DNA from: Desulfitobacterium dehalogenans ATCC 51507
GTDB taxonomy: Bacteria; Bacillota; Desulfitobacteriia; Desulfitobacteriales; Desulfitobacteriaceae
DNA length: 64,000 bases
Assembly: GCF_000243155.2 (NCBI RefSeq)
Contig: NC_018017.1
Location: 3,968,001 to 4,032,000 of the forward strand
Direction of reading: 5' to 3'
A program made the position numbers and the translations under genes. The first letter of the stretch is position 1. Every line of letters begins with the position of its first letter. This document shows, piece by piece, positions 1 through 64,000 of the stretch. Below the pieces are notes generated by a model, which did not search any database, was not told where the DNA came from, and saw only the letters and a program-made list of their open reading frames with translations.

Positions 1-806
1 TCAATCTTCCGCTGTCAGGTGATGCTCCACCGAGCGGTCCGGACGGCCGGGAGAAAACTACTGACACGCATCCTGCCTTTCCAGGTTCTACGCTTCCGGA
101 TCAAAGTTTGGTAATCTGCGGTCAAGATATCATCTTGGATATTTTAACCCGTCATTTGCATAAGCAATTTCCTCAAGTCCTTTTTCTTCGCCAATACAGC
201 GGCAGCCTGGATGGCCTGATTGCTCTTTACCGCGGTCAAGCTAACGTGGTTACCACTCATTTATGGGATAGCGATACCAATGAATATAACATTCCCTATG
301 TCAGGAGATTGTTACCCGGGCATCCGGCCTGCATCATCAATCTGGTTTATCGCATGGAAGGCTTCTATGTAGCCAAAGGAAATCCAAGAAAAATCTTTAC
401 TTGGAGCGACTTAGGTCGATCCGATATTCGCTTTGTTAACCGCGAACGTGGATCCGGGGCACGGGTACTTCTGGACGAACAGCTTCGTCTTGCCCATATT
501 CCTCATCACAGTGTGCGAGGATATGAGGATGAGGAGATGTCTCATATGGCTGTTGCCAGTCGAGTAGCCCGTGGTGAAGCCGATGTAGGGCTGGGGATTG
601 AAAAGGCTGCTATGCAAGTAAGCTCTTTAGATTTTGTGCCTCTGCACAAGGAACGCTATGATCTCGTTATTCGCAAGGAGGATTTGGTAAAACCCCATTT
701 TCAGGCTTTATTGAGCATTTTGAATTCCGAGGTTTTCCACAATGAGGTAGCGGGAATTGGTGGGTATGATATCACTGATATGGGGAAAATTATGGGAGAA
801 GTTTAA
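1..806 (+). CDS. PBP-like substrate-sensing regulator, C-terminal part (partial at left edge)
   Basis: The reading frame is open from base 3, so the true start lies outside the window; the internal TTG at 108 is not a convincing start. From about base 105 the protein reads like the PBP-like domain (type seen in molybdate-binding-like ligand domains) that in many anaerobes is fused to an N-terminal excisionase or helix-turn-helix DNA-binding domain. Features seen are a first lobe ending in the THLWD segment, a GSGARVLLDEQL segment typical of the ligand-binding loop of these domains, and a late GEADVGLGIEKAA segment. The upstream residues are low-complexity and linker-like. The ligand is not known. 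A rho-independent terminator follows within 25 bases of the stop, so this is the last gene of its transcript. Confidence 0.7.
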   Translation, partial: NLPLSGDAPPSGPDGREKTTDTHPAFPGSTLPDQSLVICGQDIILDILTRHLHKQFPQVLFLRQYSGSLDGLIALYRGQANVVTTHLWDSDTNEYNIPYVRRLLPGHPACIINLVYRMEGFYVAKGNPRKIFTWSDLGRSDIRFVNRERGSGARVLLDEQLRLAHIPHHSVRGYEDEEMSHMAVASRVARGEADVGLGIEKAAMQVSSLDFVPLHKERYDLVIRKEDLVKPHFQALLSILNSEVFHNEVAGIGGYDITDMGKIMGEV

Positions 807-827
807 CTACTTTCTGCGCTAATAATC

Positions 828-863
828 AAGCCAGCCCTCTTAATTTAAGAGGGCTGGCTTTTT
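828..863 (+). terminator. Rho-independent terminator after the PBP-like regulator
   Basis: A perfect 13-bp stem, AAGCCAGCCCTCT / AGAGGGCTGGCTT, with a 7-base loop is followed by a short T run. It lies directly downstream of the stop at 804-806. Confidence 0.9.
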
Positions 864-868
864 GCTAT

Positions 869-1692
869 GCTGAAAAAGGCCCGAAAGCTGAATCTCCAGG
901 ATTTTGCTTTCGGCGTTCACTCTATAAGCTGCGCGGAGCAATCTAATCGCGAAAGACCTCCGCTGCGTCGGGTGCACCTGCGCCGCTAAGTAGTCTCTGT
1001 GGGGTGGCGGCTTGGGCGAAACCCTCGCCCGGGTTTCGTGGCTAAATCGGCTCCTGCCTCATAGCCGGTTGGAAACGTCCTGTTTCCAACCCGACTCCGC
1101 TGCAATCTTTCGCGAAGATTGCTTACCTGCTCACTTAGAATCCGTTCTCTGCCTTAAAGCAAAATCCTTGGGCTGTCTTTCGGGTCTGAGCAGTGCAACT
1201 CTTTCGAAAAGACCCAAAAGAAGGGCCAACAAAGACGCGCAAGCGTAGCTTTACGCACAGGAGCGAACGGCTTTCACTGTGTATAAGGCAGCTAAGGCTT
1301 CTGCTTCGCTTCACTCACCATAAGCCAAGCTTTCTTTAAGCGGAAGGGCGGCCAGGTCAACGGGGCTTTCTTAACTTAGACGAGCCACCGGTTCACCTCA
1401 GGTATTACCCGGAGGTTTGGCTCCGAAAGTGTCCGGTGGACAGTTTCGCTCAAAGCGGCACACCCCAGAGAGTACTTATCCGCTGCAGATGCTGTTAAGA
1501 AAGCGAGTGAACCAGCCCTGGAGCTATAGAGTACGTGAGCTCCGATGAAGAAAGCCTCCGGTGACGAAACCATCCAGTGAATGGTTTCGCCCAAGCCGCC
1601 CTAGCCACAAAGATGAACTAAGCGGCGCAGGTGGGTTTCAGGAGCTCACGCCCGAAGGTTCGTTGTGCGTAAAGCTACGCGACCCGAGCAAA
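869..1692 (+). repeat. Large non-coding structured repeat, copy A
   Basis: This 0.8-kb gene-free stretch matches, in inverted orientation, the sequence at 24108-24791. Shared blocks include the outer end (GAAAAAGGCCCG...), the block at about 910-1160 with GTTGGAAACGTCCTGTTTCC, the block at about 1345-1395 and the far end GCGACCCGAGCAAA. A perfect 16-bp inverted repeat (GCGTAGCTTTACGCAC at 1243-1258 and its complement at 1665-1680) encloses an inner segment. A module of about 48 bases ending CTTAGCGGCGCAGGTG occurs three times here (975-1022 inverted, 1443-1488 diverged, 1584-1632). Short ORFs inside (for example 1012-1248) are not conserved in copy B and are not counted as genes. No transposase is present. 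It abuts the dapL stop codon. Confidence 0.85.
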
Positions 1693-1693
1693 T

Positions 1694-2929
1694 TCACTTC
1701 ATCCGAGCCTTAATTCGCTCGATAGCTTTTTCGGTATTCTCACGCGTCCCAAAGGCCGTGAGGCGGAAGAACCCTTCGCCGTTAGCTCCGAAGCCCGCTC
1801 CGGGAGTACCTACCACATAAGCTTCCTTCATCAGTTTATCGAAAAATTCCCAGGATCCTAAATTACCAGGGGTTTTCATCCAGATATAAGGGGCATTCAC
1901 ACCGCCAAAGACTTTGAAACCGGCTTCCTTCAGACCTTCCCTGATAATACGGGCATTTTCCATATAATAATCAATGGTTGCTTGGATCTGCTTTTTTCCT
2001 TCTTCAGTATAGATGGCAGCGGCTCCTGCTTGTACAGGATAGGACACTCCATTAAACTTGGTGGTCTGTCTTCTCAGCCAAAGCTTATTCAAGCAATGTC
2101 CTTCACCTTTGGAGTCATAGATCATTATATCCTTGGGCACGATGGTATAGGCACAACGTGTTCCGGTAAAGCCTGCGGTTTTGGAAAAGCTGCGGAATTC
2201 TACAGCCACTTCCCGGGCTCCTTCTACTTCATAAATACTGTGCGGTACTTCCTCTTCCCGAATAAAGGCTTCATAGGCTGCATCAAAAAGAATAACGGCC
2301 TTGTTTTTCTGTGCGTAATCAACCCATTCCTTCAGCTCTTCCTTAGTCAAGGTCACTCCCGTGGGATTGTTGGGGAAGCAAAGATAAATCATATCCACAG
2401 GTGTGGCAGGCAATTTAGGCTTCATGCCCCCTTCCTCAGTACAAGGAAGATAGACAATTTTACCATACATCCCTTTCTCCTTATCATACATCCCGGTCCG
2501 TCCAGCCATAACATTGCTGTCCACATAGACGGGATAGACCGGGTCAGTCACGGCCATAATGTTATCTACTCCAAAGAGCTCTTGAAAATTGGCTGTATCA
2601 CTTTTAGCTCCATCGCTGATAAAGACTTCATCCATTCCCAGCTGAACTCCCCGGGGGGCATACTCATGGGCGATGATTCTCTCAATTAGGGAATCATACC
2701 CTTGTTCTGGTCCGTATCCCCGGAAGGTTCCTACGTTACCCATCTCATCCACAGCCTTCTTCATGGCTTCAACGACGACTGGGGCGAGGGGTCTTGTCAC
2801 ATCACCAATTCCCAAGCGGATAATATCAGCCTCAGGATTCTGAGCCTTAAATTCATTGACTCTCCGCGCTATTTCAGAAAACAAATAACTCCCCGCTAGT
2901 TTTAAGTAATTCTCATTGATCCGCGCCAT
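1694..2929 (-). CDS. dapL: LL-diaminopimelate aminotransferase
   Basis: PLP-dependent fold-type I aminotransferase converting tetrahydrodipicolinate and glutamate directly to LL-diaminopimelate for lysine and peptidoglycan synthesis, in the cytoplasm. The ATG at 2929 gives 411 residues, the usual DapL length, and is preceded by GGGAG eight bases upstream; an in-frame start 39 bases earlier lacks such a site. Seen in the protein are the conserved N-terminal [12 protein letters not shown] segment, FPNNPTGV around the PLP-contact Asn, and the [12 protein letters not shown] segment holding the PLP lysine. It is monocistronic here: its stop abuts repeat copy A, and a separate gene lies 217 bases upstream. 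No lysine riboswitch was recognised in the upstream gap. Confidence 0.95.
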
Positions 2930-3146
2930 GGTGCCAGTCTCCCTTCTCATACTAAACCCTGAAGGCACCGCCGACCTTATCCACCGCGAAGATGCCTACA
3001 CCGTTTTATTATCATCTATCGTTATAAATTATATTACTGTTCCCTTTCTTATTGCAACTTTTCCCTGAGGAAGTCCCCCAGAGCTCTTATCATTTTCTGA
3101 ATTGGATTTTGTTTTCAAGGCCTTTTCACCTGTAAGTAATCCGGCC

Positions 3147-5648
3147 CTAGACTGTTTTCACAAAAAGTTCAACGATATGAGGGTCAAATTGGGCCCCGGC
3201 ACAGCGCATAATTTCTTCAATGGCAGCTTGAGTTGATTGGGCTTTTCGATAGGGTCGATCATTGGTCATGGCATCAAATGTGTCGGCAACGGCAAGAATC
3301 CGGCATTCAATAGGAATCTCCTCTCCTTTTAAGCCTAAAGGATACCCTGAACCATCCCAATTCTCATGATGCTTGAGAATCCAATCGGCGATGGGATAAA
3401 TATCCGGAGTGGATTGAGCGATTCGATGACCCATTTCACAATGCTCTTTCATGATCTTCCACTCGTCCGCGGTTAGACGTCCCTTCTTAAACAGTATCTG
3501 ATCAGGAATCCCTACTTTTCCGATATCATGGAACTGAGCAAAGAGCTTCAAATCAGATAGTCTCTGCTCGGATAAACCTGCTAACTGCCCCGTGCTGATA
3601 ATCAAATTTTGTACTCGTTCAGCATGGCCTTCTGTGATGAAATCCCGGAACTCCAAAGCTTTTGTGAGTATTTGAACTTGAGAATTCCGCGTACTATTGT
3701 TGCTATGGAGTTTCTCTCTACCCATGGCGTCATCGGCATTTCTTAACAGCTCACTCATCTTCAACCCACAGGATCCGGAGCAAGCGTATCCCAGGGAGAT
3801 GTCCAAGGGGTAACCGTCATGATCCTTATTATATTTTTCCACATTCCTGCGAAAAAGCTGGCAGGCCTGTTCGAGATCCACATCCTCATTTTTTTCGATG
3901 AGTACGGCGAATTCATCTCCCCCGATGCGAGCTACAAGATAGTCCTTAAAGCACTCGTCCAGCAGCCTTGCCGTCGTCACTAAGACTTGATCTCCCGCTT
4001 CACTTCCGAAGGTGGTGTTGATTAGCTTCAGACCGTTTACATCGCACATGATTAAGCCGACTTCTTTGCTGGGGTCCGCTTCATACTTGCGCAATTCCTG
4101 TTCAAAGTAGACACGGTTATAGAGACCTGTCAACCGATCATGCAAATTCAAGAATTGAAGCTCAGCTTCAGCTTTCTTCCATTCGGTAATATCAATAATG
4201 GAGAGAACGGTCTGAATCGTCTGTGGGATGACTTCTGCAGAAACGATGACATCTTTTAAGTTACCCTGATTGTCTTTGTATTTCACTTCATACTGACGGG
4301 GTACATGGGAGTCCTGTTGGAGTCTTTTTCGATTATACTCTTTCAGACGCCTCACTTCGTTATCGGGCAGAAAATCTGTAAGATAGGCTATATTATCCAT
4401 TTTTTCACTGGGCAAACCTAAAAGTCTCTCCGCTTGGGGATTCGAGAGGAGTATTTTTAAATTCTCATCAACGATTAAGAAGGCACTCCCGGAATGATTA
4501 AATATGGTACGGTAACGATTTTCCGACCACATTAACTGGTATTGAATCCTGCCCTGCTCTACAGCATTGGCAAAGGTTTCTGTAACAAGTTTTAAAGGAT
4601 TGAGAATCTCCTTAAAGGGCAGCCCACCTGAGGATATGTTGACGAAGATAAGCACTCCAAGCAAAGATCCTTTAAAATTAAGGGGAATGGTTAAAACGGA
4701 ATCTTTCTTAAACACTTCATGGGCCAAAGATCCGATCTCTTTGAACTCAGCCTGGTGAGCAGGCTTCTGACATAAGATATTGCCTTTTTCCCAGTGGATT
4801 TTCAACTCTTTAAAGGTTTTTGGAGAGATTGAACATCCATGAGTCGATTTTCCATGTTCATGGACGCTGACATATTCCTTTAAGTTGCTACCAAGATGCA
4901 GACAGACTTGTTCCGCCTTAAATAGCTTTAAAATATCCTTTAGAGACTCTTCTGCAGCTACTTTAAAATCCTCTTGCTGGTTAAAGCGGGCCGAAATACT
5001 CGCTAATCTCTCTTCAAATTTCAGCTTGCGTATCACCATCTCTTCAGCCTCATATCGACGGACAGTACTTTCCAAGGCCTTCTCCAGATTGTGCCGATAG
5101 ATAGCTTCCGCAACAAGGGGTCTTATGGTCTCAATGAATTGGATGTCTTCCTGGGAAAACACTCCACTCTTGACATCGGCGATGTGTATAACTCCTACTA
5201 CCTTACCTTGATGGTGCAAGGGGATCACGGCCAGGCTTTTGAATTTCTTATTGGCACATATGCCGCGGAAACTTAAAAGTTGGTCCTCCTTCAACTCTTC
5301 TACATATTGAAAGAAGTTTTGAGCGTAATAGGTCCCTGATTCCGAAATATGATCCTGATCCTCATTTTTAAACTGCTGCCTTAAAACTCTCAAGCAGACG
5401 CATTCATCCTCATGAACAGAAATGCAACTTTCAGAAGCAATAAAATCCTCATCGAACCCCCGATAAACTACATAAGGGGCAAGGCCGGCCTCTCTAAGCA
5501 CCCGAATACCAATATTCTCACATCCGGTCCATCCCGAGAGAAAATCGATAATTCCATTGAGGTACTCTTCGAGAGAGTTTTTGTTGCTAAGTTGATTAAG
5601 TAGGTTAAGTATAGCCATGAGTTTGACATCCTGAATATCTTGTCGCAT
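3147..5648 (-). CDS. GAF-GAF-PAS-GGDEF-HD-GYP cyclic-di-GMP signalling protein
   Basis: Predicted soluble sensor (no membrane segment seen) that could both make and degrade cyclic di-GMP. Domain order by sequence: GAF (about 20-190), second GAF (about 215-370), PAS (about 380-500), GGDEF (about 505-660) and HD-GYP (about 665-833). The diguanylate cyclase motif is intact (RIGGDEFAVL), and no RxxD inhibitory site precedes it. The phosphodiesterase part has HDIGKVGIP and the HHENWDGSGYP motif, so both active sites look complete. The first ATG at 5654 sits one base from GGAGG; the ATG at 5648 has a 7-base spacing and is chosen, giving 833 residues. The gene stands alone. The GAF ligand is unknown. 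Confidence 0.88.
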   Translation of the reverse strand: MRQDIQDVKLMAILNLLNQLSNKNSLEEYLNGIIDFLSGWTGCENIGIRVLREAGLAPYVVYRGFDEDFIASESCISVHEDECVCLRVLRQQFKNEDQDHISESGTYYAQNFFQYVEELKEDQLLSFRGICANKKFKSLAVIPLHHQGKVVGVIHIADVKSGVFSQEDIQFIETIRPLVAEAIYRHNLEKALESTVRRYEAEEMVIRKLKFEERLASISARFNQQEDFKVAAEESLKDILKLFKAEQVCLHLGSNLKEYVSVHEHGKSTHGCSISPKTFKELKIHWEKGNILCQKPAHQAEFKEIGSLAHEVFKKDSVLTIPLNFKGSLLGVLIFVNISSGGLPFKEILNPLKLVTETFANAVEQGRIQYQLMWSENRYRTIFNHSGSAFLIVDENLKILLSNPQAERLLGLPSEKMDNIAYLTDFLPDNEVRRLKEYNRKRLQQDSHVPRQYEVKYKDNQGNLKDVIVSAEVIPQTIQTVLSIIDITEWKKAEAELQFLNLHDRLTGLYNRVYFEQELRKYEADPSKEVGLIMCDVNGLKLINTTFGSEAGDQVLVTTARLLDECFKDYLVARIGGDEFAVLIEKNEDVDLEQACQLFRRNVEKYNKDHDGYPLDISLGYACSGSCGLKMSELLRNADDAMGREKLHSNNSTRNSQVQILTKALEFRDFITEGHAERVQNLIISTGQLAGLSEQRLSDLKLFAQFHDIGKVGIPDQILFKKGRLTADEWKIMKEHCEMGHRIAQSTPDIYPIADWILKHHENWDGSGYPLGLKGEEIPIECRILAVADTFDAMTNDRPYRKAQSTQAAIEEIMRCAGAQFDPHIVELFVKTV

Positions 5649-5850
5649 TCCCATTCCTCCATCATGGTAATGGTCTTCTCGTTACCAATTTTATAAGCTC
5701 TTAAAGCTAAAAAGTTCTTCAATCAAAATCATATTCCTTCTTAATTATCACTCCTGGTTTAAAAATTCACAAAATTTTACTCCTAAGAAACAATATGAAT
5801 TTCCTTTTATTTTAAAACCTATTTTAGAGAGAAGATCGTTGGCTGCCTAC

Positions 5851-5882
5851 AAAAAAGCTTGAGACAAAACTAATCTCAAGCA
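5851..5882 (-). terminator. Terminator after the GltD-like gene
   Basis: On the minus strand an 8-bp stem GCTTGAGA / TCTCAAGC with a 9-base loop is followed by a run of six T residues, just beyond the stop of the 5896-7212 gene. Confidence 0.85.
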
Positions 5883-5895
5883 AAATCCCACAAAT

Positions 5896-7212
5896 TCATT
5901 TGGCGCTTTGTAATTTCTTCCTTAAAAGGTACGCATGCATCTCAATGGCAATACGTCTCCCCTCACCCATAGCCTTGACTACAGTAGCCGGGCCATGAAC
6001 CACATCCCCTGCCGCAAAAACTCCGTCCCTGGTGGTCATGCCGTGCTCATCGCAGATCAGTAACCCTTGCTTATTAATCTCAAAGCCCTGGGAGGTGGTC
6101 ACGATACGAGCATAGGGCCTTTGTCCAATGGCAAAAATAATTTTATCCGCCGGTAGAATAAAACTTTCTTCTTCTTTGATGACGACCTTGCCATCCTCAG
6201 ACACTATGGTGTTGGCGTATTTTATCCCTGTTACATTTTCATCTCCCAGTATTTCCAAGGGAGCCGCATAAGTGCGAATCTTGACTCCATCAGCTATAGC
6301 CTCGTCCCGCTCAATATCACGGGCCGCCATATCATTTAAGCCTCTGCGTGCAAGAACGGTTACCTCCGCTCCCAGACGACTGGAAGTGCGAGCAGCATCC
6401 ATAGCAACATTGCCGGCACCAATCACCACCACCTTTTCCCCTTTATCCACAGGAAGTTCATTCTCCGGTAACTGGCCTAACTTATAGAGATTGGTGGTTT
6501 GCAGGACATACAGTGCCGATATGACTCCTTCCAAGTGCTCTCCGGGTATTTCCAGAGTTTTGGGCAACCCTGCCCCTGTACCGATAAAGACCGCCTGATA
6601 CCCCTGTGCCAAGAGGTCGTCCAGGAAGAGATCCACACCCACTAAAGAATTGAGCTTAAATTCTACACCTAAATTTTTAATCTTCTCTATATCACGACGT
6701 ACAACATTCTTAGGTAAGCGATACTCTGGAATGCCGTGAACGAGTACCCCCCCAGGTTCCGCTTCCCCTTCGAAGATAGTGACGGAATACCCAAGTTGAG
6801 CCAGTTGGACAGCTGCTGCTAATCCTGCCGGTCCAGAGCCGATAACCGCAATGGCTCCCATGGTAGCGGTTACCTTAGGAAACTCTACATCGGTAGCGTT
6901 GTCAGCAATAAACTGCTCAAGTTTACCAATGCGAATCGCTTGGCCTTTTCGAGCCAAAATGCAGCTCGCCTCACACTGCTTTTCCTGCGGGCAAACCCGA
7001 CCGCAAACAGCCGGTAAATAGCTGTGACGATAAATAGCTTCTAAACCTTGAGCGTACTCTCCCTCTTTTAAGGCTCGGATAAACTGCGGTATGGCATTAT
7101 TCACCGGGCAACCTTGACGGCATAAGGGTTTTTTGCATTGCAGACAACGTGAGGCTTCGGCAAAAGCTTCTTCCTGACTGAACCCGGATTCAAATTTCAT
7201 CATCTTACTCAC
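5896..7212 (-). CDS. GltD/NfnB-family NAD(P)H-dependent flavoprotein oxidoreductase
   Basis: 438-residue relative of the glutamate synthase small subunit. The N-terminal Fe-S region has CLQCKKPLCRQGCP and CGRVCPQEKQCEASC. The FAD-binding motif VIGSGPAGLAAA lies near residue 124, and the NADPH-binding GAGNVAMDAAR near residue 270. Such proteins serve as the electron-input subunit of glutamate synthase or, with a NfnA partner, as a transhydrogenase. No gltB-like or NfnA gene is adjacent here, so the physiological partner is unresolved. The start is GTG with an AGGGGAG site six bases upstream. A terminator follows, and the gene appears to be a single transcription unit. Confidence 0.82.
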   Translation of the reverse strand: MSKMMKFESGFSQEEAFAEASRCLQCKKPLCRQGCPVNNAIPQFIRALKEGEYAQGLEAIYRHSYLPAVCGRVCPQEKQCEASCILARKGQAIRIGKLEQFIADNATDVEFPKVTATMGAIAVIGSGPAGLAAAVQLAQLGYSVTIFEGEAEPGGVLVHGIPEYRLPKNVVRRDIEKIKNLGVEFKLNSLVGVDLFLDDLLAQGYQAVFIGTGAGLPKTLEIPGEHLEGVISALYVLQTTNLYKLGQLPENELPVDKGEKVVVIGAGNVAMDAARTSSRLGAEVTVLARRGLNDMAARDIERDEAIADGVKIRTYAAPLEILGDENVTGIKYANTIVSEDGKVVIKEEESFILPADKIIFAIGQRPYARIVTTSQGFEINKQGLLICDEHGMTTRDGVFAAGDVVHGPATVVKAMGEGRRIAIEMHAYLLRKKLQSAK

Positions 7213-7395
7213 TTTTATCTCCCCTCACACTTAAGGTTTTACGTTTTCTCCCTGTTAAGTTTTACAGATTGAAACCAAAAAATATAGTTGATTATACCAT
7301 AGATTTTTTTGGTGAAGGGTGTACAGATTTTAACGAGCAGGCTAAAACTCCAGGTAATTCTATCCATTTAGAAAAAACACCCATGTTTAATATAC

Positions 7396-7435
7396 ATAAA
7401 AAATAGGGAACTATCCCCAAAAGGATGTTCCCTAT
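7396..7435 (-). terminator. Terminator after the reverse rubrerythrin gene
   Basis: The stem ATAGGGAAC / GTTCCCTAT is extended by GGAT / ATCC across a one-base bulge. On the minus strand it is followed by TTTTTATG. It begins 17 bases beyond the rubrerythrin stop. Confidence 0.88.
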
Positions 7436-7451
7436 GTCCGCTTGTCTAATC

Positions 7452-7997
7452 TTATTTGAAATAACGGTTGAGCAGTCCCAAGAATGCTTTGCCATGACGG
7501 GCTTCATCTTTACACATTTCATGAACTGTATCGTGAATAGCATCCAGATTGAGTTTCTTGGCCAAGGTTGCCAGGTCTTTTTTGCCTTGAGTGGCACCGT
7601 ATTCTGCTTCCACTCTCATTTCGAGGTTTTTCTTCGTATCGGCTACTACCACTTCGCCTAAGAGTTCAGCAAATTTAGCAGCATGCTCAGCTTCTTCGAA
7701 GGCAATTCGTTTGTAAGCTTCCGCTACTTCCGGATACCCTTCACGATCAGCTTGGCGGCTCATAGCCAGGTACATTCCCACTTCAGTGCATTCACCCATG
7801 AAGTTTGCTCTTAGACCTTCGATAACTTCCGGATCCACACCTTCTGCGACTCCGATTCTATGCTCATCAGCCCATTGAAGATTTCCTTCGGTTTTTTCAA
7901 TGAACTTCTCCTTACCTACTTTACACTGAGGACATTGCTCCGGAGCCTCTGAACCCTCATAAATATAACCACAAACTGCACATACGAACTTTTTCAT
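7452..7997 (-). CDS. Reverse rubrerythrin (N-terminal rubredoxin, C-terminal erythrin domain)
   Basis: 181-residue cytoplasmic peroxide-scavenging protein. The rubredoxin-type Fe(SCys)4 site, CAVCGY and CPQCKVG, is at the N-terminus (residues 6-25). The ferritin-like di-iron domain follows, with [19 protein letters not shown] and DEARHGKAF carrying the iron ligands. This reversed order is known from clostridial revRbr proteins acting as NADH-dependent H2O2 and O2 reductases. The start has GGAGAG well placed. The promoter 75 bases upstream carries a PerR-like palindrome between -35 and -10, consistent with peroxide or iron derepression. It is monocistronic with its own terminator. Confidence 0.93.
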
Positions 7998-8066
7998 CTT
8001 TCAATTCTCTCCTTTTATATTACATTGATTAAATGGTGAGCTATGTTGTTGCTCGTTACACTCACT

Positions 8067-8094
8067 ATTATATTAGAATCATTCTAAAAGTCAA
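8067..8094 (-). promoter_or_regulatory. Promoter with PerR/Fur-type operator for reverse rubrerythrin
   Basis: The minus strand reads TTGACT (8094-8089), a 16-base spacer and TATAAT (8072-8067). The spacer is filled by the perfect 7-1-7 palindrome TTAGAATCATTCTAA (8073-8087), which differs from the Bacillus PerR box TTATAATNATTATAA at one symmetrical position per arm. Repression of the rubrerythrin gene by a PerR-like protein is inferred from this placement. Confidence 0.78.
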
Positions 8095-8162
8095 GTGCTT
8101 TTTGTTTTTCTTTCATAAAAAAGTTTTGGTTTATGTAAGGCTAGCGCGGAGGAACCTGCAAA

Positions 8163-8202
8163 AAGATGGATCTCTGAGCTTTTCGGCTCAAAAATCCATC
8201 TT
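8163..8202 (-). terminator. Terminator of the dmsABC-like operon
   Basis: Minus-strand hairpin with AAGATGGAT / ATCCATCTT as outer stem and GAGC / GCTC as part of the inner stem, followed by TTTTTGC. It lies 20 bases past the stop of the anchor subunit. Confidence 0.85.
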
Positions 8203-8223
8203 AATCAAGAAGTTCAGTGAAGC

Positions 8224-9093
8224 TTAGGTTCCGATCATCGGAGACACTCCCATGGCGTAAAAGAGATATCGTCCAATGAATTCACCTGCGATAACTAAGG
8301 CCAAAGCAAGGTAAACGGTGCTTGTAGAAAGAGCTTTTCCCTTTGCTCCTTTGTTCAGAGCGGCTACCAGCAAGATTGCACCGGCAATTGAAAGTACCCC
8401 TCTACCTGCTAACACACCCATGCTTTCACTCAAGATTTGGGCAGAAGCTTCTGCTGTACTTCCTCCACCATTTAAACCTGAGATGAAGACAGGAAGGTAG
8501 GCCAGTGGTACGAGTACGGCAGCAACTCCGAGGTATGACATATTCTTTAAGGCTTTTGCTAATCCTGCAGAGGTTTGTCCTTTGAGTCCAAAGGCAATGA
8601 CACCGGCTGCACCTAAGACACCCATGGCTAAGGTTGCACCAAAGAAAGCGATATAGGTGTTCACATTATCCCAAGCAGGGCGAATGGAAGAGCTGTAAAT
8701 ACTGGCCATGCTGAACACTGCAGCACATCCCATCAGAACAGTAACCCACCCTAAGGCGTTGCTTTCTTTGCCTTTGCGGGATAACCACCAGAAAACAAAC
8801 CAAAGAGCGAAGAATCCGCCGGCGGTCATGATTTCCCGGCTTAACCAGGAGGACCCCAGATTCAAAATCGAGCGGGGTGCTCCCAAGGGATCGCCGAGAT
8901 GGAACAGTGAAAAAACTAAAGCCAACGCTGTAAGTGGACCTACAGCGGTAAATCCGCCGCGAATTGCTTTGGAGGCCTGGGAATCTTGATTGCCTATGCT
9001 GGTCTTGACCAACATAAGCACGATGAATAGTCCAATAGCCAGCTGACTCAATAAGGTAAAGGTCATCAATGGCCATTCTTCTGCGAATGTCAT
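8224..9093 (-). CDS. DmsC-like membrane anchor subunit of a molybdo-oxidoreductase
   Basis: 289-residue integral membrane protein with about eight hydrophobic helices and little else, matching the DMSO reductase anchor (DmsC) family. DmsC proteins hold the catalytic and Fe-S subunits at the outer face of the membrane and pass electrons from menaquinol. The ATG at 9093 is chosen because GGAGG lies seven bases upstream; a reading from 9111 would place that site inside the gene. The start is 22 bases after the stop of the Fe-S subunit, and the gene is last in the torD-dmsA-dmsB-dmsC-like operon. Confidence 0.88.
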   Translation of the reverse strand: MTFAEEWPLMTFTLLSQLAIGLFIVLMLVKTSIGNQDSQASKAIRGGFTAVGPLTALALVFSLFHLGDPLGAPRSILNLGSSWLSREIMTAGGFFALWFVFWWLSRKGKESNALGWVTVLMGCAAVFSMASIYSSSIRPAWDNVNTYIAFFGATLAMGVLGAAGVIAFGLKGQTSAGLAKALKNMSYLGVAAVLVPLAYLPVFISGLNGGGSTAEASAQILSESMGVLAGRGVLSIAGAILLVAALNKGAKGKALSTSTVYLALALVIAGEFIGRYLFYAMGVSPMIGT

Positions 9094-9114
9094 AGCATTA
9101 CCTCCATTCAATTC

Positions 9115-9654
9115 CTAAGACTTAACGTTAATCACGATATTGGGCTTGGTCGTCTTGGAGCTTGGCAGTGCGGGAGCATCGGCATTTTGGCCGTGCTTTT
9201 GGCGGAGTTCATCAATATCTCCATAGTCAAGGCATCTCATGACGCAAGCATCCACACAAGCGGGGTTTTCTCCTTTAGCCAACAGGTCAGCACACATATC
9301 GCATTTACCGACCTTTCCTTCTTCTTCCCTATATTGGGGAGCGCCGTAAGGACAGGACCAGGTACAAAGGCGGCAGCCGATGCATTTATCATAGTGATGA
9401 ATGACGATACCATCCGCTTTGCGCTTTTCCAAGGCACCTGTGGGGCAGTTAGCTACACACTTGGGCTCCTCACAATGGTTGCAGCTGATGGAGAAATGGA
9501 GGCGACGAGGATTGGGGAATTTTCCGGTCTCGACATCATAGACCCGACGATAAATCACGCCTATGGCTGAGTCGTTTTTATCTTTACAGGCTACTTGACA
9601 GCCTTTGCAGCCGATACAGGTAGTTTGGTCGTAGTAAAATCCTTTTTGTGCCAA
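9115..9654 (-). CDS. DmsB-like four-cluster ferredoxin subunit
   Basis: Electron-transfer subunit expected to carry four [4Fe-4S] clusters. Cysteine groups seen in order are CIGCKGCQVACK, CNHCEEPKCVANCPTGAL, CIGCRLCTWSCPYGAP and CDMCADLLAKGENPACVDAC, the standard DmsB arrangement. No signal peptide is present; such subunits are exported with the Tat-bearing catalytic partner. The start is ambiguous: GTG at 9660 is only three bases from GGAG, whereas TTG at 9654 has a 9-base spacing and is taken here. It lies between the catalytic subunit and the anchor, with almost no intergenic space. Confidence 0.87.
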   Translation of the reverse strand: MAQKGFYYDQTTCIGCKGCQVACKDKNDSAIGVIYRRVYDVETGKFPNPRRLHFSISCNHCEEPKCVANCPTGALEKRKADGIVIHHYDKCIGCRLCTWSCPYGAPQYREEEGKVGKCDMCADLLAKGENPACVDACVMRCLDYGDIDELRQKHGQNADAPALPSSKTTKPNIVINVKS

Positions 9655-9670
9655 GATCACTCACTCCTTT

Positions 9671-12256
9671 CTATAAAACGATCCGATGGGGCCATTTTAC
9701 GTCTTCTTCCAAAGGTTCTCCGTTCCATTTTTCTACTTGGCAAATGGTGGAGTTCCAAGCACCGATTCCTTGTCCGGTGGGAATAGGTCCGGTGAGGATA
9801 TTATCCGATCCCGCTTTATCCACTTGAGTCTTTTCATCGATTTCTACCCATGTTCCATGGGGCAGACCGACTACTCCCGGGGCAATCCATTCGACGATAT
9901 GGGCAGGACGTAAGGTTTTACCATGACTGCTGAAGATGAGGACGGTGTCCCCTTCTTTAATGCCCCGTTCTTCCGCATCTTTAGCCGCAAGGAATACAGG
10001 GTTGGGCCATGCTTCTCTCAGCCAGGATACATTATCGAAGATACTGTGGGAACGTCTCAGGTAGTGAGGATTAATCACTTGCAGAGGATAATCCCCTTTG
10101 ACTTTATTCTTGAAGTCTTTGTAGGTTGCTTCATAGCCTTCCACTGCCGGATTGTAGGTGGGAATGGGGCGGATTTCAGTGAAACCTTTGCCGTTGACGA
10201 AGTCAACCAAATCCTGACAGTGAATTTCCAGTTTACCGCTGGCCGTTTTAAGAGGATTGGCCACAGGGTCTTTGACAAAGTCTTCATAAGCGATGAAACC
10301 AAAATTATCTCCGGGCTTGCGCTCCACCTGGTAAACCCCTTTAGTCTTCAGCTCCTGATAGGAGATGCGGCCCTGTTGGGGAGTTCCTGTGGCACCAATT
10401 TCTTTGATATCGGCTTCGGTCAAGGTCACCAAAGTCTCCATGGTCTTGCCATCGGCACCAATCACCTTAGCTCCGGCGATTTGGTTGTAGAACATTTGTT
10501 TTTCGTCGATGGGCAGAACCTTTTTGGCATCCAAGCCCATTTTCTCAGCTAATTCGTAAGCAATACGAATATCGCTTTTAGCTTCATAGAGGGGCTCGGT
10601 AACTTGACGCCAGAAAACGAGAGCCTCCCGGTTGATGAAGCTGCCAAAACCGCCGACCTTTTCCCATTCCGTTGTCACTGGGAGCACTATATCGGCAAAC
10701 TTACTGTTGGTGGTTAAGAAATGGCTGGTGGAAAGAACAAACTCTACATGACGGTGAGCTTCAATTCCCTTGGTTTGTCCAGAACGGGTTTGGAGATGGG
10801 CTTCCGGGCCATGGTAGATCATTTGAATATTAACATCCCGGACATCACCTTTTCCTGCCACATAATGTCCATCAAGGATGGCCAGCCACATTTCATTGTC
10901 GTTAATGGTTTCCTTAATGGGGTTGGCCACGGGGGGAAGTCCGTTAGCTCCGGGAGGAACAAGACTGGGGCCGCCATTGGCTGTAGCATAGTGGCAGCTT
11001 ACTCCGGTCATAGCGCCGGATCTGCCCATGTTGCCGGTCATGGCACCGAAGGTCATGAACATTTGCGGCCAGGAGTCAGAATTATGGGTACGAGCCGGGC
11101 CCCAAGCTGTGAAGAGGGCCACACGATCTTTTTTGGCAATCTTTAATGCTAAGTCGCGGATTTTCTCAGCAGGTACTCCGCAAAGTTCTGCTGCCCATTC
11201 CGGGGTTTTCGGTGTGTTGTCATAGGTGCCGAGGACATAATCCTTAAAGTTCTCTTTGGGATCCGCACCCTCCGGCATATGATCACTGTCAAAACCTACG
11301 GTATACTTATTTAAGAACTCCCAGTCAACCAATGGATTGGTGGTGGGATTATCCTCTTTCAGCAGGGTATAGGCCATTCCCAGGAACATCGCATGGTCTG
11401 TGCTGGGCATAATAGGAAGCCACTCAGCATCCAGCAATTCCACGGTATCGGAGTAGATAGGATCGATGAAAACAAACTCTGCTCCTGCCTTTTTGGCCTG
11501 AAGATAATGATAGGTGGGATTTCCAGCGGCACTCCAGGAGGAGTTTCCGCCTACGATGACGATCAGCTCAGAGTTGCGCAGATCCATCCGGTCGTTGATG
11601 CTTTGCTCAAAAAACCCTTCAGCCATACCGAATTTTTCAGGGCCCCAACGCCAGGATCCCCAGGAGCTGGTTCCCCAGGAACCAATATACCCTCCGGCTA
11701 AGGAAAGGAGTCGGCCGAAATCACCGGCATTGGAAGCAAATATGCCACGATTGCCGTACTGATCTTTAATACGGTTGATTTCACTGGCGACGATTTCATA
11801 AGCTTCATCCCAGGAAATGCGGACCCATTCGTCCCGGCCACGGAGCTCTTTTTTGCCGCCGCCAGGCTCCCAATTCTTCCGCTTCATGGGGTACTTAAGG
11901 CGATCCACTCCGAATACCTGCATTCTTTGGGAGCGTCCACGGTTACATCCTCTTTGTTGTGGGTAGTCAGGAGTATCGTGATGGGTATCATCGGTTTTTT
12001 GACGAACCACAACACCATCTACCACATAAGCTTTGTTGGAGCAACGCCCTCCACAGTTATGCCAACAGGCTACAGGCATCCATTCTCCTTCTTTTCCAGC
12101 CAGATTAGCTGAAGCTGTGGTGGAATCTACGGTAGTCAATCCGCACCCTGGAAGGGTCACTGCTGCTGCCGCTCCGGCTGTAACAGTTGCTGTCCATCCC
12201 AGAAAACGTCTTCTGTTCATTGTATAATTTTTTGCTTTTTCAATGAGATTAGCCAC
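9671..12256 (-). CDS. Tat-exported DMSO reductase-family molybdopterin catalytic subunit
   Basis: About 860 residues. The twin-arginine signal MNRRRFLGW is followed by a hydrophobic alanine-rich stretch and a Cys that could be lipidated. The [4Fe-4S] motif is C-x3-C-x3-C (CWHNCGGRC) with a fourth Cys in RGCNRGR, and the bis-MGD fold follows. The GGYIGSWGTSSWG segment aligns with the region of DmsA that supplies the serine Mo ligand, so a Ser-type enzyme is inferred. The substrate (DMSO, TMAO or another S- or N-oxide) cannot be read from sequence; Desulfitobacterium carries many such paralogues. GTG at 12256 has GGAGG eight bases upstream; the TTG at 12271 overlaps that site. Confidence 0.88.
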   Translation of the reverse strand: MANLIEKAKNYTMNRRRFLGWTATVTAGAAAAVTLPGCGLTTVDSTTASANLAGKEGEWMPVACWHNCGGRCSNKAYVVDGVVVRQKTDDTHHDTPDYPQQRGCNRGRSQRMQVFGVDRLKYPMKRKNWEPGGGKKELRGRDEWVRISWDEAYEIVASEINRIKDQYGNRGIFASNAGDFGRLLSLAGGYIGSWGTSSWGSWRWGPEKFGMAEGFFEQSINDRMDLRNSELIVIVGGNSSWSAAGNPTYHYLQAKKAGAEFVFIDPIYSDTVELLDAEWLPIMPSTDHAMFLGMAYTLLKEDNPTTNPLVDWEFLNKYTVGFDSDHMPEGADPKENFKDYVLGTYDNTPKTPEWAAELCGVPAEKIRDLALKIAKKDRVALFTAWGPARTHNSDSWPQMFMTFGAMTGNMGRSGAMTGVSCHYATANGGPSLVPPGANGLPPVANPIKETINDNEMWLAILDGHYVAGKGDVRDVNIQMIYHGPEAHLQTRSGQTKGIEAHRHVEFVLSTSHFLTTNSKFADIVLPVTTEWEKVGGFGSFINREALVFWRQVTEPLYEAKSDIRIAYELAEKMGLDAKKVLPIDEKQMFYNQIAGAKVIGADGKTMETLVTLTEADIKEIGATGTPQQGRISYQELKTKGVYQVERKPGDNFGFIAYEDFVKDPVANPLKTASGKLEIHCQDLVDFVNGKGFTEIRPIPTYNPAVEGYEATYKDFKNKVKGDYPLQVINPHYLRRSHSIFDNVSWLREAWPNPVFLAAKDAEERGIKEGDTVLIFSSHGKTLRPAHIVEWIAPGVVGLPHGTWVEIDEKTQVDKAGSDNILTGPIPTGQGIGAWNSTICQVEKWNGEPLEEDVKWPHRIVL

Positions 12257-12272
12257 CTTTTTCACCTCCAAA

Positions 12273-12977
12273 TTATTTAACAGAACACTGGGTACTATCT
12301 ATAAGCTCTTCAAGAGCCTCCAGATCAAGAGTCAGAAATCCTTTGAGAACCTTAGCGATTCCAGGATAAAAACTGGATTGGGCATTTTCCCTTATCTTAA
12401 GGGTCAATTCGGGAACCCACTGCAGCAAGTGGTTTTCTAAGAAATCTTTTTGATCGGTAAAGATCTGTTGCAGCTTCTCCATATTTTCTTCATTCATAGC
12501 TTCCTGAGCTTGCAAAGTAAGCTGATACATAAAGTCCAGCTCCAAACCAAGGTGGTCATCAGCCTCTTGCATAAAATTCCTGGGAAGAAAATGGTATTTG
12601 AGATAAGCCTGCCGAACTTGGAGAGTTCGCTCTTGAAAAAGGAGCCGTTCTTTGCTCAAGTAAGCTGATTCCCACAGTGGGGCAGGGAGCCGGTCGGGGC
12701 CGATGAACATTCGTGTATAATCCCAATGCAAGGAATCAAAAACCTCCAGGCTTGTTAAATCCTTCTCATAAATCAACGCAAGAATTTGCGCTGCACCTTC
12801 CGCGATGTCTTTCTGTTCCTCCTGAAAAGGAAAGTTCTCAAATAAACTCCTGTCATTTATGAATGCGAGAAATTCAGGAGTGGGTTCTTGCAGAAAAGCT
12901 CTTCTTAACAGATCATAAATGATAACTCGGGTTTCAAGTAAGGGTTCAATTTGTAAAATACTTTTGTTATTGTTCAT
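12273..12977 (-). CDS. TorD/DmsD-type molybdoenzyme maturation chaperone
   Basis: 234-residue, all-helical-looking cytoplasmic protein with the family hallmarks YDLLRRAFLQEP near the N-terminus and DYTRMFIGPDRLPAPLWES in the middle. TorD-family chaperones bind the Tat signal of their enzyme and delay export until the Mo cofactor is inserted. It is first in the operon and ends 16 bases before the catalytic subunit it presumably serves. The start has a long GGGGGGTG site five bases upstream. Confidence 0.88.
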   Translation of the reverse strand: MNNNKSILQIEPLLETRVIIYDLLRRAFLQEPTPEFLAFINDRSLFENFPFQEEQKDIAEGAAQILALIYEKDLTSLEVFDSLHWDYTRMFIGPDRLPAPLWESAYLSKERLLFQERTLQVRQAYLKYHFLPRNFMQEADDHLGLELDFMYQLTLQAQEAMNEENMEKLQQIFTDQKDFLENHLLQWVPELTLKIRENAQSSFYPGIAKVLKGFLTLDLEALEELIDSTQCSVK

Positions 12978-13143
12978 TTTTTCACCCCCCTTTACACTCT
13001 CATTATCCCAGAAATCGATTTGTACAAAGTTACAAAAATCACGACATATTTTTTGTATTTTCTTTGAACTTTTAGAATCAATACAAATACAAGAACTTTT
13101 CTAGCTGTTACTAATGCACAAGGCCGCATGAAAACCTAGCAAT

Positions 13144-13188
13144 GTAAAAAGCTGTAGTCAAGAAATTAATCATTTCATTGACTACAGC
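13144..13188 (-). terminator. Terminator of the cytoplasmic molybdoenzyme operon
   Basis: The stem GCTGTAGTCAA / TTGACTACAGC is followed on the minus strand by TTTTTACATT. It isolates this operon from the downstream torD-like operon. Confidence 0.9.
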
Positions 13189-13210
13189 CCCTAACTCGAT
13201 TGTTTCCAGC

Positions 13211-13762
13211 TTAATTGTTAATCCAATATCTCTTTTTTTCTTTGGGAGGATAAAAGCGAATGGATGGCTTAGTGAGCCGGATATCCGGAAATCCTTCTAC
13301 TGTCGGGACTGTACCCTTCTCACCATACTTATTGAAATCATGAACTTGAAGAGCTCCTGTAGGGCATGCGGTTACACAAGCTGGAAGCAGGCCTGCCTTT
13401 TGTCGGTCAATGCAGTAATTGCATTTACCAGTTCTGTTGGCTGCGTGGTCAAACTGTGGCGCCTTATAAGGACAGGCTCCCACACAGGTCTGACAGCCTG
13501 CACAGCGATTAGAATCGATGAGAACGATCCCATCCCTTCTTTTTATATAAGCATGCTCTGGACAGACACGAAAGCACTCCGGACTTGAGCAATGATTACA
13601 GGAAATAGAGAGATAGCGCCCTTCTCCTCCATTGTCAGTGACTCTGCGCCAGGATACCGCCGCCGCTGTTTTGTTTTCATTTTTGCAGGCGAGAACACAA
13701 GAATGGCAGCCTATGCAGCGATCCACATTAAACAGAAACCCTTTGGCGTTGATCTTCGTCAT
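13211..13762 (-). CDS. Four-cluster ferredoxin subunit of a second molybdoenzyme
   Basis: About 183 residues with DmsB-like cysteine groups: CIGCHSCVLACKNEN, CNHCSSPECFRVCP, CAGCQTCVGACPYKAP and CNYCIDRQKAGLLPACVTACPTGAL. The ATG at 13762 overlaps the stop of the preceding molybdoenzyme gene as ATGA and has GAGGTG seven bases upstream, so the upstream extension is rejected. Translational coupling makes it the electron-transfer partner of the 13759-15798 product. No anchor subunit or torD-like gene follows; a terminator does. Confidence 0.88.
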   Translation of the reverse strand: MTKINAKGFLFNVDRCIGCHSCVLACKNENKTAAAVSWRRVTDNGGEGRYLSISCNHCSSPECFRVCPEHAYIKRRDGIVLIDSNRCAGCQTCVGACPYKAPQFDHAANRTGKCNYCIDRQKAGLLPACVTACPTGALQVHDFNKYGEKGTVPTVEGFPDIRLTKPSIRFYPPKEKKRYWINN

Positions 13763-15798
13763 TTCTTTTTCACCTCTACCCAAGAATCATAAAAAGCTGC
13801 CCCTCGGGCTCCGGTTGTATGAATCCCCATATCCGTATTTTGACCGGCCAGTAGTTGGTTGGTGGTATCACCTTGAGCCATAACCACGACTCCTTGAGGG
13901 ATGTAGGGGTTAATCTCCACTCTTCGAAAACAGGATCCACGATCGTTAAGCACTATGACATGATCTTTTTCTTTAAGATTCCGTTGCTCTGCATCTTGAG
14001 GGTTAAGCTCCACTGCATCCATCTCTTGTTCAAGGTTCAGCCAGCTGAGCTCACGATATTGAGAATGAAGCCTTAACAGGCTTTGGGGAGTGAGTAAACG
14101 CAAAGGATAGGGAGATTCAATTCTCTGTTCTTTAAAACGCACCAATGCGGGCAATTGGTTTTCTTTAGCACCTCTCGACATCAGCTGGAATTTCCCGGTC
14201 TCCGTAGGATAGCCTTGGACTTCCCGGGAGACTCCCTTTAGTTTATATTTGCGGGGACCTTGAAGAAGCTCTTCCCAATTGTCAATCTCCAGCTGTTTAA
14301 GGATCTCTGGTGTCAGCTCTGCCTTAATCCAGTCCAAGGCACTTAATTGCCAAGGAAAGCTGGAGAAGTCTGGCCGGAGCCCATTCAAGACTTGAGTCAA
14401 ATTACGAGCGATCTCCAGGTCACTGCGTGCTTCGTAAAATGGCGGGATAGCCTTTTGATTGATGGCAATCCACTGATGCCAGTAGCTGCTATGCAAATCA
14501 TACTCTTCAAAAGGACTGGCAGCAGGCAAAACGATATCTGCTTGGGCCGTGGTTTCATTCATGAACAAATCTACCACAACGATGAGTTCCAATTGACTTA
14601 CAAGTTTTCGCCAATGTTGAAGATTTTGCCCTTGGCTGAAAGGATTATGGCTTGCCAACCAGAGGAGCTTTAGCGGAGGATCCTTCAAAGCTAAAGCCTC
14701 TTGAGCAAAATGAATAATATTGAGACTTCGTACCGGTGCCTTTTCCTGCTCTGGGGGGAGGGGAAAGTTTTTAATATTGAAAGGAAAAATATCGAGCCAA
14801 TTGTAGTAGTATAATCCGCCGCCTTGTTGGTGCTGATTCTTAGTAAGAGTGACTAAGGCATCGATTCCTCGTACACTCTGTCCGCCATTGGAATAACGCT
14901 GAACACCAAAACCTACCCAGGTAGCACAGGGTGATTCCAGATACATTTCAGCCAAATCTTTTATTCCCTCAAGAGGTACTCCCGTTATGGCACTGGCTTC
15001 TTCAAGGGAGACCTCGTCCCGAAGATAGCTTTCAAAAGCTTCCCAGCCATGAACATGCCTTTGAATAAAGTCCAGGTCCAAACGGCTCTCTTGCCATATA
15101 TATTTGAGAACGGCCATGGCCAACAGCCCATCAGTACCCGGCTGGATCTGAAGGTAAATATCCCCTTGCGCCGCCGTTGGGGTGAATAAGGTGTCGATGA
15201 CTAAAAGCTTAGCCCCTTTATCCCTGGCACGATTGATAAAGCTCCACTGATGAACAGCGGTGCGGGCAGGGTTAACTCCCCAGAGGACGATTCCCTTGGC
15301 CTTTGCCATATCTTCCGGATCGCAAAGCGCCCCTTGACCTCGGTTATAGTTTAAAGCATCTCCTCCAGCCGACAAGCATAAATCACCATGGATCTTGGTG
15401 TGAGATCCTAATCCTCTGAACATTCCCTCTGTGGCATAATGAAGAATTCCCAGGTTGCCGGAGTATTTGTCATAGCCACTGGCGAGGTTAGAACCATAGC
15501 GGTCGTGAAGTTCAATGATTTTTAAGGCGATGGTCTCCAAGGCTTCGCTCCAGCTTATGCGCTGCCAATTCCCTGAACCTCTGGGGAACTGGCGGAGGGG
15601 ATACTTTAGGCGCTGAGGGCTGTATACATATTCCGTGTAGGCATAGCCCTTAGCACATAGTCGACCATGGGTATAACCATGCTTGGGATTTCCCTCAACT
15701 TTAATAAGTTTTCCGTTTTCCACAGTGGAGAGAATCCCGCAAGTCTCATAGCAATTGCGCGGGCAGACATTATGGAAAATTTGCCGATCAGTGTTCAT
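13759..15798 (-). CDS. Molybdopterin oxidoreductase catalytic subunit without export signal
   Basis: 679-residue member of the bis-MGD oxidoreductase family. The N-terminal [4Fe-4S] motif, CPRNCYETCGI with RLCAKGYAY, starts at residue 12, and no twin-arginine signal precedes it, so the enzyme is predicted cytoplasmic. The GDLCLSAGGDAL segment lies where the Mo ligand is expected, but the ligand cannot be assigned with confidence. The C-terminal cofactor-binding domain is present. The substrate is unknown. It overlaps the upstream regulator by ATGA and the downstream Fe-S subunit by ATGA, giving a tight three-gene operon. AAGGAG lies seven bases before the ATG. Confidence 0.86.
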   Translation of the reverse strand: MNTDRQIFHNVCPRNCYETCGILSTVENGKLIKVEGNPKHGYTHGRLCAKGYAYTEYVYSPQRLKYPLRQFPRGSGNWQRISWSEALETIALKIIELHDRYGSNLASGYDKYSGNLGILHYATEGMFRGLGSHTKIHGDLCLSAGGDALNYNRGQGALCDPEDMAKAKGIVLWGVNPARTAVHQWSFINRARDKGAKLLVIDTLFTPTAAQGDIYLQIQPGTDGLLAMAVLKYIWQESRLDLDFIQRHVHGWEAFESYLRDEVSLEEASAITGVPLEGIKDLAEMYLESPCATWVGFGVQRYSNGGQSVRGIDALVTLTKNQHQQGGGLYYYNWLDIFPFNIKNFPLPPEQEKAPVRSLNIIHFAQEALALKDPPLKLLWLASHNPFSQGQNLQHWRKLVSQLELIVVVDLFMNETTAQADIVLPAASPFEEYDLHSSYWHQWIAINQKAIPPFYEARSDLEIARNLTQVLNGLRPDFSSFPWQLSALDWIKAELTPEILKQLEIDNWEELLQGPRKYKLKGVSREVQGYPTETGKFQLMSRGAKENQLPALVRFKEQRIESPYPLRLLTPQSLLRLHSQYRELSWLNLEQEMDAVELNPQDAEQRNLKEKDHVIVLNDRGSCFRRVEINPYIPQGVVVMAQGDTTNQLLAGQNTDMGIHTTGARGAAFYDSWVEVKKK

Positions 15799-17021
15799 AA
15801 TTTCTCCTTAAAATCGACCAGGTACTTAATTTTAAAGGCAATAACCAAGGACACTCTGGTATCAAAATCCTCAAGATCCATGTCTAAAATTTCCTCGATT
15901 CGTTTGAGCCGATAGCGAAGGGAGTTGGGATGAAGGAAAAGGGCATTGGCCGTAGCTTTCAAATCGCAATGATAGGTAAGATAGTTCTCAAGAGTTTCTG
16001 TCAATTCATTTTTTTGTTTGTCCTGAGATTCTAACTCAGCTAACATCTCGCGATAAAACTCTAATAATTCCTGTTTATCATGGCTATAAAGTATTCTTTC
16101 TACTCCCAGTTCCCGGAAATAAACGGTGGGGCCTTTCCCTTTGAGGAGAACACTAAGCTTAACGGCCACCTTGGCCTCCTGATAGCTTCGGAATAATTCT
16201 GATGGCTGCTCATATCTTCTACCGACACCCACCCGAATCACTCGAGGTGCCAGGCGTTCCTCCGTTTGAGCCAGTACTTGATTGATGATCATATTCAGAT
16301 ACGCTTTAAAATCACGGCGCTTCCCACTTTCAATAGGCAAAGCTAAAATGACTTCTTCGTTTTTTTCCATGAGAATCACGGCGTTATCCAGAGGCTGAAC
16401 TACGGATTGAATACTATCATGCAGGGTGGTGACAAGATAGTGATCCTGAGAATAGGACTCATAGTCCTCCAGTTCAAAGACTGTGACCACATGAGGCAGG
16501 CTCAGATCCCAGCCCCATAGCTTTGCTCTGGCAATAATATCATTATTATCTTCTATGTTTCCATAGAGCAGATCAAAAAGAAAGGCATCCTGATAATTTC
16601 GGCTGTTGTCCAAAAGTTCCGCTTCCTTTTGCAGTTCCAGGACAAAGATATTGCGAGCTTGGTGAATCAGTACTTTAAGCCGGTTGTCCTCGTCAGGTCC
16701 CGGATCACATAGATAGAGAAAGCCTAAACGCTTGGAGGCATGGCTAAGTTCAATGGCAAGAGCGTCCATTCTCGTCTCCCCTGCCTGGATCTGGACTCGT
16801 CCGGGACTAGGAGGATTAAGAGGTAAAACCTCGAAGAACTTCCCTTGACCAAATTCCTCATCGGTTAAGGAGGACTCCAAAACCCTATGTGAAGTGCTTG
16901 CGATCATAACTTCTCTACGGACAAAGTGGGAAGTGCTGTCTACAAGTTCTTTAAGACCACCACCATGAACCAGCTTATTCAATAGCTCGTTCTGAAGCTG
17001 CAAGGATTCCTCGACATTCAT
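15795..17021 (-). CDS. PucR/CdaR-family transcriptional regulator
   Basis: 408-residue regulator with a C-terminal PucR-type helix-turn-helix (LKATANALFLHPNSLRYRLK, near residues 360-380) and a preceding CdaR/GGDEF-like domain. The N-terminal part resembles a GAF-like sensory region. PucR/CdaR proteins usually activate catabolic operons for purines, sugar acids or similar compounds. It is the first gene of the operon and overlaps the molybdoenzyme gene by four bases, so it probably regulates its own operon. GGAGG lies seven bases before the ATG. The inducer is unknown. Confidence 0.85.
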   Translation of the reverse strand: MNVEESLQLQNELLNKLVHGGGLKELVDSTSHFVRREVMIASTSHRVLESSLTDEEFGQGKFFEVLPLNPPSPGRVQIQAGETRMDALAIELSHASKRLGFLYLCDPGPDEDNRLKVLIHQARNIFVLELQKEAELLDNSRNYQDAFLFDLLYGNIEDNNDIIARAKLWGWDLSLPHVVTVFELEDYESYSQDHYLVTTLHDSIQSVVQPLDNAVILMEKNEEVILALPIESGKRRDFKAYLNMIINQVLAQTEERLAPRVIRVGVGRRYEQPSELFRSYQEAKVAVKLSVLLKGKGPTVYFRELGVERILYSHDKQELLEFYREMLAELESQDKQKNELTETLENYLTYHCDLKATANALFLHPNSLRYRLKRIEEILDMDLEDFDTRVSLVIAFKIKYLVDFKEKL

Positions 17022-17165
17022 AATCTTCCTCCTCCCTAGAACTTTATATGTCCATTTTGTAAGATTATTTATCCATACGTTATGAGCATTATACGTTATC
17101 CTGGCAATATTCCAAAGCCTTCACCTATCTACTCATTGTAATCCTTCTTGATACTAAATACAAAA

Positions 17166-17212
17166 AAGGAGGGACGATCACTATCTTTGGGATAGTTAGC
17201 GCCTCTCCTTTA
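17166..17212 (-). terminator. Terminator after the DUF1847 gene
   Basis: Long hairpin with the outer stem AAAGGAG / CTCCTTT and inner CTATC / GATAG. A run of T follows on the minus strand. Confidence 0.7.
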
Positions 17213-17313
17213 GGATACACAATTTTTCTTACTTAATATGTGGTTTAAATCACTCATCGGTGTAAATTTGCTCTATGAATCGGTTTCCAGTTTTATATGG
17301 AGCCAGTATTGAC

Positions 17314-17970
17314 TTAGATATCCCCTTCTTGAAGTAATCTTCTATAGTAAAAACTGCTGGTATATAAAGCCGCAGCCGGATTATGGCCCAACACTCTATC
17401 TTTCGTGATAAGCGTGGTAACAGGAGCCTCGGAGTATTTAATAAATAAGGAATCATGCCCCACGCATAGCCCTACTATCACATTGAGATGGGTCTTTTCC
17501 TCATTGAGGAGAGTGGCTTGAAGGACAGGGTTGCATAAGGATTCATGGCATCCCTTGTTGACCTTGAGCTCTTCTGGCACTCCTACTTGAGTCTTGTCGA
17601 CTGCACCTACTTTACAAATGATACCATAGCTTTCAAGCCCCTTGGCACTAAGAATTTTGGCAAAGGTTTTTGCCTCGCTCATTAATCCCACACAGGTAGC
17701 AATACCAACCTTTTTAGCCCCGATTCGTTTAGCAAAGGCTATTATTTCCTCTACTCGAGTGAGTTTACCATAATAGGTCCCTTCGATTTCAGCTGCCGCA
17801 TTGGAAAGTTTGGAAACAAGGTCATCCTTACGGTATAACTCATTAATCTCTTCTACGGTTTCTTCAGAAGTATGGGTTGTTAAGCAGAATTGAGGAAAGG
17901 TCTTGTCTCTTTTATGGCAATTTAAGAGCGCACAATCCGTGCAGCTTAACTTCTTATCCTCTTGATTCAT
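17314..17970 (-). CDS. DUF1847 family metal-binding protein
   Basis: About 218 residues. Cysteines cluster at the N-terminus (CTDCALLNCHKRDKTFPQFC), with further Cys in KVNKGCHESLCNP and VGLCVGHD, a pattern of the DUF1847 family and consistent with an Fe-S or zinc site. Function is unknown. The ATG at 17970 has GGAG seven bases upstream and is preferred over an ATG six bases earlier. It is monocistronic, ahead of the PucR-type operon on the same strand but separated by a terminator. Confidence 0.78.
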   Translation of the reverse strand: MNQEDKKLSCTDCALLNCHKRDKTFPQFCLTTHTSEETVEEINELYRKDDLVSKLSNAAAEIEGTYYGKLTRVEEIIAFAKRIGAKKVGIATCVGLMSEAKTFAKILSAKGLESYGIICKVGAVDKTQVGVPEELKVNKGCHESLCNPVLQATLLNEEKTHLNVIVGLCVGHDSLFIKYSEAPVTTLITKDRVLGHNPAAALYTSSFYYRRLLQEGDI

Positions 17971-18088
17971 TACCATTCTCCTTCTCTATTTGCTTATAAT
18001 TTGCTTATATGCCCTTGAACATAGGGATATAACCACTCATTACAATTGTAAGATCTTAAATCTTAAAACTCAAGGAGATTCAGACGTA

Positions 18089-18120
18089 GAAAAGCAGGGA
18101 GCTTTTCTCCCTGCTTTCTC
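18089..18120 (-). terminator. Terminator of the serC-serA-DUF1015 operon
   Basis: The minus-strand stem AAAGCAGGGAG / CTCCCTGCTTT with a short loop is followed by TCTACG. It lies about 40 bases past the DUF1015 stop. The T run is short. Confidence 0.75.
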
Positions 18121-18162
18121 ATTCCTCGGATAGTGAAGGAACAAACGAGTCTTCTCCTTGCT

Positions 18163-19398
18163 TCACAGTTCGTGAATAAACAATCCGCTACGCAGCTTAG
18201 GTTCAAACCAAGTGGATTTGGGCGGCATCAGTCGCCCCGCATCAGATACTGCAAAAAGCTCTTGAATAGAGGTAGGGTATAGAGAAAAGGCACATTTCAT
18301 ATCGCTGTTGGTTCTTTTTTCAAGTTCCTGTAAACCACGGATTCCGCCCACAAAGTCAATGCGTTTATCTGTACGGATATCCATAATCTGCAGAATCGGC
18401 GTTAAGAGGTGATTCTGCAGCAAGGATACATCCAGCCCTTCTACAGGATCCGTTGAACGAATCTCTTCCCGAGCCCTCAGCTTATACCAAGTCCCTTCCA
18501 GCGCCATGCCAAAGGTAGCCTTCTCCTCAGGTTTATAAGGGGTATTTCCTTTTTCCTCCAATTCAAAGCCCCTTTTAATTTCTTCCAAAAATTCGGCCTT
18601 GCTCAAACCATTAAGATCTTTCACCACTCGATTATAGTCCAAGATCAACAACTGATCGTCTGGAAAGAGCACAGAAAGGAAGAAATTAAACTCCTCTTGA
18701 CCCGTATAGTTGGGATGCTCTTCTCTTCGTTTCAGCCCCACCTTAACGGCAGAAGCGGTACGATGATGTCCATCGGCAATATAGATGCTTTGAATTCCGG
18801 CAAATCCTGAAGTAATCTTCTCCAAATCCCGGTCCTCCGAGATAACCCAAACGACATGCCTTACTCCATCTGATGCCATAAAATCATAGAGAGGAGTTTT
18901 CTGTTTCACTTTTTCAATCACTTCATTAATACTTGCTTGCGAGCGGTAGGTTAAAAAGATCGGGCCCGTCTGGGCATTGCACACATCCACATGATTAATA
19001 CGGTCAAGCTCTTTATCTTCCCTGGTCAATTCATGCTTTTTAATCACATCTTGAAGATAATCATCAATTGCGGCGCAACCCACCAAGCCGGTTTGAGCTC
19101 TTCCGTCCATAGTAAGCTCATAGATATAGTAACAGGGTTTGGTTTCCCGGATAAAAATCCCCTCTTGAATCATTTCCTGCAAAATTTCTCTGGCCTTTTT
19201 ATAGACCTCAGGATCGTAAGGATTGAAATCCTCAGGAAAGTGAGTCTCCGGACGATCCACCTTTAAAAAAGACAGGGGTTCTTTTTTTATTTCTTCAAGG
19301 GCCTCTTCGCGGTTGTATACATCATAAGGGAGGGCAGCTACTTTCCTTGCTACATCTTCCCTGGGTCTTATGGCTTGAAAGGGTCTAATCCTTGCCAA
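18163..19398 (-). CDS. DUF1015 family protein in the serine operon
   Basis: 411 residues. The N-terminal RPFQAIRP and AALPYDV segments and the central IADGHHRTASAV motif are hallmarks of DUF1015. The HHR motif resembles a nucleotide- or phosphate-binding site, but no activity is established. The start is TTG with GGAGGG seven bases upstream. The gene begins 30 bases after serA and shares its T-box leader, so a role linked to serine metabolism is inferred. Confidence 0.85.
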   Translation of the reverse strand: MARIRPFQAIRPREDVARKVAALPYDVYNREEALEEIKKEPLSFLKVDRPETHFPEDFNPYDPEVYKKAREILQEMIQEGIFIRETKPCYYIYELTMDGRAQTGLVGCAAIDDYLQDVIKKHELTREDKELDRINHVDVCNAQTGPIFLTYRSQASINEVIEKVKQKTPLYDFMASDGVRHVVWVISEDRDLEKITSGFAGIQSIYIADGHHRTASAVKVGLKRREEHPNYTGQEEFNFFLSVLFPDDQLLILDYNRVVKDLNGLSKAEFLEEIKRGFELEEKGNTPYKPEEKATFGMALEGTWYKLRAREEIRSTDPVEGLDVSLLQNHLLTPILQIMDIRTDKRIDFVGGIRGLQELEKRTNSDMKCAFSLYPTSIQELFAVSDAGRLMPPKSTWFEPKLRSGLFIHEL

Positions 19399-19428
19399 AG
19401 TATTCCCTCCTCTTGAATTGAATTCAGC

Positions 19429-20592
19429 TTATTTTATGACGCGGACTCTCAGTACGCCGTCAATTTCTCTGAGTTTGGCAATCATCTCTGGACCGGCCGG
19501 AGTTTCGATATCGATAAGGGTATAGGCATAGGACCCTTTGCTTTTGTTCATTAAGTCCGAGATATTGACATTTTCTTTGGCTAAGGTAGAGGTGAATTGA
19601 CCTAGCATATTGGGGACGTTTTTATGATTGATGGCAATCCGCCCGGCTTGGGTGCATACTCCCATATCACAATTGGGGAAATTGACAGAATTCTTGATAT
19701 TGCCATGCTCAAGGTAATTCATCATCTGCTCTACAGCCATGACCGCACAGTTTTCTTCGGATTCCGCTGTGGATGCTCCTAGATGAGGAATGGCAATAAC
19801 CCCTTCCACTCCGCAGACTTTTGGGTTAGGGAAGTCTGTCACATATTTGGCAACCTTTCCTGTGCCGAGAGCTTCAAGCAAAGCATCTTCATCCACCAGG
19901 GTATCCCTGGAGAAATTCAGGATAATCACGCCGTCTTTCATTTGCTCAAAAGCTTGTTTATTGAGCATTCCACGGTTGGAATCGGTTAAGGGGACATGGA
20001 TGGTAATGAAATCACATTCCCGATAAATGTCTTCTACACTTTTGATGGGTTTAATATATTTAGACAGCTTCCAGGCATGTTCAACAGAAATATAGGGGTC
20101 ATAACCGCAAACATCCATTTCCATTTTATTGGCGGCATTGGCTACCAAGACGCCGATGGCACCTAAGCCTATGACTCCCAGCTTCTTGCCTTTGATTTCT
20201 GTTCCGGCAAATTTAGCTTTATTCTTTTCAACCAGTTTGGCAACTTCGGGATCCGTCTGACAGGAGCTAACCCAGTTAACTCCTCCCACAAGATTCCGGG
20301 CAGCCATAATCATGGTGGCAATCACCATCTCCTTTACCCCATTGGCATTGGCACCAGGGGTGTTAAAGACGACGATTCCTTTTTCAGCGCATTTATCCAA
20401 GGGGATGTTATTGACTCCAGCTCCAGCTCGAGCAATGGCCTCAATATCAGGAGGTAATTCCAGATCGTGCATAGAGGTACTGCGGACAAGGATACCGTTA
20501 GCATCTTCGTAACGGTCTACATTAATATAGTGATCGGTAAAAAGCTTTAATCCCGCTTCGGAAATATTATTCAGGCAATTGATTTTAAACAT
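19429..20592 (-). CDS. serA: D-3-phosphoglycerate dehydrogenase
   Basis: First step of serine synthesis: NAD-dependent oxidation of 3-phosphoglycerate. About 387 residues, the short class with one C-terminal ACT domain (about 315-387), which normally binds serine. Seen are the Rossmann motif GVIGLGAIGVLVAN, the RAGAGVNNIPLDKC substrate-side segment, and the catalytic-region PHLGASTAESEENC. The ATG at 20592 has GGAG eight bases upstream; the in-frame GTG three codons earlier is too close to it. It follows serC by 26 bases in the T-box-controlled operon. Confidence 0.94.
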   Translation of the reverse strand: MFKINCLNNISEAGLKLFTDHYINVDRYEDANGILVRSTSMHDLELPPDIEAIARAGAGVNNIPLDKCAEKGIVVFNTPGANANGVKEMVIATMIMAARNLVGGVNWVSSCQTDPEVAKLVEKNKAKFAGTEIKGKKLGVIGLGAIGVLVANAANKMEMDVCGYDPYISVEHAWKLSKYIKPIKSVEDIYRECDFITIHVPLTDSNRGMLNKQAFEQMKDGVIILNFSRDTLVDEDALLEALGTGKVAKYVTDFPNPKVCGVEGVIAIPHLGASTAESEENCAVMAVEQMMNYLEHGNIKNSVNFPNCDMGVCTQAGRIAINHKNVPNMLGQFTSTLAKENVNISDLMNKSKGSYAYTLIDIETPAGPEMIAKLREIDGVLRVRVIK

Positions 20593-20618
20593 TAAAAACA
20601 CTCCTCTTTTTATAATTC

Positions 20619-21701
20619 TTACTTATTTTCTGCTTCAAACTTTTTCATAAACTCCACTAAATCCTTGACCCCTTGGATCGGCATGGCATTGTAAATGCTG
20701 GCCCTCATCCCTCCCACTGTACGATAGCCTTTAAGGTTCTCAAAACCTGCGGCCTTGGCTTCTTTGATAAACTTGGCATCCAACTCCTCAGAGCCTGTCA
20801 CGAAGGGAACATTCATTAAGGAGCGATCCTTTTTCACCACAGTTCCTTTAAACATGTCACTGGCATCCAAGTAATCATAAAGGATGGCAGCCTTTTCCTC
20901 GTTAATCTTTTTCATAGCCTCCAGTCCGCCCAGTTTTTTGAGCCATTTGAACACTTTACCGCAGATATATATTCCATAGACCGGCGGTGTATTATAGGCG
21001 GAGTTGTTATCGAAATGGACTTTATATTTGAGCATCGTGGGGGTCCCCGGCAAAACATCCTCCGTGATGAGGTCCTCACGAATAATGACAATCACGACCC
21101 CGGCAGGACCCACATTCTTTTGGGCTCCGGCAAAAATAAGTCCATATTTTGTAACATCAATGGGTTCAGATAGAAAATTCGAGGACATATCGGCAATCAA
21201 GGGTTTATCCCCCACATCAGGAAGTTTATTAAACTTGGTTCCAAAGATGGTATTGTTGTGGCAGATGTAGACATAGTCCGCATCCTCGGAGAATTTTAAA
21301 TCTTTAAGGTCTGGAATATAGGAATAGTTCTGGTCCTCTGATGAAGCGATGACATTAATCTTTCCGTACAGCTTTCCTTCGGAAATGGCTTTCTTGGCCC
21401 ACTGTCCTGTATTCAGATGATCCGCCACCCGATTCTTCATAAGGTTCATGGGAATCATGGCAAACTGTTGGGACGCCCCTCCCTGAAGAAAGAGAATTTT
21501 ATAATGTTCAGGAATATTAAGCAACTCTCTTAGGTCCTGGGCGGCCTCATTCATCATCCCCTCAATCGTCTTGGAACGGTGGCTCATCTCCATAACGGAC
21601 ATGCCCGTTCCCTGGTAATCCAGCATTTCCTCTGCGGCTTCTCTTAGAACTTCTTCAGGCAATACTGCCGGCCCTGCTGAAAAATTGTACACTCTTTTCA
21701 T
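20619..21701 (-). CDS. serC: Phosphoserine aminotransferase
   Basis: PLP enzyme making 3-phosphoserine from 3-phosphohydroxypyruvate and glutamate. The 360-residue protein starts MKRVYNFSAGPAVLPEEVL, the SerC signature. LFLQGGASQQFAMIPMNL and the PLP-lysine region FAGAQKNVGPAG follow. It is first in serC-serA-DUF1015, directly behind the tandem T-box leader. The start codon has a GGGGG site. Confidence 0.95.
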   Translation of the reverse strand: MKRVYNFSAGPAVLPEEVLREAAEEMLDYQGTGMSVMEMSHRSKTIEGMMNEAAQDLRELLNIPEHYKILFLQGGASQQFAMIPMNLMKNRVADHLNTGQWAKKAISEGKLYGKINVIASSEDQNYSYIPDLKDLKFSEDADYVYICHNNTIFGTKFNKLPDVGDKPLIADMSSNFLSEPIDVTKYGLIFAGAQKNVGPAGVVIVIIREDLITEDVLPGTPTMLKYKVHFDNNSAYNTPPVYGIYICGKVFKWLKKLGGLEAMKKINEEKAAILYDYLDASDMFKGTVVKKDRSLMNVPFVTGSEELDAKFIKEAKAAGFENLKGYRTVGGMRASIYNAMPIQGVKDLVEFMKKFEAENK

Positions 21702-21768
21702 TTGAAATATCCCCCTTATTTATAAATATTTATGAATGTTAACATATATTGGGTTGTCCAGGGTAGAT

Positions 21769-21906
21769 AAAAACCCACCCCAGTCTTTGGGGCGGGTATT
21801 CCGCGGTGCCACCCAAGTTCCAGCCTTTACGGTTTACGGGCAGTAAGCCCTACCACCTTCCTCCTTCGTGTCGTTAAGGAGAAACTATGGTAGTGCGGCG
21901 CGGATA
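21769..21906 (-). promoter_or_regulatory. Second T-box module (lacks a recognisable Stem I)
   Basis: The T-box sequence TGGGTGGCACCGCGGAA is present at 21815-21799, followed by a terminator with stem ACCCGCCCC / GGGGTGGGT and a T run (21797-21769). Upstream is only a hairpin with CTACCA / TGGTAG and CTCCTT / AAGGAGG arms. The AGAGAGC and GGTTGGTG loops of a full Stem I are absent. It sits immediately downstream of the first module. Confidence 0.85.
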
Positions 21907-22148
21907 ATAAATAAAACCTCTCATCCCAAATCAGGGACGAGAGGTTATTCCCGCGTTGCCACCCATGTTGCCGTAATCGGCCAACTTATGTCCGCGATAT
22001 CGGGCGGAACCCGTCACAATTCATCATTGGCCACTCCAGGATGGAATCCGCTTCGCTTCTATGACTGACTTGCACCAACCGTCAGCTCTCTACACATATT
22101 CGGCACCGGATGTCCCTTCATCGTGTTGGACTATAGATCTACGCTGTT
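21907..22148 (-). promoter_or_regulatory. T-box riboswitch for serC-serA-DUF1015 (first, full module)
   Basis: The minus strand contains the T-box sequence TGGGTGGCAACGCGGGAA (21965-21948) and a terminator with stem ACCTCTC / GAGAGGT and T run (21945-21907). Upstream are the Stem I landmarks AGAGAGC, GGTTGGTGCAAG and CTGGAG. A UCC triplet at 22045-22043 sits where the specifier is expected, which would read tRNA-Ser and fits the downstream serine genes; that assignment is inferred. Confidence 0.9.
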
Positions 22149-22151
22149 ATG

Positions 22152-22181
22152 ATTCTAATCTATTACAGGCCTTTTTGTCAA
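22152..22181 (-). promoter_or_regulatory. Promoter of the serine operon
   Basis: TTGACA (22181-22176), an 18-base spacer and TAGAAT (22157-22152) on the minus strand. It would start transcription just upstream of T-box Stem I. Confidence 0.75.
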
Positions 22182-22199
22182 GTGTTATGGCTAAAATAA

Positions 22200-22790
22200 T
22201 TATTTCCCTGCTTCGACATTGCCTTCTAAGCCGATCTCAGACGCGATGGCGCGCATTCCATTAATGGTCTCTTCGATGATTTCATTTAAGTCCTTACCCA
22301 GGCGGTTGGCACCGGCTTCAATGACTTCCCTGTTGACATTCTCAGCGAAGCTTTTTTGCTTCCATTTCTTTTTGACCGATTTGGTGGTCAGGTCATGAAG
22401 GCTCTTGCTGGGACGAAGCAAGGCTGTGGCTGAGACCAAGCCTGTTAATTCATCGATGGTAAACAAAACTTTTTCCACGTTCTCCCGGGGTTCTACATCA
22501 TGGACCAGACCATAACCATGGCTTTCAATAGCCCGGATGAACTCCTCCGGCAATCCTTTGGGAGTAAGGATCTCCCGGGTTTTGCGACAGTGTTGATCAG
22601 GGTACATCTCAAAGTCGATATCATGCAATAACCCGATATTTCCCCAAAGGTCAGGATCTTCTTGATAAAGGGAGGCAAAATGGCGCATCACAGCTTCCAC
22701 CGTTATGGAGTGACGCAATAAGGTCTCACTTTTTACATAGTCATTGAGAAGTTGCCAAGCAGCCTCTCTATCCCGTGTATAATCCAGCAT
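22200..22790 (-). CDS. HD-domain (HDIG-type) predicted hydrolase
   Basis: About 196 residues. The metal-binding HD motif is in GLLHDIDFEMYPDQH, after a RHSITVEAVMRHFA segment with the first histidine, followed by a conserved ESHGYG segment. Such proteins are often phosphohydrolases, but the substrate is unknown. The ATG at 22790 has AAGGA six bases upstream; the longer reading from 22838 lacks a site. It lies 69 bases after metA and probably shares its SAM-I-controlled transcript. Confidence 0.75.
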   Translation of the reverse strand: MLDYTRDREAAWQLLNDYVKSETLLRHSITVEAVMRHFASLYQEDPDLWGNIGLLHDIDFEMYPDQHCRKTREILTPKGLPEEFIRAIESHGYGLVHDVEPRENVEKVLFTIDELTGLVSATALLRPSKSLHDLTTKSVKKKWKQKSFAENVNREVIEAGANRLGKDLNEIIEETINGMRAIASEIGLEGNVEAGK

Positions 22791-22859
22791 CCGACATCCT
22801 TCTTTCTCATAGTTTATGGTTGGTCTTAACAGTCTCAATAGAATGATTAGACCTAGAAC

Positions 22860-23783
22860 TTAGATATTGCCTAATTCTTCAAGGTTATAGGGTGTTTCCT
22901 GATAGACGTAGTAGTTCAGCCAATTGGCAAAAAGCAAATTAGAATGACCTCTCCACTTGACGATGGGGGTCTTCATGGGATCATCCCCAGGATAGTAGTT
23001 CTGAGGAATAGTGATGGGTAGCCCTTGGGATATATCCCGATCATACTCCGATTTTAGGGTGTGAGGATCGTATTCGGAATGACCTGTAACAAAAATCTGC
23101 CGACCGCCCTTGGTCCCGATGAGATAGACTCCGGACTCCTCAGATTCCGAAAGAATCTCCAACTCCGGCACCTTGACAATATCTTCTTTTCTTACCTCTG
23201 TATGCCTGGAGTGGGGAACATAAAAGACATCATCAAAGCCTCTGAGCAAACGGATATCCTTGCAGTTTAAGGTATGAGGGAATACGCCGAACATTTTTGC
23301 TTGTAAAGGATACTTGGGAACACCAAAGAAGTGATAAAGCCCCGCCTGGGCTCCCCAGCAAATGAAAAGCGTGGAAAAGACGTTGCTCTTACTCCAATCC
23401 ATAATCTTCTGCAGTTCCGGCCAAAAATCAACCTCTTCAAAGGGCATCTGCTCAATGGGGGCACCCGTAATAATCATTCCGTCAAATTTTTGATCTTTAA
23501 TACTGTCAAAGGTCTGATAATACTTAATGAGGTATTCTTCCGGGGTATTCTTGGAGAGATGGGTTTCCGGATAAAGAAGGGTAATGTCCACTTGCAAAGG
23601 AGAATTCCCTAAGAGCCTAAGAATCTGTGTTTCCGTCACGATCTTATTGGGCATGAGATTTAGAATGACAATGCTAAGAGGGCGAATGTCCTGATGCTCG
23701 GCACGCCTCTCTTCCATAATAAAGACATCTTCTTTGGTGAGTATTTCTGCTGCAGGCAGGCCATCGGGTACATTAATCGGCAT
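22860..23783 (-). CDS. metA: Homoserine O-acyltransferase (MetA family)
   Basis: First committed step of methionine synthesis. 307 residues, beginning [15 protein letters not shown], with NLMPNK near residue 45, the catalytic Cys in [19 protein letters not shown], and the later [12 protein letters not shown] with the catalytic His/Glu. MetA proteins may use succinyl-CoA or acetyl-CoA, and acyl preference is not called here. It lies directly behind a SAM-I riboswitch. AAGGGAG precedes the ATG. Confidence 0.94.
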
Positions 23784-23814
23784 AGTATTCTCCCTTCAAT
23801 TACACTTGGAAAAT

Positions 23815-23972
23815 AAAGAAAACCTCTTTCCGAGAAAGAGGGCATCGCCAAAAGTTCCTCTCTCATCTATCAATGCTTCCATCGCAGGAATTAGCACCGT
23901 TGTATTCATCAGAATACCGGTTGCTGGGTTTCATCGGGCCAGTCCCTCCACCACTCTTGATAAGAAATGGGA
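23815..23972 (-). promoter_or_regulatory. SAM-I (S-box) riboswitch controlling metA
   Basis: Minus-strand landmarks in order: CTTATCAAGAGTGGTGGAGG (from about 23964), GATGAAACCCAGCAACC, GGTGCTAATTCC, GATAGATGAGAG, and the terminator stem CCTCTTTC / GAAAGAGG (23841-23823) with a T-rich tail. This is the canonical S-box; high S-adenosylmethionine is expected to terminate transcription before metA. A possible promoter lies upstream: TTGACT near 24039-24034, a 17-base spacer and TAATAT. Confidence 0.95.
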
Positions 23973-24107
23973 TGTATTTAATTGCTGACGATGAAAATCG
24001 TCATTGGCACTATATTATTATATCTTTTCTTTAAAGTCAATCTGCTCTATAACAAAATTATTGAAGCACACTATATAATACAATAGATTCCTTCATGTCG
24101 TAGGCAT

Positions 24108-24791
24108 ACGGGCAGAGGCGGAAAAGCTTTTGCTCGGGTCGCGTAGCTTTACGCACAACGCTCACTCTATAGCTCCAGAGCTGGTCAACTCGCTTTCTTA
24201 ACAGCTACGCCAAACCCCGCTGCTTTCTGCATGTGAACCGGTGGCTTCGCTACGTTAAGAAAGCCTCGTTGACCCGGTCGCTCTTCCGCTAAAGCCGTTC
24301 CCTTTTGTGCGTAAAGCTACACTTGCGGGTCTTTTCAACTCTTTTCCGGGTTTTTTTAAGGGTGGCTGGCGATGCCGCGAGGCAGCACCAGCAGATGATG
24401 AAAAGCTGTTCAGGTCATCAGGCAGCTTATCCCACATCACGCCCCTCAAACCCGAAAAGCAGCCTAAGGATTTTGCTTTAAGGCAGAGAACGGATTCTAA
24501 GCGAGCAGGGTAGCAATCTTCGCGAAAAGACTACAGCGGAGTCGGGTTGGAAACAGGACGTTTCCAACCGGCCATTGAGAACAAGTGCGAAAGCAGTGCT
24601 TTCGAGGAGCGAATTGGCCACGAAACCCGGGCGAGGGTTTCGCCCAAGCCGCCTCACCACAGAGAATACTTAGCGGCGCAGGTGCACCCGACGCAGCGGA
24701 AGTCTTGAGCGATTAGATTGCTCCGCGCAGCTTATGGAGTGAACGCCGAAAGCAAAATCCTGGAGAACTAGCTTTCCGGGCCTTTTTCATA
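24108..24791 (-). repeat. Large non-coding structured repeat, copy B
   Basis: Inverted relative of 869-1692. It carries the same outer end (ATGAAAAAGGCCCGGAAAGC on the minus strand) and the block with GTTGGAAACGTCCTGTTTCC. The 16-bp inverted repeat GCGTAGCTTTACGCAC (24141-24156) recurs at 24307-24322 with one change, and one copy of the 48-base module is at 24637-24684. The inner segment is about 180 bases instead of the 440 in copy A, and a block at about 24355-24460 is not in copy A. No coding region is supported. Confidence 0.85.
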
Positions 24792-24795
24792 CTAG

Positions 24796-24837
24796 AAGAC
24801 GGCTCTCTCCAACTAAAAGCAGGATGAGAACCGTCTT
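24796..24837 (-). terminator. Possible terminator after the amino acid ABC operon
   Basis: Imperfect hairpin with AGACGG-CTC / GAG-CCGTCT arms downstream of the binding-protein gene. The T run is weak, so termination is uncertain. Confidence 0.45.
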
Positions 24838-24868
24838 TCTCTTCATTATCCTTAGACCTATTCTATTA

Positions 24869-25744
24869 CTAAAGTTTTCCGCCTTCGACAATTAACTCTT
24901 CAGGTTTTACATCATCTCCGTACACGGGGAGAAGAGTCTTTTTATAAGCTTGCCCCACAAAATCCTCTTTACCAATCGCTTCCAACTCTTGATTGATCCA
25001 GTTTAAGAGTTCGGTGTTGCCCTTCTTTACTGCCGGAGCAATTGTGTCCGTTCCGCCTAAAGTAGGTACACCTACAGTGAAGCCGGGATTAGATTTTGCC
25101 CAAGCAAGCACTTCCGTATTGTCATGAGCTAACGCGGCTCCTCGACCATCTTTTAAAGCTTCAAAAGCTTCCGTGTTTTGATCATACTTGAGAAGTTCGA
25201 GGTCAGGGTGATTCTTGGTTAAATAATCTTGAGCTGTGGTTCCTTTATTGACAATAACTTTCTTCCCTTTAAGCTGGTCGATGGAGGTAATCAGAGCCCC
25301 GTCAGGTGATACGAGCCCTAGAGAAACCTTCATGTAAGGATTGGCAAAATCAACCTTTTGCTTTCTTTCCTCCGTGACTGTGAAATTAGCCATGATGATA
25401 TCTACCTTGTTGGATTCGAGATAAGGGACTCTGTTGGCAGCCTCAACCAATACGAATTCCACTTTGGATTCGTCCCCCAAAAGGTCTTTAGCAAAACGCT
25501 TGGCAATTTCCACGTCAAAGCCTTGATTCTGTCCATTGGAATCCACATACCCAAAAGGCGGTTTGTCGCTGAATACTCCAATCCTTAAGGTACCACGCTG
25601 TTTAATCTCTTCTAAAGATCCTGCAGAGGACGTACCATTTGAGTTATTTGCTGGGTTGGCTCCTGCTTGGCTGCACCCCACAAGCCCTCCAAGGAGTAAA
25701 GCGCCTGCTAGTGCGAGGGACAATAATCTCTTCATCTTTTTCAT
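24869..25744 (-). CDS. Polar amino acid ABC transporter, substrate-binding lipoprotein
   Basis: About 291 residues: a basic N-terminus, hydrophobic segment and lipobox LLGGLVGC, then a family-3 solute-binding domain (GTLRIGVFSDKPPFGYVD, NFTVTEERKQKVDFANPY, KGKKVIVNKGTTAQDYL). The ligand is expected to be a polar amino acid, glutamine, glutamate or cystine being equally possible. The ATG at 25744 is used because an earlier in-frame reading (to 25924) runs back into the ATPase gene and lacks a signal peptide. It is last of the four-gene permease-permease-ATPase-binding-protein operon. Confidence 0.9.
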   Translation of the reverse strand: MKKMKRLLSLALAGALLLGGLVGCSQAGANPANNSNGTSSAGSLEEIKQRGTLRIGVFSDKPPFGYVDSNGQNQGFDVEIAKRFAKDLLGDESKVEFVLVEAANRVPYLESNKVDIIMANFTVTEERKQKVDFANPYMKVSLGLVSPDGALITSIDQLKGKKVIVNKGTTAQDYLTKNHPDLELLKYDQNTEAFEALKDGRGAALAHDNTEVLAWAKSNPGFTVGVPTLGGTDTIAPAVKKGNTELLNWINQELEAIGKEDFVGQAYKKTLLPVYGDDVKPEELIVEGGKL

Positions 25745-25778
25745 CGTTTCTCTCAACCTTTCTTTGCTTTTTTGTACT

Positions 25779-26528
25779 CTAGTATTGGAATATATTAAGA
25801 AATCGCCTAGCCCGATCCGTGCGAGGATTATTAAAGAACTCCTGAGGTCCAGCAATCTCACAAATATCACCTGAATCCATGAAAACGATTCGATCAGCCA
25901 CAGCCTGGGCGAAACCCATTTCATGAGTGACGATAATCATGGTCATTCCTTGTTTGGCCAAACCCAGCATAACATCAAGAACTTCTCGAACCATTTCCGG
26001 ATCAAGGGATGCTGTCACTTCGTCAAAAAGCATAATCTCGGGATTCATACATAAGGCCCTGACGATAGCGATTCTCTGCTTCTGACCTCCGGACAACTCC
26101 CTTGGAAAAACGTTTATTCTATCATATAACCCGACTCTTTCCAAGAGGACCTTGGCTTGCTCCAGCACTTGGCTTCTACCCCTGTTCTGAACTTTCGTGG
26201 GGCCAAGAAGAATATTCTCAAGCACCGTCATATGGGGAAAAAGATCATAGTTCTGGAAGACCATACCGATCTGCTGACGGATTTTTTTCCAGTCAACATT
26301 TTTTCCTATGAGGCTTTGACCTGAAAGCAGAATATCTCCCCCTTGAATGGGTTCAAGACCATTAAGACATCGGAGCAAGGTGCTTTTCCCGCATCCGGAA
26401 GGCCCTAAAACCACAATAACCTCACCCCTCTGGACTTGGAGATTAATCTCATTGAGAACAGGTTTGCCAACATACTCCTTGTGCAACGCTTTGATTTCCA
26501 ACACTACTTCCTTTTTCTCTACACTCAT
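25779..26528 (-). CDS. Polar amino acid ABC transporter, ATP-binding protein
   Basis: 249 residues, GlnQ/HisP type. Walker A GPSGCGKST, Q-loop MVFQNYDLFPHM, signature LSGGQKQR, Walker B IMLFDEVTASLDPE and H-loop VTHEMGFA are all present. It energises uptake with the two adjacent permeases. It starts 10 bases after the second permease stop, with AGGGGTG before the ATG. Confidence 0.94.
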   Translation of the reverse strand: MSVEKKEVVLEIKALHKEYVGKPVLNEINLQVQRGEVIVVLGPSGCGKSTLLRCLNGLEPIQGGDILLSGQSLIGKNVDWKKIRQQIGMVFQNYDLFPHMTVLENILLGPTKVQNRGRSQVLEQAKVLLERVGLYDRINVFPRELSGGQKQRIAIVRALCMNPEIMLFDEVTASLDPEMVREVLDVMLGLAKQGMTMIIVTHEMGFAQAVADRIVFMDSGDICEIAGPQEFFNNPRTDRARRFLNIFQY

Positions 26529-26538
26529 TTAATCACCC

Positions 26539-27216
26539 CTAACTGCTCCACTTCGCTTCCAGCTTCTTTGCAAAACGAGATAACGGATAACACATGGTGA
26601 AGTACAACATAAAAATAAATCCATAAATCCAGAAGGAGGCAGTGGGTACCGTGAAACGAGCGTTCTCTATGATTTGTTGACCGACCTTGAGAACTTCCAC
26701 TACGCCGATGAGAACCACAAGCGAGGTGGTTTTGACCATCCGTGTAGCCAAATTAATCGTGGCGGGAAGCATTCGTCTTACAGCCTGGGGAATTAAAATA
26801 TATCGGTAAAGCTTCCAAAAGCTTAAACCCAAGGCTTTACCGGAGTCACTCTGATGTCGTGGCAAGGATTCTAAGGCCCCTCTAACGATGTCACCCATTT
26901 CTGCCGTTCCCCAGAGAATAAAGACAATAATAGCTATGACCTCACCCTCCAGATGGATATTAAAGGCCGCGGTAATTCCGAAATAACCGATGAATAACCA
27001 GACAAGGACGGGAATAATTCTGAAGGTTTCTAGATAAAGGCGGCAGAGCCCTTTGATCATCCTCGATTTTATAGTCATGAGAAGACCAAAGAGGATTCCC
27101 GTAAAGGTGGAAATTAAGATGGCGATGAAGGCTATTCGTGCCGTCACCAGCAATCCCTCCAGCAGGCGCATTATATTTTGTGAGGTAAAGATCATCTCAA
27201 TGGCCGAACTCTGCAT
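26539..27216 (-). CDS. Polar amino acid ABC transporter, permease 2
   Basis: 225-residue membrane protein of the HisM/GlnP type with about five hydrophobic helices. The EAA-like loop GKALGLSFWKLYRYILIPQAVRRMLPA that contacts the ATPase is present. It overlaps the end of the first permease gene by 20 bases, which points to translational coupling. Confidence 0.92.
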   Translation of the reverse strand: MQSSAIEMIFTSQNIMRLLEGLLVTARIAFIAILISTFTGILFGLLMTIKSRMIKGLCRLYLETFRIIPVLVWLFIGYFGITAAFNIHLEGEVIAIIVFILWGTAEMGDIVRGALESLPRHQSDSGKALGLSFWKLYRYILIPQAVRRMLPATINLATRMVKTTSLVVLIGVVEVLKVGQQIIENARFTVPTASFWIYGFIFMLYFTMCYPLSRFAKKLEAKWSS

Positions 27217-27862
27217 AACGCACCTTCCTCTCCAGCCAAGTCAGGAAAAACGATAGGGGCAAAAGAATGATCAAGTAAGAAACAACCAGCATAAAGAGAG
27301 ATTCAATGGTCTGGTAATACATCCCGATGAGGTCCTTGGTTACATTCATAAGGTCCAGGATGGCGATAGCCCCGACGACGGAAGTTTCTTTCAGCAAGAA
27401 GATACAATTAGCGCCAAGGGCCGGGACACTAAAAGACAAAGCCTGAGGGAATACTACATAACGAATCAATTGCCACCGTGAAAACCCTAAGCTTAAGCCA
27501 GATTCAATCTGGGATTTGCTCACCGCCTCCATACCGCCGCGGAAAGCCTCAGCCATATAGCTGCCTCCTAAAAAGGAAAGACCAAGAATTGCACAAGTAG
27601 TCTCACTTAAGGTCACCCCCAGCTTCGTTAGCCCAAAATAGAGAAAGTAGAGCTGGATTAGCAAAGGGGTATTCCGGGAGAGCTCTATATAGACTCCCAC
27701 AATAGTTTTTAAAAAAGGTACACGGTAATAGATTATTACACTGCAGATAAGGCCAAGGAGCAAAGAAAACAATGTCCCCCAGAAAGCAAGCTTTAAGGTA
27801 AGCCATGCCGCTTTCTCATATAAAGGGATATTTTGAAGAATAAATTCCCAATTTAAGTTCAT
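27197..27862 (-). CDS. Polar amino acid ABC transporter, permease 1
   Basis: 221-residue HisM/GlnP-type permease. N-terminal and internal hydrophobic helices are present, with RNTPLLIQLYFLYF typical of the family and an EAA loop at SGLSLGFSRWQLIRYVVFPQAL. It is the first gene of the operon, about 90 bases downstream of a strong promoter. Confidence 0.92.
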   Translation of the reverse strand: MNLNWEFILQNIPLYEKAAWLTLKLAFWGTLFSLLLGLICSVIIYYRVPFLKTIVGVYIELSRNTPLLIQLYFLYFGLTKLGVTLSETTCAILGLSFLGGSYMAEAFRGGMEAVSKSQIESGLSLGFSRWQLIRYVVFPQALSFSVPALGANCIFLLKETSVVGAIAILDLMNVTKDLIGMYYQTIESLFMLVVSYLIILLPLSFFLTWLERKVRYAEFGH

Positions 27863-27937
27863 GGCCGTTCTCTCTTTCAGTCAAATCTGCTGGACTTCTA
27901 TACCCTAAGTCTATTCATATAATTCATATATATTTAC

Positions 27938-27980
27938 TATGACATATCGGAATTATATATTTTAGTTACCGCTATGTCAA
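27938..27980 (-). promoter_or_regulatory. Promoter of the amino acid ABC operon with a possible CymR-like site
   Basis: TTGACA (27980-27975), a 17-base spacer and TATAAT (27957-27952). The sequence running from the -10 box reads ATTCCGATATGTCATAG, which resembles clostridial and bacillar CymR sites. If real, it would place the transporter under cysteine control and favour a cystine-type substrate. The promoter is clear; the operator is tentative. Confidence 0.65.
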
Positions 27981-28004
27981 TAACTAATTTCTTTAAATAA
28001 GCAA

Positions 28005-28055
28005 AAGGAGCTAACATCTTTGAACCTGGATAAGTTCACGAGATGTCAGCTCCTT
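28005..28055 (-). terminator. Terminator after exonuclease III gene
   Basis: The stem AAGGAGCT / AGCTCCTT is extended by the ACATCT / AGATGT arms, with T-rich flanks on both strands. It lies 60 bases past the exonuclease stop. Confidence 0.8.
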
Positions 28056-28116
28056 ATTTTCTTGTTTAATTTAGCCTCAAAGTGCTTAGAGGCTGAGAAA
28101 ATTTTAATAATTTATA

Positions 28117-28869
28117 TTAGAAAATTTCCAAGCCCACCGGGCAATGATCTGAACCCATTATTTTGTCGTAGATTAGGGCATCCTTAAGTTCATTCTTCAA
28201 GCTTTCAGAGACGCAAAAATAATCAATACGCCACCCTGCATTATTGGTTCGAGCATTGAACATATAGGACCACCAAGTGTAGGAATCTGTTTTATCCGGG
28301 TAGAAATGGCGGAAGGTATCGATAAAGCCATTCTTAAGAAGTCCACTGAACTTTGCCCGTTCTTCATCAGAGAAACCGGCGTTTTTACGGTTGGATTTGG
28401 GGTTTTTGAGATCGATCTCCGTATGGGCAACATTAAGATCTCCGCAAAAGATCACCGGTTTAGACTTTTCCAGGCTTTTAAGATAACTGAGAAACTCTTC
28501 TTCCCAGGTCATGCGATAATCTAAACGAGCCAGACCTCTTTGAGAGTTCGGGGCGTAGACGGTAACCAGGTAGAAGGTTTCAAATTCAAGGGTAATGACT
28601 CGCCCTTCTTGATCATGTTCTTCTTTACCGATTCCATAGGACACACTCAGCGGTTCATTTTTTGTAAAGACTGCGGTACCGGAATATCCTTTCTTCTGAG
28701 CAAAATTCCAATAGGCGTAATACCCCTCCAATTGGAAAGGAATCTGTTCTTCCTGAAGTTTGGTTTCCTGCAGGCAAAAGATATCCGCTTGTTCCTGTTC
28801 AAAAAAGTCCATAAAGCCCTTATTTAGACAAGCCCGCAGGCCATTAACATTCCATGATATTAATTTCAT
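28117..28869 (-). CDS. Exodeoxyribonuclease III (AP endonuclease)
   Basis: 250-residue member of the endonuclease/exonuclease/phosphatase fold acting in base-excision repair. Seen are [10 protein letters not shown] at the N-terminus, [14 protein letters not shown] with the metal-binding Glu, [13 protein letters not shown], and the C-terminal [11 protein letters not shown] with the catalytic Asp-His. The length matches ExoA/XthA proteins. GGAGGAG precedes the ATG. It has its own terminator and no obvious operon partner. Confidence 0.93.
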
Positions 28870-28987
28870 TTTATTCTCTCCTCCCCTATAAAAACCACAT
28901 AATTCTTCTACACATTTGAATCCTTATCAATTCTTATCTTCCACTTTAATCCCTATATTGGTTTTTTACAACATACAATTGCTTAGT

Positions 28988-29140
28988 TCCCTTACCTCTT
29001 CTAAAAGGTAAAGCACTAATAAGAACTTTGATGGGTCACCCAAGCGGGACTTTACTTCTTTAGGACTTTGGTCCTACTTTCTTTTGCAGGACTAAATCTG
29101 TCGACTGTCGAAAGTATTTTTATATTCAGTCTACAAATAA
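28988..29140 (+). promoter_or_regulatory. Structured 5' leader of the chemoreceptor gene
   Basis: The gap before the 29155 gene can fold: GTAAAG (near 29016) pairs with CTTTAC (near 29050), enclosing a GGGTCACCC element. A TAGGAC / GTCCTA hairpin at about 29061-29076 follows, with a pyrimidine-rich tail. I do not recognise a known riboswitch class, including GEMM/c-di-GMP-I. Confidence 0.35.
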
Positions 29141-29154
29141 AGGAGAGAATCACA

Positions 29155-30015
29155 ATGCTTATGAAAAATCAACCTCATGATGAAAATCAAGAAATCTTTA
29201 ACCACTTCGCTTATGTTTTACCATTTATCAATGACATGCTTACCAGTGATGTCAGTGTTGGAATGTCTGATCGCGAAAGGCAATTGGTCTACATACCCGG
29301 AAGAACATTGGATCTTAAAATCCCGATAGGTGCTCCCTTAAAGGCAGGCAGCGGGTTGTATCGGGCAATTAACGAAAAGCGCAGGGTGGTTGTGAAATCC
29401 GATAAATCCTTGTGGGGTGTTCCCTTTATTGCTACAGCATTTCCGATTTGCAATAAGCAAAAGGAAATCATCGGGGCAATTGCCGTAATGGAAAATGTGG
29501 ACCGCCAAGATCATCTCAAGGACATGTCCACATCATTAGCACAAAGTATGGGAGTTCTAGCCAGCACAATCCAAGAGATTTCCGCACAGACCGAAGAAAT
29601 CTCTGCCGTCTGCGATTCATTAACTAATCTGGTCAATGAATCGCAGTCTCAGGTTAAAAAAACAGACGATGTTCTTTCCCTCATCAAACGCATTGCCAAT
29701 CAAACTAATTTATTGGGTCTCAACGCTGCTATTGAGGCCGCGCGTGTGGGAGAACAAGGCAGAGGGTTTGGTGTCGTTGCCGAAGAAATTCGCAAGCTAG
29801 CCAACGAAACCACTGCTTCCATCAAGCAGATCGAAGCTATACTGAATGCCATCCAAACGGCCAGCTCTCAAACCTTTACTGAGATGATAGAAATCGGCTC
29901 TTCCATCGGGCAGGTCGCTGAGGCTATCGGTAATATTGCAGCTGCTACAGAACAAGCCAATGCTATTGCTTTAGAATTAGATTCCCTGGCCGAAAATCTA
30001 AGCTCGGAAAAGTGA
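29155..30015 (+). CDS. Short soluble methyl-accepting chemotaxis-type signalling protein
   Basis: 286 residues with no membrane helix. The N-terminal about 130 residues look like a small sensor domain ([28 protein letters not shown]). The rest is a shortened MCP signalling coiled coil with the conserved hairpin tip ([20 protein letters not shown], then [13 protein letters not shown]). It would dock with CheA/CheW in a cytoplasmic array. The ATG at 29155 follows GGAGAG; the longer in-frame reading from 29068 crosses the structured leader. It ends 10 bases from the convergent aminopeptidase gene. The signal is unknown. Confidence 0.82.
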
Positions 30016-30025
30016 AGGTACCCCC

Positions 30026-31798
30026 CTACATCCGGATTTCTTGAGCTAACCAAGCTTTTTCTTCCTCATTCAAATAGGATTCAAGTTTGTCGTAGACCAT
30101 TTTATTATACTCATCCAGCCATGTTTGCTCCTCATCGGTCAGTAGGCTTTGATCCACACCTGCTAAGTCGATGGGGCAATAGGTCAGTGCTTCAAAGCGC
30201 ATGAATTGACCGAATTCGGTCTCTTCATCCTTGATCACCACCATCATATTCTCGGTGCGAATACCATGTTTTCCTTCTTTATAGATACCGGGCTCATTGG
30301 TCAGGATCATCCCGTCTTCCAGTTTTGTGGCATTATGCATCTGGCTCAGTCGTTGAGGACCTTCGTGAACATTCAAAAACATGCCCACCCCATGACCTGT
30401 ACCGCATTTGTAATCCATGCCGTATTTCCAGATCGGCTGTCTGGCTAAGACATCTAGGTTAGATCCTGTAGCGCCATAAAGGAATTTAACCGTAGCTAAG
30501 GCAATATGTCCCTTCAGCACCAGGGTAAAATCTCTTTTTTCCTCTTCAGTCAGCGGCCCCAAAACAATGGTACGGGTGATATCCGTAGTGCCGCCAAAGT
30601 ATTGACCGCCTGAATCCACCAAAAGGAATCCTTCAGCTTTTAAGGTGTAGGCGTTTTCCGAAGTAGCTTTGTAGTGCATCATGGCAGCATGATCCTTATA
30701 TCCGGCAATGGTATCGAAGCTTAAACCCACACATTCCTTGTTTTCCCTCCGCAAGGCTTCTAAAGTATCTCCAGCCGAGAGTTCTGTGATTTCTTCCTTC
30801 CCAATGGCGGTTTTAAGCCATTTGATAAAGCGAACCATGGCTACTCCGTCATAAGTATTACTGGTTCTTAAGTTGTCCAACTCTGTCTCATTTTTAATAG
30901 CCTTCAGCAGAGTTGAGGGATTGGCTCCCTCTACCTTTTTCACTTGAGGATGGATGGCGTGGTAAAGGACTGCGTTGACGCTCTCAGGGTCTATAAGGAT
31001 GGAATCATTCCCTTGAAGCCCCTGCAGAAGTTCGGTGACAGCAGCATAGCCTTTAATTTGGATCCCATCTTCCTCAAGCTCGGTTTTCACCGTAGCAGGG
31101 ACCTTTCCTTCGTCGATACATAAATAACAGGTCTCCTCAGCAACCAGGACATACGCGATGGTCACCGGATTATTGGGAACATCATCTCCCCGAATATTTA
31201 AGAGCCAGGCGATATCATCCAAGGCTGTCAGCAAATGAACATTGGCTCCCTTGCCCTTCATCTGCTGACGAAGATCATTGAGCTTCTCTATCCGAGAACG
31301 TCCCGCGTATCCTACGTCATGAACAAAGATATTCTGAGCAGGAATGGAAGGACGATCTTTCCATAATTGTCCCACCAAATCCTGGTTAAACTTTATGGCT
31401 ATCTTTCCATCAAGTTCCTTCTCCATATCTTTAAGCTGTTTTGCTGAAAAGACATGTCCGTCAAAACCAAGGGCGCTTCCTTCCGGTAAATGCTCTCTTA
31501 TCCACTCTGTATAACTGGGCACTTTAGGATCAGCTGCTCGGAACAACCGAATTCCCGAATTTTGGAGCTGTTGTTCCGCTTGAATGTAGTAACGGCCATC
31601 TGTCCATAAACCTGCATCCTTTAAAGTAATGACTACCGTCCCAGCGGAACCGGTAAAGCCTGAAATCCACTGCCTGCTTTTGAAATGGTCAGCTACATAT
31701 TCACTGAGATGGGAGTCGGAGCTGGGAATAATATAAGCATCCATGCCATTGTCTTCCATCAGCTTTCTGAGTTTCGCGACTCGTTCTTGAATTTCCAT
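30026..31798 (-). CDS. Xaa-Pro aminopeptidase (M24B, long form)
   Basis: 590 residues, the three-domain eukaryote-like aminopeptidase P size. Two creatinase-like N-terminal domains are followed by an M24 metallopeptidase domain (about 310-530), with LLVDSGGQYFGGTTDITRT supplying the metal-binding Asp residues, GTGHGVGMFLNVHEGP, LTNEPGIYKEGKHGIRTENM and a C-terminal extension. It removes N-terminal residues before proline in cytoplasmic peptides. GAGGT precedes the ATG. It is a single gene. Confidence 0.92.
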   Translation of the reverse strand: MEIQERVAKLRKLMEDNGMDAYIIPSSDSHLSEYVADHFKSRQWISGFTGSAGTVVITLKDAGLWTDGRYYIQAEQQLQNSGIRLFRAADPKVPSYTEWIREHLPEGSALGFDGHVFSAKQLKDMEKELDGKIAIKFNQDLVGQLWKDRPSIPAQNIFVHDVGYAGRSRIEKLNDLRQQMKGKGANVHLLTALDDIAWLLNIRGDDVPNNPVTIAYVLVAEETCYLCIDEGKVPATVKTELEEDGIQIKGYAAVTELLQGLQGNDSILIDPESVNAVLYHAIHPQVKKVEGANPSTLLKAIKNETELDNLRTSNTYDGVAMVRFIKWLKTAIGKEEITELSAGDTLEALRRENKECVGLSFDTIAGYKDHAAMMHYKATSENAYTLKAEGFLLVDSGGQYFGGTTDITRTIVLGPLTEEEKRDFTLVLKGHIALATVKFLYGATGSNLDVLARQPIWKYGMDYKCGTGHGVGMFLNVHEGPQRLSQMHNATKLEDGMILTNEPGIYKEGKHGIRTENMMVVIKDEETEFGQFMRFEALTYCPIDLAGVDQSLLTDEEQTWLDEYNKMVYDKLESYLNEEEKAWLAQEIRM

Positions 31799-31957
31799 TA
31801 TATTACCTCACTTACACTATAAGTTTCCATCGCCTTACTGCCATCACTGCTTTACTATCTTCATCCTGTGCCTACCGGCCGGGATTTATACCATCATTTT
31901 ACACGACCAGGCAAACAAGAGTAAATAGGAAAGGTGATGATATAAACACTGTATGCC

Positions 31958-32551
31958 CTAAATATTAATTAGGCGCTTGGCCTCGGCCATAGTGGTGACG
32001 ATACTATACATATTGGCGATCTCTCCTACTGCCAATTTCTCGGTAATACCATAATAGTTGGTGCAGGTGCCGCAGGTTTGAATGATGGTTCCTTTATCCG
32101 CCATGGCTTTTAAGTCTTCTATACTATTAGAGTCGCTACCGGTTAGATAGGCTCCTGAATTAAAGAAAAGAAGATGGGTAGGGGGTGGGGTCAGCTCTGT
32201 CAGGGAATAAATAAAACTCTTGAGAAGAATTCTTCCCAATTCTTCGCTGCCTTCTCCCATAGTATCTCGTCCGATGGCGACCACAAGCCCTGAATCCACC
32301 GCTGTTCCTGAACCTTCAACAGCACAGCCTTCTCCGGCAACAATGGTCACCTCAATAACGCCATTTTCTTTTTCCTGATATTCACTCTGATATCCCATTC
32401 CTGCAGCCATCTTTTGGAGATTTTGCCGTGATATATCGTTATCTACCAGTAAGATCACGACTCCGCCTTCCTCACCTAATTCCTCCAGGGCTTTCTTGGC
32501 ACGAATCACAGGGATGGGGCAAACTTGTCCCAGGGCATCAATAGTTGTCAT
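31958..32551 (-). CDS. yedF: Selenium metabolism protein YedF (TusA-like sulfurtransferase fold)
   Basis: 197 residues. An N-terminal TusA-like domain has the CPIPV motif (ALGQVCPIPVIRAKK), and the C-terminal DsrE-like domain contains IIQTCGTCTNYYG. This two-domain form is found with selD in selenium-using bacteria and may handle or deliver selenium. It lies 85 bases downstream of selD on the same strand. No selenoprotein gene was recognised in the window. Confidence 0.9.
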   Translation of the reverse strand: MTTIDALGQVCPIPVIRAKKALEELGEEGGVVILLVDNDISRQNLQKMAAGMGYQSEYQEKENGVIEVTIVAGEGCAVEGSGTAVDSGLVVAIGRDTMGEGSEELGRILLKSFIYSLTELTPPPTHLLFFNSGAYLTGSDSNSIEDLKAMADKGTIIQTCGTCTNYYGITEKLAVGEIANMYSIVTTMAEAKRLINI

Positions 32552-32636
32552 TGAATTCGTCCTCCTTATCTGAATCCGCCAGCAACCCGCCGGTGGTTTT
32601 TTTATTTGGGAAAGTACCTTCAGCGTGAACGTTTCC

Positions 32637-33659
32637 TTAGCGAAGAAGAATGGGAAAACCTTGGCGAGTGACTACCTCCCCGATGAGCGCCGCCTTAGGC
32701 TCTACCTCCTGCATGGCATGCAAAACCTCTTGGGCACAATCACCAGGCACACTGAAAAGCAACCCTCCAGAGGTCTGGGGATCGAGCATTAGCTCCTGTA
32801 AAGGAAAAGGGGTATCCCCGAATTCCACTGCTCCTACCATGAAATTGCGATTGCGTTGACCGGCTGCGGTTAGCAGATATTCTTTAGCATAAGTATAGGC
32901 TTGAGTAATAAAAGGTAACTCCGAAGGATAGAGAACAATTGTCGCAGATTCCCCGGCCATCTCCCGAGCATGAGCAAGGAGTCCAAATCCGGTTATATCT
33001 GTGCAGGCATGTATGGGGAAGTCATGAGCTTTTTCAGCCGCATACTTATTGAGACGCTGCATGGAAGCAAGAGCTGCTTCAACAGCCTCTGCTTCTGCCA
33101 TTTCCCCCCGTAGAGCGGCCATCACAATGCCAACCCCCAAGGGTTTAGTGAGAATCAGTCGGTCCCCAGGCTTGGGGGTATTGTTCTTCCAGATCTTCTG
33201 TGGGTTAAGCCACCCTGTGACCGCCAAACCATATTTGGGCTCTCGATCATAGATAGAATGCCCTCCACAGAGAACCGCTCCAGCTTCCTGGAGCTTCTCT
33301 GCCCCTCCTGCTAATACCTCCCCTAAGGTCTGGATTTCCTCTCGCTCAGGATAACAGACAAGATTCAGAGCAAAAAGAGGGGTCCCTCCCATGGCATAAA
33401 CATCACTTAAGGCATTAGCTGCGGCAATGCGCCCAAAGGTTCGCGGGTCCTCCACCATAGGTGTAAAGAAATCTACCGTAGAAACGATAGCTGTGTTCTC
33501 ATCCATCTGATAAACTGCCGCATCGTCAGAAGCATCAAATCCTATCAAAAGCTTAGGGTCCCGAAAAGCCGGCAAGTAGGAAAGAACTTTCGATAATTCA
33601 CCAGGTCCGATTTTAGCTCCGCATCCCCCTGTGGTACAGCTTGATAAAAAAGATTTCAT
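32637..33659 (-). CDS. selD: Selenide, water dikinase (selenophosphate synthetase)
   Basis: 340-residue ATP-dependent enzyme producing selenophosphate for selenocysteine or selenouridine synthesis. The N-terminal TTGGCGAKIGPGEL aligns with the catalytic GAGCGCKISP region of E. coli SelD, with Cys at the catalytic position (a Cys form, not a Sec form) and Ala in place of the second Cys. The DDAAVY and DFFTPMVEDP metal/ATP segments follow. It is upstream of yedF in an apparent operon; GGGG precedes the ATG at suitable distance. Confidence 0.94.
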   Translation of the reverse strand: MKSFLSSCTTGGCGAKIGPGELSKVLSYLPAFRDPKLLIGFDASDDAAVYQMDENTAIVSTVDFFTPMVEDPRTFGRIAAANALSDVYAMGGTPLFALNLVCYPEREEIQTLGEVLAGGAEKLQEAGAVLCGGHSIYDREPKYGLAVTGWLNPQKIWKNNTPKPGDRLILTKPLGVGIVMAALRGEMAEAEAVEAALASMQRLNKYAAEKAHDFPIHACTDITGFGLLAHAREMAGESATIVLYPSELPFITQAYTYAKEYLLTAAGQRNRNFMVGAVEFGDTPFPLQELMLDPQTSGGLLFSVPGDCAQEVLHAMQEVEPKAALIGEVVTRQGFPILLR

Positions 33660-33904
33660 TTGTTAAAATCCCCTTTCTGTAACACCAGGTAAGAATTCTT
33701 ATTCTATCATAACGCTTTCATTCGATTTATACCAGATTAAGAAGTATCCACCTTTCAGTTTTGCTACCAGGCAAAGTGAAAGGCTTGATCTTTTCAAACT
33801 ATTAAAAATATAGTGTCGAATATGCAGGAAAACAGCGTTAAAAATCGAAAATCTAGATAGATAAAACTCTATAGAAGCTCGTAAGATTGAAGGAGTGAAT
33901 TGTT

Positions 33905-34423
33905 TTGCCTAAGAAAATCATCACAGCTCTTATCTTGGTAATGGTCATAACATTAACAGGTTGTTCCTTCGGAGGCTCTAATCAATTATTTACTTTGGAA
34001 GGCTTTGCTCAGGAAAAGAATTTTTCTGTTGGAGAGCTAAACAAGAATTATTTGCTGGATCACCAATACAAGCATAAGGATGGAACCTTTATGTCTGTTA
34101 ATCTGACAGATATACGTACCGAGGAAGAAATCGTCTTAACGGATACCACCCTTAAGCACTCGATTGTACTGACCAGTGCCGACTCCTTCGACCGAACCAA
34201 AGCGGCCTTGAACGATGCCCTATTCTTTGAGCTTTATACCAGTAAAGGCCGGAAAGCGAATCTGGATCTGCGCATGTTCATGGTCGAAGGCTCCGAAGGC
34301 AAGAGCGAGATCATTTTAAACTGTGAAAAGTTTGATATGACTTTATACGACTATCTCGTTGTCGGGCCTGTTGAAGAAGCCCCTGAGGAACGATTGGTAT
34401 ACGCTATAAAATCAGAAAGTTAA
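33905..34423 (+). CDS. Putative lipoprotein of unknown function
   Basis: 172 residues starting at TTG with GGAG nine bases upstream. The N-terminus is a lysine-rich tip, a hydrophobic segment and the lipobox TLTGC, so it should be a membrane-anchored surface lipoprotein. The remainder is a small mixed alpha/beta-looking domain with no family I recognise. It is the only plus-strand gene here and shares a terminator with the convergent DUF2284 gene. Confidence 0.72.
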   Translation: MPKKIITALILVMVITLTGCSFGGSNQLFTLEGFAQEKNFSVGELNKNYLLDHQYKHKDGTFMSVNLTDIRTEEEIVLTDTTLKHSIVLTSADSFDRTKAALNDALFFELYTSKGRKANLDLRMFMVEGSEGKSEIILNCEKFDMTLYDYLVVGPVEEAPEERLVYAIKSES

Positions 34424-34466
34424 ATTACCACATAGCATCTTCTTTATATTTATGAATAACGAAAAC

Positions 34467-34503
34467 AACTTTAGCCAGCAGTTCAATCCTGCTGGCTAAA
34501 GTT
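34467..34503. terminator. Bidirectional terminator between convergent genes
   Basis: A perfect 15-bp stem, AACTTTAGCCAGCAG / CTGCTGGCTAAAGTT, with a 7-base loop and T-rich sequence beyond either end. It lies between the lipoprotein gene and the DUF2284 gene. Confidence 0.9.
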
Positions 34504-34525
34504 AGGGTTATTTTTAGGCGGAGAG

Positions 34526-35074
34526 CTAAAATAAGACAAGGCTAATATAGGACACTGTGTTTATTCCGTTATTATAGGGTATACCGTAATACTTCACTAA
34601 GGATGTGACATCGATTCCGTAAGACTCTACGGAAGCCACTGCTTCATCAGGAAGTCGGCATTCTTGGCCATCGAGAATAGAACAACGGCTACAGACCGTA
34701 CATGGCCCAATACCTAAGGATAGAAAGTCCGTGATCAGACTATTTTCCTCGATCCATCCTAAAAATGTTCTCAGTATTCTGTTTTGCTCTTCCATCCCTT
34801 CCTGCATCCCTTCAAAATCAAAGGAGTCCTCCAATTGATGCACGGTCTGGAATACTATGCCCTGTTTATACTGCAAAGCTTTTTCCTTAAGCTCTGCAAA
34901 GTCCCCTACGTTAGGTGGACACATCCAGTTCTTTTTGTAATTGCCACATACATTTTGCTCACATTGCTTTCGGAATTCGGGATTAAAGGAAATATCTTTA
35001 GTATCAATATGAGCACTATGGGCAACACCAAGGGTTTCTAAATAATCTAGTAGTTTCATAATTTCCGGGTTCAT
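34526..35074 (-). CDS. DUF2284 family, predicted Fe-S/metal-binding protein
   Basis: 182 residues with the DUF2284 cysteine pattern: CEQNVCGNYKKNWMCPP in the first third and GPCTVCSRCSILDGQEC in the last third, consistent with one or two metal or Fe-S sites. No activity is established. GAGGTG precedes the ATG. It is separated from the upstream methyltransferase gene by a terminator, but lies on the same strand beside corrinoid genes, a context seen for other small Fe-S proteins of unknown role. Confidence 0.78.
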   Translation of the reverse strand: MNPEIMKLLDYLETLGVAHSAHIDTKDISFNPEFRKQCEQNVCGNYKKNWMCPPNVGDFAELKEKALQYKQGIVFQTVHQLEDSFDFEGMQEGMEEQNRILRTFLGWIEENSLITDFLSLGIGPCTVCSRCSILDGQECRLPDEAVASVESYGIDVTSLVKYYGIPYNNGINTVSYISLVLF

Positions 35075-35105
35075 AACTCACCTCTCCCATGCATCTTGTA
35101 AAAGC

Positions 35106-35134
35106 AAGCCTTCGAAGACAAGCTTCGAAGGCTT
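35106..35134 (-). terminator. Terminator of the corrinoid methyltransferase operon
   Basis: The 12-bp stem AAGCCTTCGAAG / CTTCGAAGGCTT with a 5-base loop lies 30 bases past the stop of the UroD-like gene. A short T run is present on the minus strand. Confidence 0.78.
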
Positions 35135-35164
35135 TTTATCCAAGACAAATTCACCACATGTTAT

Positions 35165-36142
35165 TTAGAACATTTTCTTACTCATTTTGTCGATTTCTTC
35201 ACTGACACAATCATAAACACCGGGGAAGGAGCTAAATCCTAAGCCTTGAGTTAAGCAAGGTATGAAGTAGTGCTTTCCGCAATTAGTGCAAGCCCGCTCA
35301 ACTTCTCTGGTGGCGATTTCCCGGGTCCAGGTTGGGAAGTCAACTACTCCGCTGTCAATATCGCCCATAAAGCTAATTTTGCCACCATACTGTTTAATGA
35401 GCTCAGGAGTATTGTTGGTGGTCATTACCCCCTGCCAAATGTCAATTCCCATTTCGATCATGAAGGGTACAAGGTTTGCTGCATAGCAGTCGCTATGGTG
35501 AACAATCAGTTCAACCCCATTCTGCCTATAGAAATTGTAGATTTTTTTATAAGCAGGGAGATAGAATTCTTCAAACATAGCCGGTGAAATGAAGGAGTTC
35601 TTTTGGCTGCCCCAATCGTCATGATGGAAGATTGCATCAGGTTTGAGACGGCGGCAAATGATTTCAGCCAGCTTTAATTCATACTCAGTGAGATAGTCAA
35701 TGAGCTCATGCATTAACTCAGGCTCCTCGAATAAACCCATTAAAGCGTCTTCCATGCTCATGAGATGATGGCACATTTCAAAAACGCCAGGGGCGATAAA
35801 AGCAGTGACAAATTTTTCATTGCGATCAATTCTATTGGCGTGTTCGACGGCAGCTGCCCAAGCTTCATCAGTGTCAGGAATTTCGGGGGCTTTTACTTGT
35901 TCTTTCCACTTAGTGATATCTTTGAGCACTTTATGCTCTTCATCATGGAGAGGAAATTGACCGATTTGACCCTCCGGCCATCTAAAGGTGATACCCCAGC
36001 CTGTCTTAACCGTTCCTCCGGGAGGAGCCATGAAATCTATAGGGTTTTCTAAAATGATATCCATAAACTCATATTGATTGACGAACCGATCAGGATTTCC
36101 ACCGCGAATGGTTTCCAACAAGTTTTGTTTAATTGTCAGCAT
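35165..36142 (-). CDS. UroD-like corrinoid methyltransferase (MtaA/CmuA family)
   Basis: 325-residue TIM-barrel protein of the uroporphyrinogen decarboxylase superfamily. In this context it is a methyltransferase that moves a methyl group from a substrate to the corrinoid protein encoded just upstream. HHSDCYA (near residue 225) and the later PCLTQG provide His/Cys residues of the H-x-C-type zinc site of this family. The methyl donor is not readable from sequence; phenyl methyl ethers or methylated amines are possibilities in Desulfitobacterium. It is last of three same-strand genes, and GGAGG precedes the ATG. Confidence 0.83.
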   Translation of the reverse strand: MLTIKQNLLETIRGGNPDRFVNQYEFMDIILENPIDFMAPPGGTVKTGWGITFRWPEGQIGQFPLHDEEHKVLKDITKWKEQVKAPEIPDTDEAWAAAVEHANRIDRNEKFVTAFIAPGVFEMCHHLMSMEDALMGLFEEPELMHELIDYLTEYELKLAEIICRRLKPDAIFHHDDWGSQKNSFISPAMFEEFYLPAYKKIYNFYRQNGVELIVHHSDCYAANLVPFMIEMGIDIWQGVMTTNNTPELIKQYGGKISFMGDIDSGVVDFPTWTREIATREVERACTNCGKHYFIPCLTQGLGFSSFPGVYDCVSEEIDKMSKKMF

Positions 36143-36181
36143 ATTATCCCGCCTCCCACTTCTATTTCAATATTTTTATCC

Positions 36182-36814
36182 TTACGCATTAACTAATTCC
36201 TTGGCTTTAACCGCAGCTCCACCCGCATCAGAAGCAAAGCCATCGGCACCAATCTCGTCAGCCATTGCCTGGGATACAGGAGCTCCACCGATTATGACCT
36301 TAAATCCGGTCAAGCCGCTGCTTTTAAGAACACTAACCGTTTCCTTCATAGCAGGCATAGTCGTCGTCAGCAGGCCTGAACAAGCTACTATTTTAACATT
36401 CTCGTTATCTTTGACAGCATTAACGAATTTCTCTGCAGATACATCAACTCCAAGGTCGACCACATTAAATCCAACACTTTCCAACATCATAGCTACCAGG
36501 TTTTTACCAATATCGTGCAAATCTCCTGCTACAGTGCCGATAACGCAGGTACCTAAAGAAGTTGCGCTTTCACCAGTGAGGTGGGGCTTCAGGACATCCA
36601 CACCTTTGGACATAGCTTTTGCTGCCATGAGCATTTCAGGCACGAAGAGCTCTCCGGCTGAGAATTTATCTCCTACTACACCCATAGAGTCAATCATGCC
36701 GGATAGAATATCACCTGCCGGATTCCCTGCATCTAAGGCTTCTTGAACGAGACCCGGAACCAGTTTAGCTTTCCCTGCTTCTACCATAGCTTTTACTTCT
36801 GCAATTTTTGACAT
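36182..36814 (-). CDS. Methyltransferase-type corrinoid protein
   Basis: 210 residues, the standard MtaC/MtbC/MetH-like size. An N-terminal helical cap domain (about 1-85) is followed by a B12-binding domain with the cobalt-ligand motif GDLHDIGKN (D-x-H-x-x-G) near residue 117, and the downstream SGLLTTTMPAM and GGAPV segments. It accepts the methyl group on cobalt and passes it to the tetrahydrofolate methyltransferase encoded upstream. GGGGG precedes the ATG. No RamA-like reductive activator is in the window. Confidence 0.92.
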   Translation of the reverse strand: MSKIAEVKAMVEAGKAKLVPGLVQEALDAGNPAGDILSGMIDSMGVVGDKFSAGELFVPEMLMAAKAMSKGVDVLKPHLTGESATSLGTCVIGTVAGDLHDIGKNLVAMMLESVGFNVVDLGVDVSAEKFVNAVKDNENVKIVACSGLLTTTMPAMKETVSVLKSSGLTGFKVIIGGAPVSQAMADEIGADGFASDAGGAAVKAKELVNA

Positions 36815-36897
36815 TGTAATTTCCCCCTTATTTTAATTATTATTTTTTGCCTTAAACTTTAATATAACAGATTGATAACCTGGGACTCAACCATGTT

Positions 36898-37698
36898 TTA
36901 TTTCTGGCCGAACTTACCTTCACGGTAGGCTCCGATGTATTCCATGCAGTATTCATCTTGACCAAGTAGTGCTTCCGTAGCAAAGATCATTCCCATCAAA
37001 TCCTGCTTGGTGGGATCGACGATTGCACTGTCCATGCCTGCGCTCATAGCCAATACGATGAAAGCCTGATTGACTAATCTTCGAATCGGAAGATTGAAGG
37101 AGATATTGCTTGCTCCACCGGTGACATGAATTTTCGGATATTGAGTTTTGATCTCCTTAATGACATCCATAATGGCAAGGATACCATCTTCGGAAGTGCA
37201 AAGCATTTGTACTAAGGGGTCAATGTGTAAACGTGAAGGTGCAATATTGTATTGTTTTGCTTTATCCATAAGAGTTGCGAAAACTTCCAGACGCTTTACG
37301 GTATCTTGAGGAATCCCAGTATCATCACACAAAAGAGCGACGCACTCCCATTTTGTATCTGCGATGATCGGGAAGATCACTTCAACCTTGTCACCCTCCA
37401 TGGATACGGAATTAATCAGTCCCGGTTTGTTGCAGAACTTAATGGCTTGAGCTATGACGTTAGCGTTGGGGCTGTCAATGGCGATAGGAATATCTGAAAC
37501 CTCCTGTACCAAATCAATAAGCCACTTCAGGGTTTCCAGTTCGATATCATTATCCACAGAGGCACAGACATCAAGAAAATCAACACCTGCTTCAGATTGT
37601 ACTTTAGCGAGATTACGAATAAAGTCTGCATCTTTAGCAGCAATGGCTTTAGCTACAGATGGAATCGCCCCATTAATTTTTTCACCAATGAGTATCAT
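36898..37698 (-). CDS. Methylcorrinoid:tetrahydrofolate methyltransferase (pterin-binding domain)
   Basis: About 266 residues of the pterin-binding (dihydropteroate synthase-like) fold, as in AcsE, MtvA and the MetH folate domain. Seen are ILIGEKINGAIPSVAKAI, GVDFLDVCASVDND, PIAIDSPNANVIAQA and the GGASNISFNLPIRR segment. It transfers the corrinoid-bound methyl to tetrahydrofolate, linking the system to C1 metabolism. The ATG at 37698 with GGAGG nine bases upstream is preferred over a longer reading. It is first of the three-gene operon. Confidence 0.9.
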   Translation of the reverse strand: MILIGEKINGAIPSVAKAIAAKDADFIRNLAKVQSEAGVDFLDVCASVDNDIELETLKWLIDLVQEVSDIPIAIDSPNANVIAQAIKFCNKPGLINSVSMEGDKVEVIFPIIADTKWECVALLCDDTGIPQDTVKRLEVFATLMDKAKQYNIAPSRLHIDPLVQMLCTSEDGILAIMDVIKEIKTQYPKIHVTGGASNISFNLPIRRLVNQAFIVLAMSAGMDSAIVDPTKQDLMGMIFATEALLGQDEYCMEYIGAYREGKFGQK

Positions 37699-38017
37699 TA
37701 GAATCAACCTCCGTTTTAATTCTGAAATTTCATATCTGATGGGCCCTTGCCAGGTATTCAGGTAATTCACTCAGCTTTATTAAGGACCAACAGTAAGAAG
37801 GCTCTCCCCCTATTAGTTCGGTTGTCTATACAACTTCACTTTTATATATATTCGATACTCAATTGAATAATCCTTTTATATTTTTTGAATTTTTTAATAT
37901 TTATTTTCTTTTCTTTCTAATTATTCGACACATGTATTGGACCTATTCAATCAACGTCTTTTAATCTCAATAAAACTAATCCTCAAAAAATATCTGTAAA
38001 TTTATGATATATACCAA
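37699..38017 (-). promoter_or_regulatory. AT-rich control region of the methyltransferase operon with LysR-type motif
   Basis: No gene is supported here. An interrupted palindrome ATTC-N11-GAAT at 37850-37868 matches the LysR T-N11-A operator pattern, and GTTGT-CTAT-ACAAC lies at 37821-37834. Both sit between the LysR gene and the methyltransferase operon. Promoter elements are not clear enough to name. Confidence 0.45.
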
Positions 38018-38054
38018 ACAGCTCCGTAAAGAATATTCATTCTTACGGAGCTGT
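38018..38054 (-). terminator. Terminator after the LysR gene
   Basis: The 12-bp stem ACAGCTCCGTAA / TTACGGAGCTGT lies 33 bases past the LysR stop on the minus strand, followed by TTGGTATAT. The T run is modest. Confidence 0.75.
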
Positions 38055-38086
38055 CGCTAAATTCATCCCGACTTCATTACATTTCT

Positions 38087-38998
38087 TTATGCAATCGACT
38101 CCCATCTTTTATAAAACGTGCGTATACACTGGACAAATGCACTTTCAGCATTGGTCAATTTACGCCGAGGGTACGCCATATAGAAATTGACCGGAGCCTC
38201 AAAGTCAATCACCTTTAGGGGAGCCCACAAGGCATTTTCTACATATATGTCGCGGTAGGCAAAGCTTGAAGGTAAACATGCAATGGCTTTATCGCTGACC
38301 ACCAAATTTTTTAGACTTTCTCGGTCGGTAAAGTTATACAAACCTGAGGTAAGAATGGACAACTTAGGATGATTAAGATACTCTGCTATGATGTCTTGAT
38401 CGCAAATTGGTGTAGCTACGGGATAATGCTCCAAAACCTCTTTTAAAGTTAAGTGCTTCTTCTCGCGAAGTGGGCTCTTGCAACTGGCAAACACACAGAA
38501 TTTATCTCCATAGAGAAGCTCAATATTGAACTCCATTTGGTCTATGGCATTCAACCATGAATTGTTGAAAATTCCAATAGAACTGTTTGAACGTGTTAAG
38601 GTCGTAAAAATTCTCTCCGGACGAGTCTCATGTACATAGATCGGTGCATCAGGCATGGACTTTTGGTAATCATCAATGATCTCCAAAATTGCACTGTTGC
38701 ACACCGCAGGAGCAATCGCCAAATGGATTTCTTGACGGGCTTGATGTCTACTTGATAATTTGTAAAGCTCATCAACCTTGTCAAGAATCAACCCTGAGAT
38801 TCTAAGCACTTCCTGACCTGCCAGTGTCAATTTTGCTCCCGCTTTGGATCGAACAAATATATCGATACCCAATTCGTCCTCCAAACTGTTGATTGCATTG
38901 GTCAAACAGGGCTGAGTCACATGAAGCCTTCTTGCTGCTTCAACTAGGGACTTGCAGTTGGCGACTTCCTTAACATATTCAAGTTGTTCAATACGCAT
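38087..38998 (-). CDS. LysR-family transcriptional regulator
   Basis: 303 residues. The N-terminal winged helix-turn-helix (MRIEQLEYVKEVANCKSLVEAARRLHVTQPCLTNAI pattern, about 1-60) is followed by a LysR effector domain. It is encoded upstream of the methyltransferase operon on the same strand, with a LysR-type operator motif between them, so it is the likely local regulator. The inducer would be the methylated substrate or its product, which is an inference. Confidence 0.88.
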   Translation of the reverse strand: MRIEQLEYVKEVANCKSLVEAARRLHVTQPCLTNAINSLEDELGIDIFVRSKAGAKLTLAGQEVLRISGLILDKVDELYKLSSRHQARQEIHLAIAPAVCNSAILEIIDDYQKSMPDAPIYVHETRPERIFTTLTRSNSSIGIFNNSWLNAIDQMEFNIELLYGDKFCVFASCKSPLREKKHLTLKEVLEHYPVATPICDQDIIAEYLNHPKLSILTSGLYNFTDRESLKNLVVSDKAIACLPSSFAYRDIYVENALWAPLKVIDFEAPVNFYMAYPRRKLTNAESAFVQCIRTFYKRWESIA

Positions 38999-39187
38999 TC
39001 AATCACCATTCCATACTTAAATAGTATTTTTTCGAACCTATAACAACTTCTTATAGGTGAATATAAACAATAAAAAATTTACAGTCGTATAGTAGTCAGC
39101 TATCTTTCAAAGAGAAAGTTAGAATTTTCACTTCCCTCCGTCATAAAGAGCGCTTTGCTAAATTATCCAATTCGTCCATTCCGCTTA

Positions 39188-39613
39188 TTACCGCACAACT
39201 ATAGTAGTACAATGAGCATGTGATAAGACTTTTAAGCTTACACTGCCCACAAAGAATCGGGATACGGCATTCATCCCCCGACTTCCGATGACAATTTCTG
39301 TGGCGTCAATTTTTTCTGCTTCTTCACAAATCACTTCCGCCGGGTCCCCTGTTCGTATACTCGTGGTAAAGGTAATTCCTGTGTCTTTAAATTTGTCGAT
39401 GGCCTGTGCCATGATCTCTTCAGCCTCGGAAACTAACTCTTTTTCCATTTCAGCGGCATCGTATATGACTCGGGTTGAATAAGAAGTTACCGATTCCCGT
39501 ACATGAACAATCTCTACTTCAGCATTATTGTTTTGGGCCATGATTAATGCGTATTCTGCAGCTTTCAGTGAGTTTTTTGAACCATCAAAAGCCAGTAATA
39601 TCTTTTGAAGCAT
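39188..39613 (-). CDS. Universal stress protein (UspA family)
   Basis: 141 residues with the ATP-binding pattern G-x2-G-x9-G-S seen as GSRGMNAVSRFFVGSVS, and the N-terminal LLAFDGSKNSLKAAEYA. It is a cytoplasmic nucleotide-binding stress protein of undefined partner. AGGAG lies seven bases before the ATG at 39613, and the longer in-frame reading is rejected. It follows the phosphodiesterase gene by 34 bases. Confidence 0.9.
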   Translation of the reverse strand: MLQKILLAFDGSKNSLKAAEYALIMAQNNNAEVEIVHVRESVTSYSTRVIYDAAEMEKELVSEAEEIMAQAIDKFKDTGITFTTSIRTGDPAEVICEEAEKIDATEIVIGSRGMNAVSRFFVGSVSLKVLSHAHCTTIVVR

Positions 39614-39647
39614 TTGATCACTCCTTTTTGCTTTAAATATAACATAT

Positions 39648-40952
39648 TCAACCAAAAATTTCCCCTAAAACCCTTCCATCGCCATGAGTAAAATCCACTC
39701 CTAAAATTGCTCCGAGGGTCGGAGCTATATCGACCATTTCAAGAGGACCTAAGGGATGATTCTTTTTTATTCCGGGACCTGAAGCGATAAAATTGCATCG
39801 ATAATTTTCCTTGTCCGGTAAGTAACCGTGAGTGGCATATTTCATTTTTATGGCATCTAAATCCAGGAGGGTGGGCACTTCAAGTCTATCATCAAAGCAG
39901 TATCCCCTCTTGGCCTCAACCATAGCGGTTATGGACGGATCCACGTGAAGAGCGTCCAACTCATTTCTATAAAAAATCTTTTCAATGCCATATTGTTCTT
40001 CTTTCAAGGCATTTTCTAAAACGGCAAATGCTAAGGCTTCGGCTTCTTCATCACCTTCTTTAATATGAAGGTAAGCCCCTCCCCCGGCACTCTGCAGGTA
40101 AGCTCTCCATTGCATTTTACCCTTTTCCTCAAATATCAGGCCCTGTTCCTGCAAAAGATTATTCAGGCAGACTTTATAACGGACATCCAGTTGACCATGA
40201 TCCCCAACAACCAGTATCACAGTATTTTCCTGAATGCCGGCTTCCTCAACCGCTCTCTGGATGTCCCCCAGCCTTTTATCCATACGGACTATGGCATCCT
40301 TTACTTCTTTACTATCTGTCCCATATTTATGCTTAGCGTCATCTAGCTCTATAAGATGCAACAGCAGAAGATTGGGAATCTTCCGTTTGATAGTATCCAC
40401 GGCACATAAGGTTGTAAAGTCATCCAAGTAGGGCTGTTCTACTCTTTTTCGATATCGACCGTAGCGTAACTCTAAACCCAGACAGAAAAAAGCACTACCA
40501 TTCTTTAATACCTTTAAAGCCAGATTTTCCCCACCAGTGGCATGGACTTCAGGCATATTAAACTTTATCGAAGATTTCCCAGAAACAGGCCATAAGAGTC
40601 CGGCAGCCGTCATTTTATTCTTCTTCACGGCATCATAAATGGTAGGTGCTTTGATGGCCTCCCGAATTCCAAACCATTTCTGATCTTTTTCAGGAATAAA
40701 GGGCTGAAGAGGGTTATTATGAAAAATGCCGTGTTTATCAGGGTAGACGCCGGTCACTATGGTAGTATGTACCGTATACGTAAGGGTTGGATAGACACTC
40801 CTTAACTTTGTGCTGTAAGTACCGCTTTGGAGAAGTTTTTCTAGGTTGGGAAGAGATTTTGCCATCTCCCAATTCTCTTCGGAAAAAGAATCATAAGAGA
40901 CGACGATAACATGCTCAGCCAACTGTTGACTCCGTTTTAACTGGAAATCCAT
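39648..40952 (-). CDS. Alkaline phosphatase superfamily hydrolase (type I phosphodiesterase/nucleotide pyrophosphatase-like)
   Basis: 434 residues. The nucleophile region is LTYTVHTTIVTGVYPDKHGI with a candidate catalytic Thr. Metal ligands are suggested by VVSYDSFS, VVGDHGQLDV and the C-terminal ATHGYLPD. No signal peptide is present, so it is probably cytoplasmic; the substrate is unknown. The ATG at 40952 has GAGGTG five bases upstream. It is likely cotranscribed with the stress-protein gene. Confidence 0.85.
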   Translation of the reverse strand: MDFQLKRSQQLAEHVIVVSYDSFSEENWEMAKSLPNLEKLLQSGTYSTKLRSVYPTLTYTVHTTIVTGVYPDKHGIFHNNPLQPFIPEKDQKWFGIREAIKAPTIYDAVKKNKMTAAGLLWPVSGKSSIKFNMPEVHATGGENLALKVLKNGSAFFCLGLELRYGRYRKRVEQPYLDDFTTLCAVDTIKRKIPNLLLLHLIELDDAKHKYGTDSKEVKDAIVRMDKRLGDIQRAVEEAGIQENTVILVVGDHGQLDVRYKVCLNNLLQEQGLIFEEKGKMQWRAYLQSAGGGAYLHIKEGDEEAEALAFAVLENALKEEQYGIEKIFYRNELDALHVDPSITAMVEAKRGYCFDDRLEVPTLLDLDAIKMKYATHGYLPDKENYRCNFIASGPGIKKNHPLGPLEMVDIAPTLGAILGVDFTHGDGRVLGEIFG

Positions 40953-40969
40953 TATATCACCTCTACTAT

Positions 40970-41005
40970 AAGGCCACCTTGAAATAACATTCAAGGTGGC
41001 CTTTT
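40970..41005. terminator. Terminator hairpin between yjdM and the phosphodiesterase gene
   Basis: A near-perfect stem AAGGCCACCTTGAA / TTCAAGGTGGCCTT. A T run is on the plus strand; the minus-strand tail is only partly T-rich, so termination of yjdM is probable but not certain. Confidence 0.65.
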
Positions 41006-41035
41006 CTATCCAGCCACAAATAGCATCTTACGCCT

Positions 41036-41377
41036 CTATGCCTTCTTAACAAATTCAGATTTTAATTGCATTCCTCCAAAACCATCGATTTTGCAATCAA
41101 TGTCATGGTCCCCTTCAATCAAGCGTATGTTTCTTACTTTTGTACCAATCTTAATTGATGATGAACTTCCTTTTACCTTAAGATCCTTAATTATTGTAAC
41201 CGTATCCCCATCGTTTAAGACATTGCCATAGGCATCTTTAACTACCTTAGTATCTTCATTATTCTCGATGCTTGATTCCAAGGTCCACTCATAGCCGCAT
41301 TCCGGGCAAACAAAACCACTTCCATCGGCGTATGTATAAGCCGAGTTACATTTTGGGCAATTTGGAAAATTAGTCAT
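41036..41377 (-). CDS. yjdM: YjdM/PhnA-type zinc ribbon protein
   Basis: 113 residues. An N-terminal zinc ribbon ([21 protein letters not shown]) is joined to a small SH3-like PhnA domain with [20 protein letters not shown] and [19 protein letters not shown]. The family was once tied to phosphonate use but its role is undefined. GGAGG precedes the ATG. It is a single gene. Confidence 0.92.
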
Positions 41378-41446
41378 TTAATTATTCCTCCTTTGGGTAC
41401 AGTCTAATTGAAAATCGCCCAAAATGCAAAAAGCATACAAAGAACA

Positions 41447-42364
41447 TTAAAACGGCCCTTTCCCTTGGTGCAAAAGAATTTTGCCTGTAAACAAACGATA
41501 AGACAGGGACTTCCATTCCATACTTAAAGCTTTAGAACGGCAGATAGTAACGCATCTTTGGCAGCGAACACATTTTAACGGTTCATATATCAAGGTCAAC
41601 GGTTCTCCATTTTCTTTTTGTGTTAAAGCTCCTTGGGGGCAAACCTCTGAACACTCACCACAGTCTACACACCGCTCATTTATCTTTAAGGCCGGTATAG
41701 GGAGTGCTTCAATCTCAGATTTTCTCGATTGCCAAACTTCCTCTAAGAACTGTCGTGTCTTCGGAATAAGATAGGCTTCGTCGGAAGTGATCCCCGGAAG
41801 CATTGCTTCAAGTTTTTCACGGCCGATGTCCCGCCATCCCTTTTCCTCGCTCCGGGTTTGAGCCGACATTGCTTCCATGACCGGCTCACCGCCCCCATCA
41901 CCCGGTATGACTTTAATCCTGAGGGTTGGGTGATCTTGCCACGAGTTATGGACCTCCTTAAAAATCTGCACACTCATTCCACAAGCTTTTTTATCCGGGC
42001 ACTCTGCACACATTCCGGTGACCATCGTCAACTCCTTTTCCCGGGCAACCATCAAACATGTCATCCACAAATCTCGGTCGAACACCCCCAGACACGGAAT
42101 TTCATAGCCTGTTGGAATGGCTTGAGGACAGTTCAACACGATCTTCTCCGAATTTCGTATAAACTCGTAGAGCTTATCGGTATTATAGTAGACAAATCCA
42201 TCACTGGGACAAACAGCCATACAAATTCCGCATTCTGTGCAATGGTTGGCATTCAGTTCACGATAGACGGAAATCGCTTGATGAGGACAGGAGTCGATAC
42301 ATAACCGGCATAGACTAACATATGGTTTTTTGGTATTGAGGCAATTATGGTGATGATAGACCAT
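41447..42364 (-). CDS. Multi-cluster ferredoxin-type protein of the exported hydrogenase operon
   Basis: About 305 residues with several [4Fe-4S] motifs: CRLCIDSCP, CTECGICMAVCP, CVDCGECSEVCP and CVRCQRCVTIC, plus CAECPDKKACG in the middle. There is no export signal, so it is probably on the cytoplasmic side. Start choice is unusual: the strong AAAAGGAG site is followed at ten bases by ATT, and the next ATG is at 42364. The only other standard start, TTG at 42433, overlaps the membrane-subunit gene and lacks a site. It is fourth in the hydrogenase operon. It could be a maturation or electron-transfer factor. Confidence 0.75.
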   Translation of the reverse strand: MVYHHHNCLNTKKPYVSLCRLCIDSCPHQAISVYRELNANHCTECGICMAVCPSDGFVYYNTDKLYEFIRNSEKIVLNCPQAIPTGYEIPCLGVFDRDLWMTCLMVAREKELTMVTGMCAECPDKKACGMSVQIFKEVHNSWQDHPTLRIKVIPGDGGGEPVMEAMSAQTRSEEKGWRDIGREKLEAMLPGITSDEAYLIPKTRQFLEEVWQSRKSEIEALPIPALKINERCVDCGECSEVCPQGALTQKENGEPLTLIYEPLKCVRCQRCVTICRSKALSMEWKSLSYRLFTGKILLHQGKGPF

Positions 42365-42405
42365 TTGACAAGTATAAATGACGAAGACACTCCTTTTGGG
42401 AATGA

Positions 42406-43659
42406 TTATTTTCCGGCCTGGCTTTCGTGGCAATTTGGCAAGGCCGCTTGTTTTACAGCATCACCGCTCGTCCCTTTTCCTTCCACTGATTCTGACTTAT
42501 GATGCCCAAAAATATTAAAGTTTTCTGCTATGAACAGGTAGGCTAAACAAGCTATTGAAACCAAGCCGAGGCTGACGATAATCTCTGTCCAGGCAGGGAA
42601 ATAATGTCCGCCGTATTGGTTCAGATAGCTTCCCATTCCTGTGAACAATACATCAAACCTATTCATAACCACTCCGGCTACAGTAAGGATTCCAAACCCA
42701 ATCAAGCCTTTGCGGGTACTGGATAAAGAACTAAAGGCAATGATTATGGGGAGGATACAACCTAAAACCAGTTCACTTAAGAACATCATGCTGGGCAGGT
42801 CAAAGGCAAAAGCATGGGCAAAGGTTCCTCTGACCGACATATCCGCGATCTTTAAGATCAAATAGAGAATCATGGCTCCACCGGATATCCTGACTAACCC
42901 TCTTAATACCGAGGTATCCACTTGATGATTAAGCGCCTTCCCGGCCAGACTGCTTTCGATAATAATCATCCCTGCCCCCACAAAAAATGAGGATAACAGG
43001 AAGAACACCGGGAGAAGGGGCGACCACCAAAGCACATTCACTTTGCCCACCATGATATAAAACAGCTGACCTAGTGATGATTGGTGCAGTGTGGGCAGGG
43101 TAATACCGACGATGAGCAGGACAGGCATGGCTTTCTTAAGGTATTTGTGTGCCCCTTTAAACACTTTCTCTGTTGCAACTTCACTGAACTCCAAGATCTG
43201 AATTACGGTATAACAGGAAATACACCAGAAGACTTCAAATAATACACTGGCATGCCCCCATGATACATAAGGCCTCCAGAAAAAGAACCATTGGCCTACT
43301 TCAATCAATAAACCGAGAACGACAACGATATACCCTAATAATGAGGTCACCATGGCACTTCTGGCGATGGGATAAAATTTATCCCGACGCAGCACATATA
43401 CTATGAGGGCGGTTCCATAACCGCCTCCTGCCAAGGCTACTCCTAACAGGACGTCAAAGGAAATCCATAGTCCCCATGGCCACTGGTCATTCAGGTTGGT
43501 CGTAGCTCCCAGACCCAAAATAAACCTCACGATGATGACTGCCAGGGCTGCAGCTGCTATAGCCATAAACACCCATCTCATAGGGGTCATTCTAAATTTC
43601 CATCGGGTACTGTTTAATTTCTCCCCTGCCTTATTTTTGAACGTCGTAATCACTTCCAT
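42406..43659 (-). CDS. NrfD/HybB-type membrane subunit of the hydrogenase complex
   Basis: 417-residue polytopic membrane protein with about nine or ten hydrophobic helices, of the HybB/NrfD/PsrC family. These proteins anchor exported redox enzymes and exchange electrons with quinone without carrying heme. It is encoded directly after the ferredoxin-like HybA-type subunit. GGAGGG is 11 bases before the ATG. Given the neighbours, it probably connects periplasmic-side hydrogen oxidation to menaquinone. Confidence 0.88.
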   Translation of the reverse strand: MEVITTFKNKAGEKLNSTRWKFRMTPMRWVFMAIAAAALAVIIVRFILGLGATTNLNDQWPWGLWISFDVLLGVALAGGGYGTALIVYVLRRDKFYPIARSAMVTSLLGYIVVVLGLLIEVGQWFFFWRPYVSWGHASVLFEVFWCISCYTVIQILEFSEVATEKVFKGAHKYLKKAMPVLLIVGITLPTLHQSSLGQLFYIMVGKVNVLWWSPLLPVFFLLSSFFVGAGMIIIESSLAGKALNHQVDTSVLRGLVRISGGAMILYLILKIADMSVRGTFAHAFAFDLPSMMFLSELVLGCILPIIIAFSSLSSTRKGLIGFGILTVAGVVMNRFDVLFTGMGSYLNQYGGHYFPAWTEIIVSLGLVSIACLAYLFIAENFNIFGHHKSESVEGKGTSGDAVKQAALPNCHESQAGK

Positions 43660-43692
43660 AGCCTGTTCTTCCCTCCACTCTCTTTTCCTGTA

Positions 43693-44469
43693 TCAATCCA
43701 GGGGATCCTTGTTTTTGTTATTAATGACAAATAACCCGGCTAAAATAGCAGCCCAGCTGACCCCAATCATGGGTGTCGCTTTCATATATCCTTCTGTGTA
43801 AGAAGGCAGCGGGTTGGGTGTTACATCCGTTCTGAATCTCATCTCTTCCAGCGGCGTATCGGAAATATAAAGCCAGGAGGTTCCTCCTGCTTCGTTCTCT
43901 CCAAATACTCTGTCTATATAACCCTTTTCTTTAATTCGCTTTTTTGCTTCTGCCAACAATTCGTCCCTATCCCCAAACGTAAGAGCTCCTGTGGGGCACA
44001 CTGAGGAACAGGCCGGTTCCATATTATTGGCAACTCTCGTTGGGCACATCTGGCACTTTCTGATTCCAGGAACAGCCTTCTTCCATTCATATCTCAACAT
44101 GTCAAAAGGGCATGCCATCATACAGTAGCGGCAACCGACACATAGCTTCTGATCATAAATGACCGGTCCCTCGGGAAGCTTCTGTATTGCTTTGGAGAAG
44201 CATGCTGAAACACATGCAGGCTCCTCACAATGAAAACATTGAGTTTTGACATATCTACGAACAGAAGAGCTGTTCTTCTGTAAATCATAACGATTGATGG
44301 ATGTCCATTCTTCAGGCCATAGACCATTGTTAGGTTCCGCTGCCCGGTCCGAAGCCGTCTTGTTTTTTTCCTGTTGATCCCATTCAAGTTCATTCCACAA
44401 TTTACAAGCTACTGAACACCCTTCACAACCGATACACTTCGGTATATCGACAAGGACTCCTTTTGCCAT
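43693..44469 (-). CDS. HybA-like four-cluster ferredoxin subunit with C-terminal membrane tail
   Basis: About 258 residues. Cysteine groups are CIGCEGCSVACK, CFHCEEPACVSACF, CVGCRYCMMACPFDML and CQMCPTRVANNMEPACSSVCP. A C-terminal hydrophobic helix (MIGVSWAAILAGLFVIN) is followed by a short charged tail, as in HybA-type subunits. The ATG at 44469 has AGGAGGTGG upstream. It starts 12 bases after the hydrogenase stop and should carry electrons from the hydrogenase to the membrane subunit. Confidence 0.9.
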   Translation of the reverse strand: MAKGVLVDIPKCIGCEGCSVACKLWNELEWDQQEKNKTASDRAAEPNNGLWPEEWTSINRYDLQKNSSSVRRYVKTQCFHCEEPACVSACFSKAIQKLPEGPVIYDQKLCVGCRYCMMACPFDMLRYEWKKAVPGIRKCQMCPTRVANNMEPACSSVCPTGALTFGDRDELLAEAKKRIKEKGYIDRVFGENEAGGTSWLYISDTPLEEMRFRTDVTPNPLPSYTEGYMKATPMIGVSWAAILAGLFVINNKNKDPLD

Positions 44470-44481
44470 CGTTTCCACCTC

Positions 44482-46065
44482 CTAAACTTCATATAAATGG
44501 CTTGCGGGTTTTTTAGCATCAAACTCTTCAGCCCTGGAAATATAATGGGTATGCAAAAGTTCTTCGGCTTTCTCGCTCAACGGTGAGGTTAAGAAATCTT
44601 CATAAACTTGCTTGATTTGAGGATTATCATGACTGTTGCGCAGTTTTGCATTAGCATCAATCTTATATAAGGATGCGGCACGTGTGTTACGAACGCCATC
44701 TGAGGGGGGAGCCGATGACCGGGGTTGTCCGCCGCCGTATTGGCACCCTCCGGGACAGGCCATGACTTCGATGAAAGCCCAGGGAGAGTTACCTGCTCTC
44801 ACTTGCTCCATAATCTTTCTGGCATTATCCAAACCGGAAATAACTGCAATTTTTACATCACCGGCGCCGGGGATAGGGACAGAAGCTTCTTTAACCCCCT
44901 CCATTCCTCGTACAGGTGCTAACTGCCAAAGTGCGGAAGGTGGCTGTTGTCCTGTAATAAGGTAATAGGCAGAACGAACTGCTGCTTCCATAACACCGCC
45001 GGTGGTGCCAAAAATCGCCCCAGCCCCGGTTCCGATCCCCATCAGTTGATCATACTCTTCATCGGGAAGAGATGGGAAATCGATACCCGCTCTCTTGATC
45101 ATTCTGGCCAGCTCTCTTGTGGTGAGCACCACATCCACATCAGGAGAAACATGTTTATCCTTCAAATAGGTTTGGGCTGAAATCATTTCGGGGCGCTGAC
45201 ATTCAAATTTCTTTGCTGTACAAGGCATGATGGCTACTGAAAAGACGGTTTTAGGGTCTATAGTGTTCTTTTCAGCAAAATAAGTCTTAACTAAAGCTCC
45301 TTCCATCTGTTGGGGAGATTTGGCTGAGGATAAATTGGGAATGAGATCAGGATAAAAATACTCGACAAACTTAACCCAACCTGGGCAACATGATGTGAGC
45401 TGTGGAAGAGGGTGATGCAATTCGCCTGTAATACGCTTAACAAGCTCTGACCCTTCTTCCATAATGGTCAGATCAGCTGTGAAGTTGGTATCAAAAATCA
45501 CGTCGAACCCTAATTCTCTCAAGGCGGCGACTTGTTTACCCTGGACATTTGTCCCTACAGGCATCCCAAATTCTTCCCCCAGACCAATACGCGTTGCCGG
45601 TGCAGTTTGCACTACCACCGTGATATTGGGATCTGAGAGGGCTTTTAGTACTTTATCACTATCCTCCCGTTCCGAGATTGCTCCGGAGGGACACCAATGA
45701 ATGCACTGTCCACAATGTATACAAACAATGTCGTTTTTAATAGGCAGTTCATAATTTCCATATACGGATTGAATCGTTTTACATACTTCAATACATTGAC
45801 CACAAAGAATACACTTCTGGTCGTCTCTAATAATAGAAGGATTTTCCGGATCAATGGGGACGCGACCGCGAACGTTGGTCGGCCAGCCCCCCGGTTCATT
45901 GTATTGTGTTGGCATCCAACCGCCTCCGCCAACCGCACTGGCAGGTGTCAGGGGTTGGCCACAACCCGTTAAGCTTAGGGAGACACCGGCTATACTAGCC
46001 CCTCCGGCAAATTTAAGGAAAGAGCGTCTGGATAAATTCTTTCCTTTTCCAACTTTGCTTGCCAT
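44482..46065 (-). CDS. Tat-exported [FeFe] hydrogenase catalytic subunit
   Basis: About 527 residues. The twin-arginine signal SRRSFLKFAGG and hydrophobic core are followed by a Cys in a lipobox-like LTGC. Next come two [4Fe-4S] sites (CILCGQCIEVC, CIHCGQCIHWCPSGAI) and the H-cluster motifs in order: TSCCPGWVKF, MPCTAKKFEC and the ACPGGCQYGGGQP motif. The C-terminus carries a fused small-subunit domain (about 460-527). All H-cluster cysteines are present. Export plus HybA/HybB-like partners suggests respiratory H2 uptake at the outer membrane face. The ATG at 46065 has AAGGTGG eight bases upstream. Confidence 0.92.
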   Translation of the reverse strand: MASKVGKGKNLSRRSFLKFAGGASIAGVSLSLTGCGQPLTPASAVGGGGWMPTQYNEPGGWPTNVRGRVPIDPENPSIIRDDQKCILCGQCIEVCKTIQSVYGNYELPIKNDIVCIHCGQCIHWCPSGAISEREDSDKVLKALSDPNITVVVQTAPATRIGLGEEFGMPVGTNVQGKQVAALRELGFDVIFDTNFTADLTIMEEGSELVKRITGELHHPLPQLTSCCPGWVKFVEYFYPDLIPNLSSAKSPQQMEGALVKTYFAEKNTIDPKTVFSVAIMPCTAKKFECQRPEMISAQTYLKDKHVSPDVDVVLTTRELARMIKRAGIDFPSLPDEEYDQLMGIGTGAGAIFGTTGGVMEAAVRSAYYLITGQQPPSALWQLAPVRGMEGVKEASVPIPGAGDVKIAVISGLDNARKIMEQVRAGNSPWAFIEVMACPGGCQYGGGQPRSSAPPSDGVRNTRAASLYKIDANAKLRNSHDNPQIKQVYEDFLTSPLSEKAEELLHTHYISRAEEFDAKKPASHLYEV

Positions 46066-46458
46066 GTCTATTACCACCTTTTTAGTATGTCTGCATATGA
46101 CTGCTAAAATCTTGACTGAAACTATGATTTAATTGCATCTTCAATAATTGTAGTCCATCATTATTAAATAAAATTAAGAACTTTCTTTTAATAGTGTAAA
46201 GTTTCACTTATATTTGCAAGGTTTTGCCTTCTATTTTTAACAAGTAGCCTTAAGTTATTCTTGATGCTCCTTTCAAATTAGGGTGTTAGAACTAGCAACT
46301 AATGAGGTTTCAGTGATTTATCTATACAAAATTCAACATTTTTCTTTTATTTCCTTCTTAAACTTCTAAAATAGTCTAATATTTTGAAAACACTTTGCAA
46401 CTTAATCCACAATCTAAGAAATACTGTAATCCGATTCAGAATAGCCTTTTTGCCATAT
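46066..46458 (-). other. AT-rich non-coding gap upstream of the hydrogenase operon
   Basis: About 390 bases without a supportable gene. On the minus strand a weak TTGCAA / TACACT pair (about 16 bases apart, near 46190-46220) could be a promoter. I see no clear FNR, Rex or Fur palindrome. Confidence 0.4.
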
Positions 46459-46489
46459 AAAAAAGCATCTGCCTTTCGAGCAGATGCTA
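46459..46489 (-). terminator. Terminator of the gatCAB operon
   Basis: The stem AGCATCTGC / GCAGATGCT with a 7-base loop is followed on the minus strand by TTTTTATATG, just past the gatB stop. Confidence 0.9.
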
Positions 46490-46502
46490 TAAAAAATCTT
46501 CA

Positions 46503-47948
46503 TTAATTCTTAGTTAGTATTTCCCTAAGCATGGTATTGACCACACCTGGATTGGCCTGACCCTTGGTGGCCTTCATGACTTGGCCTACTAAGAAACCAA
46601 TAGCCTGTTCCTTACCGGATTGAAAATCCTCTACCGACTTGGGATTCTTGGCGATAATATCCGTAAGAATCTGAGTTAACTGTCCTTCGTCAGATATCTG
46701 AACCAAACCTTTCTCTTTAACGATTTGCTCCGGATCTTTACCTTCGCTAAACATCAGCTCAAAAACCTCTTTGCCGATTTTGTTGCTGATGGTGCCCTTC
46801 TTAATCAGCTCAAGGAGCTTTGCCAACCCGCCAGGGGTAACCTTAGCCTCACTCAGTTCCATAGTGTGGGCATTCAATAGTCGTAAAAGCTCGCCCATAA
46901 TCCAGTTGCTGATTACTTTAGCATCTGGAAATTTCCTCAGCGCAGCATCAAAGAAATCGGCCAAATCCAGCGAACTTGTCATGATTCCCGCATCATAAAC
47001 CGGCAGCCCATGCTCCTCAACAAGCCGTTTCCTACGAGCATCGGGTAATTCGGGGAGTGTGGCTCTGACCTCTTCTATCCACTCAGGTGTCAGCTCGATA
47101 TGAGTGAGTTCATGATCGATGAAGCATCTGTAATCCGGGTTTTCCTTATTACGCATGGATAGGGTGATACCTTTGTTTTCATCCCATCCCCGTGTTTCCT
47201 GAATAACGGAATCCCCGTCTTCCAGAACTGCAACCTGCCTTTCTACTTCATACTCAATAGCCCGCTGCACAGCCCGGAAGGAATTCATATTCTTAATCTC
47301 TGTCTTTGTGCCCAGGGCGGTGGTCCCCACCGGACGAATTGAGACATTGGCATCACAGCGCAAGGAGCCCTGCTCCATCTTGACATCTGAAACACCGGTG
47401 TATTCCAGGATGGCCTTAAGCTTCTCAAGATACGCTTTAGCCTCTGCCCCTGAGCGGATTTCCGGTTCCGATACGATCTCGATAAGGGGGATACCCGATC
47501 GGTTATAGTCCACACAAGAAGAATGAGAGGTGGTTATGGATCCGCCGGAGTGCACAAGCTTACCAGGATCTTCTTCCATATGAGCTCTGGTAATGTTGAT
47601 TCGTTTATTCTGTCCATCCGCCTCGATATCCAGATATCCTTTATAGGCTATGGGCCGAAACACCTGGGAAATCTGAAAACCTTTAGGTAAGTCAGGATAA
47701 TAGTAGTTTTTCCTGTCAAACCAAGTAGTGGTACCTATTTCGCAATTTAAAGCAAGCCCCGCCTTCGTAGCCAACTCAACAACTTTCTTATTTAAAACCC
47801 CTGTACTACCGGGCAGTCCCAGGCAAACCGGACACACTTGAGTATTTGGCTCTTTCCCGAATTCAGTAGAACAACCGCAAAACAACTTGGACTGGGTTTT
47901 TAGCTCTACATGAACCTCTAAACCGATAACTGCTTCATATGTACTCAT
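46503..47948 (-). CDS. gatB: Asp-tRNA(Asn)/Glu-tRNA(Gln) amidotransferase subunit B
   Basis: 481-residue tRNA-recognising kinase subunit, activating the mischarged aminoacyl-tRNA for amidation. Seen are [21 protein letters not shown], zinc-site cysteines in CGCSTEFG and [24 protein letters not shown] and the C-terminal YqeY-like tail ending [11 protein letters not shown]. It is last in gatC-gatA-gatB, starting 20 bases after gatA. Confidence 0.96.
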
Positions 47949-47967
47949 TTTGACCCCCTATTAATAC

Positions 47968-49431
47968 TTATTGACGGGTTAGATTAGGTTTCGGACGAGT
48001 TTGGTCCGTAGTTTGCTCCAAGGTATAACCTACCCTCAGCAACGTTTTTTCATCAAAATGGCGGGCGATCAGTTGCAGGCCTACGGGCATCCCATCGATT
48101 ACTCCATAGGGCAGGGACATCGCCGGCAGGCCGGCCAGATTAGCCGGTAGGGTACAACTCTTTGACCGAACCATAGCCAAGGGATCTCCTGTCAGTTCAC
48201 CCTTTTTAAAAGCCGTTGTAAGAGTGGCAGGGGTTAAAAGACAATCCACTTGTTCAAAAACCCGAGCAAAATCCTGTTTGTTCAAAGTCCTAATCTTGAG
48301 AGCCTCGGTATAATATTCATCATAATGAGCAGAACTCAGCACATGAGTGCCCAGCATGATTCTTCTTTTCACTTCGGTGCCAAATCCCTGGCTGCGGGTC
48401 TTCATAAACATGTTCAACACATCTTCGCCTTCCACCCTCAAACCATACCGCACCCCATCATAACGGGCTAAATTAGAGCTGGCTTCGGCACAGGAAATGG
48501 CGTAATGGGCTATGACGGCGTATTCCGTATGAGGCAGAGAAACTTCAACACAGCTGGCTCCCAACTCCTCCAGTTTACGGACCGCTTCCTGAATCTTGGC
48601 GGCCACCTCGGGGACCATTCCTGCTTCAAAATATTCTTTAGGCAACCCTATTTTCAGACCTTTAATATCATTGATCAGGCTCTTCCTGAAATCGGGAACA
48701 TCCACCGAAGCCGATGTTGAATCCCAGGCATCATGACCGCAGATCGTATTTAAGATCAGGGCCGCATCTGTCATATCCTGTGCAAACGGTCCGATCTGAT
48801 CAAGAGAAGAAGCATAAGAGATCAGACCGGTTCTTGGCACATAACCGTAAGTAGGCTTAAATCCTATGACTCCACAAAAAGCCGCCGGCTGACGGATATC
48901 CCCTCCCGTGTCAGAACCCAGGGCAAAAGCAGCTTCCCCAGCAGCTACTGCGGCAGCCGCTCCCCCACCGGAGCCCCCAGGTACCCGCGCAAAATCAAAG
49001 GGATTCTTCGTGTTCTGGAATGCTGAATTCTCGGTTGAAGAACCCATGCCAAACTCATCCAGATTGGATTTCCCTATTAATACAGAGCCTGCTTTCTTTA
49101 ATCTGTCCACAACCGTAGCATCTGCCGGAGGAATATAATGATGAAGCATCTTCGATGCACAGGTTGTCTTAACTCCTGCTGTACAAATAGTGTCTTGAAT
49201 GGTCATAGGAATACCCGCCAGAGGAGAGAGCTCCTCTCCCCGCAGCCGCTTCTCATCCATAAGCCTGGCCTGGGCTAAAGCTTCATCCTTTGTAACCGTC
49301 ACAAAGGCTTGAAGGTCATTGTCGATTTGATGGATCCGCTCTAAATAATTCTGTGTTAATTCCAGACTGCTGATCTCCTTTTTCTCAAGGAGTTCGCTAA
49401 GCCGATGAACCGTTAATGTATCGAGTTGCAT
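47968..49431 (-). CDS. gatA: Asp-tRNA(Asn)/Glu-tRNA(Gln) amidotransferase subunit A
   Basis: 487-residue amidase-signature enzyme releasing ammonia from glutamine. The motif GGSGGGAAAAVAAG and the following GSDTGGDIRQPAAFCG supply the Ser-cisSer-Lys triad together with the earlier Lys in TIQDTICTAGVKTTCAS. Normal length. GGAGG precedes the ATG. In that segment the residue usual as Lys reads Gln (TIQDTICT), while other family members read I-K-D, which is worth noting. Confidence 0.93.
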   Translation of the reverse strand: MQLDTLTVHRLSELLEKKEISSLELTQNYLERIHQIDNDLQAFVTVTKDEALAQARLMDEKRLRGEELSPLAGIPMTIQDTICTAGVKTTCASKMLHHYIPPADATVVDRLKKAGSVLIGKSNLDEFGMGSSTENSAFQNTKNPFDFARVPGGSGGGAAAAVAAGEAAFALGSDTGGDIRQPAAFCGVIGFKPTYGYVPRTGLISYASSLDQIGPFAQDMTDAALILNTICGHDAWDSTSASVDVPDFRKSLINDIKGLKIGLPKEYFEAGMVPEVAAKIQEAVRKLEELGASCVEVSLPHTEYAVIAHYAISCAEASSNLARYDGVRYGLRVEGEDVLNMFMKTRSQGFGTEVKRRIMLGTHVLSSAHYDEYYTEALKIRTLNKQDFARVFEQVDCLLTPATLTTAFKKGELTGDPLAMVRSKSCTLPANLAGLPAMSLPYGVIDGMPVGLQLIARHFDEKTLLRVGYTLEQTTDQTRPKPNLTRQ

Positions 49432-49445
49432 GAAAAACCTCCTGT

Positions 49446-49730
49446 CTATAGTATACGGGGTACTTTAAAAGCTCCATCCTCTTCCTCAGGTGCATTAGCA
49501 AAGACAAGTTCCTTGTCCATACCAGCTTGGACTTTGTCTTCTCGAAACACGTTTATAATCGGGAGTACCAGGGCCGCCGGATCTATAGCACCGGTATCAC
49601 ATTGTTTCAATACCTCCATATAGTCTAAGCTTTCATGAAGAGATTTAGTGTAGGCGGTTATTTCCTCAGCGGTCAGCTCCAGGCGACTCGTGAGCGCCAA
49701 CTGCTCTACATCTTTTTCAGTAATTTTCAT
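49446..49730 (-). CDS. gatC: Asp-tRNA(Asn)/Glu-tRNA(Gln) amidotransferase subunit C
   Basis: 94-residue small subunit stabilising GatA-GatB. KITEKDVEQLALTSRLELTAEE at the N-terminus and the C-terminal REDKVQAGMDKELVFANAPEE are standard. The ATG at 49730 has AAGGATG seven bases upstream. It is first in gatCAB. Confidence 0.95.
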   Translation of the reverse strand: MKITEKDVEQLALTSRLELTAEEITAYTKSLHESLDYMEVLKQCDTGAIDPAALVLPIINVFREDKVQAGMDKELVFANAPEEEDGAFKVPRIL

Positions 49731-50065
49731 TGGTTCACATCCTTTTTTATACAAAATAATTCATGCATAAGTTAGCTATTTTTCAAGCCAATCTATAGCG
49801 TAACTTACCTTTTTCGCTATTATTTACATTTCAACAATTCAACAAACTACCTATAACTCCTTCTCTTGCACACAAAATTCGTTTCAGGGCGCAAGAAAAG
49901 CGATTTTTATCCCTCACACCCTGCCTTCGGGTTGTTTTTCCGTTGGTTGGGGCAGCAGTTTTTTCTGCCCCGGCTCGGCTGAAGAGCCAGTTGAAATCTT
50001 ACTGATTCATCTTGCTTAGACATTAAAATAAGAGTATAGTATATTCAATTTATGGTGGTGAAATT
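49731..50065. other. Intergenic region between divergent gatC and kdpD-like genes
   Basis: No coding region is supported. A GGGGCAG / CTGCCCC hairpin with a T-rich loop lies near 49948-49966, and GGCTC / GAGCC arms near 49970-49990 follow. Both could be part of a leader or terminator on the plus strand ahead of the sensor kinase gene. It does not match a c-di-AMP (ydaO) riboswitch that I can recognise. Confidence 0.4.
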
Positions 50066-51625
50066 ATGAGAAACAACCCTTTCGATCCATCTCAGATCAC
50101 TAAAAACATCTATTTGTCCTGGTCCGATACCTTTAAAACTATCGGACTACTCTCCGCCGCAACCTTATTTTCAATGGGGCTGCGTACTCTGGATATTGGT
50201 GAGCAAAATATTATCATGGTGTATATATTATCTGTATTCATTATTTCAAGAATTACCAGGGGATATGTTTATGGCATTGTGGGTTCAGCATTAAGTGTAC
50301 TCCTATTCAATTTCTTTTTTACTTCTCCTTACTACACTTTTCATGTTATGCAGGCGGATTACCCAGTAACCTTTCTGATTATGCTGATTGTGGCTTCTCT
50401 CACCAGTGCGTTGACAATCCGTGCTCAATCCCAAGCCCTGCTTGTTCTGGAAAGAGAGCACCGCACAGAGCTCTTGTATGAAATCAGCAAAGAGCTTCTT
50501 GTAACCAGGAAACTGGAAAGTATTATCCATTTAATTAATCAATACATGATAAAACTTTTTGAGCGATCAGCAATTTTTTATACGCAAAATCCTGAAATTT
50601 CAGAAGGTACCTTGAAGCAATCACCAGTGGATTGCGATGCTTCCTTTATGTTATCAGAGAATGAACGGACAGTGGCCCAATGGGTATTCCTGCATAAAGC
50701 CGACGCAGGAGTAGGTACAAATACCTCAATGGGTTCAAAAGCTTTTTATATGCCTGTTATCTCACAAGGCAAAGTTCTTGGCGTGATCGGCTTATCCTGT
50801 GCAAAGGGGGAGCTTAGTTCCAATAGCCGCTCCTTGCTGCAAGTCATCACCTCACAGGTAGCGTTAGCACTGGAAAGACAGCATTTATCGGATGAACAGA
50901 GAAAAATACTTGTGGAATCGGAAAAAGAGAAAATGAGAAGCAACCTGCTGCGGGCTATTTCTCACGACCTCCGCACCCCTCTTACAGCCATTTTAGGAGC
51001 AAGCTCGGCTATTCTCGAAAACCGTGAATCCTTGGATGAACGGACTCAATATCAACTGCTTTCTAATATCAAAGAAGATTCACAATGGCTTATAAGAATG
51101 GTAGAAAACCTTCTGTCCGTTACGAGAATAAAGGAAGGGACGCTGAATGTCGCAAAAACATCCGAGGCTGCGGAAGAAATTATAGCTGAAGCCGTCAGCC
51201 GCATTCGCAAGCGGTTTCCTCAACAAAAAATACGGGTTGACGTACCGGATGAGCTGCTGCTGGTTCCTATGGATGGAACCTTAATTAAGCAAGTTATGAT
51301 CAATCTCATCGAAAATGCAATCAAACATTCACCGGAAAACACAGCAATTGAGATTAAAGTCAAAAAACTCGAACGAGAGGCAATGTTTGAAGTCATCGAT
51401 TATGGAACAGGAATAGAGGAGCGAAATCTTCCTTATCTCTTTGAAAGTGGCGTTCCCAATGAAAAACGAAGTGCTGATTCGGCAAGAGGAATGGGCATCG
51501 GCTTATCTATTTGCATGTCTATAGTCAAAGCACACCATGGAAAAATGGAGGCCGCCAATAAAAAAACTGGTGGTGCAATTCTTCGGTTTACACTACCTCT
51601 GGAGGGGACAGACGTTGAACAATAA
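50066..51625 (+). CDS. Short KdpD-like sensor histidine kinase
   Basis: 519 residues. The four-helix DUF4118 membrane domain of KdpD (about 15-115) leads into a GAF-like region (about 130-275). The HisKA domain has the phosphoacceptor His in RAISHDLRTPLTAILGASS, and the HATPase domain has NLIENAIKHSP, DYGTGIEE and GMGIGLSICMSIV. The N-terminal KdpD and UspA-like cytoplasmic domains of full KdpD are missing. It overlaps the response regulator gene by 11 bases. Paired with a K+ importer gene downstream, it probably senses potassium or turgor. Confidence 0.9.
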   Translation: MRNNPFDPSQITKNIYLSWSDTFKTIGLLSAATLFSMGLRTLDIGEQNIIMVYILSVFIISRITRGYVYGIVGSALSVLLFNFFFTSPYYTFHVMQADYPVTFLIMLIVASLTSALTIRAQSQALLVLEREHRTELLYEISKELLVTRKLESIIHLINQYMIKLFERSAIFYTQNPEISEGTLKQSPVDCDASFMLSENERTVAQWVFLHKADAGVGTNTSMGSKAFYMPVISQGKVLGVIGLSCAKGELSSNSRSLLQVITSQVALALERQHLSDEQRKILVESEKEKMRSNLLRAISHDLRTPLTAILGASSAILENRESLDERTQYQLLSNIKEDSQWLIRMVENLLSVTRIKEGTLNVAKTSEAAEEIIAEAVSRIRKRFPQQKIRVDVPDELLLVPMDGTLIKQVMINLIENAIKHSPENTAIEIKVKKLEREAMFEVIDYGTGIEERNLPYLFESGVPNEKRSADSARGMGIGLSICMSIVKAHHGKMEAANKKTGGAILRFTLPLEGTDVEQ

Positions 51626-52313
51626 ACCTTTAATATTGGTTGTTGAGGATGATGAAAGAATCAGCAACTTTATTTCAGCGGCGTTAACATCCAATGATTA
51701 TAAGGTAGTCAGAGCAACGAAAGGCAAGGAAGCCGTTTCCATGACTTCTTCCTATTGTCCGGACTTGATTCTGCTCGATTTGGGCTTGCCGGATATGGAT
51801 GGCACGGAGGTCTTAAAATTACTTCGCCAGTGGACAGAGATACCCATTGTCGTCGTCTCAGCACGTGGAAATGAACAAGAAAAAGTCGAAGCCCTTGATT
51901 TAGGAGCAGATGACTATATCACAAAGCCTTTCGGAACCTTGGAACTCCTCGCCCGAATCAGAACAGAAATCCGGCATAGTCAAAAGAACTTCATGATGAG
52001 TCCTGCAGAGAACGAAAAGATGACGGTGGGAAATCTTGAGATTGATTACAGGAAGAGACGCATTTCACTTGAGGGAAAAGAAGTCCATTTTACACCCATC
52101 GAGTATAAAATTATCGTTTTGCTTTCTAAAAATATGGGCAAGGTCCTTACTCATGATTTTATCATGAAAGAAGTATGGGGCCCCTATACCAATGAAATCC
52201 AGGCATTGCGGGTCAATATGGCCAATATTCGAAGAAAGATCGAAAAAAACCCGGGAGAACCCAGGTATATTGTTACAGAAGTCGGCGTCGGCTATCGCAT
52301 GATAGAAGAATAA
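51615..52313 (+). CDS. KdpE-like response regulator (OmpR family)
   Basis: About 232 residues. The receiver domain has acidic residues EDDE, the phosphorylated Asp in LILLDLGLPDMDG and the conserved Lys in DDYITKPFG. It is followed by an OmpR-type winged helix (about 135-230) with a VGVGYRMIEE tail. The TTG start at 51615 has GGAGGGG seven bases upstream and lies within the end of the kinase gene, so the longer in-frame reading from 51537 is rejected. A strong terminator follows, then the kimA-type gene. Confidence 0.9.
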   Translation: MNNKPLILVVEDDERISNFISAALTSNDYKVVRATKGKEAVSMTSSYCPDLILLDLGLPDMDGTEVLKLLRQWTEIPIVVVSARGNEQEKVEALDLGADDYITKPFGTLELLARIRTEIRHSQKNFMMSPAENEKMTVGNLEIDYRKRRISLEGKEVHFTPIEYKIIVLLSKNMGKVLTHDFIMKEVWGPYTNEIQALRVNMANIRRKIEKNPGEPRYIVTEVGVGYRMIEE

Positions 52314-52334
52314 GCATTCAATACATTGAGCGGT

Positions 52335-52389
52335 TGAAGCTGTCATTATCCTTTAATTAAAGGGTAATGACAGCTTCAGTCGTTTTTTT
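52335..52389 (+). terminator. Terminator after the two-component genes
   Basis: A 20-bp stem, TGAAGCTGTCATTATCCTTT pairing with AAAGGGTAATGACAGCTTCA, followed by GTCGTTTTTTTA. It separates the regulators from the importer gene. Confidence 0.93.
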
Positions 52390-52514
52390 ATGAAATCTTT
52401 ATACGATGGATAAAAACCTTAATACTGTCTTTATATCATAGGTGCTATAAAGGTAGCATCAGGAGCAAAATCATGGGTTGTTTGCTTCGTGTATAAAAGG
52501 AGCTGAAAATAACA
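52390..52514 (+). promoter_or_regulatory. Control region of the kimA-type gene with a direct repeat
   Basis: TCTTTATA occurs at 52396-52403 and 52428-52435, 32 bases apart (about three helical turns). This is a plausible OmpR-family response-regulator site upstream of the importer gene. No ydaO-type riboswitch was recognised. Confidence 0.45.
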
Positions 52515-54341
52515 ATGATCTCTTCCCTTAAACGGTTCTTAATCGGACGTCCCTTAAAGTCAACAGAGCTGGGAGAGCAAAGACTAAACAAAAAGAAAGC
52601 CTTGGCGATTCTTTCTTCAGATGCTTTATCCTCTGTCGCCTATGGTCCGGAGCAAATACTGATTGTTCTGGCCACAGTGGGAGCAGCCGCTTTCTGGTAT
52701 TCTCTTCCTATCGCACTAGGAGTTTTGATTCTTTTGATCGCTTTGATTTTATCCTATAGGCAAATTATTTTTGCTTATCCTCACGGCGGCGGAGCTTATA
52801 TGGTTTCTAAAAATAACTTAGGTATCACTCCGGGGTTAATATCTGGAGGTTCTTTATTGGTCGATTATATTTTGACAGTGGCTGTAAGTGTATCTGCAGG
52901 AACGGATGCTATCACATCCGCTTTTCCTGCCTTACATGCTCATAATGTGATGATCGCCGTTTTCTTTGTTCTTTTCATTACACTCCTCAATTTAAGGGGG
53001 TTAACGGAATCAGCTACTATTTTAGCCTATCCGGTCTATTTATTTGTAGTTGCCTTATTTATCTTGATTGGAGTAGGGGGATACACTATTCTGACGGGTC
53101 AGGTCTCACCTGAACTGCATACACCGATGGGGACGACTGTGACAGGATTAAGCCTTTTTTTGTTGCTGAGAGCCTTCGCCTCAGGAAGTTCGGCCTTAAC
53201 CGGAGTAGAGGCGATCTCCAATGCCATACCGAATTTTAAGGAACCCGCTCCGAATAATGCCGCCAAAACACTGATTGCCATGGGGAGCTTGCTTGGCATC
53301 CTCTTTTCCGGGATTATACTCTTAGCGTATTTTTACGGAATTGCCCCAAGCGAAGAGGTAACCGTCGTCTCTCAGATTGCTGAAGGAGTATTCGGGCGAA
53401 ATTACGTCTATTATTTTATTCAAGGAACAACAGCCCTTATCTTGATTCTTGCCGCCAATACCGGCTACTCAGCCTTCCCTCTTTTGGCGGTTAATCTTGC
53501 CAAAGATAAATTTATACCGAGAATGTTCACCATTCGTGGAGACCGTCTCGGCTACTCCAACGGAATCATTATCCTTGGGTTTTTATCCATTCTTCTGATC
53601 ATTGCTTTTAAAGGACGTACTGAGCAGCTCATCCCTCTTTACGCGGTCGGTGTATTCATTCCTTTTACTTTGTCTCAAACGGGAATGATGGTTAAATGGT
53701 TTAGAGAAAGGCCCAAAGGTTGGCTGCCCAAGTTGCTGATCAATTCTACAGGTGCTCTCATCAGTTTTAGTGTGACTTTGATCTTCTTCTTAACGAAGTT
53801 CAACCAAGTTTGGCCCGTTTTAATCTTCATTCCAATCATGATTACTCTGTTTAAAAAAATTCGCAAACATTACGATGAAATTGCCGAACAACTTCGCATT
53901 TCAACCTGTGAAGAGGCGACACCGATTCAGGGAAATATCATCATCATACCTATTGCAGGAATCACCCGGGTTGTTGAAAACTCCCTGAACTATGCTAAAT
54001 CTTTATCCCCGCAGCAGATTATCGCCGTCCATATATCTTTTGATAAAGAAGAACAAAAAAAATTGGAGGAAAAATGGGGACAATGGCAGACAGGCGTTCG
54101 GTTGGTCTCTTTGCATTCTCTCCATAGAAGCATTATTCAACCCCTGACTAAGTTTATTGATTCCATTGAACGTAGGACGACGGGATCTAATTATCAGGTA
54201 ACCGTACTCATTCCGGAATTTATCCCTAAAAAAGGATGGCATCATATTCTTCATAATCAATCCAGCTTCTTGATTCGCACTGTTTTGCTCCATCGAAAGA
54301 ATGTTGTTGTTGCAACCGTACCCTATCATCTTAAAAAGTAA
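52515..54341 (+). CDS. kimA: KimA-type potassium importer (APC superfamily)
   Basis: 608 residues, the length of Bacillus KimA (YdaO). The N-terminal SDALSSVAYGPEQILIVL segment, about twelve hydrophobic helices through about residue 450, and a C-terminal cytoplasmic UspA-like domain (about 465-608) fit KimA. KimA is a proton-coupled K+ symporter. AGGAG precedes the ATG. The adjacent KdpDE-like regulators, rather than kdpFABC, are an unusual pairing. Amino acid permease is the alternative call, less likely from the N-terminal motif and length. Confidence 0.87.
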   Translation: MISSLKRFLIGRPLKSTELGEQRLNKKKALAILSSDALSSVAYGPEQILIVLATVGAAAFWYSLPIALGVLILLIALILSYRQIIFAYPHGGGAYMVSKNNLGITPGLISGGSLLVDYILTVAVSVSAGTDAITSAFPALHAHNVMIAVFFVLFITLLNLRGLTESATILAYPVYLFVVALFILIGVGGYTILTGQVSPELHTPMGTTVTGLSLFLLLRAFASGSSALTGVEAISNAIPNFKEPAPNNAAKTLIAMGSLLGILFSGIILLAYFYGIAPSEEVTVVSQIAEGVFGRNYVYYFIQGTTALILILAANTGYSAFPLLAVNLAKDKFIPRMFTIRGDRLGYSNGIIILGFLSILLIIAFKGRTEQLIPLYAVGVFIPFTLSQTGMMVKWFRERPKGWLPKLLINSTGALISFSVTLIFFLTKFNQVWPVLIFIPIMITLFKKIRKHYDEIAEQLRISTCEEATPIQGNIIIIPIAGITRVVENSLNYAKSLSPQQIIAVHISFDKEEQKKLEEKWGQWQTGVRLVSLHSLHRSIIQPLTKFIDSIERRTTGSNYQVTVLIPEFIPKKGWHHILHNQSSFLIRTVLLHRKNVVVATVPYHLKK

Positions 54342-54405
54342 TCAGCAAAGCTCCAGTGATTTCCGAAGTGTGGCGACGTATCGCCAAAAACTGACCCAGG
54401 CTCCT

Positions 54406-54693
54406 ATGGGCACCCGCGCCATTTTAAAGGACGCCCCCATCGTCATTCTCGATGAAGCTACCGCCAATGTGGATACGGAAAACGAAAGCCGGTTACAGGA
54501 AGCCATCACCAAAATGACCAAAAACAAAACCATCATCATGATCGCCCACCGGCTGAAAACCGTGCGCAATGCTCATCAGATTTTAGTGCTGGATAAGGGA
54601 AAGATCGTCCAGTGGGGCAGTCATGAACAGCTCATGGCCGAGGGAGGGCTGTATGCCGACTTTATCGGCATGCGGGCAGCGGCCGTCGGTTAG
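54406..54693 (+). pseudogene. ABC exporter ATPase C-terminal fragment, copy 1
   Basis: The open frame encodes only the end of an ABC exporter ATPase: [18 protein letters not shown] (Walker B and D-loop), [11 protein letters not shown] (H-loop) and the tail [12 protein letters not shown]...AAAVG. Walker A, Q-loop and signature are missing, as are membrane helices. The sequence from here through about 54769, including 35 bases of the AA_synth gene 3' end, is repeated at about 60628-60985. It is a remnant, not a gene. Confidence 0.88.
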
Positions 54694-54933
54694 AAGCTGG
54701 GCCGGAAGGGACTTGAATCAAGACCTTACTCATCTCTGGCCGTCAAATAAAGTAACACCTTTAATTCTTTCAAGTGAACTCGAAAACTCCAAAGGAGGGA
54801 TAGAGTTCATTAAAAACTCCCGGGGAGATGGTCTTGTAATTCACATAGACCGTTTCCATGGGAGTTTCTATTTGGTATCATTCGCTTATTGAACGGGACT
54901 TCATTGAGAAGGGGATTCACCCCCCTCCGAATG
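54694..54933. other. Duplicated scrap and unexplained sequence after copy 1
   Basis: 54694-54769 matches 60908-60985, including the last codons of the AA_synth gene seen in antisense. The remaining 160 bases up to the antiporter stop show no supported gene; a short frame reads SRGDGLVIHIDRFHGSF and may be a decayed remnant. Confidence 0.6.
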
Positions 54934-56337
54934 TTAGAGAAAGAAAAGCCAGGTTACTATCCCAAAGAGGGGAAGCAGAATGCAGAAACTATACACCATA
55001 TAGCCAAAAAAGCTGGGCATTTTTACTCCGGATTCTTCAGCAATAGAACGGACCATGAAGTTAGGTGCATTGCCGATATAGGTGACCGCTCCGAAGAACA
55101 CTGATCCGGCAGAAATCGCCAGAAGATATAAGGGCTTGTCGACTAAGAACTGAGCCACTGCAGGCGCTTCAGCCATACCGGGATAGAATTGACCTAAAGC
55201 GGTACTAAAGAAGGTCAGATACGTTGGAGCATTGTCAAGAAAGCTGGATAATGCTCCGGTAATCCAGAAATATTGTGCCGGCTCTTTTACTGCTGCGGTA
55301 ATAAACGACAAAGCTCCGGATTCTCCAGCCTTCAGAATCGCTAAAGCAGGAGCCATGGTGACAAAGATTCCGAAGAAGAGATAAACAATCTCCAGGATGG
55401 GTCCCCAAGAGTATTCGTTTTCCTCACGAACTGCTTTAGATGTGATTTTCATAGAGATAACCATAATAGCCACAAGAACCAGATTACGAATGACATCCTG
55501 CCAGCCAAGATGAACCCCTAAAATAGATACTTCGCTCATCTTAACATAACCACTGAAAAGAATAACACCAATAATTGCGGCTAATAGAATAAAGTTTTGA
55601 GCACCTAGTATTTCTAACTTTTTTCCTGACGTTGAACCTCCACTGGAGATGTCTCGGGTTACAATCCCATCATCAGAGGATGAAGCAAAGGCTAAGCTTC
55701 CTTCTTTTTGTTCTTTAGCCAGATAGTATTTATCAAAAGCAATATAAATGAGTAATAGCCCGGCCAGCACGACAAACATGGGTGCAATGAGACGTAAAGT
55801 CCAAAAGAAGGGGACTCCATGTAAAAAGCCCAGGAAAAGCGGCGGATCCCCTAATGGGGTCAATGCTCCTCCTACGTTGGCAACCATAAAAATAAAGAAC
55901 ACCACCATAAAAGCCTTATACTTACGATCCTTATTCACACGCAAGAATGGGCGGATCAATAGCATAGCCGCTCCTGTGGTTCCCATCCATGAGGCAACTA
56001 TAGCCCCGATACTCAGGAACCCGGCATTGACCCAAGTTGTTCCCTTTAAGGATGTGCGAACTAAAATTCCACCACCGACCGTAAATAAAGACCCGATGAG
56101 AATGATAAAGGGAACGTAATCGGCTATCAGTAAATGGAGCAACTCATCAACACCTTGTTTCCCATTAACTACGATCAGTGGAACAGCAAGTAATGCTGCC
56201 CAGGCAGCTGACACTTTCCCAAAATGATGATGCCAAAATTTCGGAAACAGAACAGGTCCGAGGGCAATGGACAACAACATACCGACAAAAGGAATGACTG
56301 AATATAATGGTAATAACGTTCCTAAAGAATGTTCCAT
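54934..56337 (-). CDS. NhaD/CitMHS-type sodium:proton antiporter-like permease
   Basis: 467 residues with about eleven to twelve hydrophobic helices in the ion transporter superfamily. The conserved VGGALTPLGDPPLFLGFLHG and the later LSSFLDNAPTYLTFFSTALG segments match CitMHS_2-type antiporters. It may exchange Na+ or carry an organic anion. GGAGG precedes the ATG. It lies between ABC fragments 1 and 2, isolated from the TRAP genes by the second remnant. Confidence 0.85.
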   Translation of the reverse strand: MEHSLGTLLPLYSVIPFVGMLLSIALGPVLFPKFWHHHFGKVSAAWAALLAVPLIVVNGKQGVDELLHLLIADYVPFIILIGSLFTVGGGILVRTSLKGTTWVNAGFLSIGAIVASWMGTTGAAMLLIRPFLRVNKDRKYKAFMVVFFIFMVANVGGALTPLGDPPLFLGFLHGVPFFWTLRLIAPMFVVLAGLLLIYIAFDKYYLAKEQKEGSLAFASSSDDGIVTRDISSGGSTSGKKLEILGAQNFILLAAIIGVILFSGYVKMSEVSILGVHLGWQDVIRNLVLVAIMVISMKITSKAVREENEYSWGPILEIVYLFFGIFVTMAPALAILKAGESGALSFITAAVKEPAQYFWITGALSSFLDNAPTYLTFFSTALGQFYPGMAEAPAVAQFLVDKPLYLLAISAGSVFFGAVTYIGNAPNFMVRSIAEESGVKMPSFFGYMVYSFCILLPLFGIVTWLFFL

Positions 56338-56345
56338 TTTTCCTC

Positions 56346-56601
56346 CTTACATCGTGGTAGGTGAGGGTGGTGCCTCTTTCGAGAGGGGAGCGTCAACGGA
56401 TTTCCATCGCCCGCGCCACTTTAAAGGACGCCCCCACCGTCATTCCCGATGAGGCTACCGCCAATGTGGATCCAGAAACAAAAGTCGATTGCAGGAGGCC
56501 ATCGTCGAAATGACCAAAAATCAAACCATCATCATGATCATCCGGCGGGGCAACCATGAACAGCTTATGACCGAAGGAGGGCTTGGACCGGCTGTTTGAG
56601 G
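56346..56601 (+). pseudogene. ABC exporter ATPase fragment, copy 2 (heavily decayed)
   Basis: The plus strand matches the same ATPase as copies 1 and 3, from GTAGGTGAGGGTGG through the ACGGATTTCCATCGCCCGCG block, the Walker B codons (GATGAGGCTACCGCCAATGT), and a shortened tail. It has frameshifts, a deletion of the H-loop-to-tail stretch and substitutions, and is not translatable. It lies between the antiporter and the GlcG/HbpS-like gene. Confidence 0.85.
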
Positions 56602-56615
56602 CGTCTTGAAACCAT

Positions 56616-57035
56616 TTATTCTAATATTTCTTGAATAATGAAGCTGACTGCTTTATCCGCTAATTCTTGATCGTCCTTCGGATGCCGTCCACTAATCCCC
56701 ACTGCTCCAATCAATTCATTGATTAAGACAATCGGAGTGCCCCCTGGCATAGCCGTGAGACATGAATCACAAAAATAATTAATATTCAGCTGTTCTTCGA
56801 AAAGACGTTTATCAAAAGCTTCAGTTGTCGTTCCCATTCTGGCGGCAGTATAGGCCTTATTCTTTGCCAACTCTATACTGCGCAATGGCGCACCGTCCAT
56901 CTTTGAAAAAAACATTAAAAAACCATGGTTATCGTAAACAGCTATGCTTATAGGAGGTTTGCCATCTGATAGAGCTATTTGCACTATCTGGTGAGTTATG
57001 GTATTTACAATGTCCAGAGATAAAACCCGCTTCAA
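56616..57035 (-). CDS. GlcG/HbpS-like (DUF336) protein
   Basis: 139 residues with the family core: SIAVYDNHGFLMFFSKMDGA, NKAYTAARMG, PGGTPIVLINELIGAVGISG and DQELADKAV. Related proteins bind heme or act with uptake and catabolic operons; here the role is unknown. TTG at 57035 has GGAGGGG six bases upstream and is chosen over an earlier reading. It starts 24 bases after the TRAP permease and is probably cotranscribed. Confidence 0.88.
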   Translation of the reverse strand: MKRVLSLDIVNTITHQIVQIALSDGKPPISIAVYDNHGFLMFFSKMDGAPLRSIELAKNKAYTAARMGTTTEAFDKRLFEEQLNINYFCDSCLTAMPGGTPIVLINELIGAVGISGRHPKDDQELADKAVSFIIQEILE

Positions 57036-57059
57036 ATGTATCCCCTCCTTTTGCACTCT

Positions 57060-58934
57060 TTAATTCATTAATGAGGGAAGCCATAAAGAAATCTCTGGTA
57101 TATAGGTAACCAGTAAAAGGATAACTATCATGCCCAAGATAAGAGGAATAGCTGGGCGAACAATTTCTTCTATCCTTACTTTTGATATTCCGGAAGCAAC
57201 GAACAGGTTAACTCCAACCGGCGGTGTTATGAAACCAATCGCTAAATTGACAACCATGATCACTCCAAATTGTATAGGATCTACACCGAGCTGCAGGACC
57301 ATGGGCAATAAAATCGGGGTTAAAATGATGATCGCCGCAAGTGCCTCCATAACCATTCCTACAAAGAGAAGGAATATGTTAATCAATAACAATACGACAA
57401 ATTTATTCGTACTGATGCCCAGAACTATAGCTGCAACGGCCTCGGCGACTCTCTCTATAGTGATAAATCGTCCAAAGATTGTAGCCATAGCCATAAGAAT
57501 GATGATCACTGCGGTGGTAGAACCTGATTCAACAAGACAATTGTATATATCCTTGAATTTTAAATCACGGTAAACACACAGCCCAATGATCAAACCGTAA
57601 GTTACAGAAACAGCTGCAGCTTCCGTAGGAGTCATATATCCTCCATAAATGCCGCCCAAAATAATAACAGGTACGACTAAGGCTAATTTGGCATCCCAGG
57701 CGGCTCGAAATACTGCCTTGATATCGATCCGATCTTTATTGCCTTTCCAACCATTTTTCTTTGAGGTCCTATAAGCCAAGATCATTAAAACGATACCGAT
57801 GAGAATTCCAGGAATAATACCCGCAATAAACAGTTTTCCAACCGATTGTTGGCCGACAACGCCGTAAATAACAAAGGGATTACTTGGCGGAATAATAACA
57901 CCAATCGATCCGGCTGCAGCTACTATTGCGGCACTAAAAGCAACACTATATCCCTGCCTTTTCATTTCAGGTATCATCATAGTTCCTACTGCAGCAACCG
58001 TCGCCGGCCCGGAGCCACTTATTGCGGCAAAGAACATACAGGTAATAACCGTTACTAAAGCTAATCCTCCCGGGAAGAAACCTACTAATTCATTCCCTAG
58101 ATTTAGCAGCCTTCTTAACAAGCCTCCGCTTCCCATGATAACTCCCGCAGCTACAAAAAACGGTATGGCCATAATAGGAAAACTGTCAATACCGTTAAAC
58201 GCTGCCTGGGAAAAATAATCTAAAGGTATAGCTTGAGTGTTTATTGTTGTGACTAAAGTGGCAATTCCCAAACTAAATGCAATAGGTACGCCCATTATTA
58301 TCAGTAATATAAAGTAAACGAATAACAAAAGAGTAGCATTGATATTCTCAATCAAAAAAATAGGTAAAAACAGTATAATAGTAATAGCTATACTGAGTAA
58401 AATCGATTTAAAACTCATTCGTTTGATATCTTCAATAACGTTTTGCAGGGTTCTAAAAAACATTAGGCTAATTCCTAAGGGAACGGCCAAATAGGGTATG
58501 TACATAGGAATTCCCATTGCCGGAGTAACCTGATGATTTGTAACTTGCATAGTTATAGTGGCTATTCCGCCTTTAATCAGAATATAAAATAAAACAAAAG
58601 TTAATAATGAACTAACTAAATTCAAAACTTGATTCAGAGAAGCAGGTAAATTCCTAATAACAGCATCCACGTTAATATTGGCTCTTTTTTTAATAACCAG
58701 AGCAGCTCCAATATAGGAGACCCAAATAAAAGTATACCTTGCTAACTCTTCCGACCATACACCAATATTGGCAATATCGGCAAATGTCAATACGTAACGA
58801 TTAATAACCTGTAAGGTAATCAACATTGTAAAGAATAAAAAACCGGCGACTATGGCAACTTCTTCAAATCTTTGATCAAGTACTTTTAAAAATCCCGAAA
58901 AGGTTTTACTTTGTTGAGCTTCTTCTTTGATCAT
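57060..58934 (-). CDS. TRAP transporter fused DctQ-DctM permease
   Basis: About 624 residues. The N-terminal part (about 1-180) is the four-helix DctQ small permease, with SEELARYTFIWVSYIGAA. The C-terminal part (about 195-624) is the DctM large permease with its multiple helices, including FAAISGSGPATVAAVG and PPSNPFVIYGVV. It imports an organic acid or similar anion using the ion gradient together with the adjacent binding protein. GGAGG lies upstream of the ATG at 58934. Confidence 0.93.
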   Translation of the reverse strand: MIKEEAQQSKTFSGFLKVLDQRFEEVAIVAGFLFFTMLITLQVINRYVLTFADIANIGVWSEELARYTFIWVSYIGAALVIKKRANINVDAVIRNLPASLNQVLNLVSSLLTFVLFYILIKGGIATITMQVTNHQVTPAMGIPMYIPYLAVPLGISLMFFRTLQNVIEDIKRMSFKSILLSIAITIILFLPIFLIENINATLLLFVYFILLIIMGVPIAFSLGIATLVTTINTQAIPLDYFSQAAFNGIDSFPIMAIPFFVAAGVIMGSGGLLRRLLNLGNELVGFFPGGLALVTVITCMFFAAISGSGPATVAAVGTMMIPEMKRQGYSVAFSAAIVAAAGSIGVIIPPSNPFVIYGVVGQQSVGKLFIAGIIPGILIGIVLMILAYRTSKKNGWKGNKDRIDIKAVFRAAWDAKLALVVPVIILGGIYGGYMTPTEAAAVSVTYGLIIGLCVYRDLKFKDIYNCLVESGSTTAVIIILMAMATIFGRFITIERVAEAVAAIVLGISTNKFVVLLLINIFLLFVGMVMEALAAIIILTPILLPMVLQLGVDPIQFGVIMVVNLAIGFITPPVGVNLFVASGISKVRIEEIVRPAIPLILGMIVILLLVTYIPEISLWLPSLMN

Positions 58935-59000
58935 AATGATACAGTCCTCCATTTATCATTCCATTTGAAGGTCAATATAGTATAATTCGGAGATAATTTT

Positions 59001-59039
59001 GGAGGATTCCTTCATTAATAAAGGTAGAAGGGATCCTCC
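59001..59039 (-). promoter_or_regulatory. Hairpin between dctP-like and TRAP permease genes
   Basis: The arms GGAGGATTCCTT / AAGGGATCCTCC form an imperfect 12-bp stem without a T run. Such hairpins often protect the upstream dctP message and lower downstream expression. Confidence 0.55.
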
Positions 59040-59063
59040 ATTGAATCAATCCATTATGACAAT

Positions 59064-60128
59064 TTATTGAAAAATGTCTTCCTTGGTTTTGCCAATTGTT
59101 TTTAGAACAAGGTCGACATATTCCGGATCCGCTTTACCTTTAACTACAAATTCGTCCCAGACCGGTTTAACGCTCTCTTTCCATTGCTTCATCTCGTCAG
59201 AAGTAGGCTCATAAATCTTTATACCAAAATTCTTGAAGTTCTCTTTGGCTTCTTCCTCCTTAACATTAGCCAGCTCTCTTTGCCATTGAACCGCTTCTTT
59301 ACCTGCATCTAATATTGCCTTTTGCAATTCTGGGCTTAACCCGTCAAAAATCTTTTTGTTCATGACCAGAATGTCAGAGCTGTAATTATAATTTATTTCG
59401 CTCGCAAACTTCAAAACCTCCTGGTGCTTTGTTTCCCAAAGCAAACCATAGGAGTTCCCCTCACCGTCAACGGTTTTTTGCTGAAGTGCAGTATAAACTT
59501 CAGTCCATCCTATAGGAGTAGGATTAGCACCCCATGCCTTATAATCGGCTTGCTCAACCGGGGAGTTCGTGGTTCTTACCTTAAGACTTTTCATATCTCC
59601 AGGTAATTTAACTTCTCTTTCATTATTAACAAATTGACGGAAGCCATAATCCGGATACATTACAACCTTAAAACCGGATTTTTCGAGTTCCAAAGATGCT
59701 AATTGACCTGGCTCACCGTCTACGGCTTTGTAAACATCTTCTTTAGTTTGGAAAATATAGGGCAAATCCCAAGCTGTAAAAATGTTGGTGAAGCTCGACA
59801 TGTTTGGGGTGGATGAACCGCCAAATTCAATGGTTCCTTGCTGTGCGGCTTCGACCCCTTCGCGGTCATTGCCAAGAACACCATTATTAAATACATCAAC
59901 TACAATTTGTCCATTTGTTTTTTCCTTAACCAATTCCGCAAATTTAACATACCCTTGGGAAACAGGATGATTATCTGATTTGGTTTGTGTCAAACGCATT
60001 TTCATTGCTTTTTGCTCGTTTCCGGATCCTGCATTATCACTGGATGCTTTAGCACCACAACCAACTAATGAAAGTCCAGCAACTAACGCGACAACAACTA
60101 GTTTCCTTAAAAATATACCTTTTTGCAT
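59064..60128 (-). CDS. TRAP transporter substrate-binding lipoprotein (DctP family)
   Basis: 354 residues: a signal peptide with lipobox LSLVGC, then a DctP fold (KFAELVKEKTNGQIVVDVF, GWTEVYTALQQKTVDGEGNS). The ligand arginine position is likely in the VRTTNSP segment. It delivers the solute to the fused permease encoded next. GGAGGG precedes the ATG. The substrate is not assigned. Confidence 0.93.
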   Translation of the reverse strand: MQKGIFLRKLVVVALVAGLSLVGCGAKASSDNAGSGNEQKAMKMRLTQTKSDNHPVSQGYVKFAELVKEKTNGQIVVDVFNNGVLGNDREGVEAAQQGTIEFGGSSTPNMSSFTNIFTAWDLPYIFQTKEDVYKAVDGEPGQLASLELEKSGFKVVMYPDYGFRQFVNNEREVKLPGDMKSLKVRTTNSPVEQADYKAWGANPTPIGWTEVYTALQQKTVDGEGNSYGLLWETKHQEVLKFASEINYNYSSDILVMNKKIFDGLSPELQKAILDAGKEAVQWQRELANVKEEEAKENFKNFGIKIYEPTSDEMKQWKESVKPVWDEFVVKGKADPEYVDLVLKTIGKTKEDIFQ

Positions 60129-60324
60129 TATAGTCCCTCCTTAAAATGTTTCATTTTTTTGTTCTTTCAGATTTTATGGAGTTTTAGGTTTTGTTAAAAT
60201 TTGCATTTACTAAATCATTATAGTGTCTTCCCCCCATTCATTTTGGAATTCATTTAGTGAAGGTTCGCTCTATCTCAAAGAAGCCTGCTTTCTTCCCTAA
60301 ACTTCGAAACTTACCTTAACTTAT

Positions 60325-60425
60325 CTAGCCGTCAAATAAAGCAACATCTTTGATTCTTAAACCTAAAATACTGCTGCGATAAGGAACAAAGTTCGAGAGT
60401 AAAAACCTGCCATAAGGCATATCAA
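60325..60425. repeat. Mosaic of duplicated gene scraps
   Basis: 60325-60366 repeats the last codons of the AA_synth gene (60951-60990). 60374-60422 repeats 63600-63648 inside the MFS gene (codons for [13 protein letters not shown]). The joined pieces end where the third ABC remnant begins. This is direct evidence of local duplication and rejoining. Confidence 0.85.
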
Positions 60426-60907
60426 AATGTCTATTTGTTCAACGATACGATTCTTAACAATATTCGTTTCGGAAAACCGGATGCCACTCTGGAGGAAGTG
60501 CGGGAGGCAGCGAAAAAAGGCCCGCTGCGACGACTTTATTATGATGCTTCCGGAAGGATATGACACCACGGTAGGTGAGGGTGACGCCACCCTTTCGGGA
60601 GGGGCGAGTCAACGGATTTCCATCGCCCGCGCTATTTTAAAGGACGCCCCCATCGTCATTCTCGATGAAGCGACCGCCAATGTGGACCCGGAAAATGAAA
60701 GCCGGTTGCATGAGGCCATCGCTACAGATGACTAAAAACAAAACCATCATCATGATCGCCCACCGCTTGAAAACCGTACGCGGCGCTGATCATATTTTGG
60801 TATTGGATAAGGGAAAGATCGTCCAGTGGGGCAGTCATGAACAGCTCATGGCCGAGGGAGGGCTGTATGCCGACTTTATCGGCATGCGGGCAGCGGCCGT
60901 CGGTTAG
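60426..60907 (+). pseudogene. ABC exporter ATPase fragment, copy 3 (frameshifted)
   Basis: The longest remnant of the three. It starts within the NBD ([20 protein letters not shown]), goes through [19 protein letters not shown], Walker B, H-loop and the same tail as copy 1. An extra base in the GAAAAAAGGCCC run near 60515 and another frame change near 60720 break it. No Walker A or transmembrane region remains. From about 60628 it is nearly the same sequence as copy 1. Confidence 0.9.
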
Positions 60908-60943
60908 AAGCTGGGCCGGAAGGGGCTTGAATCAAGACCTTAC

Positions 60944-61543
60944 TCATCTCTGGCCGTCAAATAAAGCAACATCTTTAATTCTTAAACCTGGAATTCTCGC
61001 ATTGGGTCTGGGAGTATCCGTCACGACACCAATAACCACCATTTCATCTCGCCTCGGTGCTCCAGGAACATTAACCGAAATCGTATCCCAATGGGTACAA
61101 ACAAAAGCTGCATCTTTATAGCCGATTGGAATATCCAGTGTATCATTCATGACGCCAACTTTGGCATTGCTCATCATAATGGCCAACCCACCATTAGTTT
61201 CGTCCCGGAACGATTTGCCAAAGCCTTTATCCGGATATCTAACGTGCAATACTGCCGCTGCATGTTCTGCTTCCCCGTCTTCACCGACCAAGCATCCTTT
61301 ACCGATGCCTTCAACTTCCTCCGGTTTGATTCCCAAAGCATTTCTTGCTTTAGCAGCAAGTACAGCACCCAAACAATCACCAATTTCGGTTAATTCACTC
61401 AGATCATCTTTATATTGACCTGCCACTGGATTCTTGATTACTGCCATCGCTACTGCTTTTCTAGCCGGCTTTTCCAACAAAATACCTTCCCAATAGGTTT
61501 CTTCAACCCATGTCATCATTTTTATAATCTTTAAATTTTGCAT
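60944..61543 (-). CDS. AA_synth (DUF1185) family protein
   Basis: 199 residues of the amino acid synthesis family (PF06684): PVAGQYKDDLSELTEIG near the N-terminus, GLVGEDGEAEHAAAVLHVRYPDKGF-type core, and GYKDAAFVCTHWDTISVN. The activity is not settled; members often sit beside amide or amino acid catabolic genes. GGAGG precedes the ATG. It follows the amidohydrolase gene by 30 bases. Its 3' end is copied twice elsewhere in the window. Confidence 0.87.
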   Translation of the reverse strand: MQNLKIIKMMTWVEETYWEGILLEKPARKAVAMAVIKNPVAGQYKDDLSELTEIGDCLGAVLAAKARNALGIKPEEVEGIGKGCLVGEDGEAEHAAAVLHVRYPDKGFGKSFRDETNGGLAIMMSNAKVGVMNDTLDIPIGYKDAAFVCTHWDTISVNVPGAPRRDEMVVIGVVTDTPRPNARIPGLRIKDVALFDGQR

Positions 61544-61573
61544 TGTCTTAATTCCTCCGTAATTACTTGCACA

Positions 61574-63244
61574 TTAAAAACGCTGATAAACAATCTCTCC
61601 GCCAATTATGGTTAAATCAACTTGTATGTCTTTAATATCTCGTGGAGCAATTTTGTAAGGATCTTCAGAAAGAACCACAAAGTCGGCTAATTTACCGATT
61701 TCTATAGAACCCTTAATATTCTCTTCAAAAACAAGATAAGCTCCATTTATCGTTACAGCTTTTAATGCTTCTGTTAAACTAATGGCTTGCTCCGGCCCTT
61801 GAGTATCACCACTCATGGTTTCCCGGACTACTGATGTACAGACTAGTCCTAAAGGAGATACCGGTGTTAGAGGACTATCACCGTGTAACCCAAAGGTAAT
61901 TCCACGATTTAGTGCAGATTTCATGGGATTAAGCCGGGCAGCCCTTTTTGGTCCAAGATATATATCACGGTACTGGTCCCCGAAATAATAGGTATGGGCC
62001 GGATAGAACGTAACATTAAGCCCTAATTTGGCGATACGATCTAGCTGATCTTCAGTGGCCAGTTTACAATGTTCAATACGGTGCCGGTGATTAGCTCGAG
62101 GCAGTCTAGTTAAGGCTGATTCAAACGCTTCAATCACTGATTCAATTTCCCGATCCCCAATAGCATGAACAGCAATTTGGAAACCAGCTTTATGGTATTT
62201 AAATATTACTTCATTAAGTTTTTCCTGGGGAAAAAGTAAGTTTCCTTTATTCGAAGGATCGCCTAGGTAAGGTTCAAACAGCGCAGCTGTTTGGGTAGGC
62301 AGGGAACCTCCTGCAATGATTTTAACCGGTCCAATTTTTAGCCGATCATCGCCACAACCGCTGCATACTCCCAGTTCAGAAAGGTCTGCCCCTTTGCTCA
62401 ATAGCATTTCAAATAGTTCGTAGTAGGTCATTGCCGTTACCCTAACTGACAGTTCATTGTCTGATATGACTTGATTATACGCTATTAATTCGTTAGGATC
62501 TAAGCCACCAAGACATGCTTCCTGAATAGAGGTAACTCCTGCCTTCAGATAGATCTCGTTACACTTTCGTAAACCATTGACTAAGTCAGCCAGTGTTCTG
62601 GGGGGTATTTTCTTCATAACCATGGCTGTGGCCGGAACTTTAGCTAAATTACCCGTAGGTTCTCCATTGGCATCATGTATTATTTCACCCCCTACAGGTG
62701 ATGGAGTATCTCTGGTAATACCCGCCATCTCTAAAGCCAAACTATTAGCAGTGCCAAAGTGACCGGCGGAAAAACAGTGAACAAATACCGGATGGTTTGG
62801 GGCAACCTTATCTAAATCCCAACGATTGGGATGTCTTTTTTCAGCTAACCTGGCACAATCATAACCCCAGCCAACAATCCATGTTCCTTCCGGAGTGTTT
62901 TCAGCACATTGTTTAATTCTGGTTTGTATGTCTTCAATAGAGTGAGTGTTTAAATAAAATAAATCGACTAATGAAAGGGTTGATGCATACATCGACATAT
63001 GGGTATGGGATTCAATAAAACCGGGAAGCAATGTTTTCCCTTTAAGGTCAAGTATCTCTGTTTGCAAACTGCAAAATTGGTTAATTTCAGCATTACTCCC
63101 TACTCCGATGATTTTACCATTTTTAATAGCTATTGCTTCAGCCTGAGGTTGTTTAGGATTCATAGTCATCACATTGGCATTAATAACAACTTGATCTGCG
63201 CTTAATTTATTCAGTTTTCTCAGTAGTAACTCCTTATTTAACAT
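61574..63244 (-). CDS. Amidohydrolase family (YtcJ-like) metal-dependent hydrolase
   Basis: 556 residues. The metal-binding FIESHTHMSM is near residue 79, with later IAVHAIGDREIESVIEAF, HRIEHCKLA and the FGLHGDSPLTP Asp, as in amidohydrolase_3 proteins. It is predicted cytoplasmic, with an amide or N-acyl substrate. GGGAG precedes the ATG. It is probably cotranscribed with the MFS carrier gene upstream and the AA_synth gene downstream. Confidence 0.9.
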   Translation of the reverse strand: MLNKELLLRKLNKLSADQVVINANVMTMNPKQPQAEAIAIKNGKIIGVGSNAEINQFCSLQTEILDLKGKTLLPGFIESHTHMSMYASTLSLVDLFYLNTHSIEDIQTRIKQCAENTPEGTWIVGWGYDCARLAEKRHPNRWDLDKVAPNHPVFVHCFSAGHFGTANSLALEMAGITRDTPSPVGGEIIHDANGEPTGNLAKVPATAMVMKKIPPRTLADLVNGLRKCNEIYLKAGVTSIQEACLGGLDPNELIAYNQVISDNELSVRVTAMTYYELFEMLLSKGADLSELGVCSGCGDDRLKIGPVKIIAGGSLPTQTAALFEPYLGDPSNKGNLLFPQEKLNEVIFKYHKAGFQIAVHAIGDREIESVIEAFESALTRLPRANHRHRIEHCKLATEDQLDRIAKLGLNVTFYPAHTYYFGDQYRDIYLGPKRAARLNPMKSALNRGITFGLHGDSPLTPVSPLGLVCTSVVRETMSGDTQGPEQAISLTEALKAVTINGAYLVFEENIKGSIEIGKLADFVVLSEDPYKIAPRDIKDIQVDLTIIGGEIVYQRF

Positions 63245-63288
63245 GACCTATTCTCCCTCTCTGTATTTGGAGTATATTAACATTGTAA

Positions 63289-64000
63289 CTATTCCGCACA
63301 AGCGCTGGACACCTCTAGCTCTTCTTCTTCTCTAGCCCGCTCATAGTCTTTTAAATACCTCCTACCTGACAATAGAAAAACTACCGTCCCCACAACAAAT
63401 ACAATTTGGATACTGACCAAAGCATTCACCAAGCCTATGGCCTCTGATAGATATCCGGCCGATACGGGTCCCAGAGAACCTAATAATTGGACACAGAGTA
63501 CCCATACACTATAGGAAATAGCCTTAAAAGATGCCGGCACTAATTCTTGTGTTGCAGCATGGATCGCGGTAGTACACAAGGTATAACAGAGTATACCTAC
63601 TGCGATAAGCAACAAAGTTCGAGAGTAAAAACCTGCCATAAGACATATTGCACTTGTTGCATAACAAACTGCCGGCAACCAAGCTCTGCAACGTTTATCT
63701 TTTTTATACCATTTGTCTGTTATCATGCCACCTAATGGGTAACATACCACAGCTATCAGTGAAACGATACTTATGATTCCGGCGGCCTTGGTTATCTCCA
63801 TATTCATAATACGCACCAAGTATATTGATAAAAACGCCAATACTGCCTGTAATCCTAAAGCTCCAAGACCAGCACCGAGACACAGTCCCAGCAAGGACCT
63901 TTTTTTACCTACTATTGCAAGGGCTTTTTTGATTGTCACATTATTTTTGGATTTAGCAGTAGTTTTCCCTTTACCTAATTCTTTGGTCACATCCGTGAGG
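63289..64000 (-). CDS. MFS transporter, C-terminal part (partial at right edge)
   Basis: The frame is still open at the window end, so only the second half is visible. About six hydrophobic helices follow a basic loop (KGKTTAKSKNNVTIKK), with GGMITDKWYKKDKR the conserved MFS loop 8-9 motif. It may supply the substrate of the neighbouring amidohydrolase. Bases 63600-63648 recur at 60374-60422. Confidence 0.85.
   Translation of the reverse strand, partial: LTDVTKELGKGKTTAKSKNNVTIKKALAIVGKKRSLLGLCLGAGLGALGLQAVLAFLSIYLVRIMNMEITKAAGIISIVSLIAVVCYPLGGMITDKWYKKDKRCRAWLPAVCYATSAICLMAGFYSRTLLLIAVGILCYTLCTTAIHAATQELVPASFKAISYSVWVLCVQLLGSLGPVSAGYLSEAIGLVNALVSIQIVFVVGTVVFLLSGRRYLKDYERAREEEELEVSSACAE

Follow-up and report, generated by a model that had tools for sequence, protein, structure and literature searches.

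The locus described here raises two linked questions: whether Desulfitobacterium dehalogenans carries an [FeFe] hydrogenase on the outer face of its membrane and, if so, how the H-cluster of such an enzyme would be made. To our knowledge, H-cluster synthesis by HydE, HydF and HydG (HydEFG) is treated as universal, and we know of no other route to the [2Fe] subsite. A first-pass annotation of the window (the whole 64,000-nucleotide stretch of DNA analyzed here; G000:C1:3968001-4032000) described an [FeFe] hydrogenase with a twin-arginine (Tat) signal and a fused small-subunit domain, followed by HybA-like and NrfD/HybB-like genes, and with no hydEFG gene adjacent. Four reading frames are borne out in the order hydA, Fe-S subunit, membrane subunit and polyferredoxin (Table 1), such that a single operon holds catalytic, Fe-S and integral membrane subunits—the defining trait of complexes of the Hyd2ABC kind. 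The lipobox, the fourth (polyferredoxin) gene within the same segment and the genome-wide absence of HydEFG are features beyond that first description.

Table 1. Features of the exported [FeFe] hydrogenase operon (window positions).
Feature	Position	Strand	Basis or remark
Whole operon, in the order hydA, Fe-S subunit, membrane subunit, polyferredoxin	46065-41447	minus	
hydA, group A [FeFe] hydrogenase, 527 aa, with Tat signal and lipobox	44482..46065	minus	domain and family matches, AF2 model
Tat signal, SRRSFLKFAGGASIAG...LTGC, with the lipobox cysteine as its last residue; HydA a predicted lipoprotein exported by Tat	45961..46065	minus	orthologue comparison, TatC in genome
Fe-S subunit like HmcB, HybA and FdnH; lacks a signal peptide, has a single TM-like helix at the C-terminus	43693..44478	minus	
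Integral membrane subunit like NrfD, HybB and HmcC; putative site for menaquinone	42406..43659	minus	
Polyferredoxin (pfd), four [4Fe-4S] motifs, Cys-rich middle domain	41447..42379	minus	exact start uncertain

Family score and motifs confirm HydA as a group A [FeFe] hydrogenase. The protein scores 493 bits against TIGR02512 (group A; cut-off 406), and Fe_hyd_lg_C (1.2e-94) and Fe_hyd_SSU (1.5e-23) both match within a single chain, the small-subunit domain (PF02256) being fused at the C-terminus (residues 462-515 of the 531-aa ORF). Its domain content comprises two F-domain [4Fe-4S] motifs, the H-cluster domain and the small-subunit domain, and the H-cluster motifs are present (L1 TSCCPGW, L2 MPCxxKK, L3 ExMxCPxGCxxGGG). 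Thermoanaerobacter kivui HydA1 and the fused DdHydAB are its closest solved relatives, and the AlphaFold (AF2) model (mean pLDDT 81) aligns with Clostridium pasteurianum CpI (Z 52.1, rmsd 2.5 over 433 residues) and with linked D. desulfuricans HydAB (Z 49.6, rmsd 2.2 over 422 residues). A GTG at 46077 was set aside as the hydA start in favor of the ATG at 46065 because the upstream “KKVV” codons, which are conserved, form a ribosome-binding site (AAAAAGGTGGT).

The HydA N-terminus (SRRSFLKFAGG...LSLTGC) combines the sequence features of a Tat lipoprotein, i.e., an S-R-R-x-F-L-K motif, a hydrophobic stretch and a lipobox Cys. A twin-arginine motif, (S/T/N)RR(S/G)FLK, occurs in all orthologues inspected, and all but two of these keep the L-x-G-C lipobox behind it; TatC was found in the source genome. 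This arrangement, which agrees with the Tat assignment of the first-pass annotation, predicts that HydA is a Tat lipoprotein anchored to the outer face of the membrane. Export of the Fe-S subunit by hitchhiking, as in formate dehydrogenase N (FDH-N), is likely, since the subunit has no signal peptide, ends in a C-terminal hydrophobic helix and resembles HmcB, HybA and FdnH.

The partner genes lie 3′ of the hydrogenase, as first described. For the Fe-S subunit, the top NCBIfam match is HmcB (266 bits), followed by HybA (190 bits), with FdnH recovered by PDB search; for the membrane subunit, the matches are NrfD (Pfam, 1.6e-13), HybB (270 bits) and HmcC (240 bits), and no sequence match was found in the PDB. 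All four bit scores lie below the equivalog cut-offs (263 bits for HybA, 420 for HmcB, 450 for HybB and 550 for HmcC), so that by sequence the partner genes are homologues of HybA and HybB, not equivalogs. The polyferredoxin has neither a signal nor a TM helix and probably stays in the cytoplasm; its fold model (pLDDT 36.8) was discarded. As to its start, the start-aligned ATG of a second genome of the genus (G003) reads ATT in the source genome (G000). We also considered yjdM (41036-41377) as an operon member and rejected it: it lies 3′ of pfd in G003 as well, but has no match in the Desulfosporosinus loci fetched.

Complexes of this kind are already known from related bacteria, and the architecture is here confirmed for the present operon. 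Syntrophomonas wolfei Hyd2ABC is a three-subunit, membrane-bound [FeFe] hydrogenase with in-gel H2 activity (PMC5101538) that is predicted to be external and quinone-linked (PMC3582634). By description it is alike, although its menaquinone link is described as running through a b-type cytochrome and not NrfD, a fourth ferredoxin gene goes unmentioned, and S. wolfei has HydEFG, which has been employed as an expression tool (PMC7311640). A second counterpart is Desgi_0926-0928 of Desulfotomaculum gibsoniae, a three-gene [FeFe] hydrogenase associated with the membrane, whose alpha subunit bears a Tat motif; the type of its membrane subunit goes unstated (PMC4148979). The first-pass reading of an [FeFe] core in place of a [NiFe] one is, with these two precedents, a fair description but not a new arrangement.

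Likenesses to better-known enzymes are partial. In Desulfovibrio periplasmic HydAB, the Tat signal is on the small subunit. That enzyme (PDB 1hfe) shares with HydA its group A membership, two F-clusters and a small-subunit domain (~50% identity over the aligned part), but there the small subunit forms a chain of its own, and the complex has no dedicated membrane partner. E. coli hydrogenase 2 (HybOABC) and FDH-N likewise pair a HybA/FdnH-like Fe-S subunit with a HybB-like membrane subunit, and these subunit matches support, by analogy, the proposed likeness to Hyd-2/FDH-N-type quinone-linked complexes; their catalytic subunits, however, are [NiFe] or molybdenum enzymes. E. coli HybA bears its own Tat signal, unlike the Fe-S subunit of the present operon. 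The Desulfovibrio Hmc complex supplies the top match of the Fe-S subunit (HmcB) and, for the membrane subunit, the runner-up by a small margin (HmcC), but the operon has no multihaem cytochrome and scores below the Hmc equivalog cut-offs.

We favor, with moderate confidence, the reading that the product of the operon is a group A [FeFe] hydrogenase complex that is anchored in the membrane, faces outward and works as follows. HydA would acquire its Fe-S clusters and fold in the cytoplasm before Tat export, a step for which the sequence signature is strong, and would then be anchored through the lipobox cysteine. The HybA/FdnH-like subunit, lacking a signal, would probably be carried across along with HydA as a hitchhiker and stay attached through its C-terminal helix. 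Electrons may pass, in either direction, between the H-cluster, the two F-clusters, the clusters of the second subunit and menaquinone at the NrfD/HybB subunit, as precedents in Hyd2, FDH-N and Hyd-2 suggest. The polyferredoxin may be a cytoplasmic assembly or redox helper.

The three-gene core is kept throughout its family. The nearest named HydA relatives are from Desulfosporosinus species (79–84%) and a Desulfitobacterium MAG (81%), and the hydA-hybA-hybB block recurs in Desulfosporosinus, in Peptococcaceae MAGs, in genome G050 and in one MAG labelled Proteobacteria; pfd joins it, downstream of the trio, in Desulfitobacterium and Desulfosporosinus. Tat-type HydA forms a single, fully supported clade separate from the sampled cytosolic group A enzymes, in which G000 and G003, whose operon is 89% identical, are sisters. 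In G050 (L061:2882-10392), the trio occurs twice in tandem, with HydA copies at 73 and 58% identity to the query and HybA-like and HybB-like genes that score identically against it, which suggests that the partner genes alone were recently duplicated or gene-converted. The Proteobacteria-labelled MAG (L019:7001-10558) carries Tat-HydA, HybA-like and HybB-like genes at 62, 43 and 37% identity—possibly a horizontal transfer or a mislabelled bin.

In most relatives the H-cluster would be made by HydEFG. The source genome is one contig of 4,321,753 bases, and HydG, HydF and HydE are absent from the whole of it at profile cut-offs, with best scores of 81, 96 and 149 bits (cut-offs: TIGR03955, 312; TIGR03918, 326; TIGR03956, 255). 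The HydF-profile matches resemble other TrmE/Era/Der-superfamily GTPases, since coverage is partial and limited to the N-terminal GTPase domain. A HydE/HydG-like match at G000:596297 was rejected as a divergent maturase, being PylB (539 bits against a cut-off of 348), encoded ahead of PylC and PylD; this pyrrolysine operon, pylBCD, adjoins a corrinoid-type methyltransferase gene (L065:1384-5489; G000:C1:595.4-599.5 kb). The lack of an adjacent hydEFG, as first noted, thus extends over the entire genome.

An ordinary HydEFG set might have been missed, either as divergent genes or on a plasmid outside the contig, and the one-contig assembly leaves room for a plasmid. We judge this very improbable, however: identical searches detect HydG in 46, HydF in 47 and HydE in 44 of the 62 genomes of the class sample (each ≥90% complete), and all three in Thermotoga maritima, the positive control, yet none of the three passes its cut-off in G003 (30 contigs, 100% complete). 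D. hafniense DCB-2 is likewise without [FeFe] maturases according to the passage of PMC9888536 that cites Kruse 2017. Function of [FeFe] enzymes in D. hafniense is left undecided in PMC9888536, and both a composite (PMC9888536) and a monomeric (PMC11238625) [FeFe]-type protein have been detected in the proteome. In the open-access literature, we found no paper that joins an exported complex with missing maturases.

HydF alongside Tat-type HydA is the rule, to which the G000/G003 lineage is the exception. By hand count in a 398-genome phylum sample, HydF accompanies Tat-type HydA in 27 of 30 genomes (exceptions G000, G003 and G096). HydEFG are absent also from G024 (91% complete) and G049 (95%), incomplete assemblies that we left out as proof. 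A third species of the genus (G004) has no Tat operon, yet retains intact hydE-hydG-hydF. This distribution would suit a recent loss of HydEFG that left the operon a decaying relic, and no hydEFG remnant was found beside cwlD, where upstream synteny is broken.

Against decay stands the signature of selection. Between G000 and G003, hydA dN/dS (ω; Nei–Gojobori) is 0.074 at a dS of 0.84, rank 4 of 67 pairs (median 0.112), and the partner genes give 0.061 and 0.059 with frames open throughout; hydA of this maturase-less pair is as constrained as in HydEFG-bearing relatives. If HydEFG were lost before the two genomes split, the protein has been under strong selection without them. A loss older than the split is the simpler, though unproven, reading; separate later losses in G000 and G003 would weaken the ω argument. 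We therefore regard a relic as improbable, and note that these data exclude free decay more firmly than they indicate H2 activity. The first-pass annotation proposed a search for hydEFG elsewhere in the genome, and named a lack of maturation genes as grounds for rejecting the complex. Taken to the letter, the profile search supplies those grounds, but the evidence of selection is a reason not to discard the complex outright.

With HydEFG absent from G000, H2 chemistry needs another route, or the complex operates without the [2Fe] subsite. The latter reading, in which the complex is made and exported, a [4Fe-4S] cluster stays at the H-site and the enzyme does another redox job, we hold to be a real, if minority, possibility. 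In the phylum sample of 398 genomes, a hydrogenase match occurs in 297 and HydF in 247; at least 50 therefore carry a group A-like match without HydF, and such genes are not rare. One-contig examples with no HydF over cut-off are G042 (4,497,720 bp), G057 (3,075,407 bp), G136, G250, G306, G351 and G354. Where H-cluster motifs were inspected, namely in G057 and, for L1 and L2, in every G042 copy, they appear intact. These numbers and intact motifs, together with the absence of HydE, HydF and HydG from G000 itself, favor a complex that never receives [2Fe], as does the annotation of such heliobacterial genes as nuoEFG in the absence of hydEFG (PMC7143216).

What speaks against a complex that lacks [2Fe] is the integrity of its site. 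G000 and G003 share the ligand cysteines, the cysteine and glutamates of the proton path, the lysine of L2 and the methionine of L3; of the 91 residues in the motif regions just three differ between the two genomes, none of them a ligand. The residues that contact [2Fe], which we take from CpI and DdHydAB to be the leading Cys of the CC pair in L1, APA, SPQQ, the Lys of L2 and the Met of L3, are likewise unchanged between the two.

That G000 and its HydEFG-less relatives equip an exported [FeFe] hydrogenase with a functional H-cluster without HydE, HydF or HydG seems to us unlikely, but a HydEFG-independent route would, if true, be a major finding. Exported group A genes under strong purifying selection in a complete genome without HydEFG make a direct test possible, the alternatives being a second maturation route or the selected use of an intact [FeFe] scaffold without its [2Fe] center. 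They also caution against taking HydA genes by themselves as a sign of H2 metabolism.

Three more [FeFe]-hydrogenase-family genes lie in G000:C1, at 633306-634640 (L001), 708361-709071 (L003) and 928682-929362 (L004); one is of group A, adjoins a HydB/NuoF-like gene and has TSCSPGW in L1, and two belong to other groups. Within the window, the sole yield of a promoter and terminator scan was a terminator-like hairpin at 46488-46464, downstream of gatB. Translations of a minus-strand trio (window:35165-37770) resemble a methyltransferase system, i.e., a UroD/MtaA-like protein, a corrinoid protein and a pterin-binding methyltransferase.
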